NCBI GenBank assembly: GCA_946184295.1
Contig: CAMHEZ010000009.1
Span: 1 to 62,585, forward strand
Origin: an uncultured Clostridia bacterium
GTDB lineage: Bacteria; Bacillota; Clostridia; Oscillospirales; Acutalibacteraceae
Direction of reading: 5' to 3'
DNA length: 62,585 nucleotides
Of the stretch, positions 1 through 62,585 are shown piece by piece (positions within the stretch are counted from its first letter, which is position 1; each line of letters opens with the position of its first letter). Below the pieces are notes generated by a model, which was not told the origin of the DNA, searched no databases, and saw nothing but the letters and a program-made list of their open reading frames with translations. The position numbers and the translations under genes are program-made.

Positions 1-73
1 CTGATCTCTTTGTGAAAATCCTCTTTAATCTTCAAAAGTAAATGCTGTCGCCCTGAGGCAATTGAAATAAAGA

Positions 74-102
74 TTGACGGCACACAAAAAATGTGATATA
101 CT
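74..102 (+). promoter_or_regulatory. Sigma-A-type promoter of the thioredoxin-reductase-like gene
   Basis: The -35 box TTGACG (74-79) and -10 box TATACT (97-102) are separated by exactly 17 bp, followed by an AGGAGG ribosome site at about 135-140 and the ATG at 149. Bases 1-73 show no credible gene. Confidence 0.75.
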
Positions 103-148
103 GTGGTATACTAATTGAAAAGGCACATTCAGACAGGAGGATTTTTGG

Positions 149-997
149 ATGTATGACGTTGCCGTAATCGGGACAGGTGCCGCAGGCATTTCTGCGGTAC
201 TGACCCTGCAGGCGTTAAATACGGAATTGGTGTGGCTGGGGCCGCCGAGGCTGTCGCCCAAGATTTCCGCCGCTGAGAAAATCCGCAATTACCCCGGTCT
301 GCCGATGGTATCCGGCGACGAAATGCGGGAGGTATTCCTGCGGCAGACGCAGGAAATGGGGATTACCGTGACCCCGAAGAATGTCACCGGCATTTATGCG
401 ATGAGCGATCACTACGGGATTCTCTGCGGTCAGGAGATGTTCGAGGCCAAAGCGGTTATCCTTTGCACAGGCGTGGAATCGGTCAAGCCGATTCCGGGTG
501 AACTGGAATTTGTGGGACGCGGCGTGAGCTATTGCGCCACCTGCGACGGATTCTTATACAAGGGAAAGACCATCGCCGTGGAGTGTACCACCAAGGACTT
601 GGAACACGAAATACGTTATCTGGCATCTCTTGCAGAAAAGGTGTATCTCGTCCCGCTCTATCCCAATTCGGAAATCACCGCGGAGAATGTGGAAATCATC
701 CGCAAAAAGCCGCTGGGCATTGAGGGAACCAAAAAGGCCGAGCGGCTGGTCTTTGCCGACCGCGAGGTAGATGTGGACGGCGTTTTTATGCTCAAACGCG
801 CCATCGCTCCCTCCGTGCTGCTGAGCGGACTGGAAACCGTTGACGGCCATATCGTGACAGACCGTCAGTGCCGCACCAATCTCAAAGGCTGTTTTGCGGC
901 GGGCGACTGCACCGGCCGTCCCTATCAATACGCCAAGTCTGTGGGCGAAGGCAATGTGGCGGCACATGCGGCCATTGAATATATCAACCAAAGATAA
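149..997 (+). CDS. Thioredoxin-reductase-like flavoprotein lacking NADPH motifs
   Basis: A 282-residue FAD-dependent disulfide reductase. Seen: the N-terminal FAD motif GTGAAG (residues 8-13), the redox pair CATC (129-132) in the context SYCATCDGF, and the C-terminal FAD segment GCFAAGDCTGRPYQ. Ordinary TrxB has GGGxSA followed by HRR for NADPH. Here the matching positions read VECTTKD (144-150) and VPLYP, so the pyridine-nucleotide site looks lost. Family knowledge: clostridial FFTR/DDOR-type thioredoxin reductases lack these motifs, and FFTR uses ferredoxin. Inference: this enzyme reduces thioredoxin or a similar partner with a non-NADPH donor. No thioredoxin gene is adjacent. The ATG follows a strong AGGAGG. 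The class is certain; the electron donor is inferred. Confidence 0.85.
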   Translation: MYDVAVIGTGAAGISAVLTLQALNTELVWLGPPRLSPKISAAEKIRNYPGLPMVSGDEMREVFLRQTQEMGITVTPKNVTGIYAMSDHYGILCGQEMFEAKAVILCTGVESVKPIPGELEFVGRGVSYCATCDGFLYKGKTIAVECTTKDLEHEIRYLASLAEKVYLVPLYPNSEITAENVEIIRKKPLGIEGTKKAERLVFADREVDVDGVFMLKRAIAPSVLLSGLETVDGHIVTDRQCRTNLKGCFAAGDCTGRPYQYAKSVGEGNVAAHAAIEYINQR

Positions 998-1024
998 CGC
1001 ATCAAACGGAAAGGATTCAAGAAA

Positions 1025-3925
1025 ATGCAGTTGAATAAAAATGATTTGATTCACGGATTCCGTGTAGTTTACGGCCAGAAACTCGACGAAATCGGCGCGA
1101 CACTGTGGCGCATGACTTACGAGAAGAACGGTGCCGATCTCATCTGGCTGGAGCGCGAGGACGACAACAAGACCTTCGCTATCGCCTTTAAGACCATTCC
1201 CAGTGACGACACAGGCGTGTTTCATATTCTGGAACACTCTGTCCTCTGCGGTTCGGACAAATATCCCACCAAGGAGCCTTTTGTGGAACTGATCAAGAGT
1301 TCGATGGCAACCTTCCTCAATGCGCTCACCTTCTCGGATAAAACCATGTATCCCATTTCGTCCCGCAACCCGCAGGATTATCTCAACCTCATCGACGTCT
1401 ATATGGACGCGGTGCTGCACCCGCTGAGCATTACCGACCCGCACGCCTTCCGACAGGAGGGCTGGCATTATGAGCTGGACAACCCCGACAGTGAGCTGAT
1501 TTGCAACGGCGTGGTCTACAACGAAATGAAGGGCGCTTATGCCTCTAACGACACTGTGATGGAATTTGCGCTCAACCGCCAGCTCTTCCCCGACACCTGC
1601 TACGGCTGGGAATCCGGCGGCCACCCCGATCATATTACCGAACTGACCTATGAAAATTACCTCGCCAATCATCACAAGTATTATCACCCCTCCAACGCCC
1701 GCATGATTCTGGACGGCGCGATTGACCTGGACGCGGTGCTCGCGAAGCTCGACAGCTTCCTGTGCGCATACGACAAACTTGACATTGACGCAAGCATTCC
1801 CTATCAGCAGCCGGTTCACCCCGCGGAGCGCACCGATTATTACGAAATCGGACCCGAGGAAGATGAAGCCAACAAGGCAATACTGGCCAGAGGCTGGGTC
1901 TTTGGGGATTATGCCGAAAAGGAAAAGAGTCTGGCCTTCTCGGTGCTCTCCGATGTACTGGCGTCTTCCAACGAATCCCCGCTGCCCAAGGCGCTGCTTG
2001 ACAGAGGACTGGCGGAGGACGTATATTTCCGCTCCGATTTCGGCATTCAGCAGCTTTATGCCAACCTGATTATCCGCAACGCAGATCCCGCCAAAAAAGA
2101 CGAAATCTGGACGGTGGTCAAAGACGAGCTGGAAGCACTCGCAACTGGCGGTCTCGACCGTCAGCGCCTGCACAATACCCTCAGCCGCATTGAGTTTGCC
2201 ACCCGTGAGATGGAATTCGACGGTATGCCCCGCGGTCTGGTCTTTGCCATTATGTCGCTGGAAAGCTGGCTCTATGGCGGCGACCCCGCCCAGAATCTCT
2301 GTTACAACGACGTTTTTGCCTCCCTGCGGCGTAAAATCGACGAGGGTTGGTTTGAACAGTTCCTTCGGGAAACGCTGCTTGACAACAACCATTGCGGCGA
2401 CGTCTGTCTGCTGCCATCGAAGACACTCGGCGAGGAAAAGCGCGATGCCGAAAAAGCCCGTCTGGCCACTATCAAAGCGGAACTCAGCACCGAGCGGATT
2501 GACAGCGTCATCCGAGAGTTCAAAACATTGCGGGAACGTCAGGAGGCGGAAGATACCCCTGAACAGCTCGCCACGCTGCCGCGTCTTTCTTTGCGTGATA
2601 TCCCGGTACAGGGCAAACGGTTTGCGCAAAATGTCCTCTATCTGGACGGAATACCTCTGCTGCATCAGCCGCTGGAAACCAACGGCATCACATATCTGAA
2701 TCTCTATTTCAACGTGGAAGACTTCCCGATAGAAACGCTGCCCAAGGTAGCTTTCCTTGCTTCACTGTTGGGCGAATCCGCAACTGAGCATTACACCGCG
2801 CTCGAACTGCAAAGCGAATTGCAGGGCAAGCTGGGACACTTTGCCGCTTCGCTTATTACCACTGCCAAACGCGGACAGACCGACGACGTGACCCCCCGCC
2901 TCGCGGTGAAAATCGCGCTGCTCGACAGCAGCAAGTCCGACGCGGTCAGACTGCTCGACGAGGTGCTCAACCGCTCCGACTTTTCCGACACGGCCTTTGT
3001 TTACAATATCCTGCGTCAATATCTCATTGTTTTTGAACAAGGCGTTGCCATGCGGGGCAACTATTATGCCTCTCTGCGCGCCGCCTCCGCGAGCAGCACC
3101 AAGGGTGCGGTCGATGAAGCGACCGGCGGTATTTCCATGCTGCGCTGGTTCCGACAGCTCGACAGTTCCTTTGAACAGGACGGCGCGGTCTTCTGTGAAA
3201 GCCTGAACGCGCTGCTCGGCCAGCTCTTCATCAGATCCCGTCTGACGTTCAGTCTGACCGGCCACTATGATGAGGCGTGGCTCAAAGAAATTGCAGCTTT
3301 CATTGGCGATGGCGTGATGGGTGACAAGGTTTCCTATGCAAAAGCGCCCAAGCGCCGCGAGGGCTTCCTCATTCCCGCCGAGATTGGTTTTGCGGCCAAA
3401 TCCTCCAATCTCATTGCGTTGAACACACAGCCAAACGGCTCCGATAAAGTGGCCGCGCAGTTGCTTACTTTTGATTACCTGTGGAACGATATCCGCGTCA
3501 AGGGCGGTGCCTACGGCACATCCCTGAGAGCCAACGCGAACGGTGACATCAGTCTGACAACCTATCGCGACCCCAGCCCTTCCCGTTCGCTGGATTCCTT
3601 TGACAAGGCCGGCGCCGCGCTGCGCGATTTCTGCGCGGCAGACGGCGATATCGAAAAGTATATCATCAGCACTGTGGCAGCGGGTGAACCGCTTCTTACG
3701 CCCCGTGCCGAGGGTGAAAGAGCTGTGGGTATGTACTTTGCCGGGATTACCAACGACGATTTGCAGCGCGAGCGCGAAGAGATTCTCGGCACCACTGCCG
3801 TACAGCTGGAGGCCTTCAGCCATGCGCTGGATCAGGTATGCGCCGATTCCGGCGTTTGTGTGGTAGGCGGCAAGATGACGCTCGACGTCTGCGGCGACAA
3901 GCTCGAATCTGTAGAAGCACTGTAA
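1025..3925 (+). CDS. M16C-family zinc metallopeptidase (presequence-protease-like)
   Basis: A 966-residue protein, the usual size for fused two-half M16C peptidases (PreP/Cym1, insulinase superfamily). The inverted zinc motif HILEH (residues 67-71) is followed by SVLCGSDKYP and KEPFVELIKSS, typical of the subfamily. The chain continues through the M16C-associated middle domain to a second, non-catalytic M16 half ending near GGKMTLDVCG. Members cut short unstructured peptides inside a closed chamber. There is no signal peptide, so it is probably cytoplasmic. It starts 28 bp after the flavoprotein, with AAAGGA upstream of the ATG, and may be co-transcribed. The substrate is unknown. Confidence 0.93.
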   Translation: MQLNKNDLIHGFRVVYGQKLDEIGATLWRMTYEKNGADLIWLEREDDNKTFAIAFKTIPSDDTGVFHILEHSVLCGSDKYPTKEPFVELIKSSMATFLNALTFSDKTMYPISSRNPQDYLNLIDVYMDAVLHPLSITDPHAFRQEGWHYELDNPDSELICNGVVYNEMKGAYASNDTVMEFALNRQLFPDTCYGWESGGHPDHITELTYENYLANHHKYYHPSNARMILDGAIDLDAVLAKLDSFLCAYDKLDIDASIPYQQPVHPAERTDYYEIGPEEDEANKAILARGWVFGDYAEKEKSLAFSVLSDVLASSNESPLPKALLDRGLAEDVYFRSDFGIQQLYANLIIRNADPAKKDEIWTVVKDELEALATGGLDRQRLHNTLSRIEFATREMEFDGMPRGLVFAIMSLESWLYGGDPAQNLCYNDVFASLRRKIDEGWFEQFLRETLLDNNHCGDVCLLPSKTLGEEKRDAEKARLATIKAELSTERIDSVIREFKTLRERQEAEDTPEQLATLPRLSLRDIPVQGKRFAQNVLYLDGIPLLHQPLETNGITYLNLYFNVEDFPIETLPKVAFLASLLGESATEHYTALELQSELQGKLGHFAASLITTAKRGQTDDVTPRLAVKIALLDSSKSDAVRLLDEVLNRSDFSDTAFVYNILRQYLIVFEQGVAMRGNYYASLRAASASSTKGAVDEATGGISMLRWFRQLDSSFEQDGAVFCESLNALLGQLFIRSRLTFSLTGHYDEAWLKEIAAFIGDGVMGDKVSYAKAPKRREGFLIPAEIGFAAKSSNLIALNTQPNGSDKVAAQLLTFDYLWNDIRVKGGAYGTSLRANANGDISLTTYRDPSPSRSLDSFDKAGAALRDFCAADGDIEKYIISTVAAGEPLLTPRAEGERAVGMYFAGITNDDLQREREEILGTTAVQLEAFSHALDQVCADSGVCVVGGKMTLDVCGDKLESVEAL

Positions 3926-3935
3926 TAAAAAAGAG

Positions 3936-3964
3936 TTGCAACGGCGCGACCGTTATGTTATAAT
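3936..3964 (+). promoter_or_regulatory. Sigma-A-type promoter for tepA
   Basis: TTGCAA (3936-3941) and a perfect TATAAT (3959-3964) with a 17-bp spacer lie in the gap after the M16 gene. The spacer contains a small dyad (AACGG-CGCGA-CCGTT). Confidence 0.75.
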
Positions 3965-4037
3965 CAACAAGATGTATAAACAGGCGCTCATTCACGCATA
4001 ATAGCATCGGAAACGATATATTATAAATGAGAGGGCG

Positions 4038-4790
4038 ATGGAATTGGATTGGAGCAACGATGAGGCATTCGGCGCGGATGGATGCGGCACGGAACACGAT
4101 GGCGCGAGCGGTGAAGGCGTTTCGGCTGCCGAAGGATTCAGTCGCGACGAGCTTTCCCAGATCGAACAGACCGGCACCATCACTTCAGCCAAGGGCAAGC
4201 ATATCATTCACTGCCTTTCCGTTATCGGACAGATCGAAGGTCATCAGGAGTTGCCCGCTCCCAACAAGACCACCAAGTATGAGCATATCATGCCGCAGTT
4301 GGTGGCGGTGGAGGAGGCCGAGGACATCGAGGGACTGATTATTCTGCTCAACACGGTGGGCGGCGATGTGGAGGCCGGACTGGCACTCGCAGAGCTGATT
4401 GCGGGCATGAATACCCCGACCGTTTCGCTGGTACTCGGCGGCGGACACTCCATCGGCGTGCCGCTGGCGGTATCCGCCAAGCGCTCCTTCATCGTGCCAT
4501 CAGCCACCATGACCATTCACCCGGTACGCATGAGCGGCCTGGTGCTGGGCGTACCCCAGACCATGACCTACTTTGAAAAGATGCAGGAGCGCATTTCCCG
4601 TTTTGTCGCAGCCAATTCCGGCATGACGGCGGAACGCTTCAATGAGCTTTCCTGCAACACCGGCGAGCTGGTCATGGATATCGGCACCGTGCTGGACGGA
4701 CAACAAGCTGTGAGTGAAGGCCTGATTGACGAGATCGGCTCTCTCAGCAGCGCCATTGCCTGTCTGTACGACATGATAGAAAGCCATTAG
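4038..4790 (+). CDS. tepA: ClpP-like serine protease, translocation-enhancing TepA family
   Basis: A 250-residue ClpP-fold protein. The nucleophile motif GGGHSIGVP places Ser138; the base lies in MTIHPVRMSG (His161); a candidate acid lies in MDIGTVLDG. The NTVGGDVEAG segment matches the oxyanion-strand region of TepA (B. subtilis YmfB), a ClpP relative linked to protein export. The first 40 or so residues are acidic and poorly conserved. The ribosome site AGAGGG sits very close to the ATG, so the exact start is less certain. tepA near an ftsK/spoIIIE gene and M16 peptidases is a conserved Firmicutes arrangement; here uppP lies between tepA and ftsK. Confidence 0.88.
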   Translation: MELDWSNDEAFGADGCGTEHDGASGEGVSAAEGFSRDELSQIEQTGTITSAKGKHIIHCLSVIGQIEGHQELPAPNKTTKYEHIMPQLVAVEEAEDIEGLIILLNTVGGDVEAGLALAELIAGMNTPTVSLVLGGGHSIGVPLAVSAKRSFIVPSATMTIHPVRMSGLVLGVPQTMTYFEKMQERISRFVAANSGMTAERFNELSCNTGELVMDIGTVLDGQQAVSEGLIDEIGSLSSAIACLYDMIESH

Positions 4791-4800
4791 TCTTGCGTTG

Positions 4801-4831
4801 GCAGCCGGCAATTGACAGAATTGCCGGCTGC
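4801..4831 (+). terminator. Perfect 13-bp hairpin between tepA and uppP
   Basis: The arms GCAGCCGGCAATT (4801-4813) and AATTGCCGGCTGC (4819-4831) pair perfectly around a 5-nt loop. No T-run follows, so this is an mRNA stabiliser, attenuator or weak terminator rather than a classic intrinsic terminator. Confidence 0.6.
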
Positions 4832-4861
4832 CAGCCGGAACAAAGAAAGAGGTACATATCT

Positions 4862-5818
4862 ATGAGTATTTTAGAAGCCATTATTCAGGGCATCGTGCAG
4901 GGTCTCACTGAATTTCTGCCGGTATCCAGCAGCGGGCATTTGTCGCTGGTGCAGCACATTCTGCCCTCCACGTCGAGCGGCAGTACGGAAGTCGGCAATC
5001 AGACTTTGTCACTCTTCCTCCATTTCGGCACGCTGTTTGCGGTGTTTATCGTCTACCGTGAACTGATCTGGAATATGATTCTGGAATTTTTCCGCATGTG
5101 TCGGGATTTCTTCACCGGCAAATTTGTCTGGAAACTCGATAAGATGAATAAGGAACGCCGCATGATTCTCTTTGTCTTTGTGGCATCGGCGTTTGCCATT
5201 CTGCTGTTCCTGCCGCTGTTCGGCTGGCTGGGGCTGGAACTCGCCGACGGTGAGACTGTCAAGAGTTTCTCTGACCTCTCGGAGTACTTCTCCAATGACA
5301 GCGACATCATGGCGGAAGGCGTCTTCTTTGTTCTGACCGGTATCATGATCCTGCTCGCCACCGTCTTTAATTTCCGTCTGGGCAAGTACGAGCGTCAGCC
5401 CGACGACGTGCTCACTCTGCGTAACGCCTGTGCAATGGGGCTGGGGCAATGCTTCGCCGCCATGCCGGGTATCAGCCGTTCCGGCACCACCACCACGATG
5501 GGTATGCTCACCGGAGCCGAGAAAAATACCGCGCTGGAGTTTTCCTTTATCATGGGTATTCCCGCCATTCTGGCTGCTAACGTGCTGGAAATCAAGGACG
5601 TGGAATGGTCGGCTGTCAGTCATTCCATGATTGTCGCCATGCTTGTGGGCATTGTAGTTTCCGCCGTGGTAGGCGTTCTGGCCATCAAGCTGCTCAAATG
5701 GCTGGTGTCTAACGACAAGTTCCAGTACTTCGGCTATTACTGCCTTGTGCTTGGCGTGGTGGTTATCATTCTTGGCACCATTGAGAACGTGACTGATATC
5801 CGCTTCTCGCTGGGATAA
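4862..5818 (+). CDS. uppP: Undecaprenyl-diphosphatase UppP/BacA
   Basis: A membrane enzyme that dephosphorylates undecaprenyl pyrophosphate to recycle the lipid carrier for peptidoglycan and other wall polymers. The protein opens MSILEAIIQGIVQGLTEFLP; the signature VSSSGH follows directly, and the second motif GISRSGTT lies in the middle. Several hydrophobic helices run to the C-terminus. An upstream in-frame ATG at 4793 would run the coding region through the perfect hairpin; the ATG at 4862 follows AAAGAGGT and gives the family N-terminus, so I chose it (318 residues). High-level homologues confer bacitracin tolerance. Confidence 0.96.
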   Translation: MSILEAIIQGIVQGLTEFLPVSSSGHLSLVQHILPSTSSGSTEVGNQTLSLFLHFGTLFAVFIVYRELIWNMILEFFRMCRDFFTGKFVWKLDKMNKERRMILFVFVASAFAILLFLPLFGWLGLELADGETVKSFSDLSEYFSNDSDIMAEGVFFVLTGIMILLATVFNFRLGKYERQPDDVLTLRNACAMGLGQCFAAMPGISRSGTTTTMGMLTGAEKNTALEFSFIMGIPAILAANVLEIKDVEWSAVSHSMIVAMLVGIVVSAVVGVLAIKLLKWLVSNDKFQYFGYYCLVLGVVVIILGTIENVTDIRFSLG

Positions 5819-5843
5819 TTCCTTTTATCTATTCATCAAATGA

Positions 5844-5898
5844 TTGAGGCACTTCACGCTGAGCGACGTCACAGGCTGCGGGTGCCTCAAATTTGTCT
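5844..5898 (+). terminator. Probable terminator after uppP
   Basis: TTGAGGCAC (5844-5852) pairs with GTGCCTCAA (5882-5890) and is followed by the T-rich ATTTGTCTTT. The 29-nt loop is structured (GAGCGACGTC...). Confidence 0.6.
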
Positions 5899-5951
5899 TT
5901 ATGGTATTGATGATATATTTTGTTTGATTGCAGCGAGGTAATGAAATTAAC

Positions 5952-8900
5952 ATGGCACAACGTAAAACGACCCGTAAATCCACCGGTCGGGGCGGCCGCA
6001 AAACGCCGGCCAAAAAGAAATTTACCGCCAGGGGTAAAGGTTCCCGCAAAGGCGGCCGCTCCCGCCGCAAAAAGTCCCGCACGTTCCGCCTGTGGCAGAA
6101 CGTGGCCGATACCTGCACGGGACTGGGAGAACACATTGCGAACGGCGTCACTGCGCTCCATAACCGCATCTGGCACCCGAACGGTGAAAACGAAGCGGAA
6201 CAGAATCCCCTTTCTCCCAAAAAAAGAGCGTCCGGCACGGCAACCAAAAAGACCAAAAGAAAAACAGGAAAGGAGCATCATCATATGGACGACGAGGATA
6301 TCAAAACCGAAAACGCAGCCGCAGATACTCCGGGGGATCCGGACGGGCTTGACGAAGAAATCAGCTGGAATCAGCAGCTATCCTCCATTATCATTGGCGT
6401 GCTGGCACTGCTGATGCTGGCGCTGATCGTCTTCAAGGGCGACAACCTCTGGACGGTCATTCACAATTTCATCTTCGGAATGTTCGGCAATATGGCCATT
6501 CTCTGGAACGCCCTGCTGGTGTATTCCGGCTATATGTTCGCCAAGCAGAAAGGCGAAATGCGGATTCTCGAAATTACCCGCGGGGCGGCAGGCATTATCA
6601 TCTTTATTGACGTACTGACCTACATACTGATTCAGTCAAACGGCTACCGGAACATGTCGGGGGAACTGACCTACGGTTATCTGGCCATGGCGGGGCAAAT
6701 CTACGACGACGGCGCAAAGCTCGGCGGTACGGGACTGCTGGGCGGCCTGATCGGGGAGATTCTGCTGCATCTGCTGGGCAAGGCCGGCGGCGCGATCGTC
6801 TGCGGGCTGGTACTTTTCGGGCTGGCAATGCTGATTTCTCACACCACGCCCGTGGCGCTGATTGAAAATATCCGCCGCACCATCCGACACGGCTGGCTGG
6901 TTACCACCGCTCTGTTCCGCGAGGAGATTCCCCGCACCGTCATGGCCGTTCTCAAAGGAGAAGATCTCGACGAGGAACATCTCTCCTTCGATGATGAAGA
7001 GGGCTATGATGAAGACGGGGACGGCAATGCTTATGCGGACGACCCTGCCTATCCCTCCAAACCGGACGACATCTTTGTTTTTACGGACGAGCCGGACAGT
7101 GGCGATGACGTTCCGGCAGCTATGGCAGATGACAGCAGCGATGAGCAAACCGCCGACGAGCTCAAAAAGAGCCTGGCGGAGATGGACGTGGGCGACATCA
7201 TCAACAAGGTCGCTCAGATTAAGGAACAGAAGAAGAAAAAGAAAAAGAAAACCCGCGCCGAGGAAATTGAGGAACAGAAAGAGGCTTTCGCGCAACAGGT
7301 GGACGCCGCTCAGACAGAAGCCCAACAGGACACCGACACGCAGGAAAATCAAGAAGAGACCTATCAATACCCCACCGTGCGCCTGCTGATTGCCTCCAAA
7401 AATACCGGCGAGGCCGACAGCCTGGAGGAATTGCGGGAAACGGCCGACAAGCTCATCAATACACTTGCCGAGTACGGCGTGAAGGCTTCCCTTTCCGACG
7501 TGAGCCGCGGCCCCACGGTTACCCGCTACGAAATCAACCCGGCGCCCGGCGTGAAGATCAACAAGATCACCAATCTCTCCAACGACATCGCGCTGCGTCT
7601 GGCGGCGCAGTCCATCAGAATTGAAGCGCCCATTCCCGGCAAGCCCGCCGTGGGCATTGAAATTCCAAACAAAAACAAACAGATGGTGCGCATTCGCGAG
7701 ATCCTCGGCTCCCGGGAATTTGCCGAAGCCAAAGGATCGCTCGTGGTGGCGCTGGGCAAGGATATCGAGGGCAACATCGTCCTCTGTGACCTCAGCAAAA
7801 TGCCCCACCTGCTCATCGCCGGTTCGACCGGTTCCGGCAAATCGGTGTGCGTCAATTCCATGCTCATGAGCCTGCTCTACAAGTATTCTCCCAAGGAAGT
7901 GCGCATGGTGCTGATCGACCCAAAATCGGTTGAATTTGATATGTATAACGGCATTCCTCATCTGCTGGTGCCGGTGGTCTGTGAACCCAAAAAGGCCGCA
8001 GGCGCTTTGCAGTGGGCCGTCAGCGAGATGCTCAAACGCTACGGTATGCTCAAAGAACGCGGTGCGAGAAATATCGACAACTACAACCGTCTGGCCGAGG
8101 AAACCGGTGAATTTGAAAAGCTCTGCCGCATTGTCATCGTGATCGACGAAATGGCTGACCTGATGATCGCCTCGCCAAAAGAGGTGGAAGACGCTATCGC
8201 ACGACTGGCCGCTATGGCGCGTGCGGCGGGCATGTATATGGTGCTGGCCACCCAGCGCCCCTCTGTGGACGTCATTACCGGCACGATCAAGAACAACATT
8301 CCCAGCCGTATCGCGCTGGCAGTATCTTCACAGGTCGATTCCCGTACCATTCTGGACGAAGGCGGCGCAGAGAATCTCATCGGCTACGGCGACATGCTCT
8401 ATCATCCGATGGGCTCCAGCAAACACCTGCGTGTGCAGGGCTGCTTCGTGGACGACGTCGAGGTGGAGCGCGTGATTAAGTTCGTCAAACAGAACGGTGC
8501 GGCAGAGTACGACGACAACATCGCCGACGAAATCGAGCGCAATTCCATGGACGGCGCCGCCGCAGAAAGCGGTGCGGACTTCGAGGGCAAAGACGAGTTC
8601 TTCGAGAAGGCCGTCGAGGTTGTCACCGAGGCAGGACAGGCCTCCACTTCCATGCTTCAGCGGCGGCTGGGTGTGGGATATGCCCGTGCGGGACGTATCA
8701 TTGACCAGCTGGAGGAACAGGGGATTATCGGTCCCTACGAGGGTTCCAAGCCACGCGCCGTGCTGATTACCCACACGCAGTGGCTGGAAATGACCATGAG
8801 CAAGATACCCGCCGGTAAAAACGACCCCATCGTCCGCAGTCACAGCCAGTTCGCCGCCCAGACGCTTGACAACGGTCACGAGGAGATCACGGCCAGACAG

Positions 8901-9728
8901 GCGGAGTTCTTCAACGCCGACGAGGCCGAAGACGATTATCTGGCGTATGAGTCGGATATCGACGAAGACACTGAAAAAGCGCTTGACGAACCCATCGACG
9001 AAGAACCGGAGGAAGCCTTTGACGTGACTGAAGACGAGGAATCGGAAGAGGAAGCCGTTGACGATGAATCGGTAGAAGAAGTCGACGAAACAGACGGCAG
9101 CAAAACTGTTTCCGCAGAAAACAATGACGATTGGGACGACTGGGACGACGAGGACATTCCGAAGCTGATTCCCTCACGGGATTCTTATCTATCCGCCCCG
9201 ACACCTGAAGTCACTGACCTTTCCAATGAAGTGGACAACGCTGGAGAAGAGCTTTTGGAAAAAGATTCCGAAAACGATATTGTAGTCAAGGATTTCACAT
9301 CCCTGTTCCGTTCCGAAGAAACGGTTGACAATGACAACACGGACGCAACGTTTGACGAAATGCCCGATGATATCCCGGGCCAAACGCCCCGTGTGAGAGA
9401 TTTTACCAGTTTCTTTGACGATGAGCCGTCTGACAGCGCTGCACCGGCAAAAGAAGAATCCGGCAAGCAGGAAGAGCGCGAACATGGCAAGACACCTGCG
9501 GGACGGGATTTCACACAGTTCTTTGATGACGCGGACAACGGCACTGCGGCTATCTCTGACCTGCCGCCATGGGAAGACGAGACAGATCTAACCGAAAGCG
9601 CCGCTTCACCGGAGAAATCCGAACGTGCCGCTTCTTTCCGGGATTTATTTGACGACGATGATGATGATGATTTATACGACGATATTCTTTCCGCTTCGTG
9701 GGTGAAGCGGTTGGACGACAAGGAATGA
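5952..9728 (+). CDS. ftsK: DNA translocase FtsK/SpoIIIE with long acidic C-terminal tail
   Basis: Membrane-anchored ATP-dependent DNA pump that moves chromosomes through a closing septum at division or sporulation. From the ATG at 5952: a very basic Lys/Arg-rich stretch of about 110 residues, four or so membrane helices (about 6390-6860), an acidic linker with a poly-Lys patch, then the motor with Walker A GSTGSGKSVCVN (about 7824-7860), VIVIDEMADLM and ATQRPSVDVITG. The winged-helix gamma domain (SMLQRRLGVGYARAGRIIDQ) ends near 8770. About 318 acidic residues follow, with repeated DFTxFF-like motifs; gamma is normally the C-terminus. A strong GGAAAGGAG (6267-6275) precedes an in-frame ATG at 6285, a possible second or true start. 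It ends 9 bp before ygiQ. Confidence 0.95.
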   Translation: MAQRKTTRKSTGRGGRKTPAKKKFTARGKGSRKGGRSRRKKSRTFRLWQNVADTCTGLGEHIANGVTALHNRIWHPNGENEAEQNPLSPKKRASGTATKKTKRKTGKEHHHMDDEDIKTENAAADTPGDPDGLDEEISWNQQLSSIIIGVLALLMLALIVFKGDNLWTVIHNFIFGMFGNMAILWNALLVYSGYMFAKQKGEMRILEITRGAAGIIIFIDVLTYILIQSNGYRNMSGELTYGYLAMAGQIYDDGAKLGGTGLLGGLIGEILLHLLGKAGGAIVCGLVLFGLAMLISHTTPVALIENIRRTIRHGWLVTTALFREEIPRTVMAVLKGEDLDEEHLSFDDEEGYDEDGDGNAYADDPAYPSKPDDIFVFTDEPDSGDDVPAAMADDSSDEQTADELKKSLAEMDVGDIINKVAQIKEQKKKKKKKTRAEEIEEQKEAFAQQVDAAQTEAQQDTDTQENQEETYQYPTVRLLIASKNTGEADSLEELRETADKLINTLAEYGVKASLSDVSRGPTVTRYEINPAPGVKINKITNLSNDIALRLAAQSIRIEAPIPGKPAVGIEIPNKNKQMVRIREILGSREFAEAKGSLVVALGKDIEGNIVLCDLSKMPHLLIAGSTGSGKSVCVNSMLMSLLYKYSPKEVRMVLIDPKSVEFDMYNGIPHLLVPVVCEPKKAAGALQWAVSEMLKRYGMLKERGARNIDNYNRLAEETGEFEKLCRIVIVIDEMADLMIASPKEVEDAIARLAAMARAAGMYMVLATQRPSVDVITGTIKNNIPSRIALAVSSQVDSRTILDEGGAENLIGYGDMLYHPMGSSKHLRVQGCFVDDVEVERVIKFVKQNGAAEYDDNIADEIERNSMDGAAAESGADFEGKDEFFEKAVEVVTEAGQASTSMLQRRLGVGYARAGRIIDQLEEQGIIGPYEGSKPRAVLITHTQWLEMTMSKIPAGKNDPIVRSHSQFAAQTLDNGHEEITARQAEFFNADEAEDDYLAYESDIDEDTEKALDEPIDEEPEEAFDVTEDEESEEEAVDDESVEEVDETDGSKTVSAENNDDWDDWDDEDIPKLIPSRDSYLSAPTPEVTDLSNEVDNAGEELLEKDSENDIVVKDFTSLFRSEETVDNDNTDATFDEMPDDIPGQTPRVRDFTSFFDDEPSDSAAPAKEESGKQEEREHGKTPAGRDFTQFFDDADNGTAAISDLPPWEDETDLTESAASPEKSERAASFRDLFDDDDDDDLYDDILSASWVKRLDDKE

Positions 9729-9737
9729 GGTGATACC

Positions 9738-11720
9738 GTGGCATTTTTACCCATTTCACGCACCGACACCGATGCGCTGGGCTGGGATTATGTAGATTTT
9801 GTCTACGTTTCAGGCGACGCATACGTCGATCACCCCAGCTTCGGTGTGGCCATCATTTCCCGCATTCTGGAAGCCAAGGGCTACCGGGTCGCCATTCTGC
9901 CGCAGCCGGATATCAAACGTCCTGAGCTTTTCCGGCAGTTCGGCAGGCCGCGCCTCGGCTTTCTGGTGACGGCGGGCAACATTGATTCTATGGTGGCACA
10001 CTACACTGCCGCCAAGAAAAAACGCAGCGAGGATTCCTTCTCCCCCGGCGGCAAACCCGGCAAGCGTCCCGACCGCGCTACCATCGTCTACAGCCGCCTT
10101 TGTAAGCAAGCCTATTCCGACGTCCCGGTCATTATCGGTGGCTTAGAAGCTTCGCTCCGGCGGTTTGCCAATTACGACTACTGGGACGACGAGGTGAAAC
10201 CCTCCATCCTTATCGAGTCCGGTGCGGATATTCTCTCCTACGGTATGGGCGAGTATTCCATGATGGAGATCGCCCAACGCCTCAGTGCAGGCGAACCGGT
10301 CGGCTCCATCACCGATGTGCGCGGCACTTGCATTGCCGTTCTTGTCAAAGAATACGTGCCCTCGTCGGTGGCGGAATGTCCTTCCTATGAACGGGTAAAG
10401 GAATCCAAGCGGGAATACGCGATTTCCTGCCGCATCGAGAAGGAATCCAAGCGGGAATACGCGATTTCCTGCCGCATCGAGCAGGACGAACAGGACGCGG
10501 TACACGGCAGGAAAATCATTCAGCGCCACGGAGACAAAATTCTGGTACAGAATCCCCCCATGCGTCCCATCACCACCGAAGACTTCGACTGGACCTATGA
10601 GCTGCCCTACGAACGCACTTACCACCCCATCTATGAATCACAGGGCGGTGTGCCCGCCATCAAGGAAGTGGAATTTTCCATTATCCACAACCGCGGCTGC
10701 TTCGGCGCGTGCGCTTTCTGTTCCCTCGCCTTTCATCAGGGGCGGCAGGTTTCCACACGCAGTGTGGAGTCGGTCGTACGCGAAGCCGAAATGCTCACCC
10801 ATCACCCCAATTTCAAGGGCTACATTCACGATGTAGGCGGCCCGACCGCCAATTTCCGCATTCACTCCTGCAAAAAGCAGGAAAAGGCGGGTATGTGCCG
10901 CGGCGGACGGCGCTGTCTCGCGCCGGAGCCCTGCCCCGCCTTACAGGTCGATCACAGCGAATTTCTTGACATGCTGCGGCGAGTCCGTGCTCTGCCGGGC
11001 GTGAAGAAGGTTTTCGTCCGTTCGGGCATTCGCTTTGATTACATGATTCTGGAAAAGGATCCCCAAGTCATGCGGGAATTGGTGGAGTTCCACGTCAGCG
11101 GACAATTAAAAGTTGCGCCAGAGCATTGCTCCACGCAGGTGCTCGACAAGATGGGCAAACCCCACTTCGAGGTCTACAAGAAATTCGCGAAGGAGTTCTA
11201 CGGCATCACCGAGGAAATCGGAAAGAAGCAATACCTTGTCCCCTACCTCATGAGCTCTCATCCAGGCAGCACTATCAACGACGCCATCGAGCTGTCGCTC
11301 TTCCTCAAAAATGAACACCTTCACCCCGAACAGGTGCAGGACTTCTACCCCACGCCCGGCACCATTTCCACCTGTATTTTTTACACGGGACTCGACCCTT
11401 ACACACTCGAACCGGTCTATGTCCCACGCACGCCGCAGGAAAAGGCGCTCCAGCGCGCGCTGCTGCAATACTTCCGCCCCGAAAATCACGACATCGTGGA
11501 ACAGGCGCTCATCAAGGCGGGACGCACCGATCTGATCGGCAATTCCCCCAACTGCCTGATACGTCCATCGCCGCAATACCGGCAGACACAGGTCGCCAAA
11601 TCACAAAAGAACGGCAGGAACACCGGCCATTCGCGCGACGGCAAAATCAGGACCGGTTCCGGCAAAGGAACCAAGAAAAGTCCTATCCGCAATAAAAACA
11701 AACCCAAAAAGAAAGGATAA
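9738..11720 (+). CDS. YgiQ-family radical SAM protein
   Basis: A 660-residue radical SAM enzyme of the YgiQ family (UPF0313), whose reaction is unknown. The iron-sulfur motif CxxxCxxC is visible in RGCFGACAFCSLAFHQGRQ, followed by the family segment FKGYIHDVGGPTANFR and the Cys-rich KAGMCRGGRRCLAPEPCP. The start is a GTG with GAGGTGAT upstream, 9 bp after ftsK. The tail is rich in Lys/Arg/Gly. Oddity: a perfect 42-bp in-frame tandem duplication (10398-10481) repeats KESKREYAISCRIE. Confidence 0.93.
   Translation: MAFLPISRTDTDALGWDYVDFVYVSGDAYVDHPSFGVAIISRILEAKGYRVAILPQPDIKRPELFRQFGRPRLGFLVTAGNIDSMVAHYTAAKKKRSEDSFSPGGKPGKRPDRATIVYSRLCKQAYSDVPVIIGGLEASLRRFANYDYWDDEVKPSILIESGADILSYGMGEYSMMEIAQRLSAGEPVGSITDVRGTCIAVLVKEYVPSSVAECPSYERVKESKREYAISCRIEKESKREYAISCRIEQDEQDAVHGRKIIQRHGDKILVQNPPMRPITTEDFDWTYELPYERTYHPIYESQGGVPAIKEVEFSIIHNRGCFGACAFCSLAFHQGRQVSTRSVESVVREAEMLTHHPNFKGYIHDVGGPTANFRIHSCKKQEKAGMCRGGRRCLAPEPCPALQVDHSEFLDMLRRVRALPGVKKVFVRSGIRFDYMILEKDPQVMRELVEFHVSGQLKVAPEHCSTQVLDKMGKPHFEVYKKFAKEFYGITEEIGKKQYLVPYLMSSHPGSTINDAIELSLFLKNEHLHPEQVQDFYPTPGTISTCIFYTGLDPYTLEPVYVPRTPQEKALQRALLQYFRPENHDIVEQALIKAGRTDLIGNSPNCLIRPSPQYRQTQVAKSQKNGRNTGHSRDGKIRTGSGKGTKKSPIRNKNKPKKKG
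10398..10481 (+). repeat. Perfect 42-bp tandem duplication inside ygiQ
   Basis: Units 10398-10439 and 10440-10481 are identical and encode KESKREYAISCRIE twice in frame. Perfect identity at the DNA level suggests a recent event. Confidence 0.97.
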
Positions 11721-11725
11721 CCCCC

Positions 11726-12679
11726 ATGATCTTTCACAAGACAAAACGCAGATTGGCTGCGCTGGTTTGCGGCGTACTCACGGCAACGGTGCTTCTGACG
11801 GGTGCGCTGACCGGCTGCTCCGAGGAGGAAGCCAACGAATGGCTGGAACTGCTGTTCGGCAAAGGCAATTATGAAACCATTGGCGACACGCTTGACGGAG
11901 AGGCCGTGCTGAAAATGCACGTCATTGACGTCGGACAGGGCGACGCCACACTCATTCAGTGCGGTGAAAAGAATGTTCTCATCGACTGCGGCGAAAACGG
12001 CATGGGAGACACCGTGCTGGATTATCTCGCCAAGGCAAACGTCACCCATCTGGACTGGCTTGTCGGCACCCACCCCCACTCCGACCACATCGGCGGCATG
12101 GACACTGTTATTAAAAGCAAGGATATCACCATCGACAAGGTCATGATGCCCCAGACATCCGAGGAAATGACACCCACCACCAAGACCTACACCGAAGTGC
12201 TCGACGCTATCAAGGCCAAAAAGCTCAAAATTACCCGCCCCACCCCCGGCAAGGAGTATGATCTGGACGGTGTGACCATGCTGGTCATCTCACCCAAAAA
12301 GAACGCCAAGTACACTGACCTCAACGACTATTCGATCATGCTCAAATTTACCTACGAGAATGTCTCCATTCTCACAGGCGGCGACGCTACCAAGGTCGTG
12401 GAAAAGGAACTGCTCAAAAAGGACTTCGACCTCAGTGCCGATATCTACAAGGTCTCTCACCACGGCGGCCGCGAATCCAATACCGAAGCCTTTATTGAGG
12501 CGGTTCACCCCAAATACGCCGCCATCTCCGTCGGCGCGGACAACAGCTACGGTCATCCCCACGATCAGACCATGGAGCGGCTCGCGGCCATCGACTGCAA
12601 GGTCAACCGCACCGATCTCGACGGCAGCTTGCTCTACGAAACCGACGGCACCAAAATTGCCGTGACAGTCGCTAAATAA
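11726..12679 (+). CDS. Secreted ComEC/Rec2-like metallo-beta-lactamase-fold lipoprotein
   Basis: A 317-residue protein with a lipoprotein signal: basic KTKRR, a hydrophobic core and lipobox LTGC (Cys at about residue 32). After cleavage the metallo-beta-lactamase fold follows: MHVIDVGQGDATLI, the metal motif THPHSDHIGG, LTGGDAT and the late motif SHHGGRESN. This matches the stand-alone hydrolase domain related to the C-terminus of the DNA-uptake protein ComEC. It is predicted to be anchored outside the membrane; a nuclease or phosphodiesterase role is plausible but unproven. AAAGGA and the ATG lie 6 bp after ygiQ; a DUF3006 gene follows at 20 bp. Confidence 0.88.
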   Translation: MIFHKTKRRLAALVCGVLTATVLLTGALTGCSEEEANEWLELLFGKGNYETIGDTLDGEAVLKMHVIDVGQGDATLIQCGEKNVLIDCGENGMGDTVLDYLAKANVTHLDWLVGTHPHSDHIGGMDTVIKSKDITIDKVMMPQTSEEMTPTTKTYTEVLDAIKAKKLKITRPTPGKEYDLDGVTMLVISPKKNAKYTDLNDYSIMLKFTYENVSILTGGDATKVVEKELLKKDFDLSADIYKVSHHGGRESNTEAFIEAVHPKYAAISVGADNSYGHPHDQTMERLAAIDCKVNRTDLDGSLLYETDGTKIAVTVAK

Positions 12680-12699
12680 ACGATAGGAGGAAATAACAA

Positions 12700-12924
12700 A
12701 TGAGACATCTGACAGTTGACAGAATTGACGGCATTTATGCCATCTGTGAAGACAAAGACCGCAAAATGTTCGCCATTCCCCTGACGGACCTGCCCGCCAA
12801 TGTGCGCGAGGGCGACAAGCTGGACATTGACAACGAGGGCACGGTCACCGTCAACGACAAAGCCACCGCGGAAGCACGCAAAGCGACCCGCGCCAAGGAA
12901 GACGCGCTTTTCACTGATGATTAA
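12700..12924 (+). CDS. DUF3006-family small protein
   Basis: A 74-residue protein beginning MRHLTVDRIDGIYAICEDKD. The VDRIDGxxAxxE opening and a short beta-rich body (PANVREGDKLDIDNEG) match DUF3006. The family is often encoded directly after ComEC-like beta-lactamase-fold hydrolases, as here, so a functional link is likely but unknown. A perfect GGAGG lies upstream. There is no signal peptide or membrane segment; the C-terminus is rich in Ala, Lys and Arg. Confidence 0.8.
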   Translation: MRHLTVDRIDGIYAICEDKDRKMFAIPLTDLPANVREGDKLDIDNEGTVTVNDKATAEARKATRAKEDALFTDD

Positions 12925-12971
12925 ATTCATCACATATCAGGGCTTTCACAAAAATTTTTCCGGAGTTTTCC

Positions 12972-13012
12972 ACAGCGGCAAACCCGCATTCTGCGGCGCT
13001 GCCGCTGTTTTT
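12972..13012 (+). terminator. Rho-independent terminator after the DUF3006 gene
   Basis: ACAGCGGC (12972-12979) pairs with GCCGCTGT (13001-13008); an inner CCGCA/TGCGG stem adds stability, and TTTTT follows. Confidence 0.8.
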
Positions 13013-13045
13013 GCACCGTTTTACACCGGGAAAGCAGCGGCGAAA

Positions 13046-13093
13046 ACGCAACATATTGATATTTTTGTACTTGCAATTCCATATATGTTGTGT
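13046..13093 (+). promoter_or_regulatory. Candidate NrdR box pair
   Basis: ACGCAACATATTGATA (13046-13061) matches the NrdR consensus ACACwAwATaTwGTGT at 11 of 16 positions, and TCCATATATGTTGTGT (13078-13093) at 12 of 16. They are 32 bp apart start to start, the three-turn spacing seen for NrdR pairs, and overlap the nrdD promoter. Each box alone is degenerate. Confidence 0.5.
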
Positions 13094-13099
13094 TATAAT
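13071..13099 (+). promoter_or_regulatory. Sigma-A-type promoter of the nrdD operon
   Basis: TTGCAA (13071-13076) and TATAAT (13094-13099) with a 17-bp spacer; the leader to the TTG start is about 80 nt. Confidence 0.8.
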
Positions 13100-13186
13100 A
13101 GGTGAGGCGCCATAGGAACGCGCTTTTGACGGCATTGACGTTCCGCTGCGGACGGCGCCCGCATTATCATTGAGGAGTGATTACGT

Positions 13187-15490
13187 TTGCCGAACAGTCC
13201 GGAGTATATCATCAAACGAAGCGGCGAGACGGTTCCCTTCAACGCGGCAAAAATTCGCGAGGCCATCAGAAAGGCCGGCAATGCTGTGGAGGAAGAAGGT
13301 CTCACCCAGGACAATATCGTCAATCTGACCAATGAAGTCATTGAGAAAATTCCGCAAGGTACAGTTCCCACCGTGGAACAGGTGCAGGATATCGTGGAGG
13401 AAGTTCTGATTGCCAACGATTTGCCCAAGACTTCAAAAGCCTATATCCTTTACCGCGCTGAGCGCAGCAAGCTCCGTCAGACCGAAAAAGATCTGATGAA
13501 TATCTTCAAGTCGCTCACCTTCGTGGACGCGAAGGATTCCAATATCAAGCGTGAAAACGCCAACATCGACACCGACACTGCCATGGGCACCATGCTCAAA
13601 TACGGCTCTGAGAGTGCCAAATACTTTGTGGACAACAGTATTCTCGACAAGGACATCGCGGACGCGCACAATGGCGGTGATATCCACATTCACGACAAGG
13701 ATTTCTATCTGCTGACCGAGACCTGCTGCCAAATCGACCTGCTCAAGCTCTTTAAGGACGGATTTTCCACCGGTCACGGCCATCTGCGTGAACCCATGAG
13801 CATTCAAAGCTACTCTGCCCTCGCCTGCATTGCCATTCAGGCCAATCAGAACGAAATGCACGGCGGTCAGGCAGTGCCAAACTTCGATTACTCAATGGCC
13901 CCCGGCGTCGCCAAAACTTTTGTCAAAGAATATTTCAAGGCGCTTCAATTATATCTGGAATACCGCTATGATGTTTCCACAGAGGCCGCGGCAAAAGCCG
14001 CCACTGCATTGGAAGAAGGTGTGATGAGTGATATTGTTACGCTTTCCACTAAGGAACAGATGACGGAAACTCTCATCAAGGCCAAGGCGGAAAAACAATT
14101 GCCCGACGAAATGGAAAAGCTGTCCGACGATGAACTCAAAAAGCTCAACGAGAGCGCCTTTGAAACCGCTTTCACCGAGACCGACCGTTCCACCTATCAG
14201 GCGATGGAGGGCCTTATTCACAACCTCAACACCATGCACTCCCGTGCCGGCGCACAGGTACCGTTCAGCTCCATCAACTACGGCACCGACACTTCTCCCG
14301 AAGGCCGCATGGTCATGCACAACCTGCTGATGGCTACCGACGCGGGTCTGGGCAACGGCGAAACGCCCATCTTCCCCGTTCAGATTTTCAAGGTCAAGGA
14401 CGGCGTCAATTTCAACAAGGATGACCCCAACTACGATCTCTTCCGTCTGGCCTGCAAGGTGAGCGCTAAGCGCCTGTTCCCGAATTTCAGCTTTCTGGAC
14501 GCGCCCTTCAACCTGCAATACTACAAGCCCGGTGATTATAACACGGAGGTTGCCTACATGGGCTGCCGCACCCGCGTCATGGGCAATGTCCATGACCGTT
14601 CCCGTGAGGTCACCTGCGGCCGCGGCAACCTCAGCTTTACAACCATCAACCTGCCCCGCATCGGCATCGAGGCCAAGGGTGATTGGGATTTATTCTATCA
14701 TATGCTGGATTCCCGCATTGATCTGGTCTTCAGGCAGCTGCTCCACCGTTTCAGCATTCAGTGCGGCAAAAAGGTCAGAAATTATCCCTTCCTGATGGGA
14801 CAGGGCGTATGGATTGACAGCGATACGCTGGGCATTGACGATTCTGTGGCGGAAGTGCTCAAGCACGGCACCCTCAGCGTAGGCTTCATCGGCTTGGCCG
14901 AAACCCTCAAGGCCATGACCGGCAAGCATCACGGCGAGAGTGAAGAGAGCTATCGCATCGGTCTGGATATCATCAAGCATATGCGCGAGCGCATGGACGC
15001 ACAGTCCGCCAAGACGGGCCTGAACTTCACACTGCTGGCCACACCTGCCGAGGGATTGAGCGGACGTTTCGTCAAGATTGACAACAAAAAATACGGCAGC
15101 ATCGAGGGTGTGACGGATCGTGAATATTACACCAACTCTTTCCATGTGCCGGTGTATTACAACATTTCCGCCTTCAAGAAGCTGGAACTGGAGGCACCCT
15201 TCCATGCCTACTGCAATGCCGGTCACATCAGTTATGTGGAGTTGGACGGCGATATGTGCAACAATATCGACGCATTTGAAACTGTTATCCGCTATATGAA
15301 GCAGGTTGGCATTGGCTACGGCTCCATTAACCACCCTGTAGACCGTGACCCTATCTGCGGCTATACCGGCGTCATTGGCAATTGCTGCCCCCGCTGCGGC
15401 CGCCACAACGGTGAGGCTGTCTCGGTGCTGACGCTCAAGGAATTGCGCAAAAAGTTTCCCAATATGCCACACTTCGTGGGAATCGAATAA
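13187..15490 (+). CDS. nrdD: Anaerobic ribonucleoside-triphosphate reductase, large chain without glycyl-radical segment
   Basis: Class III ribonucleotide reductase, making deoxyribonucleotides without oxygen. It starts at a TTG behind GAGGAG. Seen: an N-terminal ATP-cone (YIIKRSGETVPFN to about residue 95), the barrel with LLTETCCQIDL, MHGGQAVPNFDYSMAPGV and the Cys-rich end CGYTGVIGNCCPRCGRHNG. The chain ends at PHFVGIE, 767 residues. The C-terminal RxxGYL glycyl-radical motif that follows the zinc cysteines in ordinary NrdD is missing here and is encoded by the next gene (15526). No activase gene nrdG lies nearby in the window. Confidence 0.95.
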   Translation: MPNSPEYIIKRSGETVPFNAAKIREAIRKAGNAVEEEGLTQDNIVNLTNEVIEKIPQGTVPTVEQVQDIVEEVLIANDLPKTSKAYILYRAERSKLRQTEKDLMNIFKSLTFVDAKDSNIKRENANIDTDTAMGTMLKYGSESAKYFVDNSILDKDIADAHNGGDIHIHDKDFYLLTETCCQIDLLKLFKDGFSTGHGHLREPMSIQSYSALACIAIQANQNEMHGGQAVPNFDYSMAPGVAKTFVKEYFKALQLYLEYRYDVSTEAAAKAATALEEGVMSDIVTLSTKEQMTETLIKAKAEKQLPDEMEKLSDDELKKLNESAFETAFTETDRSTYQAMEGLIHNLNTMHSRAGAQVPFSSINYGTDTSPEGRMVMHNLLMATDAGLGNGETPIFPVQIFKVKDGVNFNKDDPNYDLFRLACKVSAKRLFPNFSFLDAPFNLQYYKPGDYNTEVAYMGCRTRVMGNVHDRSREVTCGRGNLSFTTINLPRIGIEAKGDWDLFYHMLDSRIDLVFRQLLHRFSIQCGKKVRNYPFLMGQGVWIDSDTLGIDDSVAEVLKHGTLSVGFIGLAETLKAMTGKHHGESEESYRIGLDIIKHMRERMDAQSAKTGLNFTLLATPAEGLSGRFVKIDNKKYGSIEGVTDREYYTNSFHVPVYYNISAFKKLELEAPFHAYCNAGHISYVELDGDMCNNIDAFETVIRYMKQVGIGYGSINHPVDRDPICGYTGVIGNCCPRCGRHNGEAVSVLTLKELRKKFPNMPHFVGIE

Positions 15491-15525
15491 TTTTCTGATT
15501 ATTATATCACAAGGAGGAAATCATC

Positions 15526-15690
15526 ATGAATGAACAAGCAACACAGGAAAAGACTATCGGCGAAGGCGTAGAATTTGAGAGAATCCGCCGCATTACCGGC
15601 TATCTGGTGGGCACCGTTGACCGTTTCAACGATGCCAAGCGTGCCGAGGAGAGCGACCGTGTCAAACACAGCCTCAAGAATCGTGATTAG
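15526..15690 (+). CDS. Separate glycyl-radical chain of the split anaerobic ribonucleotide reductase
   Basis: A 54-residue gene 35 bp after nrdD with a perfect AAGGAGGAA (15511-15519). The sequence IRRITGYLVGTVDRFNDAKR carries the RxTGYL glycyl-radical motif and the following NDAKxxE segment that end ordinary NrdD proteins. Inference: it folds into the large chain and supplies the glycyl radical, much as the small 'spare part' YfiD does for pyruvate formate-lyase, except that here it is the only copy visible. NrdD-family small ORFs of this type occur in Clostridia. Confidence 0.88.
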   Translation: MNEQATQEKTIGEGVEFERIRRITGYLVGTVDRFNDAKRAEESDRVKHSLKNRD

Positions 15691-15715
15691 TGGTTTTTAG
15701 TGCTTAGTGCTTAGT

Positions 15716-15776
15716 GGACGTGTGAAGCGTTGAGAATACATACTCTCTCGCTTGACACGTCCATTTTGTGTTTTTT
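15716..15776 (+). terminator. Rho-independent terminator of the nrdD operon
   Basis: GGACGTGTGAAGCG (15716-15729) pairs with CGCTTGACACGTCC (15749-15762) with one mismatch, followed by ATTTTGTGTTTTTT. It is preceded by a short TTAGTG-type repeat (15696-15715). Confidence 0.88.
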
Positions 15777-15786
15777 GATAATCATA

Positions 15787-15839
15787 GACAAAAAATCCCC
15801 CTGCAACAGTATCCACTCGGATTGCCTTACAGGGAGATT
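15787..15839 (-). terminator. Rho-independent terminator of the ispH-S1 transcript
   Basis: Read on the minus strand, AATCTCCCTG and CAGGGGGATT form the stem and TTTTTTG follows. It marks the end of the dnaX-to-ispH block. Confidence 0.85.
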
Positions 15840-15879
15840 CTCATATCAGATTTTGTACCGCAAAAACGACCGGAAAGAA

Positions 15880-17937
15880 TTACTCAGCGTCTTCTGCGGG
15901 AGCTTCTTCAGTTTCCTCATTGGCTTCATCGGCAGCTTGTGCCTGTGCCTTGAGCACTTCCTTAATAGAAAGGCTGACATGTTTATTCTCGAAGTCAATA
16001 TTGGTGATGGCCGCAGTGACAACATCGCCAACCTTGACAACATCAGTGGGATTCTCCACGCGGTCAAGGCTCAGCTGGCTGATGTGAATCAGACCGTCGA
16101 GACCGGGCAGAATGTTGACAAACGCACCGAACTTGGGTGTGCCGACAACCTTGGCTTGAATCACAGTACCAATGGGATAGTTATTCTTGAGGATCTCCCA
16201 CGGATTCTCCTCAGCTTTTCTGTAGCCGAGAGAGATGGTCTTCTTGTCCTTCTTAACGTCCTTGACTCTGACTTCGACAACATCGCCAATGGAGAGAACA
16301 TCTTTGGGATCCTTAACCTTATCCCAAGAGAGTTCAGACTTATGAACCATGCCGTCCACAGGACCAAGATTGACAAATGCGCCGTAGCTGGTGAGAGACT
16401 TGACCACACCGGTAAAGATCTGGCCGGGCTCGATGTTATCCCAAAATTCCTTCTCGGCAAGCTTTCTGATGGAGCCGATCACACGGCCTCTGCCGCCCTT
16501 GATAACCTCAATGATAACAAACTTGACCTTCTGCTTGAGCAGGCTGTCAAGCGGCTGCTTGGGCTGGAGCATACACTGGGAAGCGGGAATGAAGACAGTC
16601 ACGCCGTCGCAGGCGACGAGCACGCCACCCTTGATCACCTGCGTGACAGTGCCTTCAAAGACCACAGGCTCCTTCTCCTCGACAACCTCTTCGGTGGTCT
16701 CAGGTGCCTCTGCCTCGGCTGCGGTATCCGCATCGTCGTCGTCGCGTCTTCTTCTTCTGGTGGTGATCTTCGGGGAAGCGGCCAGCATCTTGTCCATGGT
16801 TCTTCTGGATTCAAGAATCTTCTTGGAGAGATAAATGTAGCCGTCCTGATCGTTGACCTTGAGAATGATCAACTCAAGCTCATCGCCAACCTTGACCAGA
16901 TCAGCAGTGGTCGCGTTGGGGTCATCGGTGAGTTCCTTCAGCTCAACGATACCGGTCTGCTTTCTGCCGACATCGACATAAGCCCCGGTGGGGTCAACGC
17001 TGATAACGGTACCGGTAACTACCTTTCCTTGCATATTTGAATTCTTGAAAGACTCCTCCAGCATATCCGCGAAGCTTTCATTGTTCTGGATTTCGCTCAT
17101 TTTGAATAGAACCTCCTTAATTATGTCAGCAGGCGTGGAAGCACCCGCCGTAACACCAATATTGGTTGCCGCGCGCACGTCGTCCTCGGGCAGCTCGTCG
17201 GCCGTCTGGATGAGGACACTCTTGCATTTTTCAGAACAGATGTGAAAAAGCTTCGCCGTGTTCGAGCTGTTGACGCCGCCAATTACGACCATCAGATCGC
17301 ACTTTTCAGACAGTTCGGCGGCTTCGCGCTGTCTGCTTTGGGTTGCATTACATATTGTATCAAATAAAGTTGCGTTTGTACAGTCTTTATTGAAAATGTT
17401 CAAACATTTTTTCCAAATTTCTGTGTTAAAGGTGGTCTGTGCCACCACAGAGACGCTCTTCTCTTTGAGTTCCGGGTGCTCACAAAGCAGCTCTATGAGA
17501 TGCGTATCATCCCGAAACGTATAGGCAATGCCATTGCAGTGACCTTTGATACCCAAAACTTCAGGGTGTTCGGAGTCACCGGCAATTAATATTATATCAC
17601 CTTTTTCAGCGGCATTGGTGACAATACTATGAATTTTTGCAACGAATGGGCAGGTTGCATCCTGAACTTCGATATTTTTGGCGGACAATCGCTGATAAAC
17701 AGACAACGGCACGCCATGAGAACGGATCACCAGCACCGCGTCAAGCGGCACATCATCCGGTGTATCCGCAGTCACCACGCCTCTGTCCGCCAGTTGTCCT
17801 ACTACCTGGGCGTTGTGAATAATCGGGCCAAGGGTACAGACCCGCTTGCCCTCGTCAAGCAAGGAATTGACCAGCTCAATGGCGCGGTTGACGCCAAAAC
17901 AAAAGCCGGCGGTTTTGGCCAGATGAATATTGCTCAT
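15880..17937 (-). CDS. ispH: IspH (HMBPP reductase) fused to four S1 RNA-binding domains
   Basis: Bifunctional 685-residue protein. The first 285 or so residues are IspH, the [4Fe-4S] enzyme that makes IPP and DMAPP in the MEP isoprenoid pathway: Cys in AGFCFGVNRA, HNAQVV, DATCPFVAKIH, GDSEHPEVLG and the third Cys in CNATQSRQ. Four S1 domains follow, beginning at VVTGTVISVDPTGAYVDV, VFEGTVTQVIKGG, GQIFTGVVKSLTSYGAFVNL and IGTVIQAKVVGTPKFGAFV, then an acidic tail. S1 domains bind RNA, as in ribosomal protein S1. The fusion is known in Clostridia. The ATG at 17937 follows AAAGGGG; the TTG one codon upstream is less likely. It lies 21 bp after cmk. Confidence 0.95.
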   Translation of the reverse strand: MSNIHLAKTAGFCFGVNRAIELVNSLLDEGKRVCTLGPIIHNAQVVGQLADRGVVTADTPDDVPLDAVLVIRSHGVPLSVYQRLSAKNIEVQDATCPFVAKIHSIVTNAAEKGDIILIAGDSEHPEVLGIKGHCNGIAYTFRDDTHLIELLCEHPELKEKSVSVVAQTTFNTEIWKKCLNIFNKDCTNATLFDTICNATQSRQREAAELSEKCDLMVVIGGVNSSNTAKLFHICSEKCKSVLIQTADELPEDDVRAATNIGVTAGASTPADIIKEVLFKMSEIQNNESFADMLEESFKNSNMQGKVVTGTVISVDPTGAYVDVGRKQTGIVELKELTDDPNATTADLVKVGDELELIILKVNDQDGYIYLSKKILESRRTMDKMLAASPKITTRRRRRDDDDADTAAEAEAPETTEEVVEEKEPVVFEGTVTQVIKGGVLVACDGVTVFIPASQCMLQPKQPLDSLLKQKVKFVIIEVIKGGRGRVIGSIRKLAEKEFWDNIEPGQIFTGVVKSLTSYGAFVNLGPVDGMVHKSELSWDKVKDPKDVLSIGDVVEVRVKDVKKDKKTISLGYRKAEENPWEILKNNYPIGTVIQAKVVGTPKFGAFVNILPGLDGLIHISQLSLDRVENPTDVVKVGDVVTAAITNIDFENKHVSLSIKEVLKAQAQAADEANEETEEAPAEDAE

Positions 17938-17958
17938 CAAATCCTACCCCTTTCTCGC

Positions 17959-18627
17959 TCAAAGGCCTACATGCCCTTTGACGGTATCCACCACCAGCTG
18001 AACCGAATGTTCAAAGTCCAGTTCCGATGTATCAATCAAAATGGAATCTTTGGCGGGGCGCAACGGAGAGATCGGTTTGTTTTCATCGTAATAATCACGC
18101 TCGCGGATATCCGACAGCACTTCCTCATAAGTCACGTCCATGCCCTTTTCGCACATTTCCTTGTAACGGCGCTGTGCGCGTACCTCGGGCGAAGCGGTCA
18201 GGAAGATTTTGACGTCCGCATTGGGAAGCACCACTGTGCCGATGTCACGGCCGTCCATAATGATGTTGTTCTTCTGTGCCATCTCCTGCTGCATATCCGA
18301 AAGGCACTGGCGCAGCTTAGGGTGAGCCGAAACAATCGGTGCGCAACGTGTCACTTCGCGGGTACGAATCACGCGGGAGACATTTTCACCGCAAAGATAC
18401 ACCTTCTGCTCCCCGTTTTCATACCGCAGCTCAATATCGAGCATGGGGAGAATGCTGCCGATGCGCTCGGCATCGTCGGGGTCAATGCGGCGCTGCATCA
18501 CGAATACCGCCGCCGCACGATACATCGCGCCCGTATCGACATAGATAAAGCCCAACCGACGGGCTGCCTCACGCGAGATGGAACTTTTACCCGCGCCGGA
18601 AGGACCGTCAATGGCCACATTAATCAT
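17959..18627 (-). CDS. cmk: Cytidylate kinase
   Basis: Phosphorylates CMP/dCMP with ATP in nucleotide metabolism. The P-loop IDGPSGAGKSS lies at residues 5-15, followed by GFIYVDTGAMYRAAA, the CMP-binding segment, and IIMDGRDIGTVVLPNAD, the standard Cmk signature. At 222 residues it is full length. The start is an ATG at 18627 behind AAGGTGA (a TTG lies one codon upstream). The order flavoprotein-cmk-ispH is common in Clostridia. The 72-bp gap to the upstream flavoprotein contains an 18-bp tandem repeat that includes that gene's stop codon. Confidence 0.97.
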   Translation of the reverse strand: MINVAIDGPSGAGKSSISREAARRLGFIYVDTGAMYRAAAVFVMQRRIDPDDAERIGSILPMLDIELRYENGEQKVYLCGENVSRVIRTREVTRCAPIVSAHPKLRQCLSDMQQEMAQKNNIIMDGRDIGTVVLPNADVKIFLTASPEVRAQRRYKEMCEKGMDVTYEEVLSDIRERDYYDENKPISPLRPAKDSILIDTSELDFEHSVQLVVDTVKGHVGL

Positions 18628-18645
18628 CAAAAATCACCTTCACTT

Positions 18646-18717
18646 CAAGCATTTGCGCCGGGTCAAGCATTTGCACCGGGTCAAGCATTTGCACCGGGTC
18701 AAGCATTTGCACCTGCG
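18646..18717 (-). repeat. 18-bp tandem repeat, about four copies, over a stop codon
   Basis: Units 18646-18663, 18664-18681, 18682-18699 and partial 18700-18717 have the plus-strand consensus CAAGCATTTGCACCGGGT. On the coding strand each unit reads GCA-AAT-GCT-TGA-CCC-GGT, repeating the last codons and stop of the flavoprotein gene. Confidence 0.95.
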
Positions 18718-19928
18718 CACCGCCCCGTAGAAAACGCGATTTGCAGGTTGAATCCACCGGTATGGGCATCTACATCAAGCACCTCGCCCGCAAAGTAAAG
18801 ACCCTCCACAAGCTTGGAAGCCATAGTACGGGGATTGACCTGCGCCACGTTCACGCCGCCGGAGGTAATAATCGCTTCCTCGATGGGACGAAATCCGATG
18901 ACGGTGTACTCGAGATTTTTCAGAAGCCCGGCCAGCGCCAGACGCTGTTCCCGGCGAATGGAGTGAACCTTCGTATCGCGAGGAATGTCTGTTCTTTTTA
19001 TTATAACAGAAACCAGCTTCTGTGGCAAGAGTTTTGCCAACGAATTTTCAAAATTTTTATTAATATTTTCTGAAAAATCCCGCTGAATACGGGCATCGAG
19101 CTGTTCAAGACTGAGAGCAGGCTTCAGGTCCACCGAGATAATGTGTTTCTTTTTTACATCGCGGATATGAGAGCTGGCACTGAGAACTACCGGGCCGGAC
19201 ATGCCGAAGTGCGTATAAAGTAACTCACCAAAATCCGTGTAGACAGTCTTGCCGCTGTCCGCCTCACGCACCGTGATGGCAATATTACGCAGAGACAAGC
19301 CCTGCGCGTCCTTACAGTCCTTCTCCGCGATAACCAGCGGCACAAGCGAGGGCTTGGGGCTGATGATCTCATGTCCCGTTTCCCGCGCAAAGCGGTAGCC
19401 GTCACCGGTGGAACCGGTGAGCGGATAGGACATGCCCCCCGTCGCCACAATGCAGCTCCGGCAGGTCAGCGTCCCATGCGCCTCTGTCGTCACACCCGTA
19501 ATCCGTGCATCCTCTGCCACCAGCCCGGTGACTGTGTCCCGCAAGGTACGCACCCCGGCCCGGCGGCAATAGTCTATGAGGGCATTGTTGATATCGGCGG
19601 CCTTGTCCGACACCGGAAAAACGCGGTTGCCGCGTTCTACCTTCAACGCCACACCGCGCTGCTCAAAGAAGTCCATCACATCGTGATTGTCAAACCGGGC
19701 AAACGCACCGTAAAGGAATTTGGGGTTGACAGGTATATTGCCGAAAAATGCGTCCCGGGAACAGTCGTTGGTCACATTACAGCGGCCCTTACCCGTAATG
19801 AGCAGCTTTTTGCCGTTGCGGGGGTTCTTTTCGATCAGCGTAACGACCTCTCCCCGTTCCGCCGCCGTACCCGCGGCCATCATACCGGCAGGACCGCCGC
19901 CAATCACGATAATACCTTCCCCGCTCAT
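18699..19928 (-). CDS. HI0933/BaiN-family FAD-binding oxidoreductase
   Basis: A 409-residue flavoprotein. The FAD motif VIGGGPAGMMAAGTAAERG lies at the N-terminus; the family segment NGKKLLITGKGRCNVTND follows; the C-terminus has FAGEVLDVDAHTGGFNLQIA, which closes the FAD site. Members have been called aminoacetone oxidase or YhiN/BaiN, but the physiological reaction is unsettled. The ATG overlaps the stop of the RpiR-type regulator by 4 bp (ATGA), so the two are translationally coupled. A paralogue lies at 45415-46710. Confidence 0.92.
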   Translation of the reverse strand: MSGEGIIVIGGGPAGMMAAGTAAERGEVVTLIEKNPRNGKKLLITGKGRCNVTNDCSRDAFFGNIPVNPKFLYGAFARFDNHDVMDFFEQRGVALKVERGNRVFPVSDKAADINNALIDYCRRAGVRTLRDTVTGLVAEDARITGVTTEAHGTLTCRSCIVATGGMSYPLTGSTGDGYRFARETGHEIISPKPSLVPLVIAEKDCKDAQGLSLRNIAITVREADSGKTVYTDFGELLYTHFGMSGPVVLSASSHIRDVKKKHIISVDLKPALSLEQLDARIQRDFSENINKNFENSLAKLLPQKLVSVIIKRTDIPRDTKVHSIRREQRLALAGLLKNLEYTVIGFRPIEEAIITSGGVNVAQVNPRTMASKLVEGLYFAGEVLDVDAHTGGFNLQIAFSTGRCAGANA

Positions 19929-20797
19929 TCGACTGCCTCCTCGGGTTTCTGATAGATGTCGTACTCATCCCAGATCGCCTCGAGCTGCCGGAAGGTCTCC
20001 GACACCTCCGCCTGATTGCGCTTGATGGCGGCAACAATCAGGGCGTTGATGAGACTCATGGGCGCGACAAGAGAATCTACAATGGACAGCATATCACTCT
20101 TGGCAATGAGCGAACATTTGGCGTGCTGTGCAAGCGGAGAAGACAGACTGTCGGTAATGGCGATGATATTGGCACTCTTGGTGTTGGCAAACCGCAGAGC
20201 GGCAATCGCGCTGTTGCAGTAGCGGGGAAAGCTGATACCGATGACGCAGGCCTCGCTGTCCACGTGCATCATCTGGGCGAGCGTGTCGCTCTCGTTGGAA
20301 GGATCAATCACCACTACGTCCTTAAAAATCAGCTTGAGGTAATAGCCCAGAAAAACCGCAAGCGCTTCCGCGCTTCTTGCACCGAGTATGTAAATGCGCT
20401 TGGCCGAGCAAATCATCTCCACGGCCTTGTCAAAATTTTCCTTTGATGTTTCCTCCATCGTGCGGCGCAGCTTTTCCACGTCGGTGCCGAGTACCGAGCC
20501 CAGCACGTTGTCATCATTAATGCGGCTGCACGCCACATCAATGCGCTGCACTGATGTCAGACGGTTGCGTATCATCTCCTGAATCGCCTTTTGCAAAGCC
20601 GGATAGCCATCATATCCCAGTTCGGTGGCGAAGCGCACCACGGTGGATTCGCTCACGCCTACAGTCTTGCCCAGCTTGGAAGCCGTCATAAACGCCGCCT
20701 TGTCATAATTCTCACTGATATATTTCGCAATCAGCTTTTGACCCTTGGAAAATTCCGGATAACCGGAATGAATGGTGTTAAAAAGCGAATTACTCAT
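19925..20797 (-). CDS. MurR/RpiR-family transcriptional regulator
   Basis: A 290-residue regulator. An N-terminal HTH (about residues 1-75, with ASKLGKTVGVSESTVVRFATELGYDGYPALQ) is followed by a SIS sugar-phosphate-binding domain (about 125-255, with IYILGARSAEALAVFLGYYL). RpiR proteins control sugar or amino-sugar use in response to phosphosugars. Here the gene lies inside a housekeeping operon between smpB and a flavoprotein, with no sugar genes adjacent, so its target is unknown. Confidence 0.92.
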   Translation of the reverse strand: MSNSLFNTIHSGYPEFSKGQKLIAKYISENYDKAAFMTASKLGKTVGVSESTVVRFATELGYDGYPALQKAIQEMIRNRLTSVQRIDVACSRINDDNVLGSVLGTDVEKLRRTMEETSKENFDKAVEMICSAKRIYILGARSAEALAVFLGYYLKLIFKDVVVIDPSNESDTLAQMMHVDSEACVIGISFPRYCNSAIAALRFANTKSANIIAITDSLSSPLAQHAKCSLIAKSDMLSIVDSLVAPMSLINALIVAAIKRNQAEVSETFRQLEAIWDEYDIYQKPEEAVE

Positions 20798-20826
20798 ATC
20801 GATAACCTCTCATCTCATAACCAAAA

Positions 20827-20860
20827 CGGCACTCGCAATTCGTGTGAGCTGCGAATGCCG
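20827..20860 (-). terminator. Possible weak terminator after smpB
   Basis: On the minus strand CGGCATTCGCA and TGCGAGTGCCG pair with one mismatch, followed by TTTTGGTT. The short T-run suggests partial read-through into the RpiR-type gene. Confidence 0.6.
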
Positions 20861-20866
20861 TCGGAA

Positions 20867-21337
20867 TTATTGATTTTTTTGCTTGAGGGCGCGGTCGATG
20901 GCGCGTTTGGCATCGCGCTTGGCCATATCGTCCCGCTTGTCATAGAGCTTTTTACCTTTGCAAAGACCTATCTGCACCTTCACCAACGAACCCTTGAAGT
21001 AAAGCGACAACGGTACGATGGCGTAGCCTGCCTGCTTCACACCATTGAACAGGTGTGCAATTTCCTTTTTATGCAGCAACAGCTTTCTCACACGCAGGGG
21101 GTTGACATTAAAGAGATTGCCGTGATCGTAGGGGCTGATGTGCATACCTTTGATGAACAGCTCACCATGCTCCACCGCGCACCACGCTTCCTTGATGTTG
21201 GCCTTGCCCTGCCGGAGCGACTTGACTTCCGTACCTGTCAGCTCGATACCAGCCTCGAAGGACTCTTCCACAAAATATTCGTGAAACGCCTTCTTGTTTT
21301 GGGCAATGCTTCTGTTTGCGTTCTTGTCTTTAGCCAA
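20867..21337 (-). CDS. smpB: SsrA-binding protein SmpB
   Basis: Binds tmRNA and takes part in rescue of stalled ribosomes. At 156 residues it is full length. Typical segments: NKKAFHEYFVEESFEAGIEL, GTEVKSLRQGKANIKEAW, LLLHKKEIAHL and the basic tail KGKKLYDKRDDMAKRDAKR. It sits downstream of recR; the ssrA gene itself was not found in this window. Confidence 0.97.
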   Translation of the reverse strand: MAKDKNANRSIAQNKKAFHEYFVEESFEAGIELTGTEVKSLRQGKANIKEAWCAVEHGELFIKGMHISPYDHGNLFNVNPLRVRKLLLHKKEIAHLFNGVKQAGYAIVPLSLYFKGSLVKVQIGLCKGKKLYDKRDDMAKRDAKRAIDRALKQKNQ

Positions 21338-21360
21338 AATGACACCTCATATTTCATCTC

Positions 21361-21960
21361 TCATAATTCACTGCGCCCATCGAGAGCGCGTTTCAGGGTG
21401 ACTTCATCGGCATATTCCAGATCGCCGCCCACGGGAATACCATAGGCCAGCCGCGTGACCTTCACGCCCAGCGGTTTGATCAGACGGGAAAGATACATCG
21501 CGGTTGCCTCGCCCTCCACTGTCGGATTGGTGGCCATGATGACCTCCGCCACGCCGCCCGCATTGATACGGGCGAGCAGCTCCTTGACACAAAGCTGTTC
21601 CGGGCCGATGCCGTCCATAGGGGAAATGCAGCCGTGCAGCACATGATAGCTCGCGTTAAATTCATGCGTGCGCTCCAGCGCGATCACATCTCTTGGCTCC
21701 GCTACCACGCAGATGACAGACTTGTCCCTCGCAGGGTCGCCGCAGACCGAACAAAGTTCCCCGTCAGTCAGATTGCAGCAGACGGAACATTTGTGAATCT
21801 TCTGCTTTGCCTCGAGAATCGCGTTGGCAAACGCCTCCGCCTCCTGCTGCGGCAGGTCGAGCACATACAGTGCCAGCCGCTGGGCGGTTTTTTTGCCAAT
21901 GCCCGGCAGCCGCTCAAACTGCTCGATAAGCCGCGTCAGCGGTACTACTCTGTAGGCCAA
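21361..21960 (-). CDS. recR: Recombination protein RecR
   Basis: Acts with RecF/RecO in gap repair by recombination. At 199 residues it is full length. Seen: the helix-hairpin-helix [19 protein letters not shown], the zinc finger [16 protein letters not shown], and the Toprim core [15 protein letters not shown] with ending segment [20 protein letters not shown]. Its ATG lies 1 bp after the stop of ybaB, the conserved dnaX-ybaB-recR order. Confidence 0.98.
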
Positions 21961-21961
21961 A

Positions 21962-22309
21962 TCAGAAGCCCATGCCCGGGAGCGAGAGACCGCCGGTCAC
22001 AGCGTTCATTCTCTCTTCCTTGTCGGCGTTGATGTTGCGGATCACTTCGTTGACAGCGCCGGTCACCATATCGGTGAGCATTTCCTTATCCTCCATCGCT
22101 TCGTCGCTGATGGTCAGGCTGGTGATTTCCAGGCTGCCGAGCATGGTGACGGAAACGGCATTGCCGCCCGTGCTGACGCTGTATTCCTTGGCTTCCAGCT
22201 CTTCGGAGACCTTCTCCATCTCCTCCTGAATCTTCTGAGCCTGCTTGGCAATCTGGTTCATGTTGGTGGTCTGGCCGGAGCCATAGCCCTTGGGCAATCT
22301 TGATTTCAT
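21962..22309 (-). CDS. YbaB/EbfC-family nucleoid-associated protein
   Basis: A small dimeric DNA-binding protein, 115 residues from the ATG at 22309, which follows a perfect AGGAGG. It contains the coiled helix [20 protein letters not shown] and the beta segment [19 protein letters not shown], ending in LSLPGMGF. An in-frame extension up to 22360 lacks a ribosome site and lies in the dnaX gap. It sits between dnaX and recR as in most Firmicutes. Confidence 0.95.
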
Positions 22310-22322
22310 AGTATAATTCCTC

Positions 22323-24041
22323 CTAATTTTCCTCAACCGTAATACCCGCCGCCGCCGCACGCTGCCGAATGGCTTCTACAGCGGCCGCTGCGGTATCCTC
22401 GGCGGTATTGCTTGGGTTGACCGGCGCACTTGCGGTACGCATATATGAAACTGCCCCCGACGGGCTGTAGGGGCCCAGTCGGCAGTCAATTCCCGAAAGT
22501 TGTTTAATAATCCCACGGATCGCGTCTTTGACCATGGTATTGCGCAGCATATCCCGGCCGAAGCTGCCCGTTTCAATCAGCAGATACTTGCCGTTGCGGT
22601 ACGCGCGCGAATCCGACAGCACGCTGTAAGCGCCCTGATTGGTCTGTTCCAGCAGTTCCAGCGCACGGTTCCATTCCGGATAAGGTCTGGCGGCATCGCT
22701 CAATTCCCGCACCGTTGCCGACACGTTTCCGTTGGCCGACGCCTGTGCCGCCGTTCCCGGTTCTGAGGTACTGCCCAGAATCGGAATTTTCCCGGCATTT
22801 CCCGTATCGTGCGCCTGCTGTACCCCCTTTTCATGACGCGTTGCCGCACCCGCCTGCACCGCACGTTCCAACGCTTCAATCCGGGAAAGCAGCGCATTGA
22901 CAGTCGCATTGGGGACCGGAGCAGCTGTCGCTGCCGGTAACGGTTTCTGCCGTTCCTCTCCCCCAACCCCGCAGGCGCGTATCAGAACGGTCTCCATCTC
23001 CACGCGCTTATTGACGCCGCGCGCCATTTTTTCATAGGATTCCTGCAAGAGATTCAGGATACTGATGGCCTGTACCGCCGTAAAACCGGCAGCCGCCTGC
23101 TTCAGCTCGCTCAGCTCAGCCTCGGAAGCAACTATCAAGCCCTCGGCATTTTTAACGGTGCAGAGAATCATGATGTTACGGAAGTAACCGATCAGCTCAT
23201 CACACAGACGCAGCATATCTTTGGAACCTTCATACAGTTCGCTCACGAGTTTCATCAGCGCAGCGGGATCCTTGCGAGCAATATGACCGGCCATCTCGTG
23301 AATATACCCGGTGCCAGCCATACCTACGGTTTCGCAAACGGTCAAGGCGTTGACCTGCTTGCTCCGTCCCATGGCCTGATCGAGAATGGAAAGCGCATCG
23401 CGCATACCGCCGTCCGCCAGACGGGCGATCATCAACCCGGCCTCCTCGTCGATATCCCCGCCTTCCTGCTCAGCGATGTATTTCAGTCGTCCGTAGACAG
23501 CCTGCGGCTGCACACGGTGGAAATCGAAGCGCTGACAGCGGGAAAGAATCGTTGCGGGCAACTTGTGTGGCTCGGTGGTGGCGAGAATGAAAATGACATA
23601 CCCCGGCGGCTCTTCCAGCGTTTTGAGCAGCGCGTTGAAAGCCTCGGTGGTAAGCATATGCACTTCGTCTACGATAAAAACGCGATATCTGGCCTGCGCG
23701 GGCGTGTAGCGGATTTCCTCGAGCAGTTCACGAATGTCCTCGATCTTGCGGTTGGAAGCCGCGTCCATCTCGGTTACGTCCATGATGCTCTCGTCTTCAA
23801 TGCCCCGGCAGACCTCGCACGCGCAACAAGGGTCTCCGTTGACGGGGTGGAGGCAGTTGACCGCCTTGGCGAAAATCTTGGCGCAGGTAGTTTTGCCCGT
23901 GCCGCGGGAACCGGTAAACAGATAGGCATGCGCCACCCGGCCGGTGACAAGCTCGTTTTTGAGGGTTTCGGTGACATGAGGCTGCCCGACCACATCGGCG
24001 AAGGTTTTCGGACGCCATTTGCGGTAAAGAACCTGATACAT
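22323..24041 (-). CDS. dnaX: DNA polymerase III subunit gamma/tau
   Basis: Clamp-loader ATPase of the replicase, 572 residues. Seen: YRKWRPKTFADVVGQPHV, Walker A TGSRGTGKTTCAKI, the zinc cluster with C(x8)CxxC around PVNGDPCCACEVCRG, Walker B YRVFIVDEVHML and the sensor segment FILATTEPHKLPATILSRCQ. After about residue 370 the region is low in conservation (Ala-rich linker) and leads to a tau-like end. I saw no clear slippery heptamer for gamma production. It follows the SRP RNA gene. Confidence 0.97.
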   Translation of the reverse strand: MYQVLYRKWRPKTFADVVGQPHVTETLKNELVTGRVAHAYLFTGSRGTGKTTCAKIFAKAVNCLHPVNGDPCCACEVCRGIEDESIMDVTEMDAASNRKIEDIRELLEEIRYTPAQARYRVFIVDEVHMLTTEAFNALLKTLEEPPGYVIFILATTEPHKLPATILSRCQRFDFHRVQPQAVYGRLKYIAEQEGGDIDEEAGLMIARLADGGMRDALSILDQAMGRSKQVNALTVCETVGMAGTGYIHEMAGHIARKDPAALMKLVSELYEGSKDMLRLCDELIGYFRNIMILCTVKNAEGLIVASEAELSELKQAAAGFTAVQAISILNLLQESYEKMARGVNKRVEMETVLIRACGVGGEERQKPLPAATAAPVPNATVNALLSRIEALERAVQAGAATRHEKGVQQAHDTGNAGKIPILGSTSEPGTAAQASANGNVSATVRELSDAARPYPEWNRALELLEQTNQGAYSVLSDSRAYRNGKYLLIETGSFGRDMLRNTMVKDAIRGIIKQLSGIDCRLGPYSPSGAVSYMRTASAPVNPSNTAEDTAAAAVEAIRQRAAAAGITVEEN

Positions 24042-24110
24042 CGAAACACTCCCTCACCAAGCAGCAATCGCGGCAGCTGTTTGCAGACAATAAAATAAGA
24101 CAGAACCCTC

Positions 24111-24244
24111 ATGCACATCGTCATACGGACACCAGATTGGCTGCGGCGCACAAGGCAATCCGCTTAATGCTGCTCGGTTCCCCGCCTGACATGGTTCACA
24201 GCGCCCTGCCGCACAGGATCCGGCATCCGCATGTCGATATGCAC
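24111..24244 (-). ncRNA. ffs: Signal recognition particle RNA
   Basis: On the minus strand the conserved apical motif GTCAGGCGGGGAACCGAGCA (with GCA following, within 24166-24199) carries the Ffh-binding internal loops and a GGAA-type tetraloop. The flanks pair back: GCATATCG/CGATGTGC, CATGCGG/CCGTATG and ATGCCGGA/TCTGGTGT form the long stem. The position directly upstream of dnaX matches B. subtilis scr. The ends are approximate: the predicted promoter start is about 60 nt upstream, so the primary transcript may be longer. I do not see a convincing Alu domain. Confidence 0.85.
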
Positions 24245-24313
24245 GAATGATATTCTGTCTTGATTTGGCATGATTCAAGAAATGAAATGCGTTTCAATCT
24301 GAACTGCCAGAAT

Positions 24314-24342
24314 ATTATAATATAGTTCGCGTGAAATTGCAA
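24314..24342 (-). promoter_or_regulatory. Strong sigma-A promoter for SRP RNA and possibly dnaX
   Basis: On the minus strand TTGCAA (24337-24342), a 17-bp spacer and TATAAT (24314-24319). It points towards the SRP RNA, with transcription expected to start near 24307. Confidence 0.8.
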
Positions 24343-24434
24343 CTGTTTTTTGCAATTTTTTTGCCTTGATTTGTTAAAAAATTATTTTGATTTTGAAAAC
24401 AGACCATAAAATTCCCCATGAACAGCTTTAATGA

Positions 24435-24463
24435 TTGACTTATGACATGAGCTGCATTATAAT
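24435..24463 (+). promoter_or_regulatory. Sigma-A promoter of the aldose epimerase gene
   Basis: TTGACT (24435-24440), a 17-bp spacer and TATAAT (24458-24463), 37 bp before the TTG start. The A/T-rich stretch 24343-24434 between this and the divergent SRP promoter holds no gene. Confidence 0.82.
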
Positions 24464-24499
24464 GGAAAAGAAAAATCCACAAAATTGGCGGTGATCGCA

Positions 24500-25528
24500 T
24501 TGAAAAGAATCACAAAAGAAGTTTGGAGCAAGCTGCCCGACGGCCGCGAAATCACACGCTGGCAAATAACCGGAAAAAAATTAACCGTCTGGCTCATTAA
24601 TTTCGGCGCCACGGTGCAGCGCATGACCTACGATGACAGCGACATCATCTTGTCCCTGCCCACAGCCGAAATCTATGACAGACTCCGCGTTGCCTGCATC
24701 GGCGCGACAGTAGGACGATACGCCGGACGCATCGCGGGCGGACGCTTTACCATCGGAAACACTTCCTACCGGCTCTCACGCAATCAGGACGGCAATCACC
24801 TGCACGGCGGATTCAACGGATTCAGCGTGCAGGTGTGGGAAGGACATGAATTTGAAAACGAAACCGACGCAGGCGTTGTTTTCCGTCTGATTTCCCCCGA
24901 CGGTGACGAAGGATATCCCGGTCGTCTGGAAACTGCTGTTACCTTCACTGTCACGCAGGACGACGCGCTGCGCATCACCTATCAGGCTGTCAGCACCAAG
25001 AGCACCATTGTCAACCTCACCAATCACTGCTATTTCAACCTGAACGGCTACCGCGTCAACGAGCAAGGTTTGCATGAATTTAACGGCAACAACAGCGATA
25101 TCGAGCTGATGATCGACGCTGACCGCGTGGTAGACCTCATCGACCAATTGCCCACGGGACGGCTTCTGACGGTGGCAAACACGCCCTTCGATTTCCGCAC
25201 GCCCAAACCGATCGCCCGTGATATGCCGCTGCTGCCCACGACAGCTGCCGAGGGTTACGATCACTGCTTTGTTCTCAACCGCCATGCTCCCGACCAGCCT
25301 TCCGTCACGGCGTACAGCCGTCGCACCGGCATCACCTTGACGTGCGTCACCGACCGGCCTGGCGTCCAGCTCTTTACAATGGATAACCCCGGCGACGCCT
25401 TCGCCATCGAAACGCAGCTCTTTCCCGACAGTCCCAATCACCCCGGCTTTCCCAACGCCGTTCTGAACGCGGGCGAGCCGTTCAGCAGTGAAACGGTTTA
25501 CCGTTTTTCACGGAGAGACAATGTGTGA
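24500..25528 (+). CDS. Aldose 1-epimerase (mutarotase)
   Basis: Interconverts alpha and beta anomers of galactose, glucose or related sugars. Seen: GRYAGRIAGGRF, the substrate segment GNHLHGGFNGF, the catalytic His in LTNHCYFNLNG and the catalytic Glu in ETQLFPDSPNHPGFPN. I chose the TTG at 24500 because GGTGAT lies 4 bp upstream; a TTG at 24485 has no site. This gives 342 residues, normal for the GalM family. No other sugar genes are adjacent, so the substrate is not specified by context. Confidence 0.93.
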   Translation: MKRITKEVWSKLPDGREITRWQITGKKLTVWLINFGATVQRMTYDDSDIILSLPTAEIYDRLRVACIGATVGRYAGRIAGGRFTIGNTSYRLSRNQDGNHLHGGFNGFSVQVWEGHEFENETDAGVVFRLISPDGDEGYPGRLETAVTFTVTQDDALRITYQAVSTKSTIVNLTNHCYFNLNGYRVNEQGLHEFNGNNSDIELMIDADRVVDLIDQLPTGRLLTVANTPFDFRTPKPIARDMPLLPTTAAEGYDHCFVLNRHAPDQPSVTAYSRRTGITLTCVTDRPGVQLFTMDNPGDAFAIETQLFPDSPNHPGFPNAVLNAGEPFSSETVYRFSRRDNV

Positions 25529-25554
25529 TATCTGTTTCTATTTACAAATTCTGC

Positions 25555-25582
25555 TTGATTTTTGAAAGAAATATAGTATGAT
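25555..25582 (+). promoter_or_regulatory. Promoter of the oligoendopeptidase gene
   Basis: TTGATT (25555-25560) and TATGAT (25577-25582) with a 16-bp spacer; AAGGAGGA follows before the ATG at 25620. Confidence 0.6.
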
Positions 25583-25619
25583 ATTCCTATAGATTTCTTG
25601 CAAGGAGGAATTTCAGGCA

Positions 25620-27314
25620 ATGGAAAAATTTAAAGATCTACAGTACAAACGCCCCGATCCCCAGCAGGTGCAGCAGAATCTGCTCGCCTGCATTCAGCGC
25701 TTTGAGCAGGCAGCCACCTTTGAAGAGGCTCACGCGGCCTTTCTGGACAAATATCAGGCGCTGTCGGACGTGGAAACGATGTATACCATCGCATATATCC
25801 GCAACACGATCAACATGAAGGACGACTTTTACGATGGAGAAATTCAGTTTTTCAACGAGGCCATTCCGCAACTCACGCCTGTGGAACAGCAGTGGCTGGG
25901 CGCCATCGTCAAAAGTCCCTTCCGCCCGCAGCTCGAAGAACTCTATGGCAGCCATCTGTTCCACTCGGCTGAGGTGCAGCTCAAACTGACCGATCCCGCT
26001 ATCATTCCCGAGATGATCGAGGAAAACAATCTCTCGGCGGAATACTCCAAGACGGCGGCCGCCTGCTCCACGGAATTTCGCGGCGAAACCTGCAACTTCT
26101 ACGGTCTGCTGCGCCATATGCAGTCCACCGACCGTGAGGAACGCAAGGAGGCTTTCCTCGCGTGGGCCAAGCTCTACGAGGAAGTTTCGCCCAAACTCGA
26201 CGAACAATACGGCAAACTGGTGAAATTGCGCTGCACGATGGCGGAAAAACTGGGTTACGCCAGCTATATCGACTATATCTATCCCGCACGCGGCCGCTAC
26301 GATTACACCGCCAAGGAAGCCGCTGATTTCCGTGAGGCTGTACGCAAGTATATTACCCCTGTCTGTGACAAGATGTATAGAGAGCAAGCCGAGAGATTGG
26401 GCATTGATAAGCTGCACTATTACGATGAGGAACTGGTGTTCCCGGACGGCAACGCGGTTCCGGTCGGCACGCCGGAGGAACTGGTGCAAAAGGCGCATGA
26501 AATGTACAGCGACCTCTCTCCCGAAACCAAGGAATATTTTGACTTCATGACCGAACACGAGCTTTTCGATCTGGTCACACGTGAAAACAAGCACCTGGGC
26601 GGCTATTGCACCTCACTGGCCGATTACAAAGCGCCCTTTATCTTCTCCAACTTCAACGGCACATCCGCCGATGTAGACGTCCTGACTCATGAGGCCGGTC
26701 ACGCCTTTGAATTTTACTACGCCTCCCGCCATTTGCCGCTGGCCGAGCTGGCGGGCTCTACCAGTGAGATCAACGAAATCCACTCCATGACAATGGAACA
26801 TTTCGCTTACCCCTATATGGAAAGCTTCTTCGGCGACAAGGCCGATAAATACCGCTATGCCCATTTCTGCGAAGCCTTGAAGACCATTCCCTATCTTGTC
26901 GCGGTGGACGAATTTCAGCACCGTGTCTTTGAAAACCCCACGGCAGGCCCTGCCGACTGGCGCCGTTTCTGGAAGGAAATCGAACAGAAATATATGCCCT
27001 GGCGCGATTACGACGGTAACGAGTTCCTCGAAAACGGCGGTTTCTGGATGCAGAAGCAACACATTTTCCTCTATCCCTTCTATTATATCGACTACGCCCT
27101 CGCGCAGATGGGCGCGTTCTCTCTCTTCCGCCGTCAGGTGGAAAACGGGGACGCCTGGCCGCATTATCTGACGCTTTGCTCCATCGGCGGCAAGTACGGC
27201 TATTTTGAAACGCTTCAACGTGCCGAGATTCCCGTTCCACTCAATGATGAGGTGGTAAAGACCAACGCAGCCTTCGCCGAGCAGTACGCGGCAGTATTGA
27301 AGGAAAAGATTTAG
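25620..27314 (+). CDS. M3-family oligoendopeptidase (PepF-like)
   Basis: Cytoplasmic zinc peptidase that degrades short peptides. At 564 residues it is normal for M3 oligoendopeptidases. The zinc motif is THEAGHAFEFY (HExxH), with a downstream Glu in the STSEINEIHSMTMEH region as third ligand. The late substrate-site segment HIFLYPFYYIDYALAQ is also typical. AAGGAGGAA precedes the ATG. It is transcribed alone, with its own promoter and a strong terminator. It could act on peptides brought in by the Opp-type importer 3 kb downstream, though this is only an inference from neighbourhood. Confidence 0.95.
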   Translation: MEKFKDLQYKRPDPQQVQQNLLACIQRFEQAATFEEAHAAFLDKYQALSDVETMYTIAYIRNTINMKDDFYDGEIQFFNEAIPQLTPVEQQWLGAIVKSPFRPQLEELYGSHLFHSAEVQLKLTDPAIIPEMIEENNLSAEYSKTAAACSTEFRGETCNFYGLLRHMQSTDREERKEAFLAWAKLYEEVSPKLDEQYGKLVKLRCTMAEKLGYASYIDYIYPARGRYDYTAKEAADFREAVRKYITPVCDKMYREQAERLGIDKLHYYDEELVFPDGNAVPVGTPEELVQKAHEMYSDLSPETKEYFDFMTEHELFDLVTRENKHLGGYCTSLADYKAPFIFSNFNGTSADVDVLTHEAGHAFEFYYASRHLPLAELAGSTSEINEIHSMTMEHFAYPYMESFFGDKADKYRYAHFCEALKTIPYLVAVDEFQHRVFENPTAGPADWRRFWKEIEQKYMPWRDYDGNEFLENGGFWMQKQHIFLYPFYYIDYALAQMGAFSLFRRQVENGDAWPHYLTLCSIGGKYGYFETLQRAEIPVPLNDEVVKTNAAFAEQYAAVLKEKI

Positions 27315-27340
27315 TCGCCAATCTCTAACGATTCTCTATA

Positions 27341-27384
27341 AAAATACCGCTGCAAGCTGTTTGACAAACTTGCGGCGGTATTTT
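27341..27384. terminator. Bidirectional terminator between convergent genes
   Basis: AAAATACCGCTGCAAG pairs with CTTGCGGCGGTATTTT with one mismatch. A-rich and T-rich flanks on either side serve both the peptidase (+) and the lipoprotein gene (-). Confidence 0.85.
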
Positions 27385-27398
27385 GTTTGAATCCTCCG

Positions 27399-27848
27399 TC
27401 AATCTTCTATCCGCACATAACAGACGCTGTAACCGTTGTCCACATAAAATTCATGGAACGGCTCCATTTCTAAATCCGGAAACGCCATGTAGGGCGTGCC
27501 GTCATCAGTGTAGAACTGATAGCGGTAATCGGTCTGTGCCATCGGGTCATCGCTGCGCTCATGAACAAGATAACCCGTCTGTTCCACCGCGCCGCTCGCG
27601 TAATAGGCAGTAAAACGACCGTCCGCCGTAATTTCAATATGGGCAGCGTCCCTGTCGCCGTCGATATACCAGTTTCCGGCAAGCTTCGCCAAGGCCGGAT
27701 CAACGGTTTCCTGCGAGGATACCGCTGATGAAGATGCCATATCGGCGGTACTGACGTCTGTATGGGAAGTGGCCTTATGACACGCACCCAGCGAAAGAAC
27801 CAATGCGACGGTACAGGCTATGAGAAACATATTCCGAAATCTGTTCAT
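27399..27848 (-). CDS. Small lipoprotein of unknown function
   Basis: A 149-residue protein from the ATG at 27848, with AAGGAG upstream (a 17-residue upstream extension has no signal character). The signal reads MNRFRNMFLIACTVALVLSL with lipobox LGAC. The mature part opens with a Ser/Thr-rich linker, then a small beta-rich domain with NWYIDGDRDAAHIEITADG and AFPDLEMEPFHEFYVDNG. I do not recognise a family. It lies 17 bp downstream of the nucleoside phosphorylase gene and is probably co-transcribed. Confidence 0.75.
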   Translation of the reverse strand: MNRFRNMFLIACTVALVLSLGACHKATSHTDVSTADMASSSAVSSQETVDPALAKLAGNWYIDGDRDAAHIEITADGRFTAYYASGAVEQTGYLVHERSDDPMAQTDYRYQFYTDDGTPYMAFPDLEMEPFHEFYVDNGYSVCYVRIED

Positions 27849-27865
27849 TTTACATCGACTCCTTT

Positions 27866-28627
27866 TTATATCTGTGCCGCAAATGCCATCGCCAGCCATG
27901 CCGCCTTATCCTTGCCGGTGGGATTGGCGACATTATCCAGACTCCGCGCGTCCCATTCGTCCGCGTCGAGATTATCCGCCGCGAAGAAAAAGGTAAAGAA
28001 ATCCTTCCCCCTGAATTGTGCGACCGCTGCCGCGGCCGCGCACTCCATCTCCACACAGACACAGCCCTGCGCCTTTCTGCGGGCGATTTTCGCGGGCGTC
28101 TCTCGGTAAACAGCGTCGGTGGTCCATGTCTTGCCCACGGTGTAATGTACGCCGCATTGTTCCAACAGTTCCGTGAAGGCGGCGAGATGTGTTTCATTGA
28201 CGGCAATTTCATCGGACGCGGGCAGATAGTGATAACTGGTACCCTCGTCGCGCAGCGCCGCGTTGGGAACGATAATGGAACAGTCTCCGATATCGCCGTC
28301 CAGCACGCCGCAGGAACCAAACAGGAGAATCGTTTTCGCCCCCATCTGATAGATTTCCTCGCAGAGCGCCGCGCAGACCGGTGCGCCCACGTCCATCATC
28401 ATCAGGCCGATGCGCCTGCCTTGATACTTCGTTGCGTAAACCGGCATTTCCATGTTGGCGGCACTGCGAAGGGCAATCTGCCCGCCCCCGTATCGCTCGA
28501 GCATACGTGAAAAGGTGCCTCGCTCAAAGCAGGAGACCACAATCTCCGGCATACCTGCCAAGGGTTCCACAAAATTGGACGGATTGAGGACTGCTGTCCG
28601 GTTTTCATCAAATTCTTCCAACAACAT
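27866..28627 (-). CDS. Nucleoside phosphorylase (PNP/UDP family)
   Basis: A 253-residue phosphorylase that splits a nucleoside with phosphate into base and ribose-1-phosphate. Seen: the phosphate segment near YQGRRIGLMMMDVGAP, the family core KTILLFGSCGVLDGDIG, and CVCVEMECAAAAAVAQF, whose MEME-like MEC motif contacts ribose. A following Asp (FFAADNLDADEW) resembles the base-binding end of uridine-phosphorylase-type enzymes. Purine or pyrimidine preference cannot be read with confidence. It is transcribed with the small lipoprotein. Confidence 0.88.
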   Translation of the reverse strand: MLLEEFDENRTAVLNPSNFVEPLAGMPEIVVSCFERGTFSRMLERYGGGQIALRSAANMEMPVYATKYQGRRIGLMMMDVGAPVCAALCEEIYQMGAKTILLFGSCGVLDGDIGDCSIIVPNAALRDEGTSYHYLPASDEIAVNETHLAAFTELLEQCGVHYTVGKTWTTDAVYRETPAKIARRKAQGCVCVEMECAAAAAVAQFRGKDFFTFFFAADNLDADEWDARSLDNVANPTGKDKAAWLAMAFAAQI

Positions 28628-28650
28628 AAAAAATATCCCCCTTTTTCTTT

Positions 28651-28679
28651 ATGATAGCATCATTTCTTCTTTTTGACAA
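28651..28679 (-). promoter_or_regulatory. Promoter of the nucleoside phosphorylase gene
   Basis: On the minus strand TTGTCA (28674-28679), 17 bp, TATCAT (28651-28656). Confidence 0.65.
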
Positions 28680-28681
28680 GC

Positions 28682-28724
28682 AAAAAAAAGCGGCTTCCCG
28701 GCAAATAGCACCGGAAAGCCGCTT
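28682..28724 (-). terminator. Rho-independent terminator of the LiaF-like gene
   Basis: On the minus strand AAGCGGCTTTCCGG pairs with CCGGGAAGCCGCTT with one mismatch, and eight T follow. Confidence 0.93.
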
Positions 28725-28731
28725 GATCGCG

Positions 28732-29436
28732 TCAGGAACGAATGACAAGACCGCCGAAATTCACTTGCGCTGCCACATGAATGGTGGGGGCGTTTTCATC
28801 CGAAGAAGAAGTGAATTGGTTTTCCACGCCGCCGAAGTTTGTTTCGGTCTGCAAATCCAGCTTGCAGTCGGGGGGCAGAATGATTTCCACGCCGGAAAAG
28901 GCGGCTTCCACCTCGATGGTTTTGTCTCCTTCTATCGTCGCGCCAGTCAGATCCAGCGTTCCCTTACCGAAAGCAACCTCCATGCGGCAGCCGTCAAATG
29001 CCTTGCCCTGATAATTGGGACTGACTTCGCCGAATGACACTTCATATTTCGGCAGAGAGCCGTCGGAAGTGGCGACCACCTCTACCGAGATGCTTTTCCT
29101 GTGAAAACGGTTGCCGAAAAACGCGTGGACAATCACGCTGACGCCGAACACAATGATGAGAATCGGGACAATCAGTTTGACCAAATCAACGGAAATGATT
29201 TGCTGCGCGTTGAGGAACAGCCCCGCGCCAAGCGCAATCAGCACCAGTCCTACCACCTTGTTGGAACCGCGTTCAAACAGCATCATCAATCCGGGCACCA
29301 CAAGGAAAATCGTCCACCACCCGTCGATAAAGAAGTCCGGGAGAATGTTGAAAACTTTCAGACAGTAGCACACGCCGATGGCTACCGCTACCAGTCCCAG
29401 AATCACAGAGGGCATTTTGCTTCTCAAATCTTTCAA
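28732..29436 (-). CDS. LiaF-like membrane protein
   Basis: A 234-residue protein. The best start is a TTG at 29436 behind AAGGAGA; an ORF extension to 29550 runs through the promoter. Three to four membrane segments fill the N-terminal half (SVILGLVAVAIGVCYCL; WWTIFLVVPGLMMLF; LVLIALGAGLFL; LIVPILIIVFGVSVIV). A repetitive beta domain of the LiaF C-terminal/DUF4097 kind follows (SFGEVSPNYQGKAFDG, VAFGKGTLDLTGA, NFGGVENQF). LiaF proteins restrain LiaSR-type envelope-stress signalling, but no two-component genes are adjacent, so the role is unassigned. Confidence 0.85.
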   Translation of the reverse strand: MKDLRSKMPSVILGLVAVAIGVCYCLKVFNILPDFFIDGWWTIFLVVPGLMMLFERGSNKVVGLVLIALGAGLFLNAQQIISVDLVKLIVPILIIVFGVSVIVHAFFGNRFHRKSISVEVVATSDGSLPKYEVSFGEVSPNYQGKAFDGCRMEVAFGKGTLDLTGATIEGDKTIEVEAAFSGVEIILPPDCKLDLQTETNFGGVENQFTSSSDENAPTIHVAAQVNFGGLVIRS

Positions 29437-29473
29437 GTGTATCGTCTCCTTTTGGAAAAAACTTCTATGGAAG

Positions 29474-29502
29474 AGTATAGCATATTCATTTGGATTTGTC
29501 AA
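29474..29502 (-). promoter_or_regulatory. Strong promoter of the LiaF-like gene
   Basis: On the minus strand a perfect TTGACA (29497-29502), a 17-bp spacer and TATACT (29474-29479). It lies entirely within the upstream ORF extension, supporting the TTG start at 29436. Confidence 0.88.
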
Positions 29503-29561
29503 TATATAAAGAATATTTTTGTAAATGATTAACAAAACGAAATTCCTCATTTCTCCGTTAT

Positions 29562-29590
29562 CACCCAGTTGCTATGACAGGCATACAATG
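29562..29590 (+). promoter_or_regulatory. Candidate sigma-K promoter for the amidase
   Basis: CACC (29562-29565), a 16-bp spacer and CATACAATG (29582-29590) fit the sigma-K pattern mACm-N15/16-CATAnnnTA except for the last base. Confidence 0.4.
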
Positions 29591-29621
29591 GGAATAGAAA
29601 TCCATTACGGAGGAATGTATC

Positions 29622-30155
29622 ATGCCAAAAATTTACTTAAGCCCGTCCACACAGGAATACAACCCTTATGTCATCGGCGGCGCCAGCGAGGAAACCAACA
29701 TGAACCGGCTGGCCGACGCACTGGTCCCTTACCTGAACGAACTGGGCATTGACTATGACCGCAACACACCCGAAATGACCGCCCGCACCTCTATTCAGCA
29801 GGCAAACCAGAACGGCGGCTACGACCTGTATCTGGCGCTTCACTCCAACGCCGCGCCGGAAGAATTTGCCGGTATGCTGCAAGGCCCCGACATCTACTAC
29901 AACCCCGCCAGACCCGAAAGCCGTCGCGCCGCCGACCTGATCGCGGAGGAATTTCGCAAGATTTATCCCCAGCCCCAGCTGGTAGACGTGCGTCCCACCG
30001 ACTATCTCGGCGAGGTGCTGCGCCCCAATTATCCCGCCGTACTGGTGGAGGTTGCCTATCACGACAATCCCGAGGACGCGGCATGGATTCTCAACAACTT
30101 CGACGCCATCGCACGAGCCCTGGCGAACGCCGTGCAGAAATTCGTCAATCCTTAG
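29622..30155 (+). CDS. N-acetylmuramoyl-L-alanine amidase (Amidase_3 family)
   Basis: A 177-residue single-domain amidase of the CwlC/AmiC fold that cuts the bond between muramic acid and L-alanine in peptidoglycan. Seen: the Glu in GGASEETNMNRLADAL, the zinc His in LYLALHSNAAP and the catalytic Glu in VLVEVAYHDN. The first His motif (DPGHGG in most members) reads LSPSTQEYN, a variant known from Firmicutes proteins of this type. There is no signal peptide or wall-binding domain, as in lytic enzymes released on mother-cell lysis. A strong GGAGG precedes the ATG. A terminator hairpin follows. Confidence 0.87.
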   Translation: MPKIYLSPSTQEYNPYVIGGASEETNMNRLADALVPYLNELGIDYDRNTPEMTARTSIQQANQNGGYDLYLALHSNAAPEEFAGMLQGPDIYYNPARPESRRAADLIAEEFRKIYPQPQLVDVRPTDYLGEVLRPNYPAVLVEVAYHDNPEDAAWILNNFDAIARALANAVQKFVNP

Positions 30156-30189
30156 AACGCACCGATCAGAAAAACATATAAAATACGCT

Positions 30190-30244
30190 GCCGCCTGCGC
30201 CGCGGGCTTTTTTCGGAAAGCCAAGCGACGCGGGCGGCCTTTTG
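30190..30244 (+). terminator. Probable terminator after the amidase gene
   Basis: GCCGCC (30190-30195) pairs with GGCGGC (30233-30238), with further imperfect pairing inside, and CTTTTGC follows. Confidence 0.6.
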
Positions 30245-30334
30245 CATATATCGTCACCGGTTGTGTGAATTGGCATATCTAATCAAACGGAAGGCGAAAA
30301 TATCGGATTTGGATAAAATAATTCCGTAAATCTA

Positions 30335-30363
30335 TTGATTTTTTTACGATTCTATGATAAAAT
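30335..30363 (+). promoter_or_regulatory. Promoter of the Opp-type importer operon
   Basis: TTGATT (30335-30340), 17 bp, TAAAAT (30358-30363). The leader to the ATG at 30618 is about 245 nt. It contains the 11-mer GATGTGCATAG twice (30461-30471 and 30552-30562) and the palindrome GAAGCGCTTC followed by CTTTTTT; no gene is visible in it. Confidence 0.55.
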
Positions 30364-30617
30364 ATCGTTAAACTACGGTTATTGGGGATGCTTGAAAAAG
30401 TATACTTTTCAAATTTTTCCGCCGCAGCTTGTTCTGGTATGTATTTTTGAAAGCGGGCAGATGTGCATAGGCCTGCTTTTGGAAATAAATTTCTTTGTGT
30501 TCCTTTTTGGCGTGCAAAGAGAAGCGCTTCCTTTTTTCCGGCGCGGCAGGTGATGTGCATAGACCTTTCGCACCGGACAGCATTCCAAATAAAATTGTAT
30601 TGGAGGAAAAAAACAAA

Positions 30618-32588
30618 ATGAAATTGCACAAACGCATCCTCAGCTTGCTGCTGGCAGTCGGCATGATCGCCGCTACTGCTGTCACGCTGACAAGCTGCAA
30701 GGGAAACAAGAAGGCCGAAGGTCAGGTTATCATCGGCTCTGACACGGAGGCAAACGGCGACTGGGCTTACGGTCTGTTCTCCGCCGGCTCCATCAACGCT
30801 ACCGATTCGCACGTCATTACGCTGACGGACGACTATACAACGGTAGCCAGCAATAAAGGCGGCGATCTGGTTATTAATGACACCATTGTCAAGAACTACG
30901 AGCGCACCGAAGACGCAGACGGCAACGCCACCTACACCTTCGAGATCAACAAAGGTCTGAAGTTCAACAATGGCGATCCTGTCAAAGCCGAGAACTTCCT
31001 TGCCTGGAAACTCTTCTCTCTCAGCCCCGCCGCCAAAGAGATGAACGCTACGGATTCAGACTACAACAAGATTCTCGGCGGCCCTGACTACCGCGAAGGC
31101 AAGGCAGACTATCTCCAGGGACTTCGTTTGCTTGATGAGTACAAGTTCTCTTTGACAGTCCTTGCCAAGGGATACGATGGCACCGATTATCTTCCTTATT
31201 ACCATGACCTTGCTTTTGCAAGCGTCCAAGCCGTCAATCTCACCTACTGGTTCGGCGAGGGCTGGTCTGTCAAAGACGACGGCGAAGGCGCTTACCTGAC
31301 CAACAGCAACGGCAAAAAGCTGACGGTTGCCGATATCGGCGACACCTTCAAGGAAGCACAGTACGCCACCAAAGACCGTGTGACTGCCGGTCCCTATAAT
31401 CTGGTTGATTTCGACAAGAGCGCCAATCAGATCACCCTTGAAGTCAATCCCAACTACGCAGGCGATTTTCAGGGGCAGAAGCCCGGTATTGAGAAGATCA
31501 TCATCGTCAAGACTGAACCCGACACCGTGATCGACACGCTCGCTACCGGCGGCATCCAGATTTACTCCGGCATTTCGGACGGTTCTGAGGTCAACGCGGC
31601 GATCGACTTGATTGACAACGGCACCATCGACAGCTCTTACTGTCAGTATGACCGTGCGGGCTACGGCTACTTTGCTTTCGCCTGTGACCTCGGCCCCGCT
31701 CAGTACAAGGAGTTCCGTCAGGCGGTTGCCCACCTTCTCGATCGCACCGAGTTCGCTAAGACCTTCTGTGCCGGCTGGGGCGGTGTTGTGCACGGTCCTT
31801 ATTGCACGGCTTTCTCTATGTATGACGACAGCAAAGACCTCTTTGCCGACAAGCTGAACACCTACAACTACGATCCCGCCAAGGCAGTGGAGCTCCTCAA
31901 GAGCGTCGGCTTCGTCTACAACAAGGACGGCAGCGATTATAAAGACGGCAGCGGTGAAGTCCGTTACAAGGAAGTTTCCGCTGAGGAAGCTGCCAACTAT
32001 GAGAGCTTCTGCGTCAAGAAGGGCGACAAGTACCTTATGCCCGCTACCCTCAACTGGGCTGCCTCCGAGAACAATCCTGTTGCCGACCTTCTTGTGACCA
32101 TGCTCGCCAACGGTTCCGCTACCAAGGAAGCCGGCGTGGAGATCAAGCAGAATATCATGACCTTCCCCGAACTGCTCAACTATCTGTACCGTCAGGACGC
32201 TTACGGTCTGGGCGGCGAATACTCGGTTCCCACTTATAATATGTTCAACCTCGCAGCCAGTTGGCCCAGTGTGGCGGCTTATGACTATGCACATCAATTT
32301 ACCACGAATCCCGATTATATCGCGGACGGCTACAACACCACCCATCTCTACGACGATACGCTGGATAAACTCTCCATCGAAATGCTTTACGGTGTAAAGC
32401 CCGGCGATTATGCCACCTACCTCGACAAGTGGCAGCAGTTCGTTATCCGTTACAACGAGCTTCTTCCCATGGTTCCGCTGTACTCCAACATCTATGTGAG
32501 CATTTATCCGAATACCATCAAGGGTTATGAGGAAGGCCCGTTCTGGGGCTTCGAAAGGGCTATCCTCTATGCCGAGTATGTTGGCTAA
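30618..32588 (+). CDS. Peptide/nickel-type ABC transporter substrate-binding lipoprotein
   Basis: Extracellular solute receptor of the SBP_bac_5 (OppA/DppA) family, 656 residues, somewhat long for the family. It starts at the ATG at 30618 behind TGGAGGA, giving the signal MKLHKRILSLLLAVGMIAAT with lipobox LTSC. Family segments include YTFEINKGLKFNNGDPVKAE, a central ligand-lobe region with TAGPYNLVDF, and a C-terminal PMVPLYSNIYVSIYP. The first gene of a five-gene operon in the order A-B-C-D-F. The ligand is probably an oligopeptide by family, but not shown. A hairpin follows the gene. Confidence 0.92.
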   Translation: MKLHKRILSLLLAVGMIAATAVTLTSCKGNKKAEGQVIIGSDTEANGDWAYGLFSAGSINATDSHVITLTDDYTTVASNKGGDLVINDTIVKNYERTEDADGNATYTFEINKGLKFNNGDPVKAENFLAWKLFSLSPAAKEMNATDSDYNKILGGPDYREGKADYLQGLRLLDEYKFSLTVLAKGYDGTDYLPYYHDLAFASVQAVNLTYWFGEGWSVKDDGEGAYLTNSNGKKLTVADIGDTFKEAQYATKDRVTAGPYNLVDFDKSANQITLEVNPNYAGDFQGQKPGIEKIIIVKTEPDTVIDTLATGGIQIYSGISDGSEVNAAIDLIDNGTIDSSYCQYDRAGYGYFAFACDLGPAQYKEFRQAVAHLLDRTEFAKTFCAGWGGVVHGPYCTAFSMYDDSKDLFADKLNTYNYDPAKAVELLKSVGFVYNKDGSDYKDGSGEVRYKEVSAEEAANYESFCVKKGDKYLMPATLNWAASENNPVADLLVTMLANGSATKEAGVEIKQNIMTFPELLNYLYRQDAYGLGGEYSVPTYNMFNLAASWPSVAAYDYAHQFTTNPDYIADGYNTTHLYDDTLDKLSIEMLYGVKPGDYATYLDKWQQFVIRYNELLPMVPLYSNIYVSIYPNTIKGYEEGPFWGFERAILYAEYVG

Positions 32589-32643
32589 AGCGCGAAGTAA
32601 TTTCTGATTTTCAGGCTTCCTAAAAAAGCCTAATTGATCGGCG

Positions 32644-32682
32644 AAGGGTCTCCTTCCTTACAATAGGCAGGAGACCCTTTGT
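32644..32682 (+). terminator. Intra-operon hairpin after the substrate-binding gene
   Basis: AAGGGTCTCC (32644-32653) pairs perfectly with GGAGACCCTT (32670-32679), then TGTGTG. It probably lowers permease and ATPase expression relative to the receptor. Confidence 0.75.
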
Positions 32683-32686
32683 GTGT

Positions 32687-32746
32687 TTAGTGATTAGTGG
32701 CTAGTGGTTAGCGGCTGGCCTCTGACCACTAACCACTAATCACTAA
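32687..32746. repeat. TTAGTG-type intergenic hairpin
   Basis: TTAGTGATTAGTGG (32687-32700) pairs perfectly with CCACTAATCACTAA (32733-32746); further TGGTTAG/CTAACCA pairing lies within. It resembles the elements at 15696-15715, 40194-40271, 41097-41137 and 43505-43517. Confidence 0.85.
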
Positions 32747-32778
32747 CAACCAAAAAGAACGGAGGTTGATTTGGATAT

Positions 32779-33798
32779 ATGAAAAAATACATTCTGAAAC
32801 GAATCATATATCTGATTATCGTTTTCTTTGTCGTCTCTCTGATGATGTATGCCATCTACAATCTGATTCCGAGCGACCCGGCCATGGTGCAGATGGAGCC
32901 CCTGCGCAAAACGCTCAAACCGGAAGAATGGCAGCGCCAGTATCAGGCACTGCGCGACCAGATGGGTCTGAATGCTCCGCTGCTGCAAAGATACGCCCGC
33001 TGGATGGGCTTCATGCCCGACGTCAGCGGCAAGTTTGAGGGTATGCTTCAGGGCAACTTCGGCTATTCTATCAGCTACAAGCGCGATGTGGTTGACATCA
33101 TCGCCACCCCCATGCTCAATACCATTATCCTGAATTTTGTTTCCACCATCATTACCCTTGCGATCACTATTCCGCTGGGTATCTATTGCGCGGTTCATGC
33201 CCGCAAGACCTCGGACAACCTGATTCAGGCCGGTACCGTCGTGGGCTACAGCCTGCCGACCTACCTCGTCGGTATTCTCTTCATTTTCCTCTTCGCGGTA
33301 TGGCTCAAAATCTTCCCCACCGGCGGCGCGAAAACGCCGGGTTCTACCTACACCGGCATTCTGGAATTTGGCGACCGCATGTATTACATGATGCTGCCGA
33401 TTATCGTGCTTGTCTTTACGGGTCTGGCCGGCATGACCAGAACCGTGCGCGCCGCGATGATGGACACCCTTTCGCAGGATTATATCCGCACTGCCCGCGC
33501 CAAGGGCTTGAAAGAGAAAGTTGTCATCTACAGCCACGCGTGGCGCAACGCGCTGCTGCCGGTTTCCACATCCATCATGGGCTGGATGATCAGCGTCTTC
33601 ACCGGCGGCTCGCTGGTCATTGAAACCACCTTCGCCCTCAACGGCACGGGCCGTCTCTACTGGTCGGCGCTCAACACCACCGACTACGAACTGGTGCTTG
33701 CCATGCAGATGTTCTACACCCTTGTCAGCCTGGTCGGCGTGCTGCTGACCGACCTCAGCTATACGCTGGTTGACCCGCGTGTCCGCATCGACAAGTAA
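32779..33798 (+). CDS. ABC transporter permease, OppB/DppB family
   Basis: A 339-residue membrane subunit of the importer. The N-terminus MKKYILKRIIYLIIVFFVVS is the first helix; further helices include TIILNFVSTIITLAITIPLG and the final LVSLVGVLLTDLSYTLVDPR. The cytoplasmic EAA loop that docks on the ATPase reads DYIRTARAKGLKEKVVIYSH. The size and order of segments are ordinary, in contrast to the partner permease. ACGGAGG precedes the ATG; it ends 17 bp before the next gene. Confidence 0.95.
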   Translation: MKKYILKRIIYLIIVFFVVSLMMYAIYNLIPSDPAMVQMEPLRKTLKPEEWQRQYQALRDQMGLNAPLLQRYARWMGFMPDVSGKFEGMLQGNFGYSISYKRDVVDIIATPMLNTIILNFVSTIITLAITIPLGIYCAVHARKTSDNLIQAGTVVGYSLPTYLVGILFIFLFAVWLKIFPTGGAKTPGSTYTGILEFGDRMYYMMLPIIVLVFTGLAGMTRTVRAAMMDTLSQDYIRTARAKGLKEKVVIYSHAWRNALLPVSTSIMGWMISVFTGGSLVIETTFALNGTGRLYWSALNTTDYELVLAMQMFYTLVSLVGVLLTDLSYTLVDPRVRIDK

Positions 33799-33815
33799 GA
33801 AAGGAGTCATCGAAC

Positions 33816-35690
33816 ATGAGTGAAAATCAAAAGAATACAACCAATGGCTCCGCCAAGCAGAAAAAGGAGTTCTTCCTCTCCCGCTGGATCAAGCGCCTCC
33901 TCTTCCCCAACAAGGAACTGGATATCTATGCGGAGGAGCAGATGCAAAGTCCGATGCGCATGGTAATCCGCAATTTCTTCTCCAATCCCATGTCGGTCAT
34001 CGCGCTGTGTGTCTTTATCATGATTGCGCTGTTTGTTTTCATCGCGCCGCACTTTGTCAAGCTGGATCTGGGCGAGCAGGACAGCACGCTGGTCTTTGTC
34101 TCCCCGGGCTACGACATGATGAAAGTCCCCGCTGACCTTCAGAAAAACGGCGTGGCGGACATCTCGGTCGGCCGCAACTATTCTGTCGGCGCCGACAAAG
34201 AAGGCAACGTCTACGTCTGGGGCAAGAGCAAGGTTACAAAGGTGATTGACCTTGCGGACATTCCCGACAATGTAAAGAATGCCAAGATCGTCAAGGTCGC
34301 GGCGGGCAGCGACCACGTGCTGGCTCTTGACAACAAGGGCACCGTTTACGCGTGGGGCAACAACCGCCTGAGACAGACAACCCTGCCATCTGAACTGATG
34401 ACCAACAACCGTTCCCATGAATTTGGTATTCGCGCCATTTATGCCTCCGATCAGTTCTCGCTGGTCATTACCGATGACAACCGGGCGATTCTCTGGGGCA
34501 ATGAAAACTTCGCTGACCTTTCCTACAAAGCCGATGAGCTCGACGGCCATGTGGTTGACGGCGCTGTCACCAATACCGCCTATGTGCTGCTCACCGACGA
34601 CGGAAGAGTGGTCTGCGGCAGCAACAACGCCTCTACTCCCGTTACCAAGATTCCCGCTGCGGCCGCTTTCCGCGTCAAGGCGATCACCGGCAGCAGCAAT
34701 ACGGCCGCCGCGCTGAAAGAGGACGGCAGCGTGGTGGTATGGGGTGCTTCCACCAAGGGCGAAGATAAGATTCCCGCTTTTTCCTCCAAGGCTGTGGAAA
34801 TCGAGGGCGGACGCTATCACTACACCGCCCGTCTGGAGGACGGCAGTGTGGTCAGTTGGGGCAGCAACCGCTACAAGCAGCTCAATGTGCCTGCTGACGT
34901 CACAAAATCCAACATCGAAAAAATGTATGTCGGCTCCTTCCAGAATTACGCCATCGACACTGACGGCAAGATTCACACATGGGGTCTCAAGGGCTTCCTG
35001 CTCGGCACCGACGGTCTGGGCCGTGACGTTTACGCCCGTCTGGTCAATGGCGGCAAGATGACAATGACCATCGGCGCGCTGTCGGTCGTCATTGAAATGA
35101 TCATCGGCATCATTCTGGGCGGCATCGCCGGTTACTTCGGCGGCGTGGTCGATATGATTATCATGCGTATCGCCGAAGTGGTTTCTTCCATGCCGTTTAT
35201 TCCCTTCGCCATGATTCTCTCCGCTGTTATGGGCACCAAGGTCACGGTGGAGCAGCGAATGTATATCATCATGGTGATATTGGGTATTCTGTCGTGGCCG
35301 GGGCTGTGTCGTCTGGTACGCGCACAGATGTTTGCCCAGCGTGAGATGGAATACGTGGTGGCTGCCAAGGCATTGGGCGTCAAGGAGGGCAAAATCATTT
35401 TCTCCCATATCATTCCCAATGTCATGTCGGTTTGTCTGGTTTCCATCACACTCGCCTTCGGCACCTCCATGCTGACAGAATCCACCCTTTCCTACCTTGG
35501 CTTCGGTGTGCCGCTGCCCACTCCCACATGGGGCAATATGCTCACCGGCGCCAACAACAGCATTATCATTCAGAATTATTGGTGGAACTGGCTGTTCGTC
35601 GGCGCCATCTTTGGCGTGGCCTGCATCTGCATCAACCTCATCGGCGACAGTCTGCGCGACGCGCTTGACCCCAAGGCCAACGGCAGATAA
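33816..35690 (+). CDS. OppC/DppC-family permease with an embedded seven-repeat RCC1 propeller
   Basis: A 624-residue permease, about twice the usual 280-310. Residues 1-56 are cytoplasmic and basic, and TM1 spans about 57-80. Residues 95-391 hold seven WG-type RCC1 repeats (YVWGKS 133, YAWGNN 178, ILWGNE 225, VVCGSN 265, VVWGAS 307, VSWGSN 346, HTWGLK 387), spaced 39-47 residues. The normal OppC core resumes at LLGTDGLGRDVYARL (396-409), followed by five helices and the EAA loop AAKALGVKEGKIIFSH. By the positive-inside rule the propeller lies outside, at the loop that faces the substrate-binding protein. RCC1 propellers are typically protein-binding folds. The reading frame is intact. Confidence 0.93.
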   Translation: MSENQKNTTNGSAKQKKEFFLSRWIKRLLFPNKELDIYAEEQMQSPMRMVIRNFFSNPMSVIALCVFIMIALFVFIAPHFVKLDLGEQDSTLVFVSPGYDMMKVPADLQKNGVADISVGRNYSVGADKEGNVYVWGKSKVTKVIDLADIPDNVKNAKIVKVAAGSDHVLALDNKGTVYAWGNNRLRQTTLPSELMTNNRSHEFGIRAIYASDQFSLVITDDNRAILWGNENFADLSYKADELDGHVVDGAVTNTAYVLLTDDGRVVCGSNNASTPVTKIPAAAAFRVKAITGSSNTAAALKEDGSVVVWGASTKGEDKIPAFSSKAVEIEGGRYHYTARLEDGSVVSWGSNRYKQLNVPADVTKSNIEKMYVGSFQNYAIDTDGKIHTWGLKGFLLGTDGLGRDVYARLVNGGKMTMTIGALSVVIEMIIGIILGGIAGYFGGVVDMIIMRIAEVVSSMPFIPFAMILSAVMGTKVTVEQRMYIIMVILGILSWPGLCRLVRAQMFAQREMEYVVAAKALGVKEGKIIFSHIIPNVMSVCLVSITLAFGTSMLTESTLSYLGFGVPLPTPTWGNMLTGANNSIIIQNYWWNWLFVGAIFGVACICINLIGDSLRDALDPKANGR

Positions 35691-35768
35691 GTTAAGAGAA
35701 AGGAGGCTTTCCGCGAGACGGTTGTCTGAGAGGCAGCTGTCTCACCAAGAAAGCGATGGTAAGATAAC

Positions 35769-36788
35769 ATGGAAGAAAACAAAGAGAAAAAATTCCTGCT
35801 GGAAGTCAAGCACCTGCACACCTTCTTTACCTCCCGCCGCGGCATCATCAAGGCAGTCAACGACACTTCCTATGCCGTGCGCGAGGGAGAAACACTGGGT
35901 ATCGTCGGCGAGTCCGGTTCGGGCAAGAGCGTATCCGCCATGAGCATTCTCCGTCTGCTCGATGAAAACGGCTACATCGACAGCGGCGAGATCATTTTTG
36001 ACGGCAGAGACCTCACCAAGATTTCCAAAAACGAAATGTATGAGGTCAGAGGCAATGATATTTCGGTCATTTTCCAGGAGCCAATGACCAGCTTGAATCC
36101 GGTGTTTACGATTGAAAAACAGATTTCGGAAGTGTTCATGATTCATCAGGGCATGGACAAGAAGGAAGCCGCCAGGCAGTCGGTGGAAATCCTGCGTTCC
36201 GTAAAAATTCCGAACCCCGAGATCGTGGCCAAGCAGTATCCCCACCAGCTTTCCGGCGGTATGCGCCAGCGCGTCATGATCGCCATGGCGCTGGCCTGCA
36301 AGCCCAAGCTGCTCATCGCCGATGAGCCCACCACGGCACTCGACGTGACCATTCAGGCGCAGATTCTCCGCCTGATGAACGAGCTTCAGGCCGAGCGCGG
36401 CACCAGCATTCTGTTCATTACGCACGACCTCGGCGTCATCAATCAGATGGCCGATTTCGTCGCGGTCATGTACTGCGGTCAGGTGGTGGAGAGCGTACCC
36501 GCAAAGGTACTGTTTGACCCCAAGACCAAATTCTCCCACCCCTACACCGAGGGTCTGCTGGTCTCCATTCCGCGCCTTGACACGCCCGCCAACGAGCGTT
36601 TGCAGGCCATCCCCGGCGCGGTGCCTCATCCGCTTGATCTGCCCAAGGGCTGCAAGTTCGCGCCCCGCTGCAAGTACGCAACCGACAAGTGCCGCGAATG
36701 CGAGCCGGAGCTGACCAAGATCAGCGACAAGCAGCAGGTCCGCTGCTTCTATCCCAATAAGGAGGAAAGACAAAATGGCACAAAATAA
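35769..36788 (+). CDS. ABC transporter ATPase, OppD/DppD family
   Basis: A 339-residue ATPase that powers the importer. Walker A GESGSGKSVSAMS, Q-loop VIFQEPMTSLNPVF, signature LSGGMRQRVMIAMAL, Walker B LLIADEPTTALDV and switch FITHDLGVI are all intact. The C-terminal Cys-rich oligopeptide-transporter extension (KGCKFAPRCKYATDKCRECE) may bind an iron-sulfur cluster, as proposed for this family. No strong ribosome site lies next to the ATG; GAAAGGAGG sits about 65 bp upstream. The end overlaps the next gene by 14 bp. Confidence 0.96.
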   Translation: MEENKEKKFLLEVKHLHTFFTSRRGIIKAVNDTSYAVREGETLGIVGESGSGKSVSAMSILRLLDENGYIDSGEIIFDGRDLTKISKNEMYEVRGNDISVIFQEPMTSLNPVFTIEKQISEVFMIHQGMDKKEAARQSVEILRSVKIPNPEIVAKQYPHQLSGGMRQRVMIAMALACKPKLLIADEPTTALDVTIQAQILRLMNELQAERGTSILFITHDLGVINQMADFVAVMYCGQVVESVPAKVLFDPKTKFSHPYTEGLLVSIPRLDTPANERLQAIPGAVPHPLDLPKGCKFAPRCKYATDKCRECEPELTKISDKQQVRCFYPNKEERQNGTK

Positions 36789-38346
36789 CGGCGAAAAGAA
36801 AATTCTCCTTAAAATCACCAACCTGAAGCAGTACTTCCCCCTCAGCACCAAGGGCATGTATGTCAAGGCCAACGACGGCATTGACGTCAACATCTATGAG
36901 GGCGAAACCTTCGGTCTGGTCGGCGAGTCCGGCTGCGGCAAGTCTACCTTCGGACGCACGCTGCTCCAGCTCTATCCGCAGACCGACGGCCGCACCATGT
37001 ACTACGGTCAGTCGCTCGACGAATTTGCGCCGCAGTACGTGCACGACACCATCAAAAATCTCCCCTCGCTGAAAAAGGAGCTGGTGAAGCTCCAGCAGAA
37101 GGAGAAGGACGCACAGGCGGCCTTTGACAAGGCATCCGCAAACGACCAAAACGCCAAAAGCGAGGCACTTTGTCAGGCCAAACGTGACGCTGACGCGGCA
37201 CTCTTCAATATTGCCAGCATCTTCGGCGGCTTTATCACGGTGGACAACTGCGCTCCCATTCAGGAAGCCTTCATGAAAGCGCGTTCCCATTCCGCCGAGA
37301 TTCGCAAGCTGCACGACCGTCGGCGCGTACTGGAAAGCAAGCTCGCGGACGCGGAATACATTCTGAAAAACAAGGGCAAGGGCGACAACAAGGTTTCCGC
37401 TCTTCAGAAAAGCATCGAGGAAGTGGACACCAAGCTGAGCGAAGAGCGCGCCAAGCTCGATGAGGCATTGAGCGAAATCGACAAAATGCGCACGCCTTAC
37501 GCAAATGACCCTGAGTTCCAGAAATATGAAGTCTATCGTGACGACGGCATTGACCTGTCCCGCCTGACCATCGAGGAAATGCGCAGCTTCCGCAGTGAAT
37601 TGCAGCTGATTTTCCAGGATCCCTATTCTTCCCTCAATCCCAGAATGACCGTTGGCCAGATCATCGGCGAAGGCATGGTGGCACACAAGTATTACAGCAA
37701 GAACAGTCCGCGTATGCAGGAGCGCATTCTGGAAATCATGACCAAGTGCGGCCTTGCGCCCTACTTCATTCACCGATTCCCCCACCAGTTCTCCGGCGGA
37801 CAGCGGCAGAGAATCGGTATTGCCCGCGCACTTTCCACGAATCCCAAGTTCGTCATCTGCGATGAAGCGGTCTCCGCGCTGGACGTGTCGATTCAGTCCC
37901 AGATCATCAACCTGTTGCAGGACCTGAAAGAGCAGAACAACCTCACTTATCTCTTTATCACCCATGACCTGTCGGTCGTCAAATATATCTCTGACCGCAT
38001 CGGCGTCATGTATCTGGGCAACATGGTGGAGCTGAGCGATTCGCAGGAGCTGTTTGACCACCCGCTCCACCCCTACACCGAAGCGCTGCTGTCGGCCATT
38101 CCCACCACCAATGTAGACGATGATCGCGAACTGGTCATTCTTGAAGGTGACATTCCCAGCCCGGTCAATCCCCCCAAGGGCTGCAAATTCCACACCCGCT
38201 GCAAGTACTGCACGGAGGTCTGCCAGAATATCACCCCTGAGTTCCGCGAGATCAGACCGAACCATTTTGTCGCCTGTCACCACATTCTCGGCGATACCTC
38301 GGATCTTCCTCCCGTAACAGAAGCAGGCAGCACTCAGGAATCATAA
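36775..38346 (+). CDS. ABC transporter ATPase, OppF/DppF family with coiled-coil insert
   Basis: A 523-residue ATPase where about 320-340 is usual. Walker A GESGCGKST is at 50-58; the Q-loop IFQDPYSSLNPRM starts at 279; signature FSGGQRQR 339-346; Walker B ICDEAVSALD; switch FITHDLSVV; C-terminal Cys motif KGCKFHTRCKYCTEVC. Between the first strands and the Q-loop, residues about 83-260 are extra: charged Lys/Glu/Ala-rich heptad-like helices (about 97-145 and 165-235) with a hydrophobic knob NIASIFGGFITVDNC between them. The catalytic motifs are intact, so the subunit should be active. AAGGAGGAA precedes the ATG inside the upstream gene. Confidence 0.94.
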   Translation: MAQNNGEKKILLKITNLKQYFPLSTKGMYVKANDGIDVNIYEGETFGLVGESGCGKSTFGRTLLQLYPQTDGRTMYYGQSLDEFAPQYVHDTIKNLPSLKKELVKLQQKEKDAQAAFDKASANDQNAKSEALCQAKRDADAALFNIASIFGGFITVDNCAPIQEAFMKARSHSAEIRKLHDRRRVLESKLADAEYILKNKGKGDNKVSALQKSIEEVDTKLSEERAKLDEALSEIDKMRTPYANDPEFQKYEVYRDDGIDLSRLTIEEMRSFRSELQLIFQDPYSSLNPRMTVGQIIGEGMVAHKYYSKNSPRMQERILEIMTKCGLAPYFIHRFPHQFSGGQRQRIGIARALSTNPKFVICDEAVSALDVSIQSQIINLLQDLKEQNNLTYLFITHDLSVVKYISDRIGVMYLGNMVELSDSQELFDHPLHPYTEALLSAIPTTNVDDDRELVILEGDIPSPVNPPKGCKFHTRCKYCTEVCQNITPEFREIRPNHFVACHHILGDTSDLPPVTEAGSTQES

Positions 38347-38384
38347 CCTGCTGTCTGACAGGCCCATCAACACATCAATGACAA

Positions 38385-38475
38385 GGGATACGCTGAATAA
38401 AGGCATCGCCGTCGATTCCGCACTGCGAGGATACGTCTTTGAGCGGTGCGAGAATCGACTTAATCAGCGTTTCCC
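38385..38475. repeat. MITE-like 91-bp imperfect palindrome
   Basis: The outer arms GGGATACGCTGA (38385-38396) and TCAGCGTTTCCC (38464-38475) pair with one mismatch; the inner arms GTCGATTC/GAATCGAC and GCAC/GTGC pair perfectly. There is no coding content. It may be a structured RNA element or a small non-autonomous mobile element. Confidence 0.65.
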
Positions 38476-38480
38476 TAAGG

Positions 38481-38516
38481 AAAGGCTCAGCAGACAATCT
38501 GTTGGGCCTTTCTTTT
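38481..38516 (+). terminator. Rho-independent terminator of the importer operon
   Basis: AAAGGCTCAGCAGA pairs with TCTGTTGGGCCTTT with G-T wobble, followed by CTTTTCCTCTTT. Confidence 0.85.
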
Positions 38517-38546
38517 CCTCTTTAAGAGATATCAGGAGGTGAAAAA

Positions 38547-38840
38547 ATGCTGTTTGACAAAAAGGTCAAGCGCGATATGGAAGTCATGAACGAGCGCAAC
38601 AAGCGCTATCTGGAAAGCCGTGAATCTGACGGGGCTAGTGATGATGCGACGGAGGCAAGTAACGACGAAGCCTATCAAGAAGCGATGGCACGCGCGGAGG
38701 AGTACCGCCGGCAAAATGATGACGCCGGGTTGGAAAAGGGCGATATTCCCGCGCTGATTCTCTCCGCGCTGCTGGTATTCGGCCCCATCATTCTGGTTCT
38801 GGCGGCACTGCTCGCGCTCGCCTGGATACTGCTTTCGTGA
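38547..38840 (+). CDS. Small membrane-anchored protein of unknown function
   Basis: A 97-residue protein. The first 65 or so residues are hydrophilic and charged (MLFDKKVKRDMEVMNERNKR, Asp/Glu-rich middle), and the last 28 (LILSALLVFGPIILVLAALL onwards) form one or two membrane segments, so it is probably tail-anchored. AGGAGGTG precedes the ATG at good distance, supporting expression. I do not recognise a family. It lies between the importer terminator and the pgk promoter. Confidence 0.7.
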   Translation: MLFDKKVKRDMEVMNERNKRYLESRESDGASDDATEASNDEAYQEAMARAEEYRRQNDDAGLEKGDIPALILSALLVFGPIILVLAALLALAWILLS

Positions 38841-38911
38841 GCTTTTTTGGTAATTTTTGTAAAATTTAAAATAAATTAAAATAAAAATTCCCGCAAACCG
38901 GCGGTTGCCAC

Positions 38912-38940
38912 TTGCAATATTGGGAAAAGTATTGTATAAT
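38912..38940 (+). promoter_or_regulatory. Strong sigma-A promoter of the glycolytic operon
   Basis: TTGCAA (38912-38917), a 17-bp spacer and TATAAT (38935-38940), 41 bp upstream of pgk. Confidence 0.88.
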
Positions 38941-38980
38941 CAAGCTACCAGCTTTTAAACATGAAAGGATGTATTTACCT

Positions 38981-40189
38981 ATGAGTTCTCTTCTGAACAA
39001 AAAGAGCGTTGACGATATCGACGTCAAGGGCAAGAAGGTTCTTGTCCGCTGCGACTTCAACGTCCCGCTCAAAAACGGCGTCATCACCGATACCAACCGC
39101 CTGACCGCTGCGCTCCCCACCATCAAGAAGCTCGTCGCGGACGGCGGCAAGGTGATTCTCTGCTCTCACCTTGGCAAGCCGAAAGGAGAGCCCAAACCTG
39201 AACTGTCTCTCGCTCCCGTAGCATCCAAGCTCACCGAGCTGCTGGGTCAGGAAGTCAAGTTCGCGGCTGACAACGAGGTCGTCGGCCCCAACGCAAAGGC
39301 CGCTGTCGCTGCTATGCAGGACGGCGATGTGATCCTTCTCGAAAACACCCGTTACAGAGCAGAAGAGACCAAGAACGGCGATGCTTTCTCCGAAGAGCTC
39401 GCTTCTCTCTGCGATGTGTTTGTCAACGACGCGTTCGGCACCGCTCACAGAGCGCACTGCTCCAACGTCGGCGTTGCCAGCAAGGTTGACACCGCTGTCG
39501 TCGGCTACCTCATTCAGAAGGAAATCCAGTTTCTCGGCAATGCCGTTGAAAATCCTGTGCGTCCCTTCGTTGCCATTCTCGGCGGCGCAAAGGTTGCCGA
39601 TAAGCTCAACGTCATCTCCAACCTGCTCGAGAAGTGCGATACCCTCATCATCGGCGGCGGTATGGCTTACACCTTCCTCAAGGCACAGGGCAAGGAAGTC
39701 GGTCTGTCTCTTGTGGACGTCACCAAGATCGACTACTGCAAGGAAATGATGGATAAGGCTGAGAAGCTCGGCAAGAAGCTCCTCCTCCCCATCGACACCA
39801 CCATCACCAAGGATTTCCCCGATCCGATCGACGCTCCTATCGAAGTAACCGTTGTTGACACTATTCCCGCTGATATGCAGGGTCTCGACATCGGCACCAA
39901 GACCGCTGAGCTTTACGCAGACACTGTCAAGTCCGCCAAGACCGTTGTCTGGAACGGCCCGATGGGCGTTTTTGAGAATCCCATCCTTGCCAAGGGCACC
40001 ATTGCTGTGGCCAAAGCACTGGCAGAAACCGAAGCTACCACCATCATCGGCGGCGGCGATTCTGCGGCTGCTGTCAACCAGCTCGGCTTCGGCGACAAGA
40101 TGACCCACATTTCCACAGGCGGCGGCGCATCTCTCGAATTCCTCGAGGGCAAGGAGCTTCCCGGTATCGCCTGCCTCAACGAGAAGTAA
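38981..40189 (+). CDS. pgk: Phosphoglycerate kinase
   Basis: Converts 1,3-bisphosphoglycerate and ADP to 3-phosphoglycerate and ATP in glycolysis. The start at 38981 gives [20 protein letters not shown] (402 residues); upstream ATG codons lie at or within the GAAAGGA site or the promoter. Seen: [39 protein letters not shown] and the nucleotide end [13 protein letters not shown] with [18 protein letters not shown]. It is followed by tpiA and gpmI; gapdh is not in the window. Confidence 0.98.
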
Positions 40190-40193
40190 TATC

Positions 40194-40271
40194 TTAGTCA
40201 GGAGTTAGGAGTTAGAAGTTAGGAGTTGTCTATCGCGCAACTGCAACAGATAATTCCTAACTCTTTGACTA
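40194..40271. repeat. TTAG-type intergenic hairpin between pgk and tpiA
   Basis: TTAGTCAGGAGTTAGGA pairs with TCCTAACTCTTTGACTAA apart from a bulge; AGTTG/CAACT pair inside. The left arm carries three GTTAG/AGTTAG copies. Confidence 0.75.
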
Positions 40272-40314
40272 AATCCGAGAAAAACCATATCACAAAAAAA
40301 GGACGGTATTTGAA

Positions 40315-41082
40315 ATGAACAAAGCTCTTCGCAAGGCTGTTATCGCCGGCAACTGGAAAATGAACAAGACCCCTGCCGAGACTACAGTACTGATTAATGA
40401 GATTGCGCCCCTCGTTAAGGACGCGGATTGTGACGTGTTGGTCTGCGTTCCCTATGTTGATCTTCAGAACGCGCTCGAAGCCACCAAGGGCACCAATATC
40501 AAGGTCGGCGCGGAAAACTGCCACTGGGCCAAGAGCGGCGCTTTCACCGCTGAGGTCAGCGCGGAAATGCTCACCTCTATGGGCGTGCAGTACGTCATCA
40601 TCGGCCACAGTGAGCGCAGACAGTATTTCGGTGAGACCGATGCAACTGTCAACGCCAGAACCAAGGCCGCCCTTGAAGCAGGTATGACCGCGATTGTGTG
40701 CGTCGGTGAAACGCTGGAACAGCGCGAGGCCGGTATCACCGAGTCCCTTGTCCGTGAGCAGACCACCAAGGCACTTGAAGGCGTGACCGTCGATCAGCTC
40801 GACAGAATCATCATTGCTTACGAACCCGTGTGGGCCATCGGTACAGGCAAGACCGCTACCGCTGAGCAGGCCAACGAGGTTTGCAAGATTATCCGCACGC
40901 TCATCGGCGAACTTTACGGCGCGGACGCTGCCGACAAGATGGTTATTCAGTACGGCGGCTCCATGAATGACGGCAACGCTGTCGAACTGCTCGATCAGCC
41001 CGACGTTGACGGCGGTCTGATCGGCGGCGCTTCTCTGGTTGCCACCAAGTTTGCCGCCATTGTCGCTGCGGCAAGCAGATAA
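40315..41082 (+). CDS. tpiA: Triosephosphate isomerase
   Basis: Interconverts dihydroxyacetone phosphate and glyceraldehyde 3-phosphate. At 255 residues it is full length. Seen: the Lys in VIAGNWKMNKTP, the catalytic His in YVIIGHSERRQYFGE, the catalytic Glu in IIAYEPVWAIGTGKTAT and the phosphate-binding end IQYGGSMNDGNAVELL with DGGLIGGASL. It is co-transcribed with pgk and gpmI. AAAGGACGG precedes the ATG. Confidence 0.98.
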   Translation: MNKALRKAVIAGNWKMNKTPAETTVLINEIAPLVKDADCDVLVCVPYVDLQNALEATKGTNIKVGAENCHWAKSGAFTAEVSAEMLTSMGVQYVIIGHSERRQYFGETDATVNARTKAALEAGMTAIVCVGETLEQREAGITESLVREQTTKALEGVTVDQLDRIIIAYEPVWAIGTGKTATAEQANEVCKIIRTLIGELYGADAADKMVIQYGGSMNDGNAVELLDQPDVDGGLIGGASLVATKFAAIVAAASR

Positions 41083-41096
41083 TTTTTTAGGCGTTT

Positions 41097-41137
41097 GTGG
41101 TTAGTGTCCCATCTACGGATGACTGGACACTAACCAC
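41097..41137. repeat. TTAGTG-type intergenic hairpin between tpiA and gpmI
   Basis: GTGGTTAGTGTCC (41097-41109) pairs perfectly with GGACACTAACCAC (41125-41137). Confidence 0.88.
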
Positions 41138-41172
41138 TTGAATCTAATAACACATTAGGAAGGTCTAACTCT

Positions 41173-42708
41173 ATGAAAAAACCTCTTGTTCTTTGTATCA
41201 TGGACGGTTACGGCATCAAGGATCCGTTCGGAAACGCCATTGCCGCTGCCCATAAGCCCAATCTGGATAAATTCTTCTCGGAAAATGCCTATACGACCAT
41301 CGGCGCTTCGGGCATGTCAGTCGGTCTGCCGGACGGTCAGATGGGCAACAGCGAGGTCGGCCACACCAATATGGGTGCGGGTCGCATTGTCTATCAGGAA
41401 CTCACCAGAATTACCAAGGCCATCAATGAGGGCGACTTCTTCTCCAATGAAGCTCTCAAGAGCGCCATCGTCGGCTGCAAGCTCAACGGCAAGGCACTGC
41501 ACCTTATGGGTCTGATGAGTGATGGCGGCGTTCACAGCCATATCACTCATCTTTATGCTTTACTGGAAATGGCCAAGAAATACAATCTGCCCGAAGTTTA
41601 CGTACACTGTTTCCTCGACGGTCGTGACGTGCCCCCCGCCTCCGGTGCGGATTACGTCGCGCAGCTTCAGGAAAAAATGAAGGAAATCGGCATCGGCAAA
41701 ATCGCCACGGTGATGGGCAGATACTACGCGATGGACAGAGACAACCGCTGGGAGCGCGTCAATAAGGCTTATGAAGCGATGGTCTATGGCGAAGGCATCA
41801 AGAATCCTGACCCGGTAGCCGCCATCAAGGCTTCCTACGCACAGATTGACAAGGAAGGCAAGCATATCACTGACGAATTTGTTGTGCCTGTGGTCTGCAC
41901 TGAGAACGCAACGATCAAAGCTAACGACGCTGTGATCTTCTTCAATTTCCGCCCCGATCGCGCCCGCGAGATCACCCGCACGCTGGTGGATCCGGATTTC
42001 AACGGCTTCTGGCGCAGAAACGGCTTCTTCCCGGTCAACTTTGTCTGCATGACCCAGTACGACGCGACGATGCCGAACGTCAAAGTCGCTTTCGCACCTC
42101 AGTCACTGAAAAACACACTCGGCGAGTACATCTCCGAGCTTGGTCTCAAGCAGCTCAGAATCGCCGAAACTGAGAAGTACGCCCATGTGACGTTCTTCTT
42201 CAACGGCGGTGTGGAGACACAGTACGAGGGTGAAGACAGAGTGCTGGTGAAATCTCCATCTGTCGCAACCTATGATCTCCAGCCCGAGATGAGCGCTTTT
42301 GAAGTGCGCGACAGACTGGTAGAGTGCATTCGCTCCAATAAGTACCATGTCATTATTGTCAACTTCGCAAACTGCGACATGGTAGGTCACACCGGTATTT
42401 TCGATGCGGCTACGGCAGCGGTCGAAGCGGTTGACGCCTGTGTGGGTGACGTGGTAAGAGCCGCTGTGGACGAAATGGGCGGCGTGGTAATGATTACCGC
42501 CGATCACGGCAACGCCGATCAGATGCTTGACGTGGACGGCAAGCCCTTTACGGCACATTCCACCAATCCCGTTCCTTTCTGCGTGGTCGGTTACGACTGC
42601 AAGCTCCGTGAAGGCGGCTGTCTGGCAGACATCGCTCCCACCATGCTGGAAGTCATGGGCGTTCAGCAGCCCAAGGAAATGACGGGTGTTTCGCTCATCG
42701 CGAAGTAA
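41173..42708 (+). CDS. gpmI: 2,3-bisphosphoglycerate-independent phosphoglycerate mutase
   Basis: Metal-dependent mutase that converts 3- to 2-phosphoglycerate. At 511 residues it is full length. Seen: the first metal motif [11 protein letters not shown], the phosphoserine segment [39 protein letters not shown] and the second metal cluster NCDMVGHTG and [11 protein letters not shown]. It is the third glycolytic gene of the operon; AGGAAGG precedes the ATG. Confidence 0.98.
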
Positions 42709-42767
42709 TCTTCAGAACCGTTTCTGACCAAGAGGAAGAAAATGAAGTAAGGAAGTGTTGTAAAGGA

Positions 42768-43517
42768 ATGAAAAAATACCGGAATTACATCTTTGACCTG
42801 TATGGTACGCTGGTAGACATCAATACCAATGAGGGAAAGCCGTATTTGTGGAAAAAAGTAACAGAGCTGTACGCCTATTACGGCGCTGTTTACACGCCGT
42901 CAGAATTCAAAAAGGCGTATTTGCGCCTCTGTGCCGCTCATACGGACGCGCTTCGTGCCAAGAACGGGGCGACATATCCCGAAATACAGCTGGAGTATGT
43001 CTTCATGGATCTCTTCACCGAGAAGGGCGTTACCATGTCAATGGACATCGTACGCGTCATCGGGCAGGCGTTCCGCGTCATCTCCACCAAATTCCTCTGC
43101 CTTTACGACGGTGTGACCGATCTGCTGGACGCGATTCACGCGGCCGGGGGGAAAGTCTACCTGCTTTCCAACGCGCAGGAGATGTTTACCAAGCACGAGA
43201 TGATTTCGCTCGGTATTTACGATAAATTCGACGGCATTGTCTTTTCCTCCGATGAGGGACTCTGCAAGCCGGAGGAAAAATTCTTCCGCACCGTGGTAGA
43301 GCGCTACGGCCTCAACATCGACGAATCCGTCATGATCGGCAACGACGCCGGCACCGACATCAAGGGTGCTAATCTCATTGGTATGGATTCCCTTTACATT
43401 CACTCCGACATTTCTCCGCAAATCACTGATCTCACCGGCGCGGACATTCCCGCCACCTACAAGGTTATGGACGGCGATTTCACCAAAATCAAACAGCTGC
43501 TGGCTGTTAGTGATTAG
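42768..43517 (+). CDS. HAD-superfamily hydrolase with DxY motif I
   Basis: A 249-residue HAD protein. Motif I reads IFDLYGTLVD, with the nucleophile Asp but Tyr in place of the second Asp that normally acts as acid/base. Motif II is in YLLSNAQEM, the motif III Lys in LCKPEEKFF, and motif IV in VMIGNDAGTDIKGA. The DxYGTL form is shared with haloacid-dehalogenase-type and several clostridial HAD proteins, so phosphatase chemistry is not certain. It follows gpmI by 60 bp and may be part of the glycolytic transcript; a terminator follows. The substrate is unknown. Confidence 0.85.
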   Translation: MKKYRNYIFDLYGTLVDINTNEGKPYLWKKVTELYAYYGAVYTPSEFKKAYLRLCAAHTDALRAKNGATYPEIQLEYVFMDLFTEKGVTMSMDIVRVIGQAFRVISTKFLCLYDGVTDLLDAIHAAGGKVYLLSNAQEMFTKHEMISLGIYDKFDGIVFSSDEGLCKPEEKFFRTVVERYGLNIDESVMIGNDAGTDIKGANLIGMDSLYIHSDISPQITDLTGADIPATYKVMDGDFTKIKQLLAVSD

Positions 43518-43527
43518 TACAACAAAA

Positions 43528-43585
43528 GAGGGCGCTGCCATTGTCAATCCGCTTGACAACCGGCAGTTCCCTCTTTTTATTTTTT
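43528..43585 (+). terminator. Rho-independent terminator after the HAD gene
   Basis: AGAGGG pairs with CCCTCT, CTGCC with GGCAG and GTCAA with TTGAC in one nested hairpin; TTTTTATTTTTT follows. Confidence 0.9.
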
Positions 43586-43611
43586 ATTTCGTCAACATGA
43601 AACTCCCGAAA

Positions 43612-43792
43612 TCCAGGGAAATCAATTTTGGCCGGAGCTTTGTCTGGATTCGCCTGACCCCGTTTTGGGTCTTGGCTGGTTTCGCTCGGTCGGCTAAAGC
43701 CTCCCTCCCGGGGCGCTGCCCCGGCCCCCGCAAGGGCGCTGCCCTTGACCTGCCAAGAGGTGCCAGCACCCCTTGGATTCCCGCGCTTCGCT
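43612..43792. repeat. GC-rich intergenic repeat with three consecutive small hairpins
   Basis: CCGGGGcgctgCCCCGG, AAGGGcgctgCCCTT and AAGAGGTGccaGCACCCCTT follow one another at about 43708-43774. The left part (43618-43656) recurs at 59467-59505 with about 85% identity. There is no gene here despite short open frames. Confidence 0.75.
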
Positions 43793-45396
43793 TAATTCTT
43801 TTCAAAATTGACTTCCCTGCCAACAACCATCTCCGCACACTTGATACCGTCTACGGCGGCTGACATAATGCCGCCCGCAAACCCCGCTCCTTCTCCACAA
43901 GGGTACAATCCCTTCGCGGCAGGGGATTGCAGATGCTCATCGCGCAGAATCCGCACGGGTGAGCTGCTGCGCGTTTCGGGTGCGGTCAGAACGGCATCGG
44001 GACAGGCAAAACCGTGCAGCTTTTTGTCCAAAAGCAAAATGCCCTCTCGCATGGCACCGGTCACAAAACCCGGCAGACAGCAGCCGATCTCCCCCAACTC
44101 CACGGACGGCCGATAGGTAGGCGTGACGCTCCCAAACGAGACCGATGGCACGTTCTTCAGGAAGTCCCCAACGAGCTGGGCAGGAGCCTTGGCACTGCCA
44201 GTCGCTTCATATGCCGCACGCTCAACGCGCCGCTGAAATTCCACGCCCGCCAACGGGTGTTCACTGCCGAAATCCGAAGGGTTGACCCCCACCAGCAGTG
44301 CACTGTTGGCATTCACTCCGTCACGGGCAAACAGACTCATGCCGTTCGTGACGACCGAACACAGCTCACTGGCCGCCGCCACCACATAACCGCCCGGACA
44401 CATGCAAAACGTATAAACGCCCCGTCCGTCAGGCAGGTGTACCGCCAGCTTATAATCCGCCGCACCTAACGCCGGGTGATTGTAAAACGCGCCGTACTGC
44501 GCCTTATTAATTAGTTCCTGCGGATGCTCGATTCTCGCCCCCACCGCGAAGGCCTTTTGTATCATGGGAATGCCCTTGCGGTGCAGCATTTCAAACGTAT
44601 CCCGTGCCGAATGGCCTGTGGCCAGAATCACATGATCGGCGGGCATTTCCTCATATTGTGTCCGGATATACGTCAATTGCCCGTCTGTCACTCCGATATC
44701 CACCAGCTGGTTAAAAAACCGGTATTCGCCGCCCAATACGGTGATTTGCTTTCGCAGATTCAGCAGCACATTCATGAGAACATCGGTGCCGATATGTGGT
44801 TTTGCGTTGTAGAGAATTTCCTCATGTGCTCCTGCCCGGACAAATTCCTCCAATACAAAGCGGATGCGCTTGTCTTTGGTTCCTGTGGTAAGCTTGCCAT
44901 CCGAAAAGGTGCCCGCGCCGCCCTCGCCAAATTGGATATTGGACGAAAGATCAAGCGATCCGCCCGAAAAATAGCGCTCCACCGCAGCGCGGCGGGTCTG
45001 CAAGTCGCCGCCCCGTTCCAGAATGATGGGATTCAGCCCCGCACGCGCCAGAATCAGCGCGGCAAACAGCCCTGCCGGACCGCTTCCCACCACAACAGGA
45101 CGATTTTTTTGAGGAGCCGCCTTCGTTACCGTGTATGTATAGGGTACAGCCTCTGCTATGTTTTTGTTTCGGCCCCGCGAGAGAATCAGCTTCTCGGTTT
45201 TAGGGCTCTTCAATGTGCATTCCACCGCACAGACAAAATGCACATCGTCTTTCTTCCGTGCATCAACGGATTTTTTTACAAGCCGCAGCGAAGCAATTTC
45301 CGACGGTGCGACTTTCATCAGCTTTGCCGCAGCATGGACAAGATAGGTGTGATTCATCTCGTCCGGGCGAACTTTGATATCGGTGATTTGTATCAT
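43792..45396 (-). CDS. Uncharacterised FAD-dependent dehydrogenase (COG2509 type)
   Basis: A 534-residue flavoprotein. A small N-terminal domain (MIQITDIKVRPDEMNHTYLV to about residue 95) precedes the FAD motif VVVGSGPAGLFAALILARAG and the segment SSNIQFGEGGAGTFSDGKLT, which is diagnostic of this family. The late region has CMCPGGYVVAAAS and the closing GEGAGFAGGIMSAAVDGIK. The reaction is unknown. Its last codons lie next to the GC-rich intergenic repeat. It is probably co-transcribed with the upstream flavoprotein (18-bp gap). Confidence 0.9.
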   Translation of the reverse strand: MIQITDIKVRPDEMNHTYLVHAAAKLMKVAPSEIASLRLVKKSVDARKKDDVHFVCAVECTLKSPKTEKLILSRGRNKNIAEAVPYTYTVTKAAPQKNRPVVVGSGPAGLFAALILARAGLNPIILERGGDLQTRRAAVERYFSGGSLDLSSNIQFGEGGAGTFSDGKLTTGTKDKRIRFVLEEFVRAGAHEEILYNAKPHIGTDVLMNVLLNLRKQITVLGGEYRFFNQLVDIGVTDGQLTYIRTQYEEMPADHVILATGHSARDTFEMLHRKGIPMIQKAFAVGARIEHPQELINKAQYGAFYNHPALGAADYKLAVHLPDGRGVYTFCMCPGGYVVAAASELCSVVTNGMSLFARDGVNANSALLVGVNPSDFGSEHPLAGVEFQRRVERAAYEATGSAKAPAQLVGDFLKNVPSVSFGSVTPTYRPSVELGEIGCCLPGFVTGAMREGILLLDKKLHGFACPDAVLTAPETRSSSPVRILRDEHLQSPAAKGLYPCGEGAGFAGGIMSAAVDGIKCAEMVVGREVNFEKN

Positions 45397-45414
45397 AATG
45401 ACATCATAATTTCC

Positions 45415-46710
45415 TTATTTATTTTTGTCAGAACGCAGCATTTCCGCCGCCGAACGTCCGGCCAGGATACCCGTGCTCCACGCCCATTGCAGATTAAAGC
45501 CCCCGCAGCGACCATCAGCATTGAGCAGCTCGCCCGCCGCGAAAAGCCCTTTGTGCAGTCGGGACTGCATCGTCAGGCCGTCAAACTCTGACAGCCGCAC
45601 GCCGCCGCTTGTGACCTGCGCGTTGTTCCACGCCGCCGCGCCGCTCACCGGAAAGCGCCAGCACTTGACTACCGAGGCAATCCGCCGGATATCCCCGTCG
45701 CTCAGCTCGGAAACGGAACGCGACAGCGGCGTCATACCTGCCTGTTTCAAAAGGCACATGCCCACTCGCTTATTGAATACGCCTGTGAGATAGTTTTCCA
45801 GCGTCAAGTGGGGCAAAATCGCGCGCCGCTTAGTCAGCAGCGTCACAATGCCGTCAAAATCCAGCTCCGGCAGCATATCCAATTCTACGCACAGCTCTCC
45901 TCCACGGCCAATTACAGGCGCAGCCGCTGACGAAAGCTGAAAGATCACAATGCCCGACAACGCCTTATCCCCGAACTGCACTTCCCCCTCATCGGAGGCG
46001 ATTGCGCCACGCTCGTTACAAATCGAGGCTTTCGCGTGCGCACGAATGCCCTTGAGCGAGCCAAGATGCGGCGAACTCACGGGAATCGGTGCGAGCGACG
46101 GGTGAAGCTTGGTAGCGGTATGCCCTAGCGAACGCAACAGCTCATAGCCCCAGTTCACGCCGCCGAGATTGGGTGCTGCCATGCCGCCGCAAGCCTCAAT
46201 GACGTATTTCGTCCGAATCGTGCCGAGTGGAGAACGCAACAGATAGCGTCCGTCCGTGTCGAGTTTGATACTTTCCACGCGGCAGCCGCACACTTCCGCG
46301 ATTTGCAGCCGCAGCAGCTCCAGCCGCAGCAGGTCGAGTACGGCGGAGGCCTGTCCGCAGGCGGGATAAATCCGCCCCTCGTCTTCCTCGCGCCAGACCA
46401 GCCCCAGCGATTCAAAAAAAGCAAGCGTGTCGTCCACATTTACGCCACTGAACACCTGACTAACGGCACGGGTATCATCAGCATGATAATCCGATGGCCC
46501 GGCATGGCGATTGGTGAGATTGCACCGCCCGTTACCGGTGGCCAGCAGCTTCTTGCCGCAGCGCGGCTGCGCGTCGAATACGGCGAGCTTCGCGCCTTGA
46601 GGCATTTCCCGCCCGGCCGATACCGCTGCCGCCAGACCGGCCGCGCCGCCCCCGATCACGGCAATATCCAGATCATAGGCATATTTCTGCCCCAACTCCG
46701 TTTTGCTCAT
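45415..46710 (-). CDS. HI0933/BaiN-family FAD-binding oxidoreductase, second copy
   Basis: A 431-residue flavoprotein from the ATG at 46710, which follows ACGGAG at a good distance; the ORF extends to 46896 but that part overlaps nagA and lacks family sequence. Seen: AVIGGGAAGLAAAVSAGREM, the family segment CGKKLLATGNGRCNLTNRHA and the C-terminal FAAGELLNADGRCGGFNLQW. It is a diverged paralogue of the protein at 18699-19928. The reaction is unsettled. Confidence 0.9.
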   Translation of the reverse strand: MSKTELGQKYAYDLDIAVIGGGAAGLAAAVSAGREMPQGAKLAVFDAQPRCGKKLLATGNGRCNLTNRHAGPSDYHADDTRAVSQVFSGVNVDDTLAFFESLGLVWREEDEGRIYPACGQASAVLDLLRLELLRLQIAEVCGCRVESIKLDTDGRYLLRSPLGTIRTKYVIEACGGMAAPNLGGVNWGYELLRSLGHTATKLHPSLAPIPVSSPHLGSLKGIRAHAKASICNERGAIASDEGEVQFGDKALSGIVIFQLSSAAAPVIGRGGELCVELDMLPELDFDGIVTLLTKRRAILPHLTLENYLTGVFNKRVGMCLLKQAGMTPLSRSVSELSDGDIRRIASVVKCWRFPVSGAAAWNNAQVTSGGVRLSEFDGLTMQSRLHKGLFAAGELLNADGRCGGFNLQWAWSTGILAGRSAAEMLRSDKNK

Positions 46711-46735
46711 ATCCATCATCTCCGTGAATCCGTTT

Positions 46736-47860
46736 CTACCTGACAGCCCTGATAAAATGAAACGCCTCGTCCAGCACCACAAACCGTGCCATCTTCCCCA
46801 CCGCAACCGAGCCGAGCACATTGTCAATGCCAAGCGCCTTGGCAGGATTGAGCGTGACAGCCCGCAAGGCGTCGAGCGGCGGAATGCCGAAGTCAACCGC
46901 GTTTTGGAGGGCCTGCATGAGATCAGTCACCGAACCGGCCAGCGTGCCGTCCGCAAGACGCGCTTCACAGCCGTTCACCCATACGTCCTGACGCCCCAAT
47001 TGGAACTTGCCGTCACCCAGACCCGTGGCTGCCATGGCATCGGACACCAGACAAAGCCTGTCCGCGCCGATCAGCCGATAGGTCAATCTCACCATCGCGG
47101 GGTGAACGTGCAGACCGTCACAGATCAATTCACACATCACACTGTCACTTTCCAGCAAGGCTGCTGCGCCGTTGGGATCACGGTGACTGATGGCATTCAT
47201 ACCGTTGAAAAGGTGGGTAGCGTGGGAAAGTCCCGCCGCTATAGCCTGCCGCATGGTATCATAATCCGCCGCCGTATGCGCCGCGGAAACGCGGCAAATC
47301 CTCTGGGCTTCCGCTATGAAATCCGATGCCCCTTCCAGCTCCGGCGCGACACACACTACCCGGATAGCTTCGCCGCTCAATCGGTGCAGCTCGGTCAATT
47401 TTTCCGCGTCGGGGCGCTGTAAAAACGCCGCAGGCTGTGCGCCGCATTTTTCCGCTGAAAGAAAGGGGCCTTCCAGATAGATGCCTGCCGCTGCCGCACC
47501 GGGCAAAGGATTGACAACCGCCTTCTGATAACGCTGCATCAGGGCACACAAATCCTCATAGGGCATCGTCATGGCAGCAGGCGCAAAAGCCGCAATGCCC
47601 CGTGAACCTAGATATTCGCTCATGCTGTTTAAACAGGCAGCCGTGTCAGCTTCCGCGCTGAAATCCACCCCTGCGCAGCCGTGAATGTGCATATCCACCA
47701 GCCCCGGCGCAAGAATGCAGCCTGCGAGGTCAATCTCTCCATCGGGATCACACAGTGCCCCCCTGGGGGCAATCTCCATGATACGTCCCTTGGACACCCG
47801 AACATCAGCTTCTCCCAGCGTAAAATCCGGCATCACCGTCATCGCGTTTTTGTAAAGCAC
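46736..47860 (-). CDS. nagA: N-acetylglucosamine-6-phosphate deacetylase
   Basis: Removes acetyl from GlcNAc-6-phosphate in amino-sugar recycling. Seen: the metal site in LVDMHIHGCAGVDFS, the Glu in YLEGPFLSAEKCGAQ, HLFNGMNAISHRDPN and the catalytic Asp in CLVSDAMAATG. The frame is open to 47968, but the upstream part crosses the predicted gpr promoter and lacks family sequence. I prefer the GTG at 47860 (VLYKNAMTVM), with AAGGAAGTGA about 15 bp upstream, giving 374 residues. The start is moderately certain. No nagB is adjacent. Confidence 0.9.
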   Translation of the reverse strand: MLYKNAMTVMPDFTLGEADVRVSKGRIMEIAPRGALCDPDGEIDLAGCILAPGLVDMHIHGCAGVDFSAEADTAACLNSMSEYLGSRGIAAFAPAAMTMPYEDLCALMQRYQKAVVNPLPGAAAAGIYLEGPFLSAEKCGAQPAAFLQRPDAEKLTELHRLSGEAIRVVCVAPELEGASDFIAEAQRICRVSAAHTAADYDTMRQAIAAGLSHATHLFNGMNAISHRDPNGAAALLESDSVMCELICDGLHVHPAMVRLTYRLIGADRLCLVSDAMAATGLGDGKFQLGRQDVWVNGCEARLADGTLAGSVTDLMQALQNAVDFGIPPLDALRAVTLNPAKALGIDNVLGSVAVGKMARFVVLDEAFHFIRAVR

Positions 47861-47895
47861 AGTGTTTGTTTCACTTCCTTTTTTCCGCAACATAT

Positions 47896-47924
47896 GTATA
47901 TTTTTCATCGGCCGGTACATACTA
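47896..47924 (+). promoter_or_regulatory. Sigma-G-type promoter of gpr
   Basis: GTATA (47896-47900), a 17-bp spacer and CATACTA (47918-47924) match the sigma-G pattern GHATR-N17/18-CATWHTA completely. Transcription would start near 47931, consistent with the start at 47968. Confidence 0.7.
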
Positions 47925-47967
47925 TCCGTTGAGAATGACACAATATACAAAGGGGCGTTTGCAGCCA

Positions 47968-48819
47968 ATGAATTACAGAACCGATCTGACCATTGAACTG
48001 ACCGAAGCGGCGGGGGATATCGAAGGCATACGCAAAGAAACGACTGTCACGGATGGGGTAACGATCACGAGAATCGTCATCAACAATGAAGCTGCTGCCT
48101 GCGCCGTCGGCAAGCCGCAGGGAGAATACTACACTCTGGAAATGCTGCCCTTCTCCGACGCGGCTTTTGAACCGGAAAACCGTTTTGAGGCCGCATCGGA
48201 TATTCTCCGGGAAATGCTCCCAAACCATGGCGGCGTTCTCGTTGCCGGATTGGGCAATACCAGCATCACGCCCGACGCGCTGGGTCCAAAAGCAGCGAGC
48301 CGGATTCTGGCAACCCGTCACATCTCAGGCGAACTGGCCGAAAAATGCGGCCTTGCGCCTTTGCGCCAGACGGCAGTCATCGCGCCCGGCGTGCTGGGAC
48401 AAACCGGTATTGAAGCGGCTGAATATATCAAATGCCTGTGTGCGGCATTAAAGCCTGTGGCCGTTATCGTGATCGACGCCATGGCGGCACGCAGTCTGTC
48501 CCGCATGGGACGCACGCTGCAAATCAGCGACAGCGGTATCTCTCCCGGCGCAGGTGTGGGAAATAACCGTCCGCAAATCGACAGTCAGTTTTTAGGCACC
48601 CGTGTGATTTCCCTCGGCGTGCCCACCGTGGTGGACATGCGCACACTGGCACAGGACATCTGCGGTGAGAACGCCCCGAAAACCATCAGCGAAAACCTCA
48701 TCGTCACACCGCGCGAGATCGACCTGCTGACCGACCGCGCCGCCCAATTTATCGCGACGGCGGTCAACGCCGCGCTTCAGCCGCACCTGCACCCCAGCGA
48801 AATCGCCAGGCTATTTTAG
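47968..48819 (+). CDS. gpr: Germination protease Gpr
   Basis: Spore-specific aspartic-type protease that degrades small acid-soluble proteins during germination. From the ATG at 47968 the protein (283 residues) starts MNYRTDLTIELTEAA, the usual family opening; RTDL is near the known propeptide end. Other family segments are VAGLGNTSITPDALGPKAA, AVIAPGVLGQTGIEAAEYIK, VIVIDAMAARSLSRMGRTLQ and the GAGVGNNRPQI loop. An upstream in-frame ATG at 47935 would leave almost no leader after the sigma-G promoter. It is direct evidence that the organism sporulates. Confidence 0.95.
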   Translation: MNYRTDLTIELTEAAGDIEGIRKETTVTDGVTITRIVINNEAAACAVGKPQGEYYTLEMLPFSDAAFEPENRFEAASDILREMLPNHGGVLVAGLGNTSITPDALGPKAASRILATRHISGELAEKCGLAPLRQTAVIAPGVLGQTGIEAAEYIKCLCAALKPVAVIVIDAMAARSLSRMGRTLQISDSGISPGAGVGNNRPQIDSQFLGTRVISLGVPTVVDMRTLAQDICGENAPKTISENLIVTPREIDLLTDRAAQFIATAVNAALQPHLHPSEIARLF

Positions 48820-48873
48820 CGGTTCCGGGAAAAGCCACTTCATCTGATGCTTTTTTACCTCTTCTTATGTATC

Positions 48874-48917
48874 AACTTCTGTCCGATTGCGGCAACCGGA
48901 CAGAAGTTTTAATTATT
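48874..48917. terminator. Terminator between convergent gpr and mazF
   Basis: AACTTCTGTCCG (48874-48885) pairs perfectly with CGGACAGAAGTT (48897-48908), with TTTTAATTATTTT following on the plus strand. Confidence 0.88.
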
Positions 48918-48938
48918 TTCAAAGCATTCACTTGTCGT

Positions 48939-49313
48939 TCAGTTTACCTTGCGCATATGGCTTTCGCTGCCGCCAAGGCCAAAGCTCACAGAGATTGCTC
49001 GGTCAACCTTGTCCATGGTGCTATCCTCCAGACGCCCCATACATTCCTTCAGGCGGCGCTTGTCGAGGGTGCGTATCTGCTCCAGCAGCACCACCGAATC
49101 CTTCCGAAGGCCGCATTCCACCGACTGCACATAGATATGGGTCGGCAGGTGCGACTTCTCGGTCTGACTGGTGATGGCCGCCGCAATGACGGTCGGGCTG
49201 AATTTGTTCCCCACATCGTTCTGTACGATAAGTACGGGTCTCACACCGCCCTGCTCTGAACCAACCACCGGGCTGAGGTCCGCGTAATAAATATCGCCTC
49301 TCTTAACATTCAT
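48939..49313 (-). CDS. MazF/PemK-family endoribonuclease toxin
   Basis: A 124-residue mRNA interferase of the EndoA/NdoA type. Seen: the opening [49 protein letters not shown] and [13 protein letters not shown], all typical of Gram-positive MazF. In Bacillus the antitoxin EndoAI is encoded just upstream; here no such gene is visible. Only a 36-codon frame (49310-49420) overlaps the ATG by ATGA. GAAAGGA lies about 10 bp before the ATG. Confidence 0.93.
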
Positions 49314-49420
49314 TCCATATTCGTCCTTTCTATTCGGTGCGGTCTGATACGGTAAACCGCAAACATCTTTTCACGGCAAACATCCGTTGCTTTTTCGTGC
49401 CGCATTGATATTTTTGCCAT
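49310..49420 (-). CDS. Tiny ORF translationally coupled to mazF (speculative)
   Basis: A 36-residue frame beginning [20 protein letters not shown], basic, with its TGA overlapping the mazF ATG. It has no ribosome site and begins only about 8 nt after the predicted transcription start. It does not resemble a known MazE or EndoAI antitoxin. It may be a leader peptide, a remnant, or chance. Confidence 0.25.
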
Positions 49421-49434
49421 AATCACTGCATATA

Positions 49435-49462
49435 ATCATACTTCAGCAAGATTCTTTGTTAA
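49435..49462 (-). promoter_or_regulatory. Possible promoter of mazF
   Basis: On the minus strand TTAACA (49457-49462), a 16-bp spacer and TATGAT (49435-49440). Bases 49463-49669 show no further gene. Confidence 0.5.
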
Positions 49463-49669
49463 AAAATCAGGGACCAAAACGAAGGCCACGCAAAACGGCG
49501 GCAATTTTCGTCCTCCAATAATATATTATGCGGCGGGCGGCGAATATGAGCAAAATCTGTCGAGGCGGTCTATTTTTTTTTACTGATCCGGTTCGGAACT
49601 TTATCAAAAGTCACATACAACTGTTTGCCTGCTTTTTATCGGCATCTCCGCTCTTTTTTCATTATGTAT

Positions 49670-51202
49670 TCATGAATTGCGCCAATAGTCCCTGTCCAGC
49701 GAACGGAACTGCACCGCCTCAGAGATATGGGCCGAATCAATGACATCGCTGCCGTCCAGGTCAGCAATGGTACGCGCCACTTTGACAATTCTGTCATAAG
49801 CACGTCCCGACATATTCAACCGGTCAAAGGCGAGTTTGAGCAAATGGGACGCGCTGTCGGTCATGGCGCATACCTCGTGAAAAATCTGCGGCGTAATCCG
49901 CGCGTTGCAGCTCACTCCCATTCCCGCAAACCGCTCCTGCTGAATCCGACGCGCCGCGTCCACACGCTTTTTGATATCCGCCGAGCATTCGGAAGGAGTG
50001 GCGCGGGATAAATCACTGTAATTGACGGGCGGCACTTCGACATGGATATCAATGCGGTCGAGCAGCGGTCCGGAAATCTTGCCCAGATACCGCTCCACCG
50101 CACCTTTGCGGCAGGTACATTGACGGGTGGGGTGGCCGAAATAGCCGCAGCGGCAGGGGTTCATGGCCGCAATCAATTGAAAATCACAGGGATAGGTAAC
50201 ACGTCCCGTAGAACGCGAAATCGTTACCTCATGATCTTCCAGCGGCTGGCGCAGCATTTCAAGTGTCATGTTGTTAAACTCCGGCAGCTCATCCAGAAAC
50301 AATACGCCGTTATGTGCCAGCGAAACTTCACCGGGACCGGGAATATGCCCGCCGCCCACCAATGCCGCCGATGAGGCGTTATGATGGGGTGAACGGAAAG
50401 GCCGGCGGGATATCAGCTGCACATTGGGCGGCAGAATGCCGGCAACGGAATGAATCTTGGTGGATTGAATGGATTCTTCGAAAGTCATATCGGGCAAAAT
50501 CGACGGCAGCCGCTTGGCCAGCATACTTTTGCCCGAACCCGGCGGGCCGATCAGCAGCACGTTATGACCGCCCGCGGCAGCCACCTCCAGCGCGCGCACC
50601 GAAACGCTTTGTCCGCGCACATCGGCAAAATCGGGATAGGTTTCCCGGGATTCTTCGCTGGGAAAATCCTCTGCTCTGATGGGGTGCAGCATTGTCCGAC
50701 CCGACAAATGCTCTAAAATTTCATCCAGTTTTTCAACGGCATAGATCTCTATGCCGTCAACAATAGACGCCTCTGCCGCGTTGGCCTTGGGAATAAACAG
50801 CGATTGAAATCCCAGATCGCGCGCCTGAATTGCCATGGCGAGCACGCCGCGCACCGAACGGACTTCTCCCGTCAACGACAGTTCCCCGAGAAAAGCACTG
50901 CCTTCGGGTATTTCGTCAATCTGAAGGCTGGCACGCAGAATCGCCATCAGAATGGGAAGATCATACAGCGAGCCCTCCTTGCGGATATTTGCGGGGGCCA
51001 GATTGATCGTAATTTTGGAATAGGGATATTCAAAGCCGCAGTTCTTCAAAGAAGAACGTACCCGGTCACGCGATTCCTTGACCGACGCGTCGGGAAGCCC
51101 TACGATGTCAAAGCCCGGCAGATTCTGGTCAATGTCCGCCTCCACTTTTACGCCGTAGGCGTCAATGCCCAGACAGCCCAGACTGTTCACTACCGCTATC
51201 AT
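49670..51202 (-). CDS. YifB/ComM-family Mg-chelatase-like AAA+ ATPase
   Basis: A 510-residue protein. The N-terminal Lon-like fold (GIDAYGVKVEADIDQNLPGF, SLTGEVRSVRGVLAMA) is followed by the AAA+ core with Walker A LIGPPGSGKSMLAKRLPSIL, RPFRSPHHNASSAALVGGG, Walker B GVLFLDELPEFN and a zinc-finger-like CGYFGHPTRQCTCRKG. In Gram-negatives ComM is a branch-migration helicase in transformation; the role in Firmicutes is less clear. The end segment ARTIADLDGSDVIDSAHISE is typical. Confidence 0.93.
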   Translation of the reverse strand: MIAVVNSLGCLGIDAYGVKVEADIDQNLPGFDIVGLPDASVKESRDRVRSSLKNCGFEYPYSKITINLAPANIRKEGSLYDLPILMAILRASLQIDEIPEGSAFLGELSLTGEVRSVRGVLAMAIQARDLGFQSLFIPKANAAEASIVDGIEIYAVEKLDEILEHLSGRTMLHPIRAEDFPSEESRETYPDFADVRGQSVSVRALEVAAAGGHNVLLIGPPGSGKSMLAKRLPSILPDMTFEESIQSTKIHSVAGILPPNVQLISRRPFRSPHHNASSAALVGGGHIPGPGEVSLAHNGVLFLDELPEFNNMTLEMLRQPLEDHEVTISRSTGRVTYPCDFQLIAAMNPCRCGYFGHPTRQCTCRKGAVERYLGKISGPLLDRIDIHVEVPPVNYSDLSRATPSECSADIKKRVDAARRIQQERFAGMGVSCNARITPQIFHEVCAMTDSASHLLKLAFDRLNMSGRAYDRIVKVARTIADLDGSDVIDSAHISEAVQFRSLDRDYWRNS

Positions 51203-51254
51203 AGATTTGATGGTTCACCCTTTCTTCCGGCCAGGAATGTGAAATCATGCCTGA

Positions 51255-52214
51255 CTAGCTCAATGCACCTTGCCCGATAAATTCCCGAATCAGAGAATCA
51301 GCGGGAATCAACCGTTCGTCCAGATTCTCAAACAGCGCCAGCTTCTTGATATACGCCTGCGCTTCGTCGTAATAGGGGCTATCTGCCCCCAGCGAACTCA
51401 GCAGTTCAATGGCTTTATCGGCAATGGCGTTGACTTCGTAAATGTGCAGGGAATTGATGGTGACATTGACCAGCCGTTTGTAAGGCTGTATGTATAGTTC
51501 TTCCCCGCGCACCACCTGCGGCCACATCTCAAACGTACGCTCGGGGCCGCTGTCACGGAATTTGTAATCGCGCACCAGACGGCGCAGAAACCGGATCTGC
51601 TTGGAGGAAATTACCTCGTCATCGCCTTCCTTGATGCCCTGTTTGACACTGATATAGATTTTGACCATCTTATCGTCGGGCAGGCAATCAGTGACAAGCG
51701 GATTCAGCGCGTGAATGCCTTCCACAATAATCACGTCGTTTTCCCCGACTGTCAGCGGATAACGCTCCGGCGCCGGACTCTTAGAGGGAAAATCAAAGCG
51801 CGGCATGAGACAGTGTCCCTCCGTGAGCAGGCTGGTCAGGCATGCCTGCATCAGCTCGATATCGAGCGCGTAGACCGATTCATAATCATACACCCCATTG
51901 GGCAGCAGGGGAGCCTGCCCCTCCCCTTTGAAGAAATCGTCGAGCGACAGCCGCACGGCATTGGCGCCCGATTGCTTGACGCGTGACACGATCATATTGG
52001 CGGAGGTGGTCTTGCCCGAACTGGACGGACCGGCAAGCATGATGAGTTTGCGCCCGCTGCCCGTAGACATCACGAAATCGGCAATCTCATTGATACGCTT
52101 GCGGTATTGCTCCTCCATCTGGCGAATCAGCTCATAGGGGGAATTGACTACGGCGTTGTTGATGTGGCGCAGACGCTCGGTGTATCGGATGTAGTAATCA
52201 ACAAAATTTATCAT
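51255..52214 (-). CDS. Nucleoside kinase, uridine-kinase/phosphoribulokinase family
   Basis: A 319-residue P-loop kinase. Walker A LAGPSSSGKTTSANMI is followed by LSLDDFFKGEGQAP, a DFF motif typical of the family, FDFPSKSPA and IIVEGIHALNPLV. Many clostridial relatives carry an N-terminal TGS/threonyl-tRNA-synthetase-like half and are about 550 residues long; here only the kinase half plus 45 leading residues is present. Its start overlaps the end of hemZ by 17 bp, so the two genes are coupled. The phosphate acceptor (uridine or cytidine) is inferred. Confidence 0.85.
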   Translation of the reverse strand: MINFVDYYIRYTERLRHINNAVVNSPYELIRQMEEQYRKRINEIADFVMSTGSGRKLIMLAGPSSSGKTTSANMIVSRVKQSGANAVRLSLDDFFKGEGQAPLLPNGVYDYESVYALDIELMQACLTSLLTEGHCLMPRFDFPSKSPAPERYPLTVGENDVIIVEGIHALNPLVTDCLPDDKMVKIYISVKQGIKEGDDEVISSKQIRFLRRLVRDYKFRDSGPERTFEMWPQVVRGEELYIQPYKRLVNVTINSLHIYEVNAIADKAIELLSSLGADSPYYDEAQAYIKKLALFENLDERLIPADSLIREFIGQGALS

Positions 52215-53655
52215 AAAACTCGGTGATACCCTTCTTTCTCTCCATCATTTCGTCAAAGCGTGAGATGTATTCATAGGGATATTTGAAGTTAAAGATGCGC
52301 TCGATATTGTTGACATGCGGCTGCTTGAGCTTGGTCACCGCGCCGCCGCCAACCGCCAGAATGGTATGGGTCTCGTCCATGATAAAGACGTTGTAAACCC
52401 CTTCACTGCCCGGCTTTGACCAGCCGACGTTCTCGAGATTGCCCACCATGCCCGACTGCCGATAGAGATAGTACGGCTCATAGCCTGTCGCGGTCAGCCG
52501 CTGCTGACCGTAATCCAGCATTTGCGCGGCCAATGCACCTTCCGCGTTGTACTCTGCAATATGCCCGGTCACAAGCCGCGCCGCCCGCTTCATCGCGAGC
52601 ACGTGGACAGTAACGGATTCCGGGTCAAGCGCAATCACACCGTCCACCGTGCGGTGGTAAGACTCCAATGTGTCGCCCTGCAACCCGGCGATCAAGTCCA
52701 TATTGATATTCTCAAAGCCTGCCGCTTTGGCCCAGTCCATCGCCTGATACACCTGCTCTACCGTATGGCGGCGGCCAATGGAACGGAGAATGCCGTCATT
52801 GAGCGTCTGGGGATTGATGCTCACGCGCCCTACTCCGCTGCGGCGAATGGCAGCGAGTTTTTCGGGGGTGACGGTATCCGGACGGCCCGCTTCGACTGTA
52901 AATTCATGCACATGCGACAGATCAAAACACCGTGTCACAGCGTCCAGAACAGTCTCGAGCTGCTCAGCCGAAAGCGTCGTAGGAGTGCCTCCGCCCATAT
53001 AGACCGATTCCAGCCGCAAACTAAGCGATCGGGCAATCTCCGCCGTGATCTCGATTTCTCTGACCAGCAGCTCTACATACTGCGGAATCAGCTTGGCCGC
53101 GTGTTCGATTGACTGCGAGACAAAGGAACAGTAGCTGCACCGCGACGGACAAAACGGTACCGAGAGATACAGACTGAAAGAGTTGTCCTGCGACAGTGCG
53201 AGGATTTTATCTTCATTACGAACCGTGTGCCGTCCCAAGGCAATCTTCTTCTCCGACACCAGATAATCTTCGCGAAAACGCCGTTCCGCCTCTTCCGCGC
53301 CGTATTCATGTGTCAGCATACGCAGCAGCTTCATGGGGCGGATACCTGTCAGCAGTCCCCACGGGGGATTAAATCCCGTCAGCGCCGTAAACTGACGGCA
53401 GAGCATCTGGGCGACAGTCAATTCACAGAAGTTCTTATCCACTGCCTGTGCTTCTTCAACGGTCGCCTCGTCATAAAATTCCCGCTCCCCCAGCTTCAGT
53501 TTGGATGAAAGCAGCCGGCCCTGCCAGCGCACCTCTATTCTGAGCGCGTCCGGATCGTCCGCCTCCCGTTCGTTCATCTTCTGGTCGGGAAAAAACACCC
53601 GCGCCAGCTTTTCATACTCGTACCGCGATTTGATACCGTCGGTGATGATATACAT
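52198..53655 (-). CDS. hemZ: HemZ-type coproporphyrinogen dehydrogenase-like radical SAM protein
   Basis: A 485-residue radical SAM enzyme. The motif CxxxCxxC is in SVPFCPSRCSYCSFVSQ; YMGGGTPTTLSAEQLETVL, GRVSINPQTLND and MDLIAGLQGD follow in the order expected for the HemN/HemW superfamily. The N-terminal 150 residues (RIEVRWQGRLLSSKLK, PWGLLTGIRPMKL) are specific to HemZ. Proposed to act in oxygen-independent heme synthesis, but no other heme genes are in the window, so the reaction is uncertain. Confidence 0.9.
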   Translation of the reverse strand: MYIITDGIKSRYEYEKLARVFFPDQKMNEREADDPDALRIEVRWQGRLLSSKLKLGEREFYDEATVEEAQAVDKNFCELTVAQMLCRQFTALTGFNPPWGLLTGIRPMKLLRMLTHEYGAEEAERRFREDYLVSEKKIALGRHTVRNEDKILALSQDNSFSLYLSVPFCPSRCSYCSFVSQSIEHAAKLIPQYVELLVREIEITAEIARSLSLRLESVYMGGGTPTTLSAEQLETVLDAVTRCFDLSHVHEFTVEAGRPDTVTPEKLAAIRRSGVGRVSINPQTLNDGILRSIGRRHTVEQVYQAMDWAKAAGFENINMDLIAGLQGDTLESYHRTVDGVIALDPESVTVHVLAMKRAARLVTGHIAEYNAEGALAAQMLDYGQQRLTATGYEPYYLYRQSGMVGNLENVGWSKPGSEGVYNVFIMDETHTILAVGGGAVTKLKQPHVNNIERIFNFKYPYEYISRFDEMMERKKGITEFYDKFC

Positions 53656-53697
53656 GATATTGTCAACCTCGTTTATTTGCGTTGTCAGTCACTGGCA

Positions 53698-54324
53698 TTA
53701 GCCGATATACGGATTGCACTCCCGCTCGTGGGATAGAGTGGTGTGCTGATAATGTCCGGTATAGACAAGGTAGTCTCCCTCCAGTCCCAGCAGCCTGTTA
53801 AGCGACTGACGCATCAGACGCAGACTGCCGCCGGGAAAATCCGTGCGTCCGACCGATTCATAAAATAACGTATCCCCCGCGAATATCACGCCTTCCGCGC
53901 GATAGCAGCAGCTTCCCGCCGTATGCCCCGGCGTGTGCAGCACGGTGAACACCGTCTCCCCCACATGAAAAGTCTGGCCGTCGGTAAACCGGATATCCGC
54001 TTCGGGATAAATCGTCTTGCAGCCGCCCAAGGGGCCGGAGAGATTGACATACGGGTCGCGCAGCCCCGGCGCGTCGTCCTTGTGAATCGCAACAGGTGCG
54101 TCGATCAGCTCCTTGACACGACTGACGGCTCCCACATGATCAAAGTGGCAGTGGGTCAGCAGAATATAATCAAATTTATCAACGCCCGCCTCTTCAATGG
54201 CATCACGCAGCGCATCGTTCATGGCCCCGGGATCAATCATCGCACACCGGCCCGTCGCCTCATCACGTACAATAAAACAATTGGCCTCCATCGGCCCCAC
54301 GACAATTTTTTTGGTTGTTATCAT
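53698..54324 (-). CDS. Glyoxalase-II-like metallo-beta-lactamase-fold hydrolase
   Basis: A 208-residue hydrolase with the full metal motif LLTHCHFDHVGAV, the His in LHTPGHTAGSCCY, the Asp in IFAGDTLFYESVGRTDFPGG and the last His in YTGHYQHTTLSHERECNPY. The LFxxSVGRTDxxGG segment is typical of the small YcbL-like glyoxalase II group. The substrate is unknown. It lies 18 bp after a paralogue (54343-54984). Confidence 0.9.
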   Translation of the reverse strand: MITTKKIVVGPMEANCFIVRDEATGRCAMIDPGAMNDALRDAIEEAGVDKFDYILLTHCHFDHVGAVSRVKELIDAPVAIHKDDAPGLRDPYVNLSGPLGGCKTIYPEADIRFTDGQTFHVGETVFTVLHTPGHTAGSCCYRAEGVIFAGDTLFYESVGRTDFPGGSLRLMRQSLNRLLGLEGDYLVYTGHYQHTTLSHERECNPYIG

Positions 54325-54342
54325 CAGATACGCTCTCCTTAC

Positions 54343-54984
54343 TCATTGCAAATGACCGCAGTTGAAAAACGGATTATGTATCCGCTCATAGGCCAGTGTC
54401 GTTGCTGCTCCATGCCCCGGACAAATGCGATAATCGCCCTCTAACGCCGTCAGCCTTTGCAGTGACTGCGCCATTTGCAGCGCGTCACCGGTGGGCAGAT
54501 TGGTTTTACCCACGCTCTCCCGAAAAAGCGTATCTCCCGCAAATATCGTATGATCGGTGATATAACAGCAGCTTCCTACCGTATGACCCGGCGTATGCAG
54601 CACCGTGAAAACCGTCTCTCCCAACAGGATATGCTGCCCGTCAATCAGACGGATATCGGCTGGGGGATAAACAGTGCTTTCGCGGCCATGTGCGCCGGTG
54701 CGGTTGACAATCGGAATGCCCAGTCCCGGTGCGTCGTCGGCATAAATTCCAATCAGCGCACCCGTTATTTTACGTATCTCCCACGCGGCTGCCACATGGT
54801 CATAATGGCAGTGGGTCAGCAAAATCCGGTCAATCCGTTCTTTACCCACTTGTTCGATGGCGGCACAAAGCGTGTCGGTTATTTCACCGGGATCGATGAC
54901 GGCGCAGCACCCTGTCGCTTCATCTTGGCAAATGTAGCAATTCGTCTGTTTGTCACTGACGACAATTTTGGTAACGGTCATCAT
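54343..54984 (-). CDS. Glyoxalase-II-like metallo-beta-lactamase-fold hydrolase, tandem paralogue
   Basis: A 213-residue paralogue of the next gene downstream, with the same motifs: LLTHCHYDHVAAA, LHTPGHTVGSCCY, IFAGDTLFRESVGKTNLPTG and CPGHGAATTLAYERIHNPF. The pair is clearly related along its whole length but strongly diverged, which suggests an old tandem duplication with separate substrates. GGAGAG lies before the ATG. Confidence 0.9.
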   Translation of the reverse strand: MMTVTKIVVSDKQTNCYICQDEATGCCAVIDPGEITDTLCAAIEQVGKERIDRILLTHCHYDHVAAAWEIRKITGALIGIYADDAPGLGIPIVNRTGAHGRESTVYPPADIRLIDGQHILLGETVFTVLHTPGHTVGSCCYITDHTIFAGDTLFRESVGKTNLPTGDALQMAQSLQRLTALEGDYRICPGHGAATTLAYERIHNPFFNCGHLQ

Positions 54985-55013
54985 CGTTTTTCTCTCCTTT
55001 ATCCGGCTTAGCC

Positions 55014-55487
55014 TTACCTGTCGTGACGTGATTTTTTTAACTCGTCGGAATCCAGCAGTATCGTCACGGGGCCGTCGTTGAGCAGTTCGACCTTCATATC
55101 CGCACCGAATACGCCCGTCTGCACATTGGCAATCCCGTACTCATTCCGCAGCAACGATACGAAGTATTCGTACAACTCATTGGCTTCGGCGGGCGGCGCG
55201 GCATTGGTAAAGCTGGGACGGTTGCCGCGGCGGCAGTCAGCATAAAGTGTAAACTGGGAAATCACCAGCACCGAACCGTCAATATCCGACAGCGCCATGT
55301 TCATTTTGTCATTGTCATCACAGAAAATCCGCATACCCGCCGTCTTTTTGGCCAGCAACTGCGCGTCTTCCCGGGTATCCCCCTGACCGGCTCCAAACAA
55401 AATCAGGAATCCCTGTCCGATCTTTCCTTTTACTGTTCCGTCAATGGTGACGGAAGCGTACTTGACGCGCTGAATGACTGCACGCAT
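55014..55487 (-). CDS. dtd: D-aminoacyl-tRNA deacylase
   Basis: Removes D-amino acids and glycine mischarged on tRNA. Seen: [17 protein letters not shown] at the N-terminus, the catalytic [17 protein letters not shown] and the late [19 protein letters not shown] containing the GxxGxxM-type and NxGPVT motifs. At 157 residues it is slightly longer than usual. An ATG three codons upstream (55496) is also possible; I prefer 55487 by family alignment, although the ribosome site spacing suits neither well. Confidence 0.95.
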
Positions 55488-55519
55488 GTTCTCCATCAGC
55501 TCCTACGCATTTAAGATAC

Positions 55520-55554
55520 AAAAAACCGACTGCCTGCACATTCACAGACAGTCG
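55520..55554 (-). terminator. Terminator of the DtxR/MntR-like gene
   Basis: On the minus strand CGACTGTCTG pairs with CAGGCAGTCG with one mismatch, then TTTTTTG. Confidence 0.85.
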
Positions 55555-55564
55555 ATTCAGGGAT

Positions 55565-55954
55565 TCACTGTTGCATCTCGCTTTTCAGCTTTTCATACTG
55601 TCCCTTGATAGCCAGAAAGGTGTCATGGCTCAAGATATGCTCGATTTTGCAGGCATCTTTCGCCGCCGTCTCCGGATCAACACCCAACAGCTCAAAATAC
55701 TCTGAAACAACACAATGCCGCTCATAAATCTTGTCGGCAACAGCAAAACCATCATCAGTCAGCGTAATAAAGCCGCCCTCGTCCATATGAATGTAACCGT
55801 TCTCGCGCAAATGCTTCATGGCAACGCTCACGCTCGGCTTGGAAAAACCCAGCTCATTGGCGATGTCGATGGAGCGCACAGAACCTTTGCGCTTGCTGAT
55901 AATCAAAATAGACTCCAGATAATCCTCGGCCGATGCCCTGATATTCATGCTCAA
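55565..55954 (-). CDS. DtxR/MntR-family metal-dependent regulator
   Basis: A 129-residue regulator. The winged-helix domain (SAEDYLESILIISKRKGSVR, IANELGFSKPSVSVAMKHL, NGYIHMDEGGFITLT) is followed by the dimerisation/metal domain with ERHCVVSEYFELLG and IEHILSHDTFLAI. A Cys replaces one residue near the first metal-site His, and EHxxSHDTF carries further ligands. It has no SH3-like domain, like MntR. The start is probably a TTG behind AGAGGCG. Mn or Fe specificity cannot be read. No transporter is adjacent; autoregulation is suggested by a palindrome at its promoter. Confidence 0.9.
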   Translation of the reverse strand: MSMNIRASAEDYLESILIISKRKGSVRSIDIANELGFSKPSVSVAMKHLRENGYIHMDEGGFITLTDDGFAVADKIYERHCVVSEYFELLGVDPETAAKDACKIEHILSHDTFLAIKGQYEKLKSEMQQ

Positions 55955-55984
55955 TGAAATGACGCCTCTTTCCTGTAATCAAAG

Positions 55985-56035
55985 GTTGCTGTAAGATTAC
56001 AGTAGCATTATACACTATTTTTTTGACAATTACAA
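55985..56035 (-). promoter_or_regulatory. Promoter and candidate operator of the DtxR/MntR-like gene
   Basis: On the minus strand TTGTAA (56030-56035), a 17-bp spacer and TATAAT (56007-56012). Immediately downstream is the palindrome CTGTAAGATTACAG (55989-56002; plus strand), with weaker symmetry out to 55985-56006, well placed to block transcription. Confidence 0.65.
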
Positions 56036-56087
56036 CAATGATTCCGGTTAATTTTTCATGAATAGAAAACCGCTGTCCGTCCATGAC

Positions 56088-57218
56088 CTATTTAAAGTAC
56101 ATGTAAAGGCGACATTGCAGCATACCGTTGTAAAGCTTGCGTTGCTTGTCGCACTTGCGGCCAAAGAAATGCTCAAATTCCTCATCGGGCGTGATAACGG
56201 CATAGCTCCAGCCCTCGCGCCGCTCGAAGCGTTCGCCCATTGTCTTGTAAATGCCGCGTGCCTCTTCTTCTGTGAGCAGGCGTTCGCCATAAGGAGGATT
56301 GCACACCACCACACCGCGTTCGCCGTCCGGCTTGAAGTCTCTGATATCCCGCTGCGCAAAGCTGATCCGCTTGGACATGCCCGCCTTGTAGGCATTTTCC
56401 TTGGCCAGTTCAATGACGCTGCCGTCGATATCATAGCCGCACGCGCTGAATTTTGCGTCACGGTTGATGAGATCCTTGGCCCGTTCCCGCTCACTGCGCC
56501 ACGCCTCCGGGGAAATCTGGCGCCAATGCTCCGCCACGAATGACCGCCGCAGCCCCGGCGCGACGTTCAGCGCTTTCATGGCCGATTCAATCAGAATCGT
56601 GCCCGAGCCGCAGCAAGGGTCTATCACATGAGAATCCCGCCGCACAAAGGCAATATCCGCCATCGCTGCTGCCAACGTCTCCTTGATGGGGGCAATGGCA
56701 CCGTTGGGACGGTAGCCGCGCTTGTGCAGCCCCGGGCCTGACGTATCCAGCATGAGCAGCACACTGTCCTTCATGATAAGGAACTGTATGCGGTGGAGCG
56801 CGCCGGTTTCCTCAAACCAGCCGAGAGAGTATTTCACTTTCAGACGCTCGACCACCGCTTTTTTGATGATCTTCTGACAGTCCGGCACCGAGTGCAGTTT
56901 GGAACTCAGCGAACTACCCTTGACCGGGAACGCGTCCGATTTGCCGATCCAGCGCTCCCACGGCAGTGCCTTGGTCTTTTCAAATAATTCTTCAAAGGTG
57001 ACAGCTTCGAAGCGCCCCATGACGATGCCGATTCTCTCGGAATAGCGGCAGTTGAGATTGGCGCGCACCAGCATATTCTCATCGCCCTCGAAAAAAACCC
57101 TGCCGTTCTCAGCGGCCACATTCTGTGCGTCCATACGTCGCAGCTCACCCGCCGCTAACCCTTCCAGTCCCAGCAGGCAGGGCGCGGCCATCCTGATAGT
57201 CGTACTCTCCAAATTCAT
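56088..57218 (-). CDS. THUMP-domain class I RNA methyltransferase (RlmL/YpsC type)
   Basis: A 376-residue methyltransferase. The N-terminal THUMP/ferredoxin-like region (CLLGLEGLAAGELRRMDAQN to about residue 165) binds RNA; the SAM fold follows with VIDPCCGSGTILIESAM and the catalytic VVCNPPYGERL. The family modifies guanine N2 in 23S rRNA. The ATG at 57218 follows AAAAGGACGG; the frame is open to 57266 but overlaps the upstream gene. It ends close to the DtxR/MntR-like promoter. Confidence 0.93.
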   Translation of the reverse strand: MNLESTTIRMAAPCLLGLEGLAAGELRRMDAQNVAAENGRVFFEGDENMLVRANLNCRYSERIGIVMGRFEAVTFEELFEKTKALPWERWIGKSDAFPVKGSSLSSKLHSVPDCQKIIKKAVVERLKVKYSLGWFEETGALHRIQFLIMKDSVLLMLDTSGPGLHKRGYRPNGAIAPIKETLAAAMADIAFVRRDSHVIDPCCGSGTILIESAMKALNVAPGLRRSFVAEHWRQISPEAWRSERERAKDLINRDAKFSACGYDIDGSVIELAKENAYKAGMSKRISFAQRDIRDFKPDGERGVVVCNPPYGERLLTEEEARGIYKTMGERFERREGWSYAVITPDEEFEHFFGRKCDKQRKLYNGMLQCRLYMYFK

Positions 57219-57262
57219 AAACCGTCCTTTTTCTATGTTGCTGCGCGAAATCATAACGAAGC

Positions 57263-57733
57263 TCACTCGCTCGCGACAATATTGTTCCAGCGGTAAATCA
57301 CATCATCCGTAGAGATAATCATGACACATTCGCGACTGTAGGGTCGCTTCTTAAACCACAGTTCACATTCAAACACAATGGAATCGTAGCCCTGATAGAC
57401 ATACAGAAATTCCAGCGTTCTGCCTTTCTCATTGATTTTACGCATGAGCTTTTTGAGGCTAAATTCCTTGCGGACAACTTTGCCGTGCTTCTTGGGTACA
57501 AAGACATAAAAGGTAAAATCACATGCGGGATCGTCGCTGAGCAGACGAATGTCCATGCGCGATTGGTCGGTATCCAGCACCCTGTCTTTTCCGTTCGGTC
57601 TGTCGTTATCGTAAATGCTGAACCCGTCCTCAAATTCAAATTGCAGCACGCCTTTTTTCAGATAGATTTTCGTGGCCCTGCAGTCGTGCAGGCTGATATT
57701 GCCGTTTTCGTTGCGGTCAAAAAATTTATACAT
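57263..57733 (-). CDS. Conserved-looking protein of unknown function
   Basis: A 156-residue protein from the ATG at 57733 behind AGGGGG (the frame opens at 57790, overlapping the U32 gene). It opens MYKFFDRNENGNISLHDC and is beta-rich, with FEFEDGFSIYDND, FYVFVPKKHGKVVRKEF and a C-terminal RECVMIISTDDVIYRWNNI. There is no signal peptide or membrane segment. I do not recognise a family. It lies 7 bp after the U32 peptidase gene and 44 bp before the methyltransferase, so it is probably in the same transcript. Confidence 0.75.
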   Translation of the reverse strand: MYKFFDRNENGNISLHDCRATKIYLKKGVLQFEFEDGFSIYDNDRPNGKDRVLDTDQSRMDIRLLSDDPACDFTFYVFVPKKHGKVVRKEFSLKKLMRKINEKGRTLEFLYVYQGYDSIVFECELWFKKRPYSRECVMIISTDDVIYRWNNIVASE

Positions 57734-57740
57734 GATTTCA

Positions 57741-58976
57741 TTACCCCCTGATTCTGACAAAGGAACCTTTAGCAATCGGCTCTCCGTCATACGGTATTTT
57801 CACCGTCATGGTTGCGTGAGGCGCGGATTCTATCGCGCTGCCCTCGCTATTGAACATCTCGGTAACCGGCAGTAAAAAAGGCGGTTTTCCGGGCGGCATG
57901 ACGTCCAGCGTATCGCCCACGCAAAATTTGTTGCGCTGACTGAGCGTCACAAATCCGCCGCCGCAGTCCTCCACCATGCCCGCAACCTTGTATTCCCGGA
58001 CATAGCCGCCGTTTTCCAGCACTTGTCCCGGCTCGCTGCCGAGATAGAAGCCGGTCGAATATTCCCGGTGGCTGACCTTGCGCAGCTCGTCGAGAATGAC
58101 GGCATTCGGACGATAGTTGGGTGACGGATTATCATAATAGCCGTCGATGGCCTGCCGATAAGCATTTGTCACCGCCGCCGTGTAGTAGGCGGATTTGGCG
58201 CGTCCCTCCAGCTTGAAGGACGTAATCCCGCACGCCATCAGCTGCGGAATATACTCTATCATACACATATCGCGGGAGTTCATGATGTGAGTACCCTTGT
58301 CCTCAAAAATCTCGAATTGCTGCCCCGGACGCTTTTCCTCAGTAAGATAGTATTTCCAACGACAAGGCTGAGCGCAGTCGCCGCGGTTGGCGTCCCGCCC
58401 CGTCAGATAGCTCGACAGCAAACACCGTCCCGAAAACGACACACACATCGAACCGTGGACGAAGGCCTCGATTTCCAACTCCTTGGGCGTTTTCGCCCTC
58501 AATGCGGCGATTTCGTCAAAATGCAGCTCCCGCGCCAGCACCACACGCGCCGCGCCCATGTGATAAAATTCGCTTGCAGTGGCATAATTGGCAACGCCAG
58601 CCTGCGTGGAAATATGAATATGTACCCTTGGCGCCACTTTCTGTGCCAGACGCATCACACCGATGTCCGCCACAATAAAGGCGTCTACCCCTGCGTCCGC
58701 CGCAGCCTCCAGAAAGGCGGGAAGCTTTTCCACCTCGTTGTTGTGCGGAATGGTGTTGCAGGTCAGATACACCTTCACACCCGCCGCATGGGCAAATTTT
58801 ACGGCCTCCACAAGCTGCTCCCGGGTGAAATTGTTGGCACCCGCCCGCATACCGAACATCGTCCCGGCGAGATACACCGCGTCCGCTCCATACATCACCG
58901 CGCATTTCAGCCGCTCAATATCGCCCGCAGGCGACAGAAGTTCCACGCGGTTTTCCTCTTGGTTCGTATTTGACAT
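57741..58976 (-). CDS. U32-family peptidase/RNA-hydroxylation-type protein
   Basis: A 411-residue member of peptidase family U32. Seen: the N-terminal VELLSPAGDIERLKCAVMYG, IHISTQAGVAN, the family signature EAFVHGSMCVSFSGRC, the Cys-rich RGDCAQPCRWKYYL and TSFKLEGRAKSAYY. The conserved cysteines may hold an iron-sulfur cluster. Some U32 proteins (RlhA, TrhP) act in RNA hydroxylation and others were described as collagenases, so the reaction here is open. AAGGAAC lies upstream of the ATG. Confidence 0.93.
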   Translation of the reverse strand: MSNTNQEENRVELLSPAGDIERLKCAVMYGADAVYLAGTMFGMRAGANNFTREQLVEAVKFAHAAGVKVYLTCNTIPHNNEVEKLPAFLEAAADAGVDAFIVADIGVMRLAQKVAPRVHIHISTQAGVANYATASEFYHMGAARVVLARELHFDEIAALRAKTPKELEIEAFVHGSMCVSFSGRCLLSSYLTGRDANRGDCAQPCRWKYYLTEEKRPGQQFEIFEDKGTHIMNSRDMCMIEYIPQLMACGITSFKLEGRAKSAYYTAAVTNAYRQAIDGYYDNPSPNYRPNAVILDELRKVSHREYSTGFYLGSEPGQVLENGGYVREYKVAGMVEDCGGGFVTLSQRNKFCVGDTLDVMPPGKPPFLLPVTEMFNSEGSAIESAPHATMTVKIPYDGEPIAKGSFVRIRG

Positions 58977-58994
58977 TTCTGTTGTTCCTTTATA

Positions 58995-59378
58995 TTATAA
59001 TTCCTGCCACTCGATACCGGTCGGGCGCGACAGCGTATGGCAAAATTCCTCCACACACCCTATCGCCGTCTCAAAAGGTATCACCGTGTCGGCGGGTGCG
59101 GGCCATTCTATGCCCGCCGCGAGAAAGGTGATTTCTTTGTCCAAATCGCCCAGAGACTGCCACATATTGCCTGTCTCGTTGAGATAATAATTGAGATTGG
59201 CGTATTCGCCGTTGGTGAGCAGCGAGAGACAAGGATAGGCGTCCTCGTGACTAATCCAAAATTCATCTACGGGAAACGCCTCTCTGCGCTCTCTGATGAA
59301 TGTCACCAATTCCTGCACATTGTCCACCGCGGAACCCTGAAAAATAAAATCGCCCTGTTGGGTCGCCACCGACAGCAT
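58995..59378 (-). CDS. Imm1-like immunity protein
   Basis: A 127-residue protein from the ATG at 59378 behind GGAGGGGAAAGGG. The segments FWISHEDAYPCLSLLTNGEYA, ITFLAAGIEWPAPADTVIPF and the ending HTLSRPTGIEWQEL resemble the Imm1 family, found next to toxin deaminases in polymorphic toxin systems. No toxin is visible on either side. It has its own promoter. The match is from memory of family motifs. Confidence 0.6.
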   Translation of the reverse strand: MLSVATQQGDFIFQGSAVDNVQELVTFIRERREAFPVDEFWISHEDAYPCLSLLTNGEYANLNYYLNETGNMWQSLGDLDKEITFLAAGIEWPAPADTVIPFETAIGCVEEFCHTLSRPTGIEWQEL

Positions 59379-59414
59379 TGTCCCTTTCCCCTCCGTTATC
59401 ATCTTCCTCACACT

Positions 59415-59443
59415 AGCATAACATTAATCTCAAATTCTGTCAA
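59415..59443 (-). promoter_or_regulatory. Promoter of the Imm1-like gene
   Basis: On the minus strand TTGACA (59438-59443), a 17-bp spacer and TATGCT (59415-59420). Confidence 0.8.
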
Positions 59444-59466
59444 GTTTTTTGCTCGGCAGGGCAGGA

Positions 59467-59505
59467 AATCAATTTTGATGGGAGCTTTGATTGGATTTGC
59501 CGGAG
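59467..59505. repeat. Second copy of the intergenic repeat found at 43618
   Basis: GAAATCAATTTTG, GGAGCTTTG and TGGATT are shared in the same order with 43618-43656, about 85% identical. Confidence 0.7.
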
Positions 59506-59553
59506 CGTTATCGAAAATCATTTTAACTACCTCCGAAAAATGAATGAATCTGA

Positions 59554-59658
59554 AATAATCATATTATCACAGTTTTTTCTTTTTATATGTGATTTTTTTA
59601 TGAATGTCGCCATATTCATATTGACGCTAGCTAAGTGCCGCACTAAAATATGATTATT
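59554..59658. promoter_or_regulatory. Promoter and inverted repeats upstream of the HxlR remnant
   Basis: TTGACG (59621-59626), a 17-bp spacer and TAAAAT (59644-59649) point to the HxlR fragment. AATAATCATATT (59554-59565) recurs inverted as AATATGATTATT (59647-59658), overlapping the -10 box, a possible operator pair. The rest of 59379-59707 holds no gene. Confidence 0.55.
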
Positions 59659-59707
59659 ACATTTATTTTTGATTGTAATAGACTCTTAACAGCGAAAGGT
59701 GTTCCAC

Positions 59708-59806
59708 ATGAAAAGAAAAAATGAATTGCCGGATTGTCCTGTGGCTACCACCGTCAGCCTGATCGGCAGCAAATGGGGAACCGATTACAAAAGTCATGCC
59801 GAATAG
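59708..59806 (+). pseudogene. Internally deleted HxlR-family regulator
   Basis: A 32-codon frame, MKRKNELPDCPVATTVSLIG then SKWGTDYKSHAE and TAG. The first 23 residues are the start of an HxlR regulator (conserved CPV and IGSKW), and WGTDY resembles the C-terminal WGxxY of the same family. About 75 central codons, including the winged helix, are missing without a frameshift. GCGAAAGGTG lies upstream. It sits before a flavin/Fe-S protein, a typical HxlR target. Confidence 0.75.
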
Positions 59807-59850
59807 AAGTTACGCTGTCGATTAATCCGCATTTTATGGAGGTTTTTGAT

Positions 59851-60480
59851 ATGACAACAGTTGAATGTTTGAAGTATTTGCAGCATGAGATTCACACCAC
59901 GGTTGCGGCGACGATTGATGAAAACGGGCTGCCTGTCACCTGTGCGGTTGATATTATGGACTATGACGAAAGCGGCTTGTACTTTCTCACGGCAAAAGGC
60001 AAAAGTTTTTACGACAGATTGGTTAGACAAGGTTATATCGCTCTGACAGGTATCAAGGGCAAGGATACCATGCACTCTGTGGCAATCTCGGTACAAGGTA
60101 AAATTCAGGAAGTCGGAAACAGTATGCTGCCGCAGATTTTGGCAAAAAATCCCTATATGAAAAAAATCTATCCCACTGCGGAATCGCAGGAGGCACTGAC
60201 TGTATTCAAACTCTATGAAGGAAGCGGTGAGTGGTTTAATCTCTCCAAAAAGCCAATTGAGCGGGTATCATTTACTTTTGGCGAAGCCAGACCAAAACAC
60301 AAGGGATATTATGTGGCAACAGACACGTGTATCGGCTGCCGCAGATGTAAAAACGTATGTCCGCAAGGCTGTATTGATTTCCGCAGTGTGTCGGCGACGA
60401 TTCAACAGAAACATTGTCTGCACTGTGGCAACTGTATGAGTGTATGTCCTGCCGGAGCTGTGAAACGATTGGAAGAATAG
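59851..60480 (+). CDS. Flavin-binding split-barrel protein with two 4Fe-4S clusters
   Basis: A 209-residue protein from the ATG at 59851 behind ATGGAGGT. The N-terminal part (to about residue 135) is a pyridoxamine-phosphate-oxidase-like split barrel (TTVAATIDENGLPVTCAVDI, YFLTAKGKSFYDRLV), which usually binds FMN. The C-terminus carries a two-cluster ferredoxin, CIGCRRCKNVCPQGC and CLHCGNCMSVCPAG. This suggests electron transfer from ferredoxin-type clusters to flavin. The substrate is unknown. It lies 44 bp after the deleted HxlR gene. Confidence 0.9.
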   Translation: MTTVECLKYLQHEIHTTVAATIDENGLPVTCAVDIMDYDESGLYFLTAKGKSFYDRLVRQGYIALTGIKGKDTMHSVAISVQGKIQEVGNSMLPQILAKNPYMKKIYPTAESQEALTVFKLYEGSGEWFNLSKKPIERVSFTFGEARPKHKGYYVATDTCIGCRRCKNVCPQGCIDFRSVSATIQQKHCLHCGNCMSVCPAGAVKRLEE

Positions 60481-60498
60481 CATCCGTTTTTAAAGTCA

Positions 60499-60552
60499 AA
60501 ACCGTCAGATATGATTTGAACAATCAATGGTATCTGACGGTTTGGATGTTTT
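60499..60552 (+). terminator. Terminator after the flavin/Fe-S gene
   Basis: AAACCGTCAGATA pairs perfectly with TATCTGACGGTTT (60531-60543) over a 19-nt loop; GGATGTTTTT follows. Confidence 0.85.
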
Positions 60553-60627
60553 TGTGTTTCGTACAATCAATGATAAAAAGATTCAATCCATGTGGCGGCT
60601 TCTTTTTCATCGTTTTGACTGCCGTTT

Positions 60628-61635
60628 TCAATAGAGAATCTTTCGGACATTCCGCATTTCCGCCCATACGTCGTCACCGTAATTGCTGACCAGTACGGAG
60701 ATTACACCGTTATCAGGGTTATATTCCGAAAGGAAGCTCACGCCCGGGTCACAGCCCTGAAAATACGGGTGGTCTTTGCCCTCTGTGCCGGTCAGCAACC
60801 ACACGCCGTAACCGTAATAACCTTCTTCCGGATCACTGCCATCTCCGCTTTGTCTGCTAAACATTTTGTCAACCGTTTCCGCGGAAAGCAGTTGGTGTTC
60901 CAATAATCCCTTCCAAAATCGCACAATATCCTTCACCGTGATAAAAGCGCCGCCTGCGCCGGTTCCTTTGACATCTACCGAAAAAATATTGGTGCGGTAA
61001 TCGCCTGTTTCCGCACAGTAAATGTAATTGTTCGCACATTTTGCGGGGAGCTTATCCAGCTCATAGTAACCGGTGGACCCCATACCGCACGCATCAAAGA
61101 CGTTTTGCTTCAGGTATTGGTCAAATTCCATACCGGTGACTTTTTCGAGTATCATCGCCAGCAGCACGTACCCTGTATTATTGTATTGAAACCGTTCTCC
61201 CTTGGGATACATCATCGGCTTCTGGATAAACAGCGGCAGCAGGTCGCTGTTGTGCCGGATTTTGTAATTGGGATAATCCACCCACAATTCCTCGTACTCA
61301 GTCATCACACTTTCGTCGAAATAATCCGGCACACCGGACGTGTGATTAAGCAATTGCTCCACTGTGACATCCGCGTCAATCTGGTGAAGGTTGATGTCAA
61401 GAATGCTGCCCAGCGTATCGTTGAAGTGCAGCTTTCCTTTCTCAATAAGCTGCAAAATACCCACCGCGACAAATACCTTTCCCGCTGACGCGCTGGCGAA
61501 TTTGGTTTCAAAAGAATTGGGAATTTCGTTGGCATAATCAGTCAATCCCCCGACGTATTCGTACAAAACTTCGTTATCCCGAACTACATAGATATTTCCT
61601 CTGAAATCGCGATTTATCAGATTTAAACGCATCAT
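60628..61635 (-). CDS. Serine hydrolase, beta-lactamase/class C family
   Basis: A 335-residue penicillin-binding-protein-type hydrolase. The nucleophile motif SxxK is SAGK in KFASASAGKVFVAV, the second motif YxN is in RFQYNNTGYVLLAMIL, and the protein ends GVISVLVSNYGDDVW. There is no signal peptide, so it is probably cytoplasmic, as for many esterase or peptidase-like members. The ATG at 61635 follows AAGGAG at 6 bp; the frame is open to 61701. It lies 98 bp after the TetR-type gene and may be its target. Confidence 0.9.
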   Translation of the reverse strand: MMRLNLINRDFRGNIYVVRDNEVLYEYVGGLTDYANEIPNSFETKFASASAGKVFVAVGILQLIEKGKLHFNDTLGSILDINLHQIDADVTVEQLLNHTSGVPDYFDESVMTEYEELWVDYPNYKIRHNSDLLPLFIQKPMMYPKGERFQYNNTGYVLLAMILEKVTGMEFDQYLKQNVFDACGMGSTGYYELDKLPAKCANNYIYCAETGDYRTNIFSVDVKGTGAGGAFITVKDIVRFWKGLLEHQLLSAETVDKMFSRQSGDGSDPEEGYYGYGVWLLTGTEGKDHPYFQGCDPGVSFLSEYNPDNGVISVLVSNYGDDVWAEMRNVRKILY

Positions 61636-61733
61636 TTTCAGCTCCTTATCAACGATTTTATCATTCATATTTGTGTTTATTATCCTTTTACAAGTGCTCA
61701 TTTATTTGATGGTTTGGCAGTACCGGATAAAAC

Positions 61734-62357
61734 CTACTTTTTCACCAATTGGGTAAAAATCGCGTCGCGGTCAAAATCGCCCTGTGGCAAACCGGAAATC
61801 TCCTTGTATGCTTTACAGACGGAAAGGCTGATCTCCGTTCCCACCGCAAAAATCTCCTCATCCGAATAGGGACAGTCTTCCGTCACAATGAGTGTGGCAA
61901 AACTGAACGCTACCAGCCATATGTCGCGGAAATACTTGTCCGCAGTGTCCGCATCCATGTAGTAGACCCGCATCACAGAATCACGCACAAGCTCCTGCGA
62001 AAACCGCAGCGCCTCTGTCGCGCCGCCGATCACCCCGTCCGGCTTTGTCAGAAACAGTAGCTTGTAAAGCTCTGTTTCCTCTTTTGCAAAATTGATGTAT
62101 TGATGCCATACGCCCAAAAACGGAATCTGTTCCGTCAATCCACGCTCCACATATTCCTGATAAAGCACCTTTGCCTGCGCGTAAACCTCCGTTTTTAGCT
62201 GCTCCATCGTATCGAACCAGGTAAATATCGGGCGAGGCGACACTTGCAACTGAGCAGCCACTTCACGCGCTGTCACAGCGTCAATCCCCTTTTTCCGGGC
62301 AACATGCAGCGCAGCACGGACAATTTCTTCTTTTTGAAACTTTACCTTCGGCGGCAT
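61734..62357 (-). CDS. TetR/AcrR-family transcriptional regulator
   Basis: A 207-residue regulator. The N-terminal HTH (residues about 8-55: KEEIVRAALHVARKKGIDAV, TAREVAAQLQVSPRPIFTWF) is clear; the C-terminal ligand domain is helical and variable. The serine hydrolase gene lies directly downstream. AAAGGATG precedes the ATG. A perfect 12-bp inverted repeat 24 bp upstream is a likely operator. Confidence 0.93.
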   Translation of the reverse strand: MPPKVKFQKEEIVRAALHVARKKGIDAVTAREVAAQLQVSPRPIFTWFDTMEQLKTEVYAQAKVLYQEYVERGLTEQIPFLGVWHQYINFAKEETELYKLLFLTKPDGVIGGATEALRFSQELVRDSVMRVYYMDADTADKYFRDIWLVAFSFATLIVTEDCPYSDEEIFAVGTEISLSVCKAYKEISGLPQGDFDRDAIFTQLVKK

Positions 62358-62380
62358 AGCATAACATCCTTTATTAAGAA

Positions 62381-62418
62381 AACATCAGTTGCAAAACTTA
62401 TGATATGCAACTGATGTT
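62381..62418. promoter_or_regulatory. Perfect inverted repeat, likely TetR-type operator
   Basis: AACATCAGTTGC (62381-62392) and GCAACTGATGTT (62407-62418) match perfectly around 14 bp. A minus-strand TATAAT lies beside it (62419-62424), although a good -35 at normal spacing is not clear. Bases 62425-62585 show no gene. Confidence 0.7.
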
Positions 62419-62585
62419 ATTATAAATCATTTTTGACCCCCAGCTTGTCAAGGCGCTCTGCGGTATGAATATTCACGCATAATCAGATAGGGGGAAGTTT
62501 CGGCGGATTCGGGGCTTCCTCCCTTATTTACAACCTGAATCCGTGAAAGTGGAAAAGTGGAGAAGTTGAAAAGCGCGTAAAATAG

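Follow-up and report, generated by a model that had tools for sequence, protein, structure and literature searches.

Many bacteria have peptide importers of the Opp type, and what has been worked out about receptor docking concerns ordinary members only. Among type I importers, the maltose system carries a receptor-meeting domain in its permease, the P2 loop of MalF. For DppB and DppC, the available text of PMC12136057 describes the TM1-TM2 regions as periplasmic, builds the translocation pathway from TM3-TM6 rather than TM1-TM2, and proposes a sealing role for the scoop motif of DppB. Here we analysed a 62,585-nucleotide stretch of DNA from an uncultured Clostridia bacterium, the whole of which we call the window, encoding an OppC-type permease with an RCC1 propeller between TM1 and the GTDGLGRD motif. 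The original prediction knew of no described transporter of such architecture, and none was found in the literature searched, which covered few subscription journals and preprints. A literature match on RCC1-like proteins concerned, in its available text, unrelated proteins.

The importer operon and its OppC permease

The genes of the importer form one operon (Table 1), and these five genes, traced in related loci, kept the order SBP-B-C-D-F wherever the locus was of sufficient length. A receptor, OppB, and two oligo_HPY ATPases were present, as in OppC/DppC-type operons, and the system is an Opp4-like peptide ABC importer with OppC as its membrane subunit. The receptor lipoprotein had a lipobox-like LTSC by eye. 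Opp4B was the NCBIfam model closest to OppB, which scored under the Opp4B cut-off. OppC scored 287.5 bits against the NCBIfam equivalog Opp4C, under the cut-off of 350, and fell under the curated cut-off of every one of the 25 NCBIfam models listed. Terminator-like sites in the region were not in excess (9 vs a mean of 9.5 in shuffles), promoter-like sites numbered 10, where shuffles averaged 6.0 (sd 2.7), and no RNA family reached its gathering score in 28000-41000. Upstream of the operon, the window contained a Peptidase_M3 gene (25620-27314), a LiaF-like membrane protein gene with a LiaF-TM domain (28732-29550, minus strand), and an Amidase_3 gene (29622-30155); apparently glycolytic genes (by eye) lay downstream. 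Two Anaerococcus loci (L030 and L031) had a tandem pair of receptor genes ahead of OppB in their first 4.5 kb.

Table 1 Features of the importer operon in the window and, in the last row, OppC genes with another insert, numbered on their own loci.
Feature	Position	Strand	Evidence
OppA-type substrate-binding lipoprotein (SBP_bac_5), first gene of the operon	30618..32588	+	Pfam SBP_bac_5 106 bits
OppB-type permease, standard kind	32779..33798	+	Pfam BPD_transp_1 116.6, BPD_transp_1_N 40.3 bits
OppC-type permease with inserted RCC1 propeller, 624 aa	33816..35690	+	Pfam, NCBIfam, predicted model
TM1 of OppC, residues ~58-80	33987..34055	+	Hydrophobic segment 53-86; model helix 58-80, low confidence
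Seven-bladed RCC1 propeller of OppC, residues 98-391	34107..34988	+	Pfam, predicted model, fold comparison
OppC permease core, residues 392-624	34989..35687	+	GTDGLGRD at 397, EAA-type stretch
OppD-type ATPase, standard kind, 339 aa	35769..36788	+	Pfam ABC_tran 106.1, oligo_HPY 65.9 bits
OppF-type ATPase with helical insert, 523 aa	36775..38346	+	Pfam ABC_tran in two stretches, oligo_HPY
OppF insert, residues ~81-252, four long predicted helices	37015..37530	+	Alignment with insert-less OppF; pLDDT
Terminator-like stem, 18 pairs, after OppF	38477..38515	+	Terminator-like site prediction
YDG-type OppC, 516-691 aa	L100 4773-6323; L101 5012-7069; L102 4697-6772; L103 4509-6281		

The OppC reading frame was intact as originally described, and both Pfam and the predicted model bore out the proposed architecture, the TM1-TM2 loop being longer by about 300 residues. 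The permease core matched BPD_transp_1 (112.8 bits, cut-off 26.4) and OppC_N (36.6 bits, cut-off 23.9), and the search against RCC1 profiles found RCC1_2 (127.8 bits, cut-off 22) and RCC1 (39.6 bits, cut-off 21.7) repeats above the Pfam cut-offs. The RCC1-like domain PF25390, with a cut-off of 150 bits, fell short in the window at 135.6 bits, and scored 159.6, 140.2, and 132.8 bits in the three relatives scanned (L085, L087, and L092, respectively). A search of PHROGs gave weak RCC1 matches alongside permease matches. Structure prediction, which had been named as the analysis that could overturn the propeller, returned the seven-bladed fold of RCC1 repeat proteins; the permease half of the model had low confidence, and the fold-comparison rows from VIA-align spanned OppC residues 98-398 only. 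BLIP-II was the closest solved relative of the propeller. Among the cores without a propeller in one genome scan, the nearest were about 43% identical to the OppC core of the window.

The same loop has been filled independently elsewhere. In L100-L103 and L048-L050, some of which belong to the same genus as the window, OppC is about 516-691 residues long and has a YDG-rich insert at the position of the propeller, and the OppC of L099 has a third kind of insert in the same loop. These proteins resemble the OppC of the window in carrying a large insert at the same place, but they lack RCC1 repeats, and no Pfam domain was found in the loop inserts of the five scanned (L100-L103 and L099). The long-loop proteins without a propeller, both the YDG type and L099, branched outside the propeller clade in core trees, and the OppF proteins of L100-L103 had no insert, unlike that of the window. 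The OppC TM1-TM2 loop is thus an insertion hotspot. Within the window's genus, 6/18 genomes contained propeller-OppC and 4/18 YDG-type OppC, and none had both. Since such a pattern has a probability of ~0.16 by chance (hand calculation), we do not claim mutual exclusion.

Distribution, origin, and constraint of propeller-OppC

A scan of genome contigs recovered 32 related loci, of which 31 extended into the propeller; the other, L032, was a tail end from the same assembly as L014. Because of these 31 loci and the further genomes that carry the propeller, we reject an assembly artefact, and the concern that the insertion might exist in a single assembly is dispelled by the many that have it. 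Loci L001-L027 came from assemblies of rumen, gut, and similar samples, with best-segment identities of 61-91%, while L028-L031 belonged to Anaerococcus (38-40%), three of them being named strains. Identity to the window ranged among relatives from 84% down to 33% in the propeller and from 99% down to 47% in the core. Match spans of ~2300 bases had misleadingly suggested that the relatives were longer than the window protein. The frames as read, where untruncated, encoded 613-658 amino acids, and the excess most likely reflects a weak match in the adjoining OppB, as occurs in the window's own genome.

Genome searches covered the phylum, together with plasmid records. Propeller-OppC was present in 14/398 genomes drawn evenly from the phylum (a contig end truncates the start of the G363 copy), 22/295 genomes of the order (the copies in G637 and G606 incomplete), all four genomes examined in family f86, and 5/6 in family f40, with one propeller-bearing match per positive genome in each of these scans. 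One genome of the same order (G037) was unusually rich in matches, with 22 matched stretches, nearly all of the RCC1 kind, over many contigs. We rejected a plasmid origin, as none of the 3254 plasmid records with a match covered 80% of the query.

Phylogeny of the permease core alone placed all 37 propeller rows in one clade (support 100/98). An enlarged tree, from which seven near-duplicates were dropped and to which 16 of 17 further loci were added (L151 was too short), again united all propeller rows (46/46, support 100/99). The simplest reading of these trees is that the propeller was probably gained once. This single-clade origin, like the other fillings of the OppC loop and the accompanying OppF insert described below, was no part of the original prediction. 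Estimates of omega (NG86) were 0.06-0.41 for the propeller in nine of ten pairs of relatives, the tenth being saturated, and 0.006-0.13 for the core in ten pairs. The propeller is therefore under purifying selection and is less constrained than the core.

The helical insert of OppF

Aligned with OppF from the YDG-type operons, the window OppF had ~170 extra residues between the YYG strand and the GIDL/EEMR segment, which precedes the Q-loop. AlphaFold2 placed the helices of this insert at residues 96-119, 125-155, 160-200, and 204-242. Mean pLDDT in ten-residue blocks over residues 81-250 was 77-97, with 15/17 blocks at 91 or more.

We read the insert in other loci from how far Walker A lies from the Q-loop, with either a strict or a looser motif pattern. 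The strict pattern made OppF readable in 43/62 propeller loci, where the distance was 213-256 residues in every case, and the looser pattern added nine more (L028-L031, L088, L089, L144, L147, and L151), all with 219-227 residues. L088 had an additional OppF-like frame without the insert (50 residues) elsewhere in the locus. In the remaining ten propeller loci OppF was unreadable owing to contig ends, N runs, frame changes, or pattern misses. Independent control loci had distances of 49-50 residues in 4/36 with the strict pattern and 49-55 in 18/36 with the loose one. The loose pattern thus found the insert in 52/52 readable propeller loci and 0/18 readable independent controls. Of 21 control OppF proteins read with the strict pattern, only four (L100-L103) count as independent, because the other 17 (L117-L133, all 49 residues) had been retrieved as matches without the insert.

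An unbiased test of the association between propeller and OppF insert comes from scanning the 398 phylum genomes again. Insert-OppF was found in 13 of them at E 1e-118 or better, nearly complete in 11 and partial in G187 and G388, and 12 of the 13 also had propeller-OppC. The exception, G242, lacked propeller-OppC genome-wide at E 1e-120. It retains OppD and insert-OppF side by side, without adjoining SBP, OppB, or OppC, and with a neighbouring gene apparently unrelated to transport (by eye). In L134 (6221-8825), a remnant of OppD and insert-OppF, again with no SBP, OppB, or OppC beside it, is flanked (by eye) by a PLP-type synthase-like gene and a nucleoside-type ABC system. Two propeller genomes had no insert-OppF match, G405 because its contig ends beside OppC and G363 because an N run falls in OppF.

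Position and possible roles of the propeller

The original placement of the propeller outside the membrane follows from the established topology of the family and was borne out by homology to DppB and DppC, periplasmic between TM1 and TM2 in the available text of PMC12136057. The insert itself had no hydrophobic stretch, the Kyte-Doolittle maximum being 0.73 over 19 residues. The propeller begins ~17 residues past TM1, and its last strand ends at residue 390, ~6 residues ahead of GTDGLGRD at 397. By propeller topology, both ends would exit on the face of the BC/interblade loops, which should face the membrane. From this and the short linkers we infer a position for the propeller near the membrane and next to the outer gate.

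Loops on the membrane-side face were more conserved than those on the other face in 16 close rows (0.768 vs 0.650, p 0.0026), also without G, P, W, H, D, and N positions (0.752 vs 0.554, 0/10000 permutations). Over 30 rows the difference was gone with no exclusions (0.540 vs 0.526, p 0.35) and was seen when these positions were excluded (0.518 vs 0.422, p 0.0046). Eight other RCC1 proteins served as a control family, with values of 0.672 vs 0.659 under the same exclusions (p 0.44), 0.771 vs 0.725 unexcluded (p 0.19), and 0.750 vs 0.671 without G, P, and W (p 0.096). Since this family leans the same way when nothing or only G, P, and W is excluded, and has only eight rows from the window's genus with loops hand-anchored in six blades, the asymmetry may be partly general to RCC1 repeats, and we regard it as suggestive, not decisive. 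The eight control proteins (L152-L158, ~485 aa) had a hydrophobic N-terminal segment, next a stretch that was TPR-like by eye, and after it RCC1-type repeats with CG replacing WG. All 16 close rows share the blade-7 BC loop GSFQN of the propeller, and across the 30 rows its F, Q, and N are each conserved in 90%.

Our preferred reading, held tentatively and at somewhat less than an even chance, is that the propeller is a rigid, membrane-proximal platform for docking the receptor lipoprotein, with the OppF helices as a matched addition. Much as the P2 loop of MalF does for maltose-binding protein, the propeller, near the membrane and beside the outer gate, would hold the receptor on the transporter, while the helices on the inner side would perhaps tune or tether the ATPase. 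The receptor gene precedes B-C in loci of sufficient length. By eye, OppB looked ordinary in the stretch matching the receptor-contacting scoop of DppB, so the propeller would add to normal receptor contact. A mirror-tree comparison of propeller and receptor is not used as support because the two sets contradict each other (partial correlations of 0.55 for the 16 close taxa and -0.13 for all 30).

It is also conceivable, though unlikely, that the propeller binds some other extracellular partner (a wall polymer, peptidase, or surface protein) and anchors the importer near its source of peptides. BLIP-II binds an unrelated enzyme, beta-lactamase, and the propeller evolves faster than the core, as a partner-binding surface might, but in close relatives the better-conserved face points to the membrane. 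We consider it improbable that the propeller covers the outer gate as a lid or filter, restricting peptides or sealing the cavity like an enlarged DppB scoop motif. Its short linkers would put it near the gate, and sealing has been proposed for that motif, whereas the pathway runs through TM3-TM6 and not TM1-TM2 in DppB/DppC (PMC12136057, available text), and OppB appears ordinary at the scoop position.

The association of the two inserts, in all readable propeller loci, no independent control, and 12 of 13 insert-OppF genomes, would suit one regulatory or signalling device coupling outside binding to the ATPase or a cytoplasmic partner. Shared descent of one operon accounts for it without a functional link, however, and G242 keeps insert-OppF beside OppD without propeller-OppC. 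We consider such a device as improbable as the lid. A bolder form of the idea, also quite unlikely, is that the subfamily gained the outer propeller and an inner four-helix stalk once and together, as a matched pair forming a membrane-spanning reporting or tethering device; if true, the pump would connect binding events on the outside with the ATPase or with a partner in the cytoplasm. That the domain was captured once and retained without function seems scarcely credible. Other OppC lineages do hold other large inserts in this loop, but the propeller is under purifying selection, its blade motifs align in all 23 rows of one alignment of relatives, and among the matches listed in the phylum scan, where the best core-only match was 293 bits, no propeller-less core scored comparably.

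A clade in several Bacillota families with an outer propeller, measurably under selection, and an inner helical insert provides a natural experiment on receptor holding and ATPase tuning. A TM1-TM2 loop that takes whole domains is also useful knowledge for transporter annotation and importer engineering. The window system shares with the Opp/Dpp importers (OppC 8z21, DppC 8z1v; Opp4C) the permease core, OppC_N, the SBP-B-C-D-F set, and two different ATPases with oligo_HPY tails, and differs from them by ~300 more residues in the OppC loop and ~170 more in OppF. It is a variant of Opp-type importers and not a new kind of system. BLIP-II is a free inhibitor, whereas the propeller of the window is an insertion within a membrane permease, which tethers it at either end. 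The P2 loop of MalF is, like the propeller, a folded domain in an extracytoplasmic permease loop, but of a different fold and in a different loop, and it meets its receptor, as the propeller may do by analogy.
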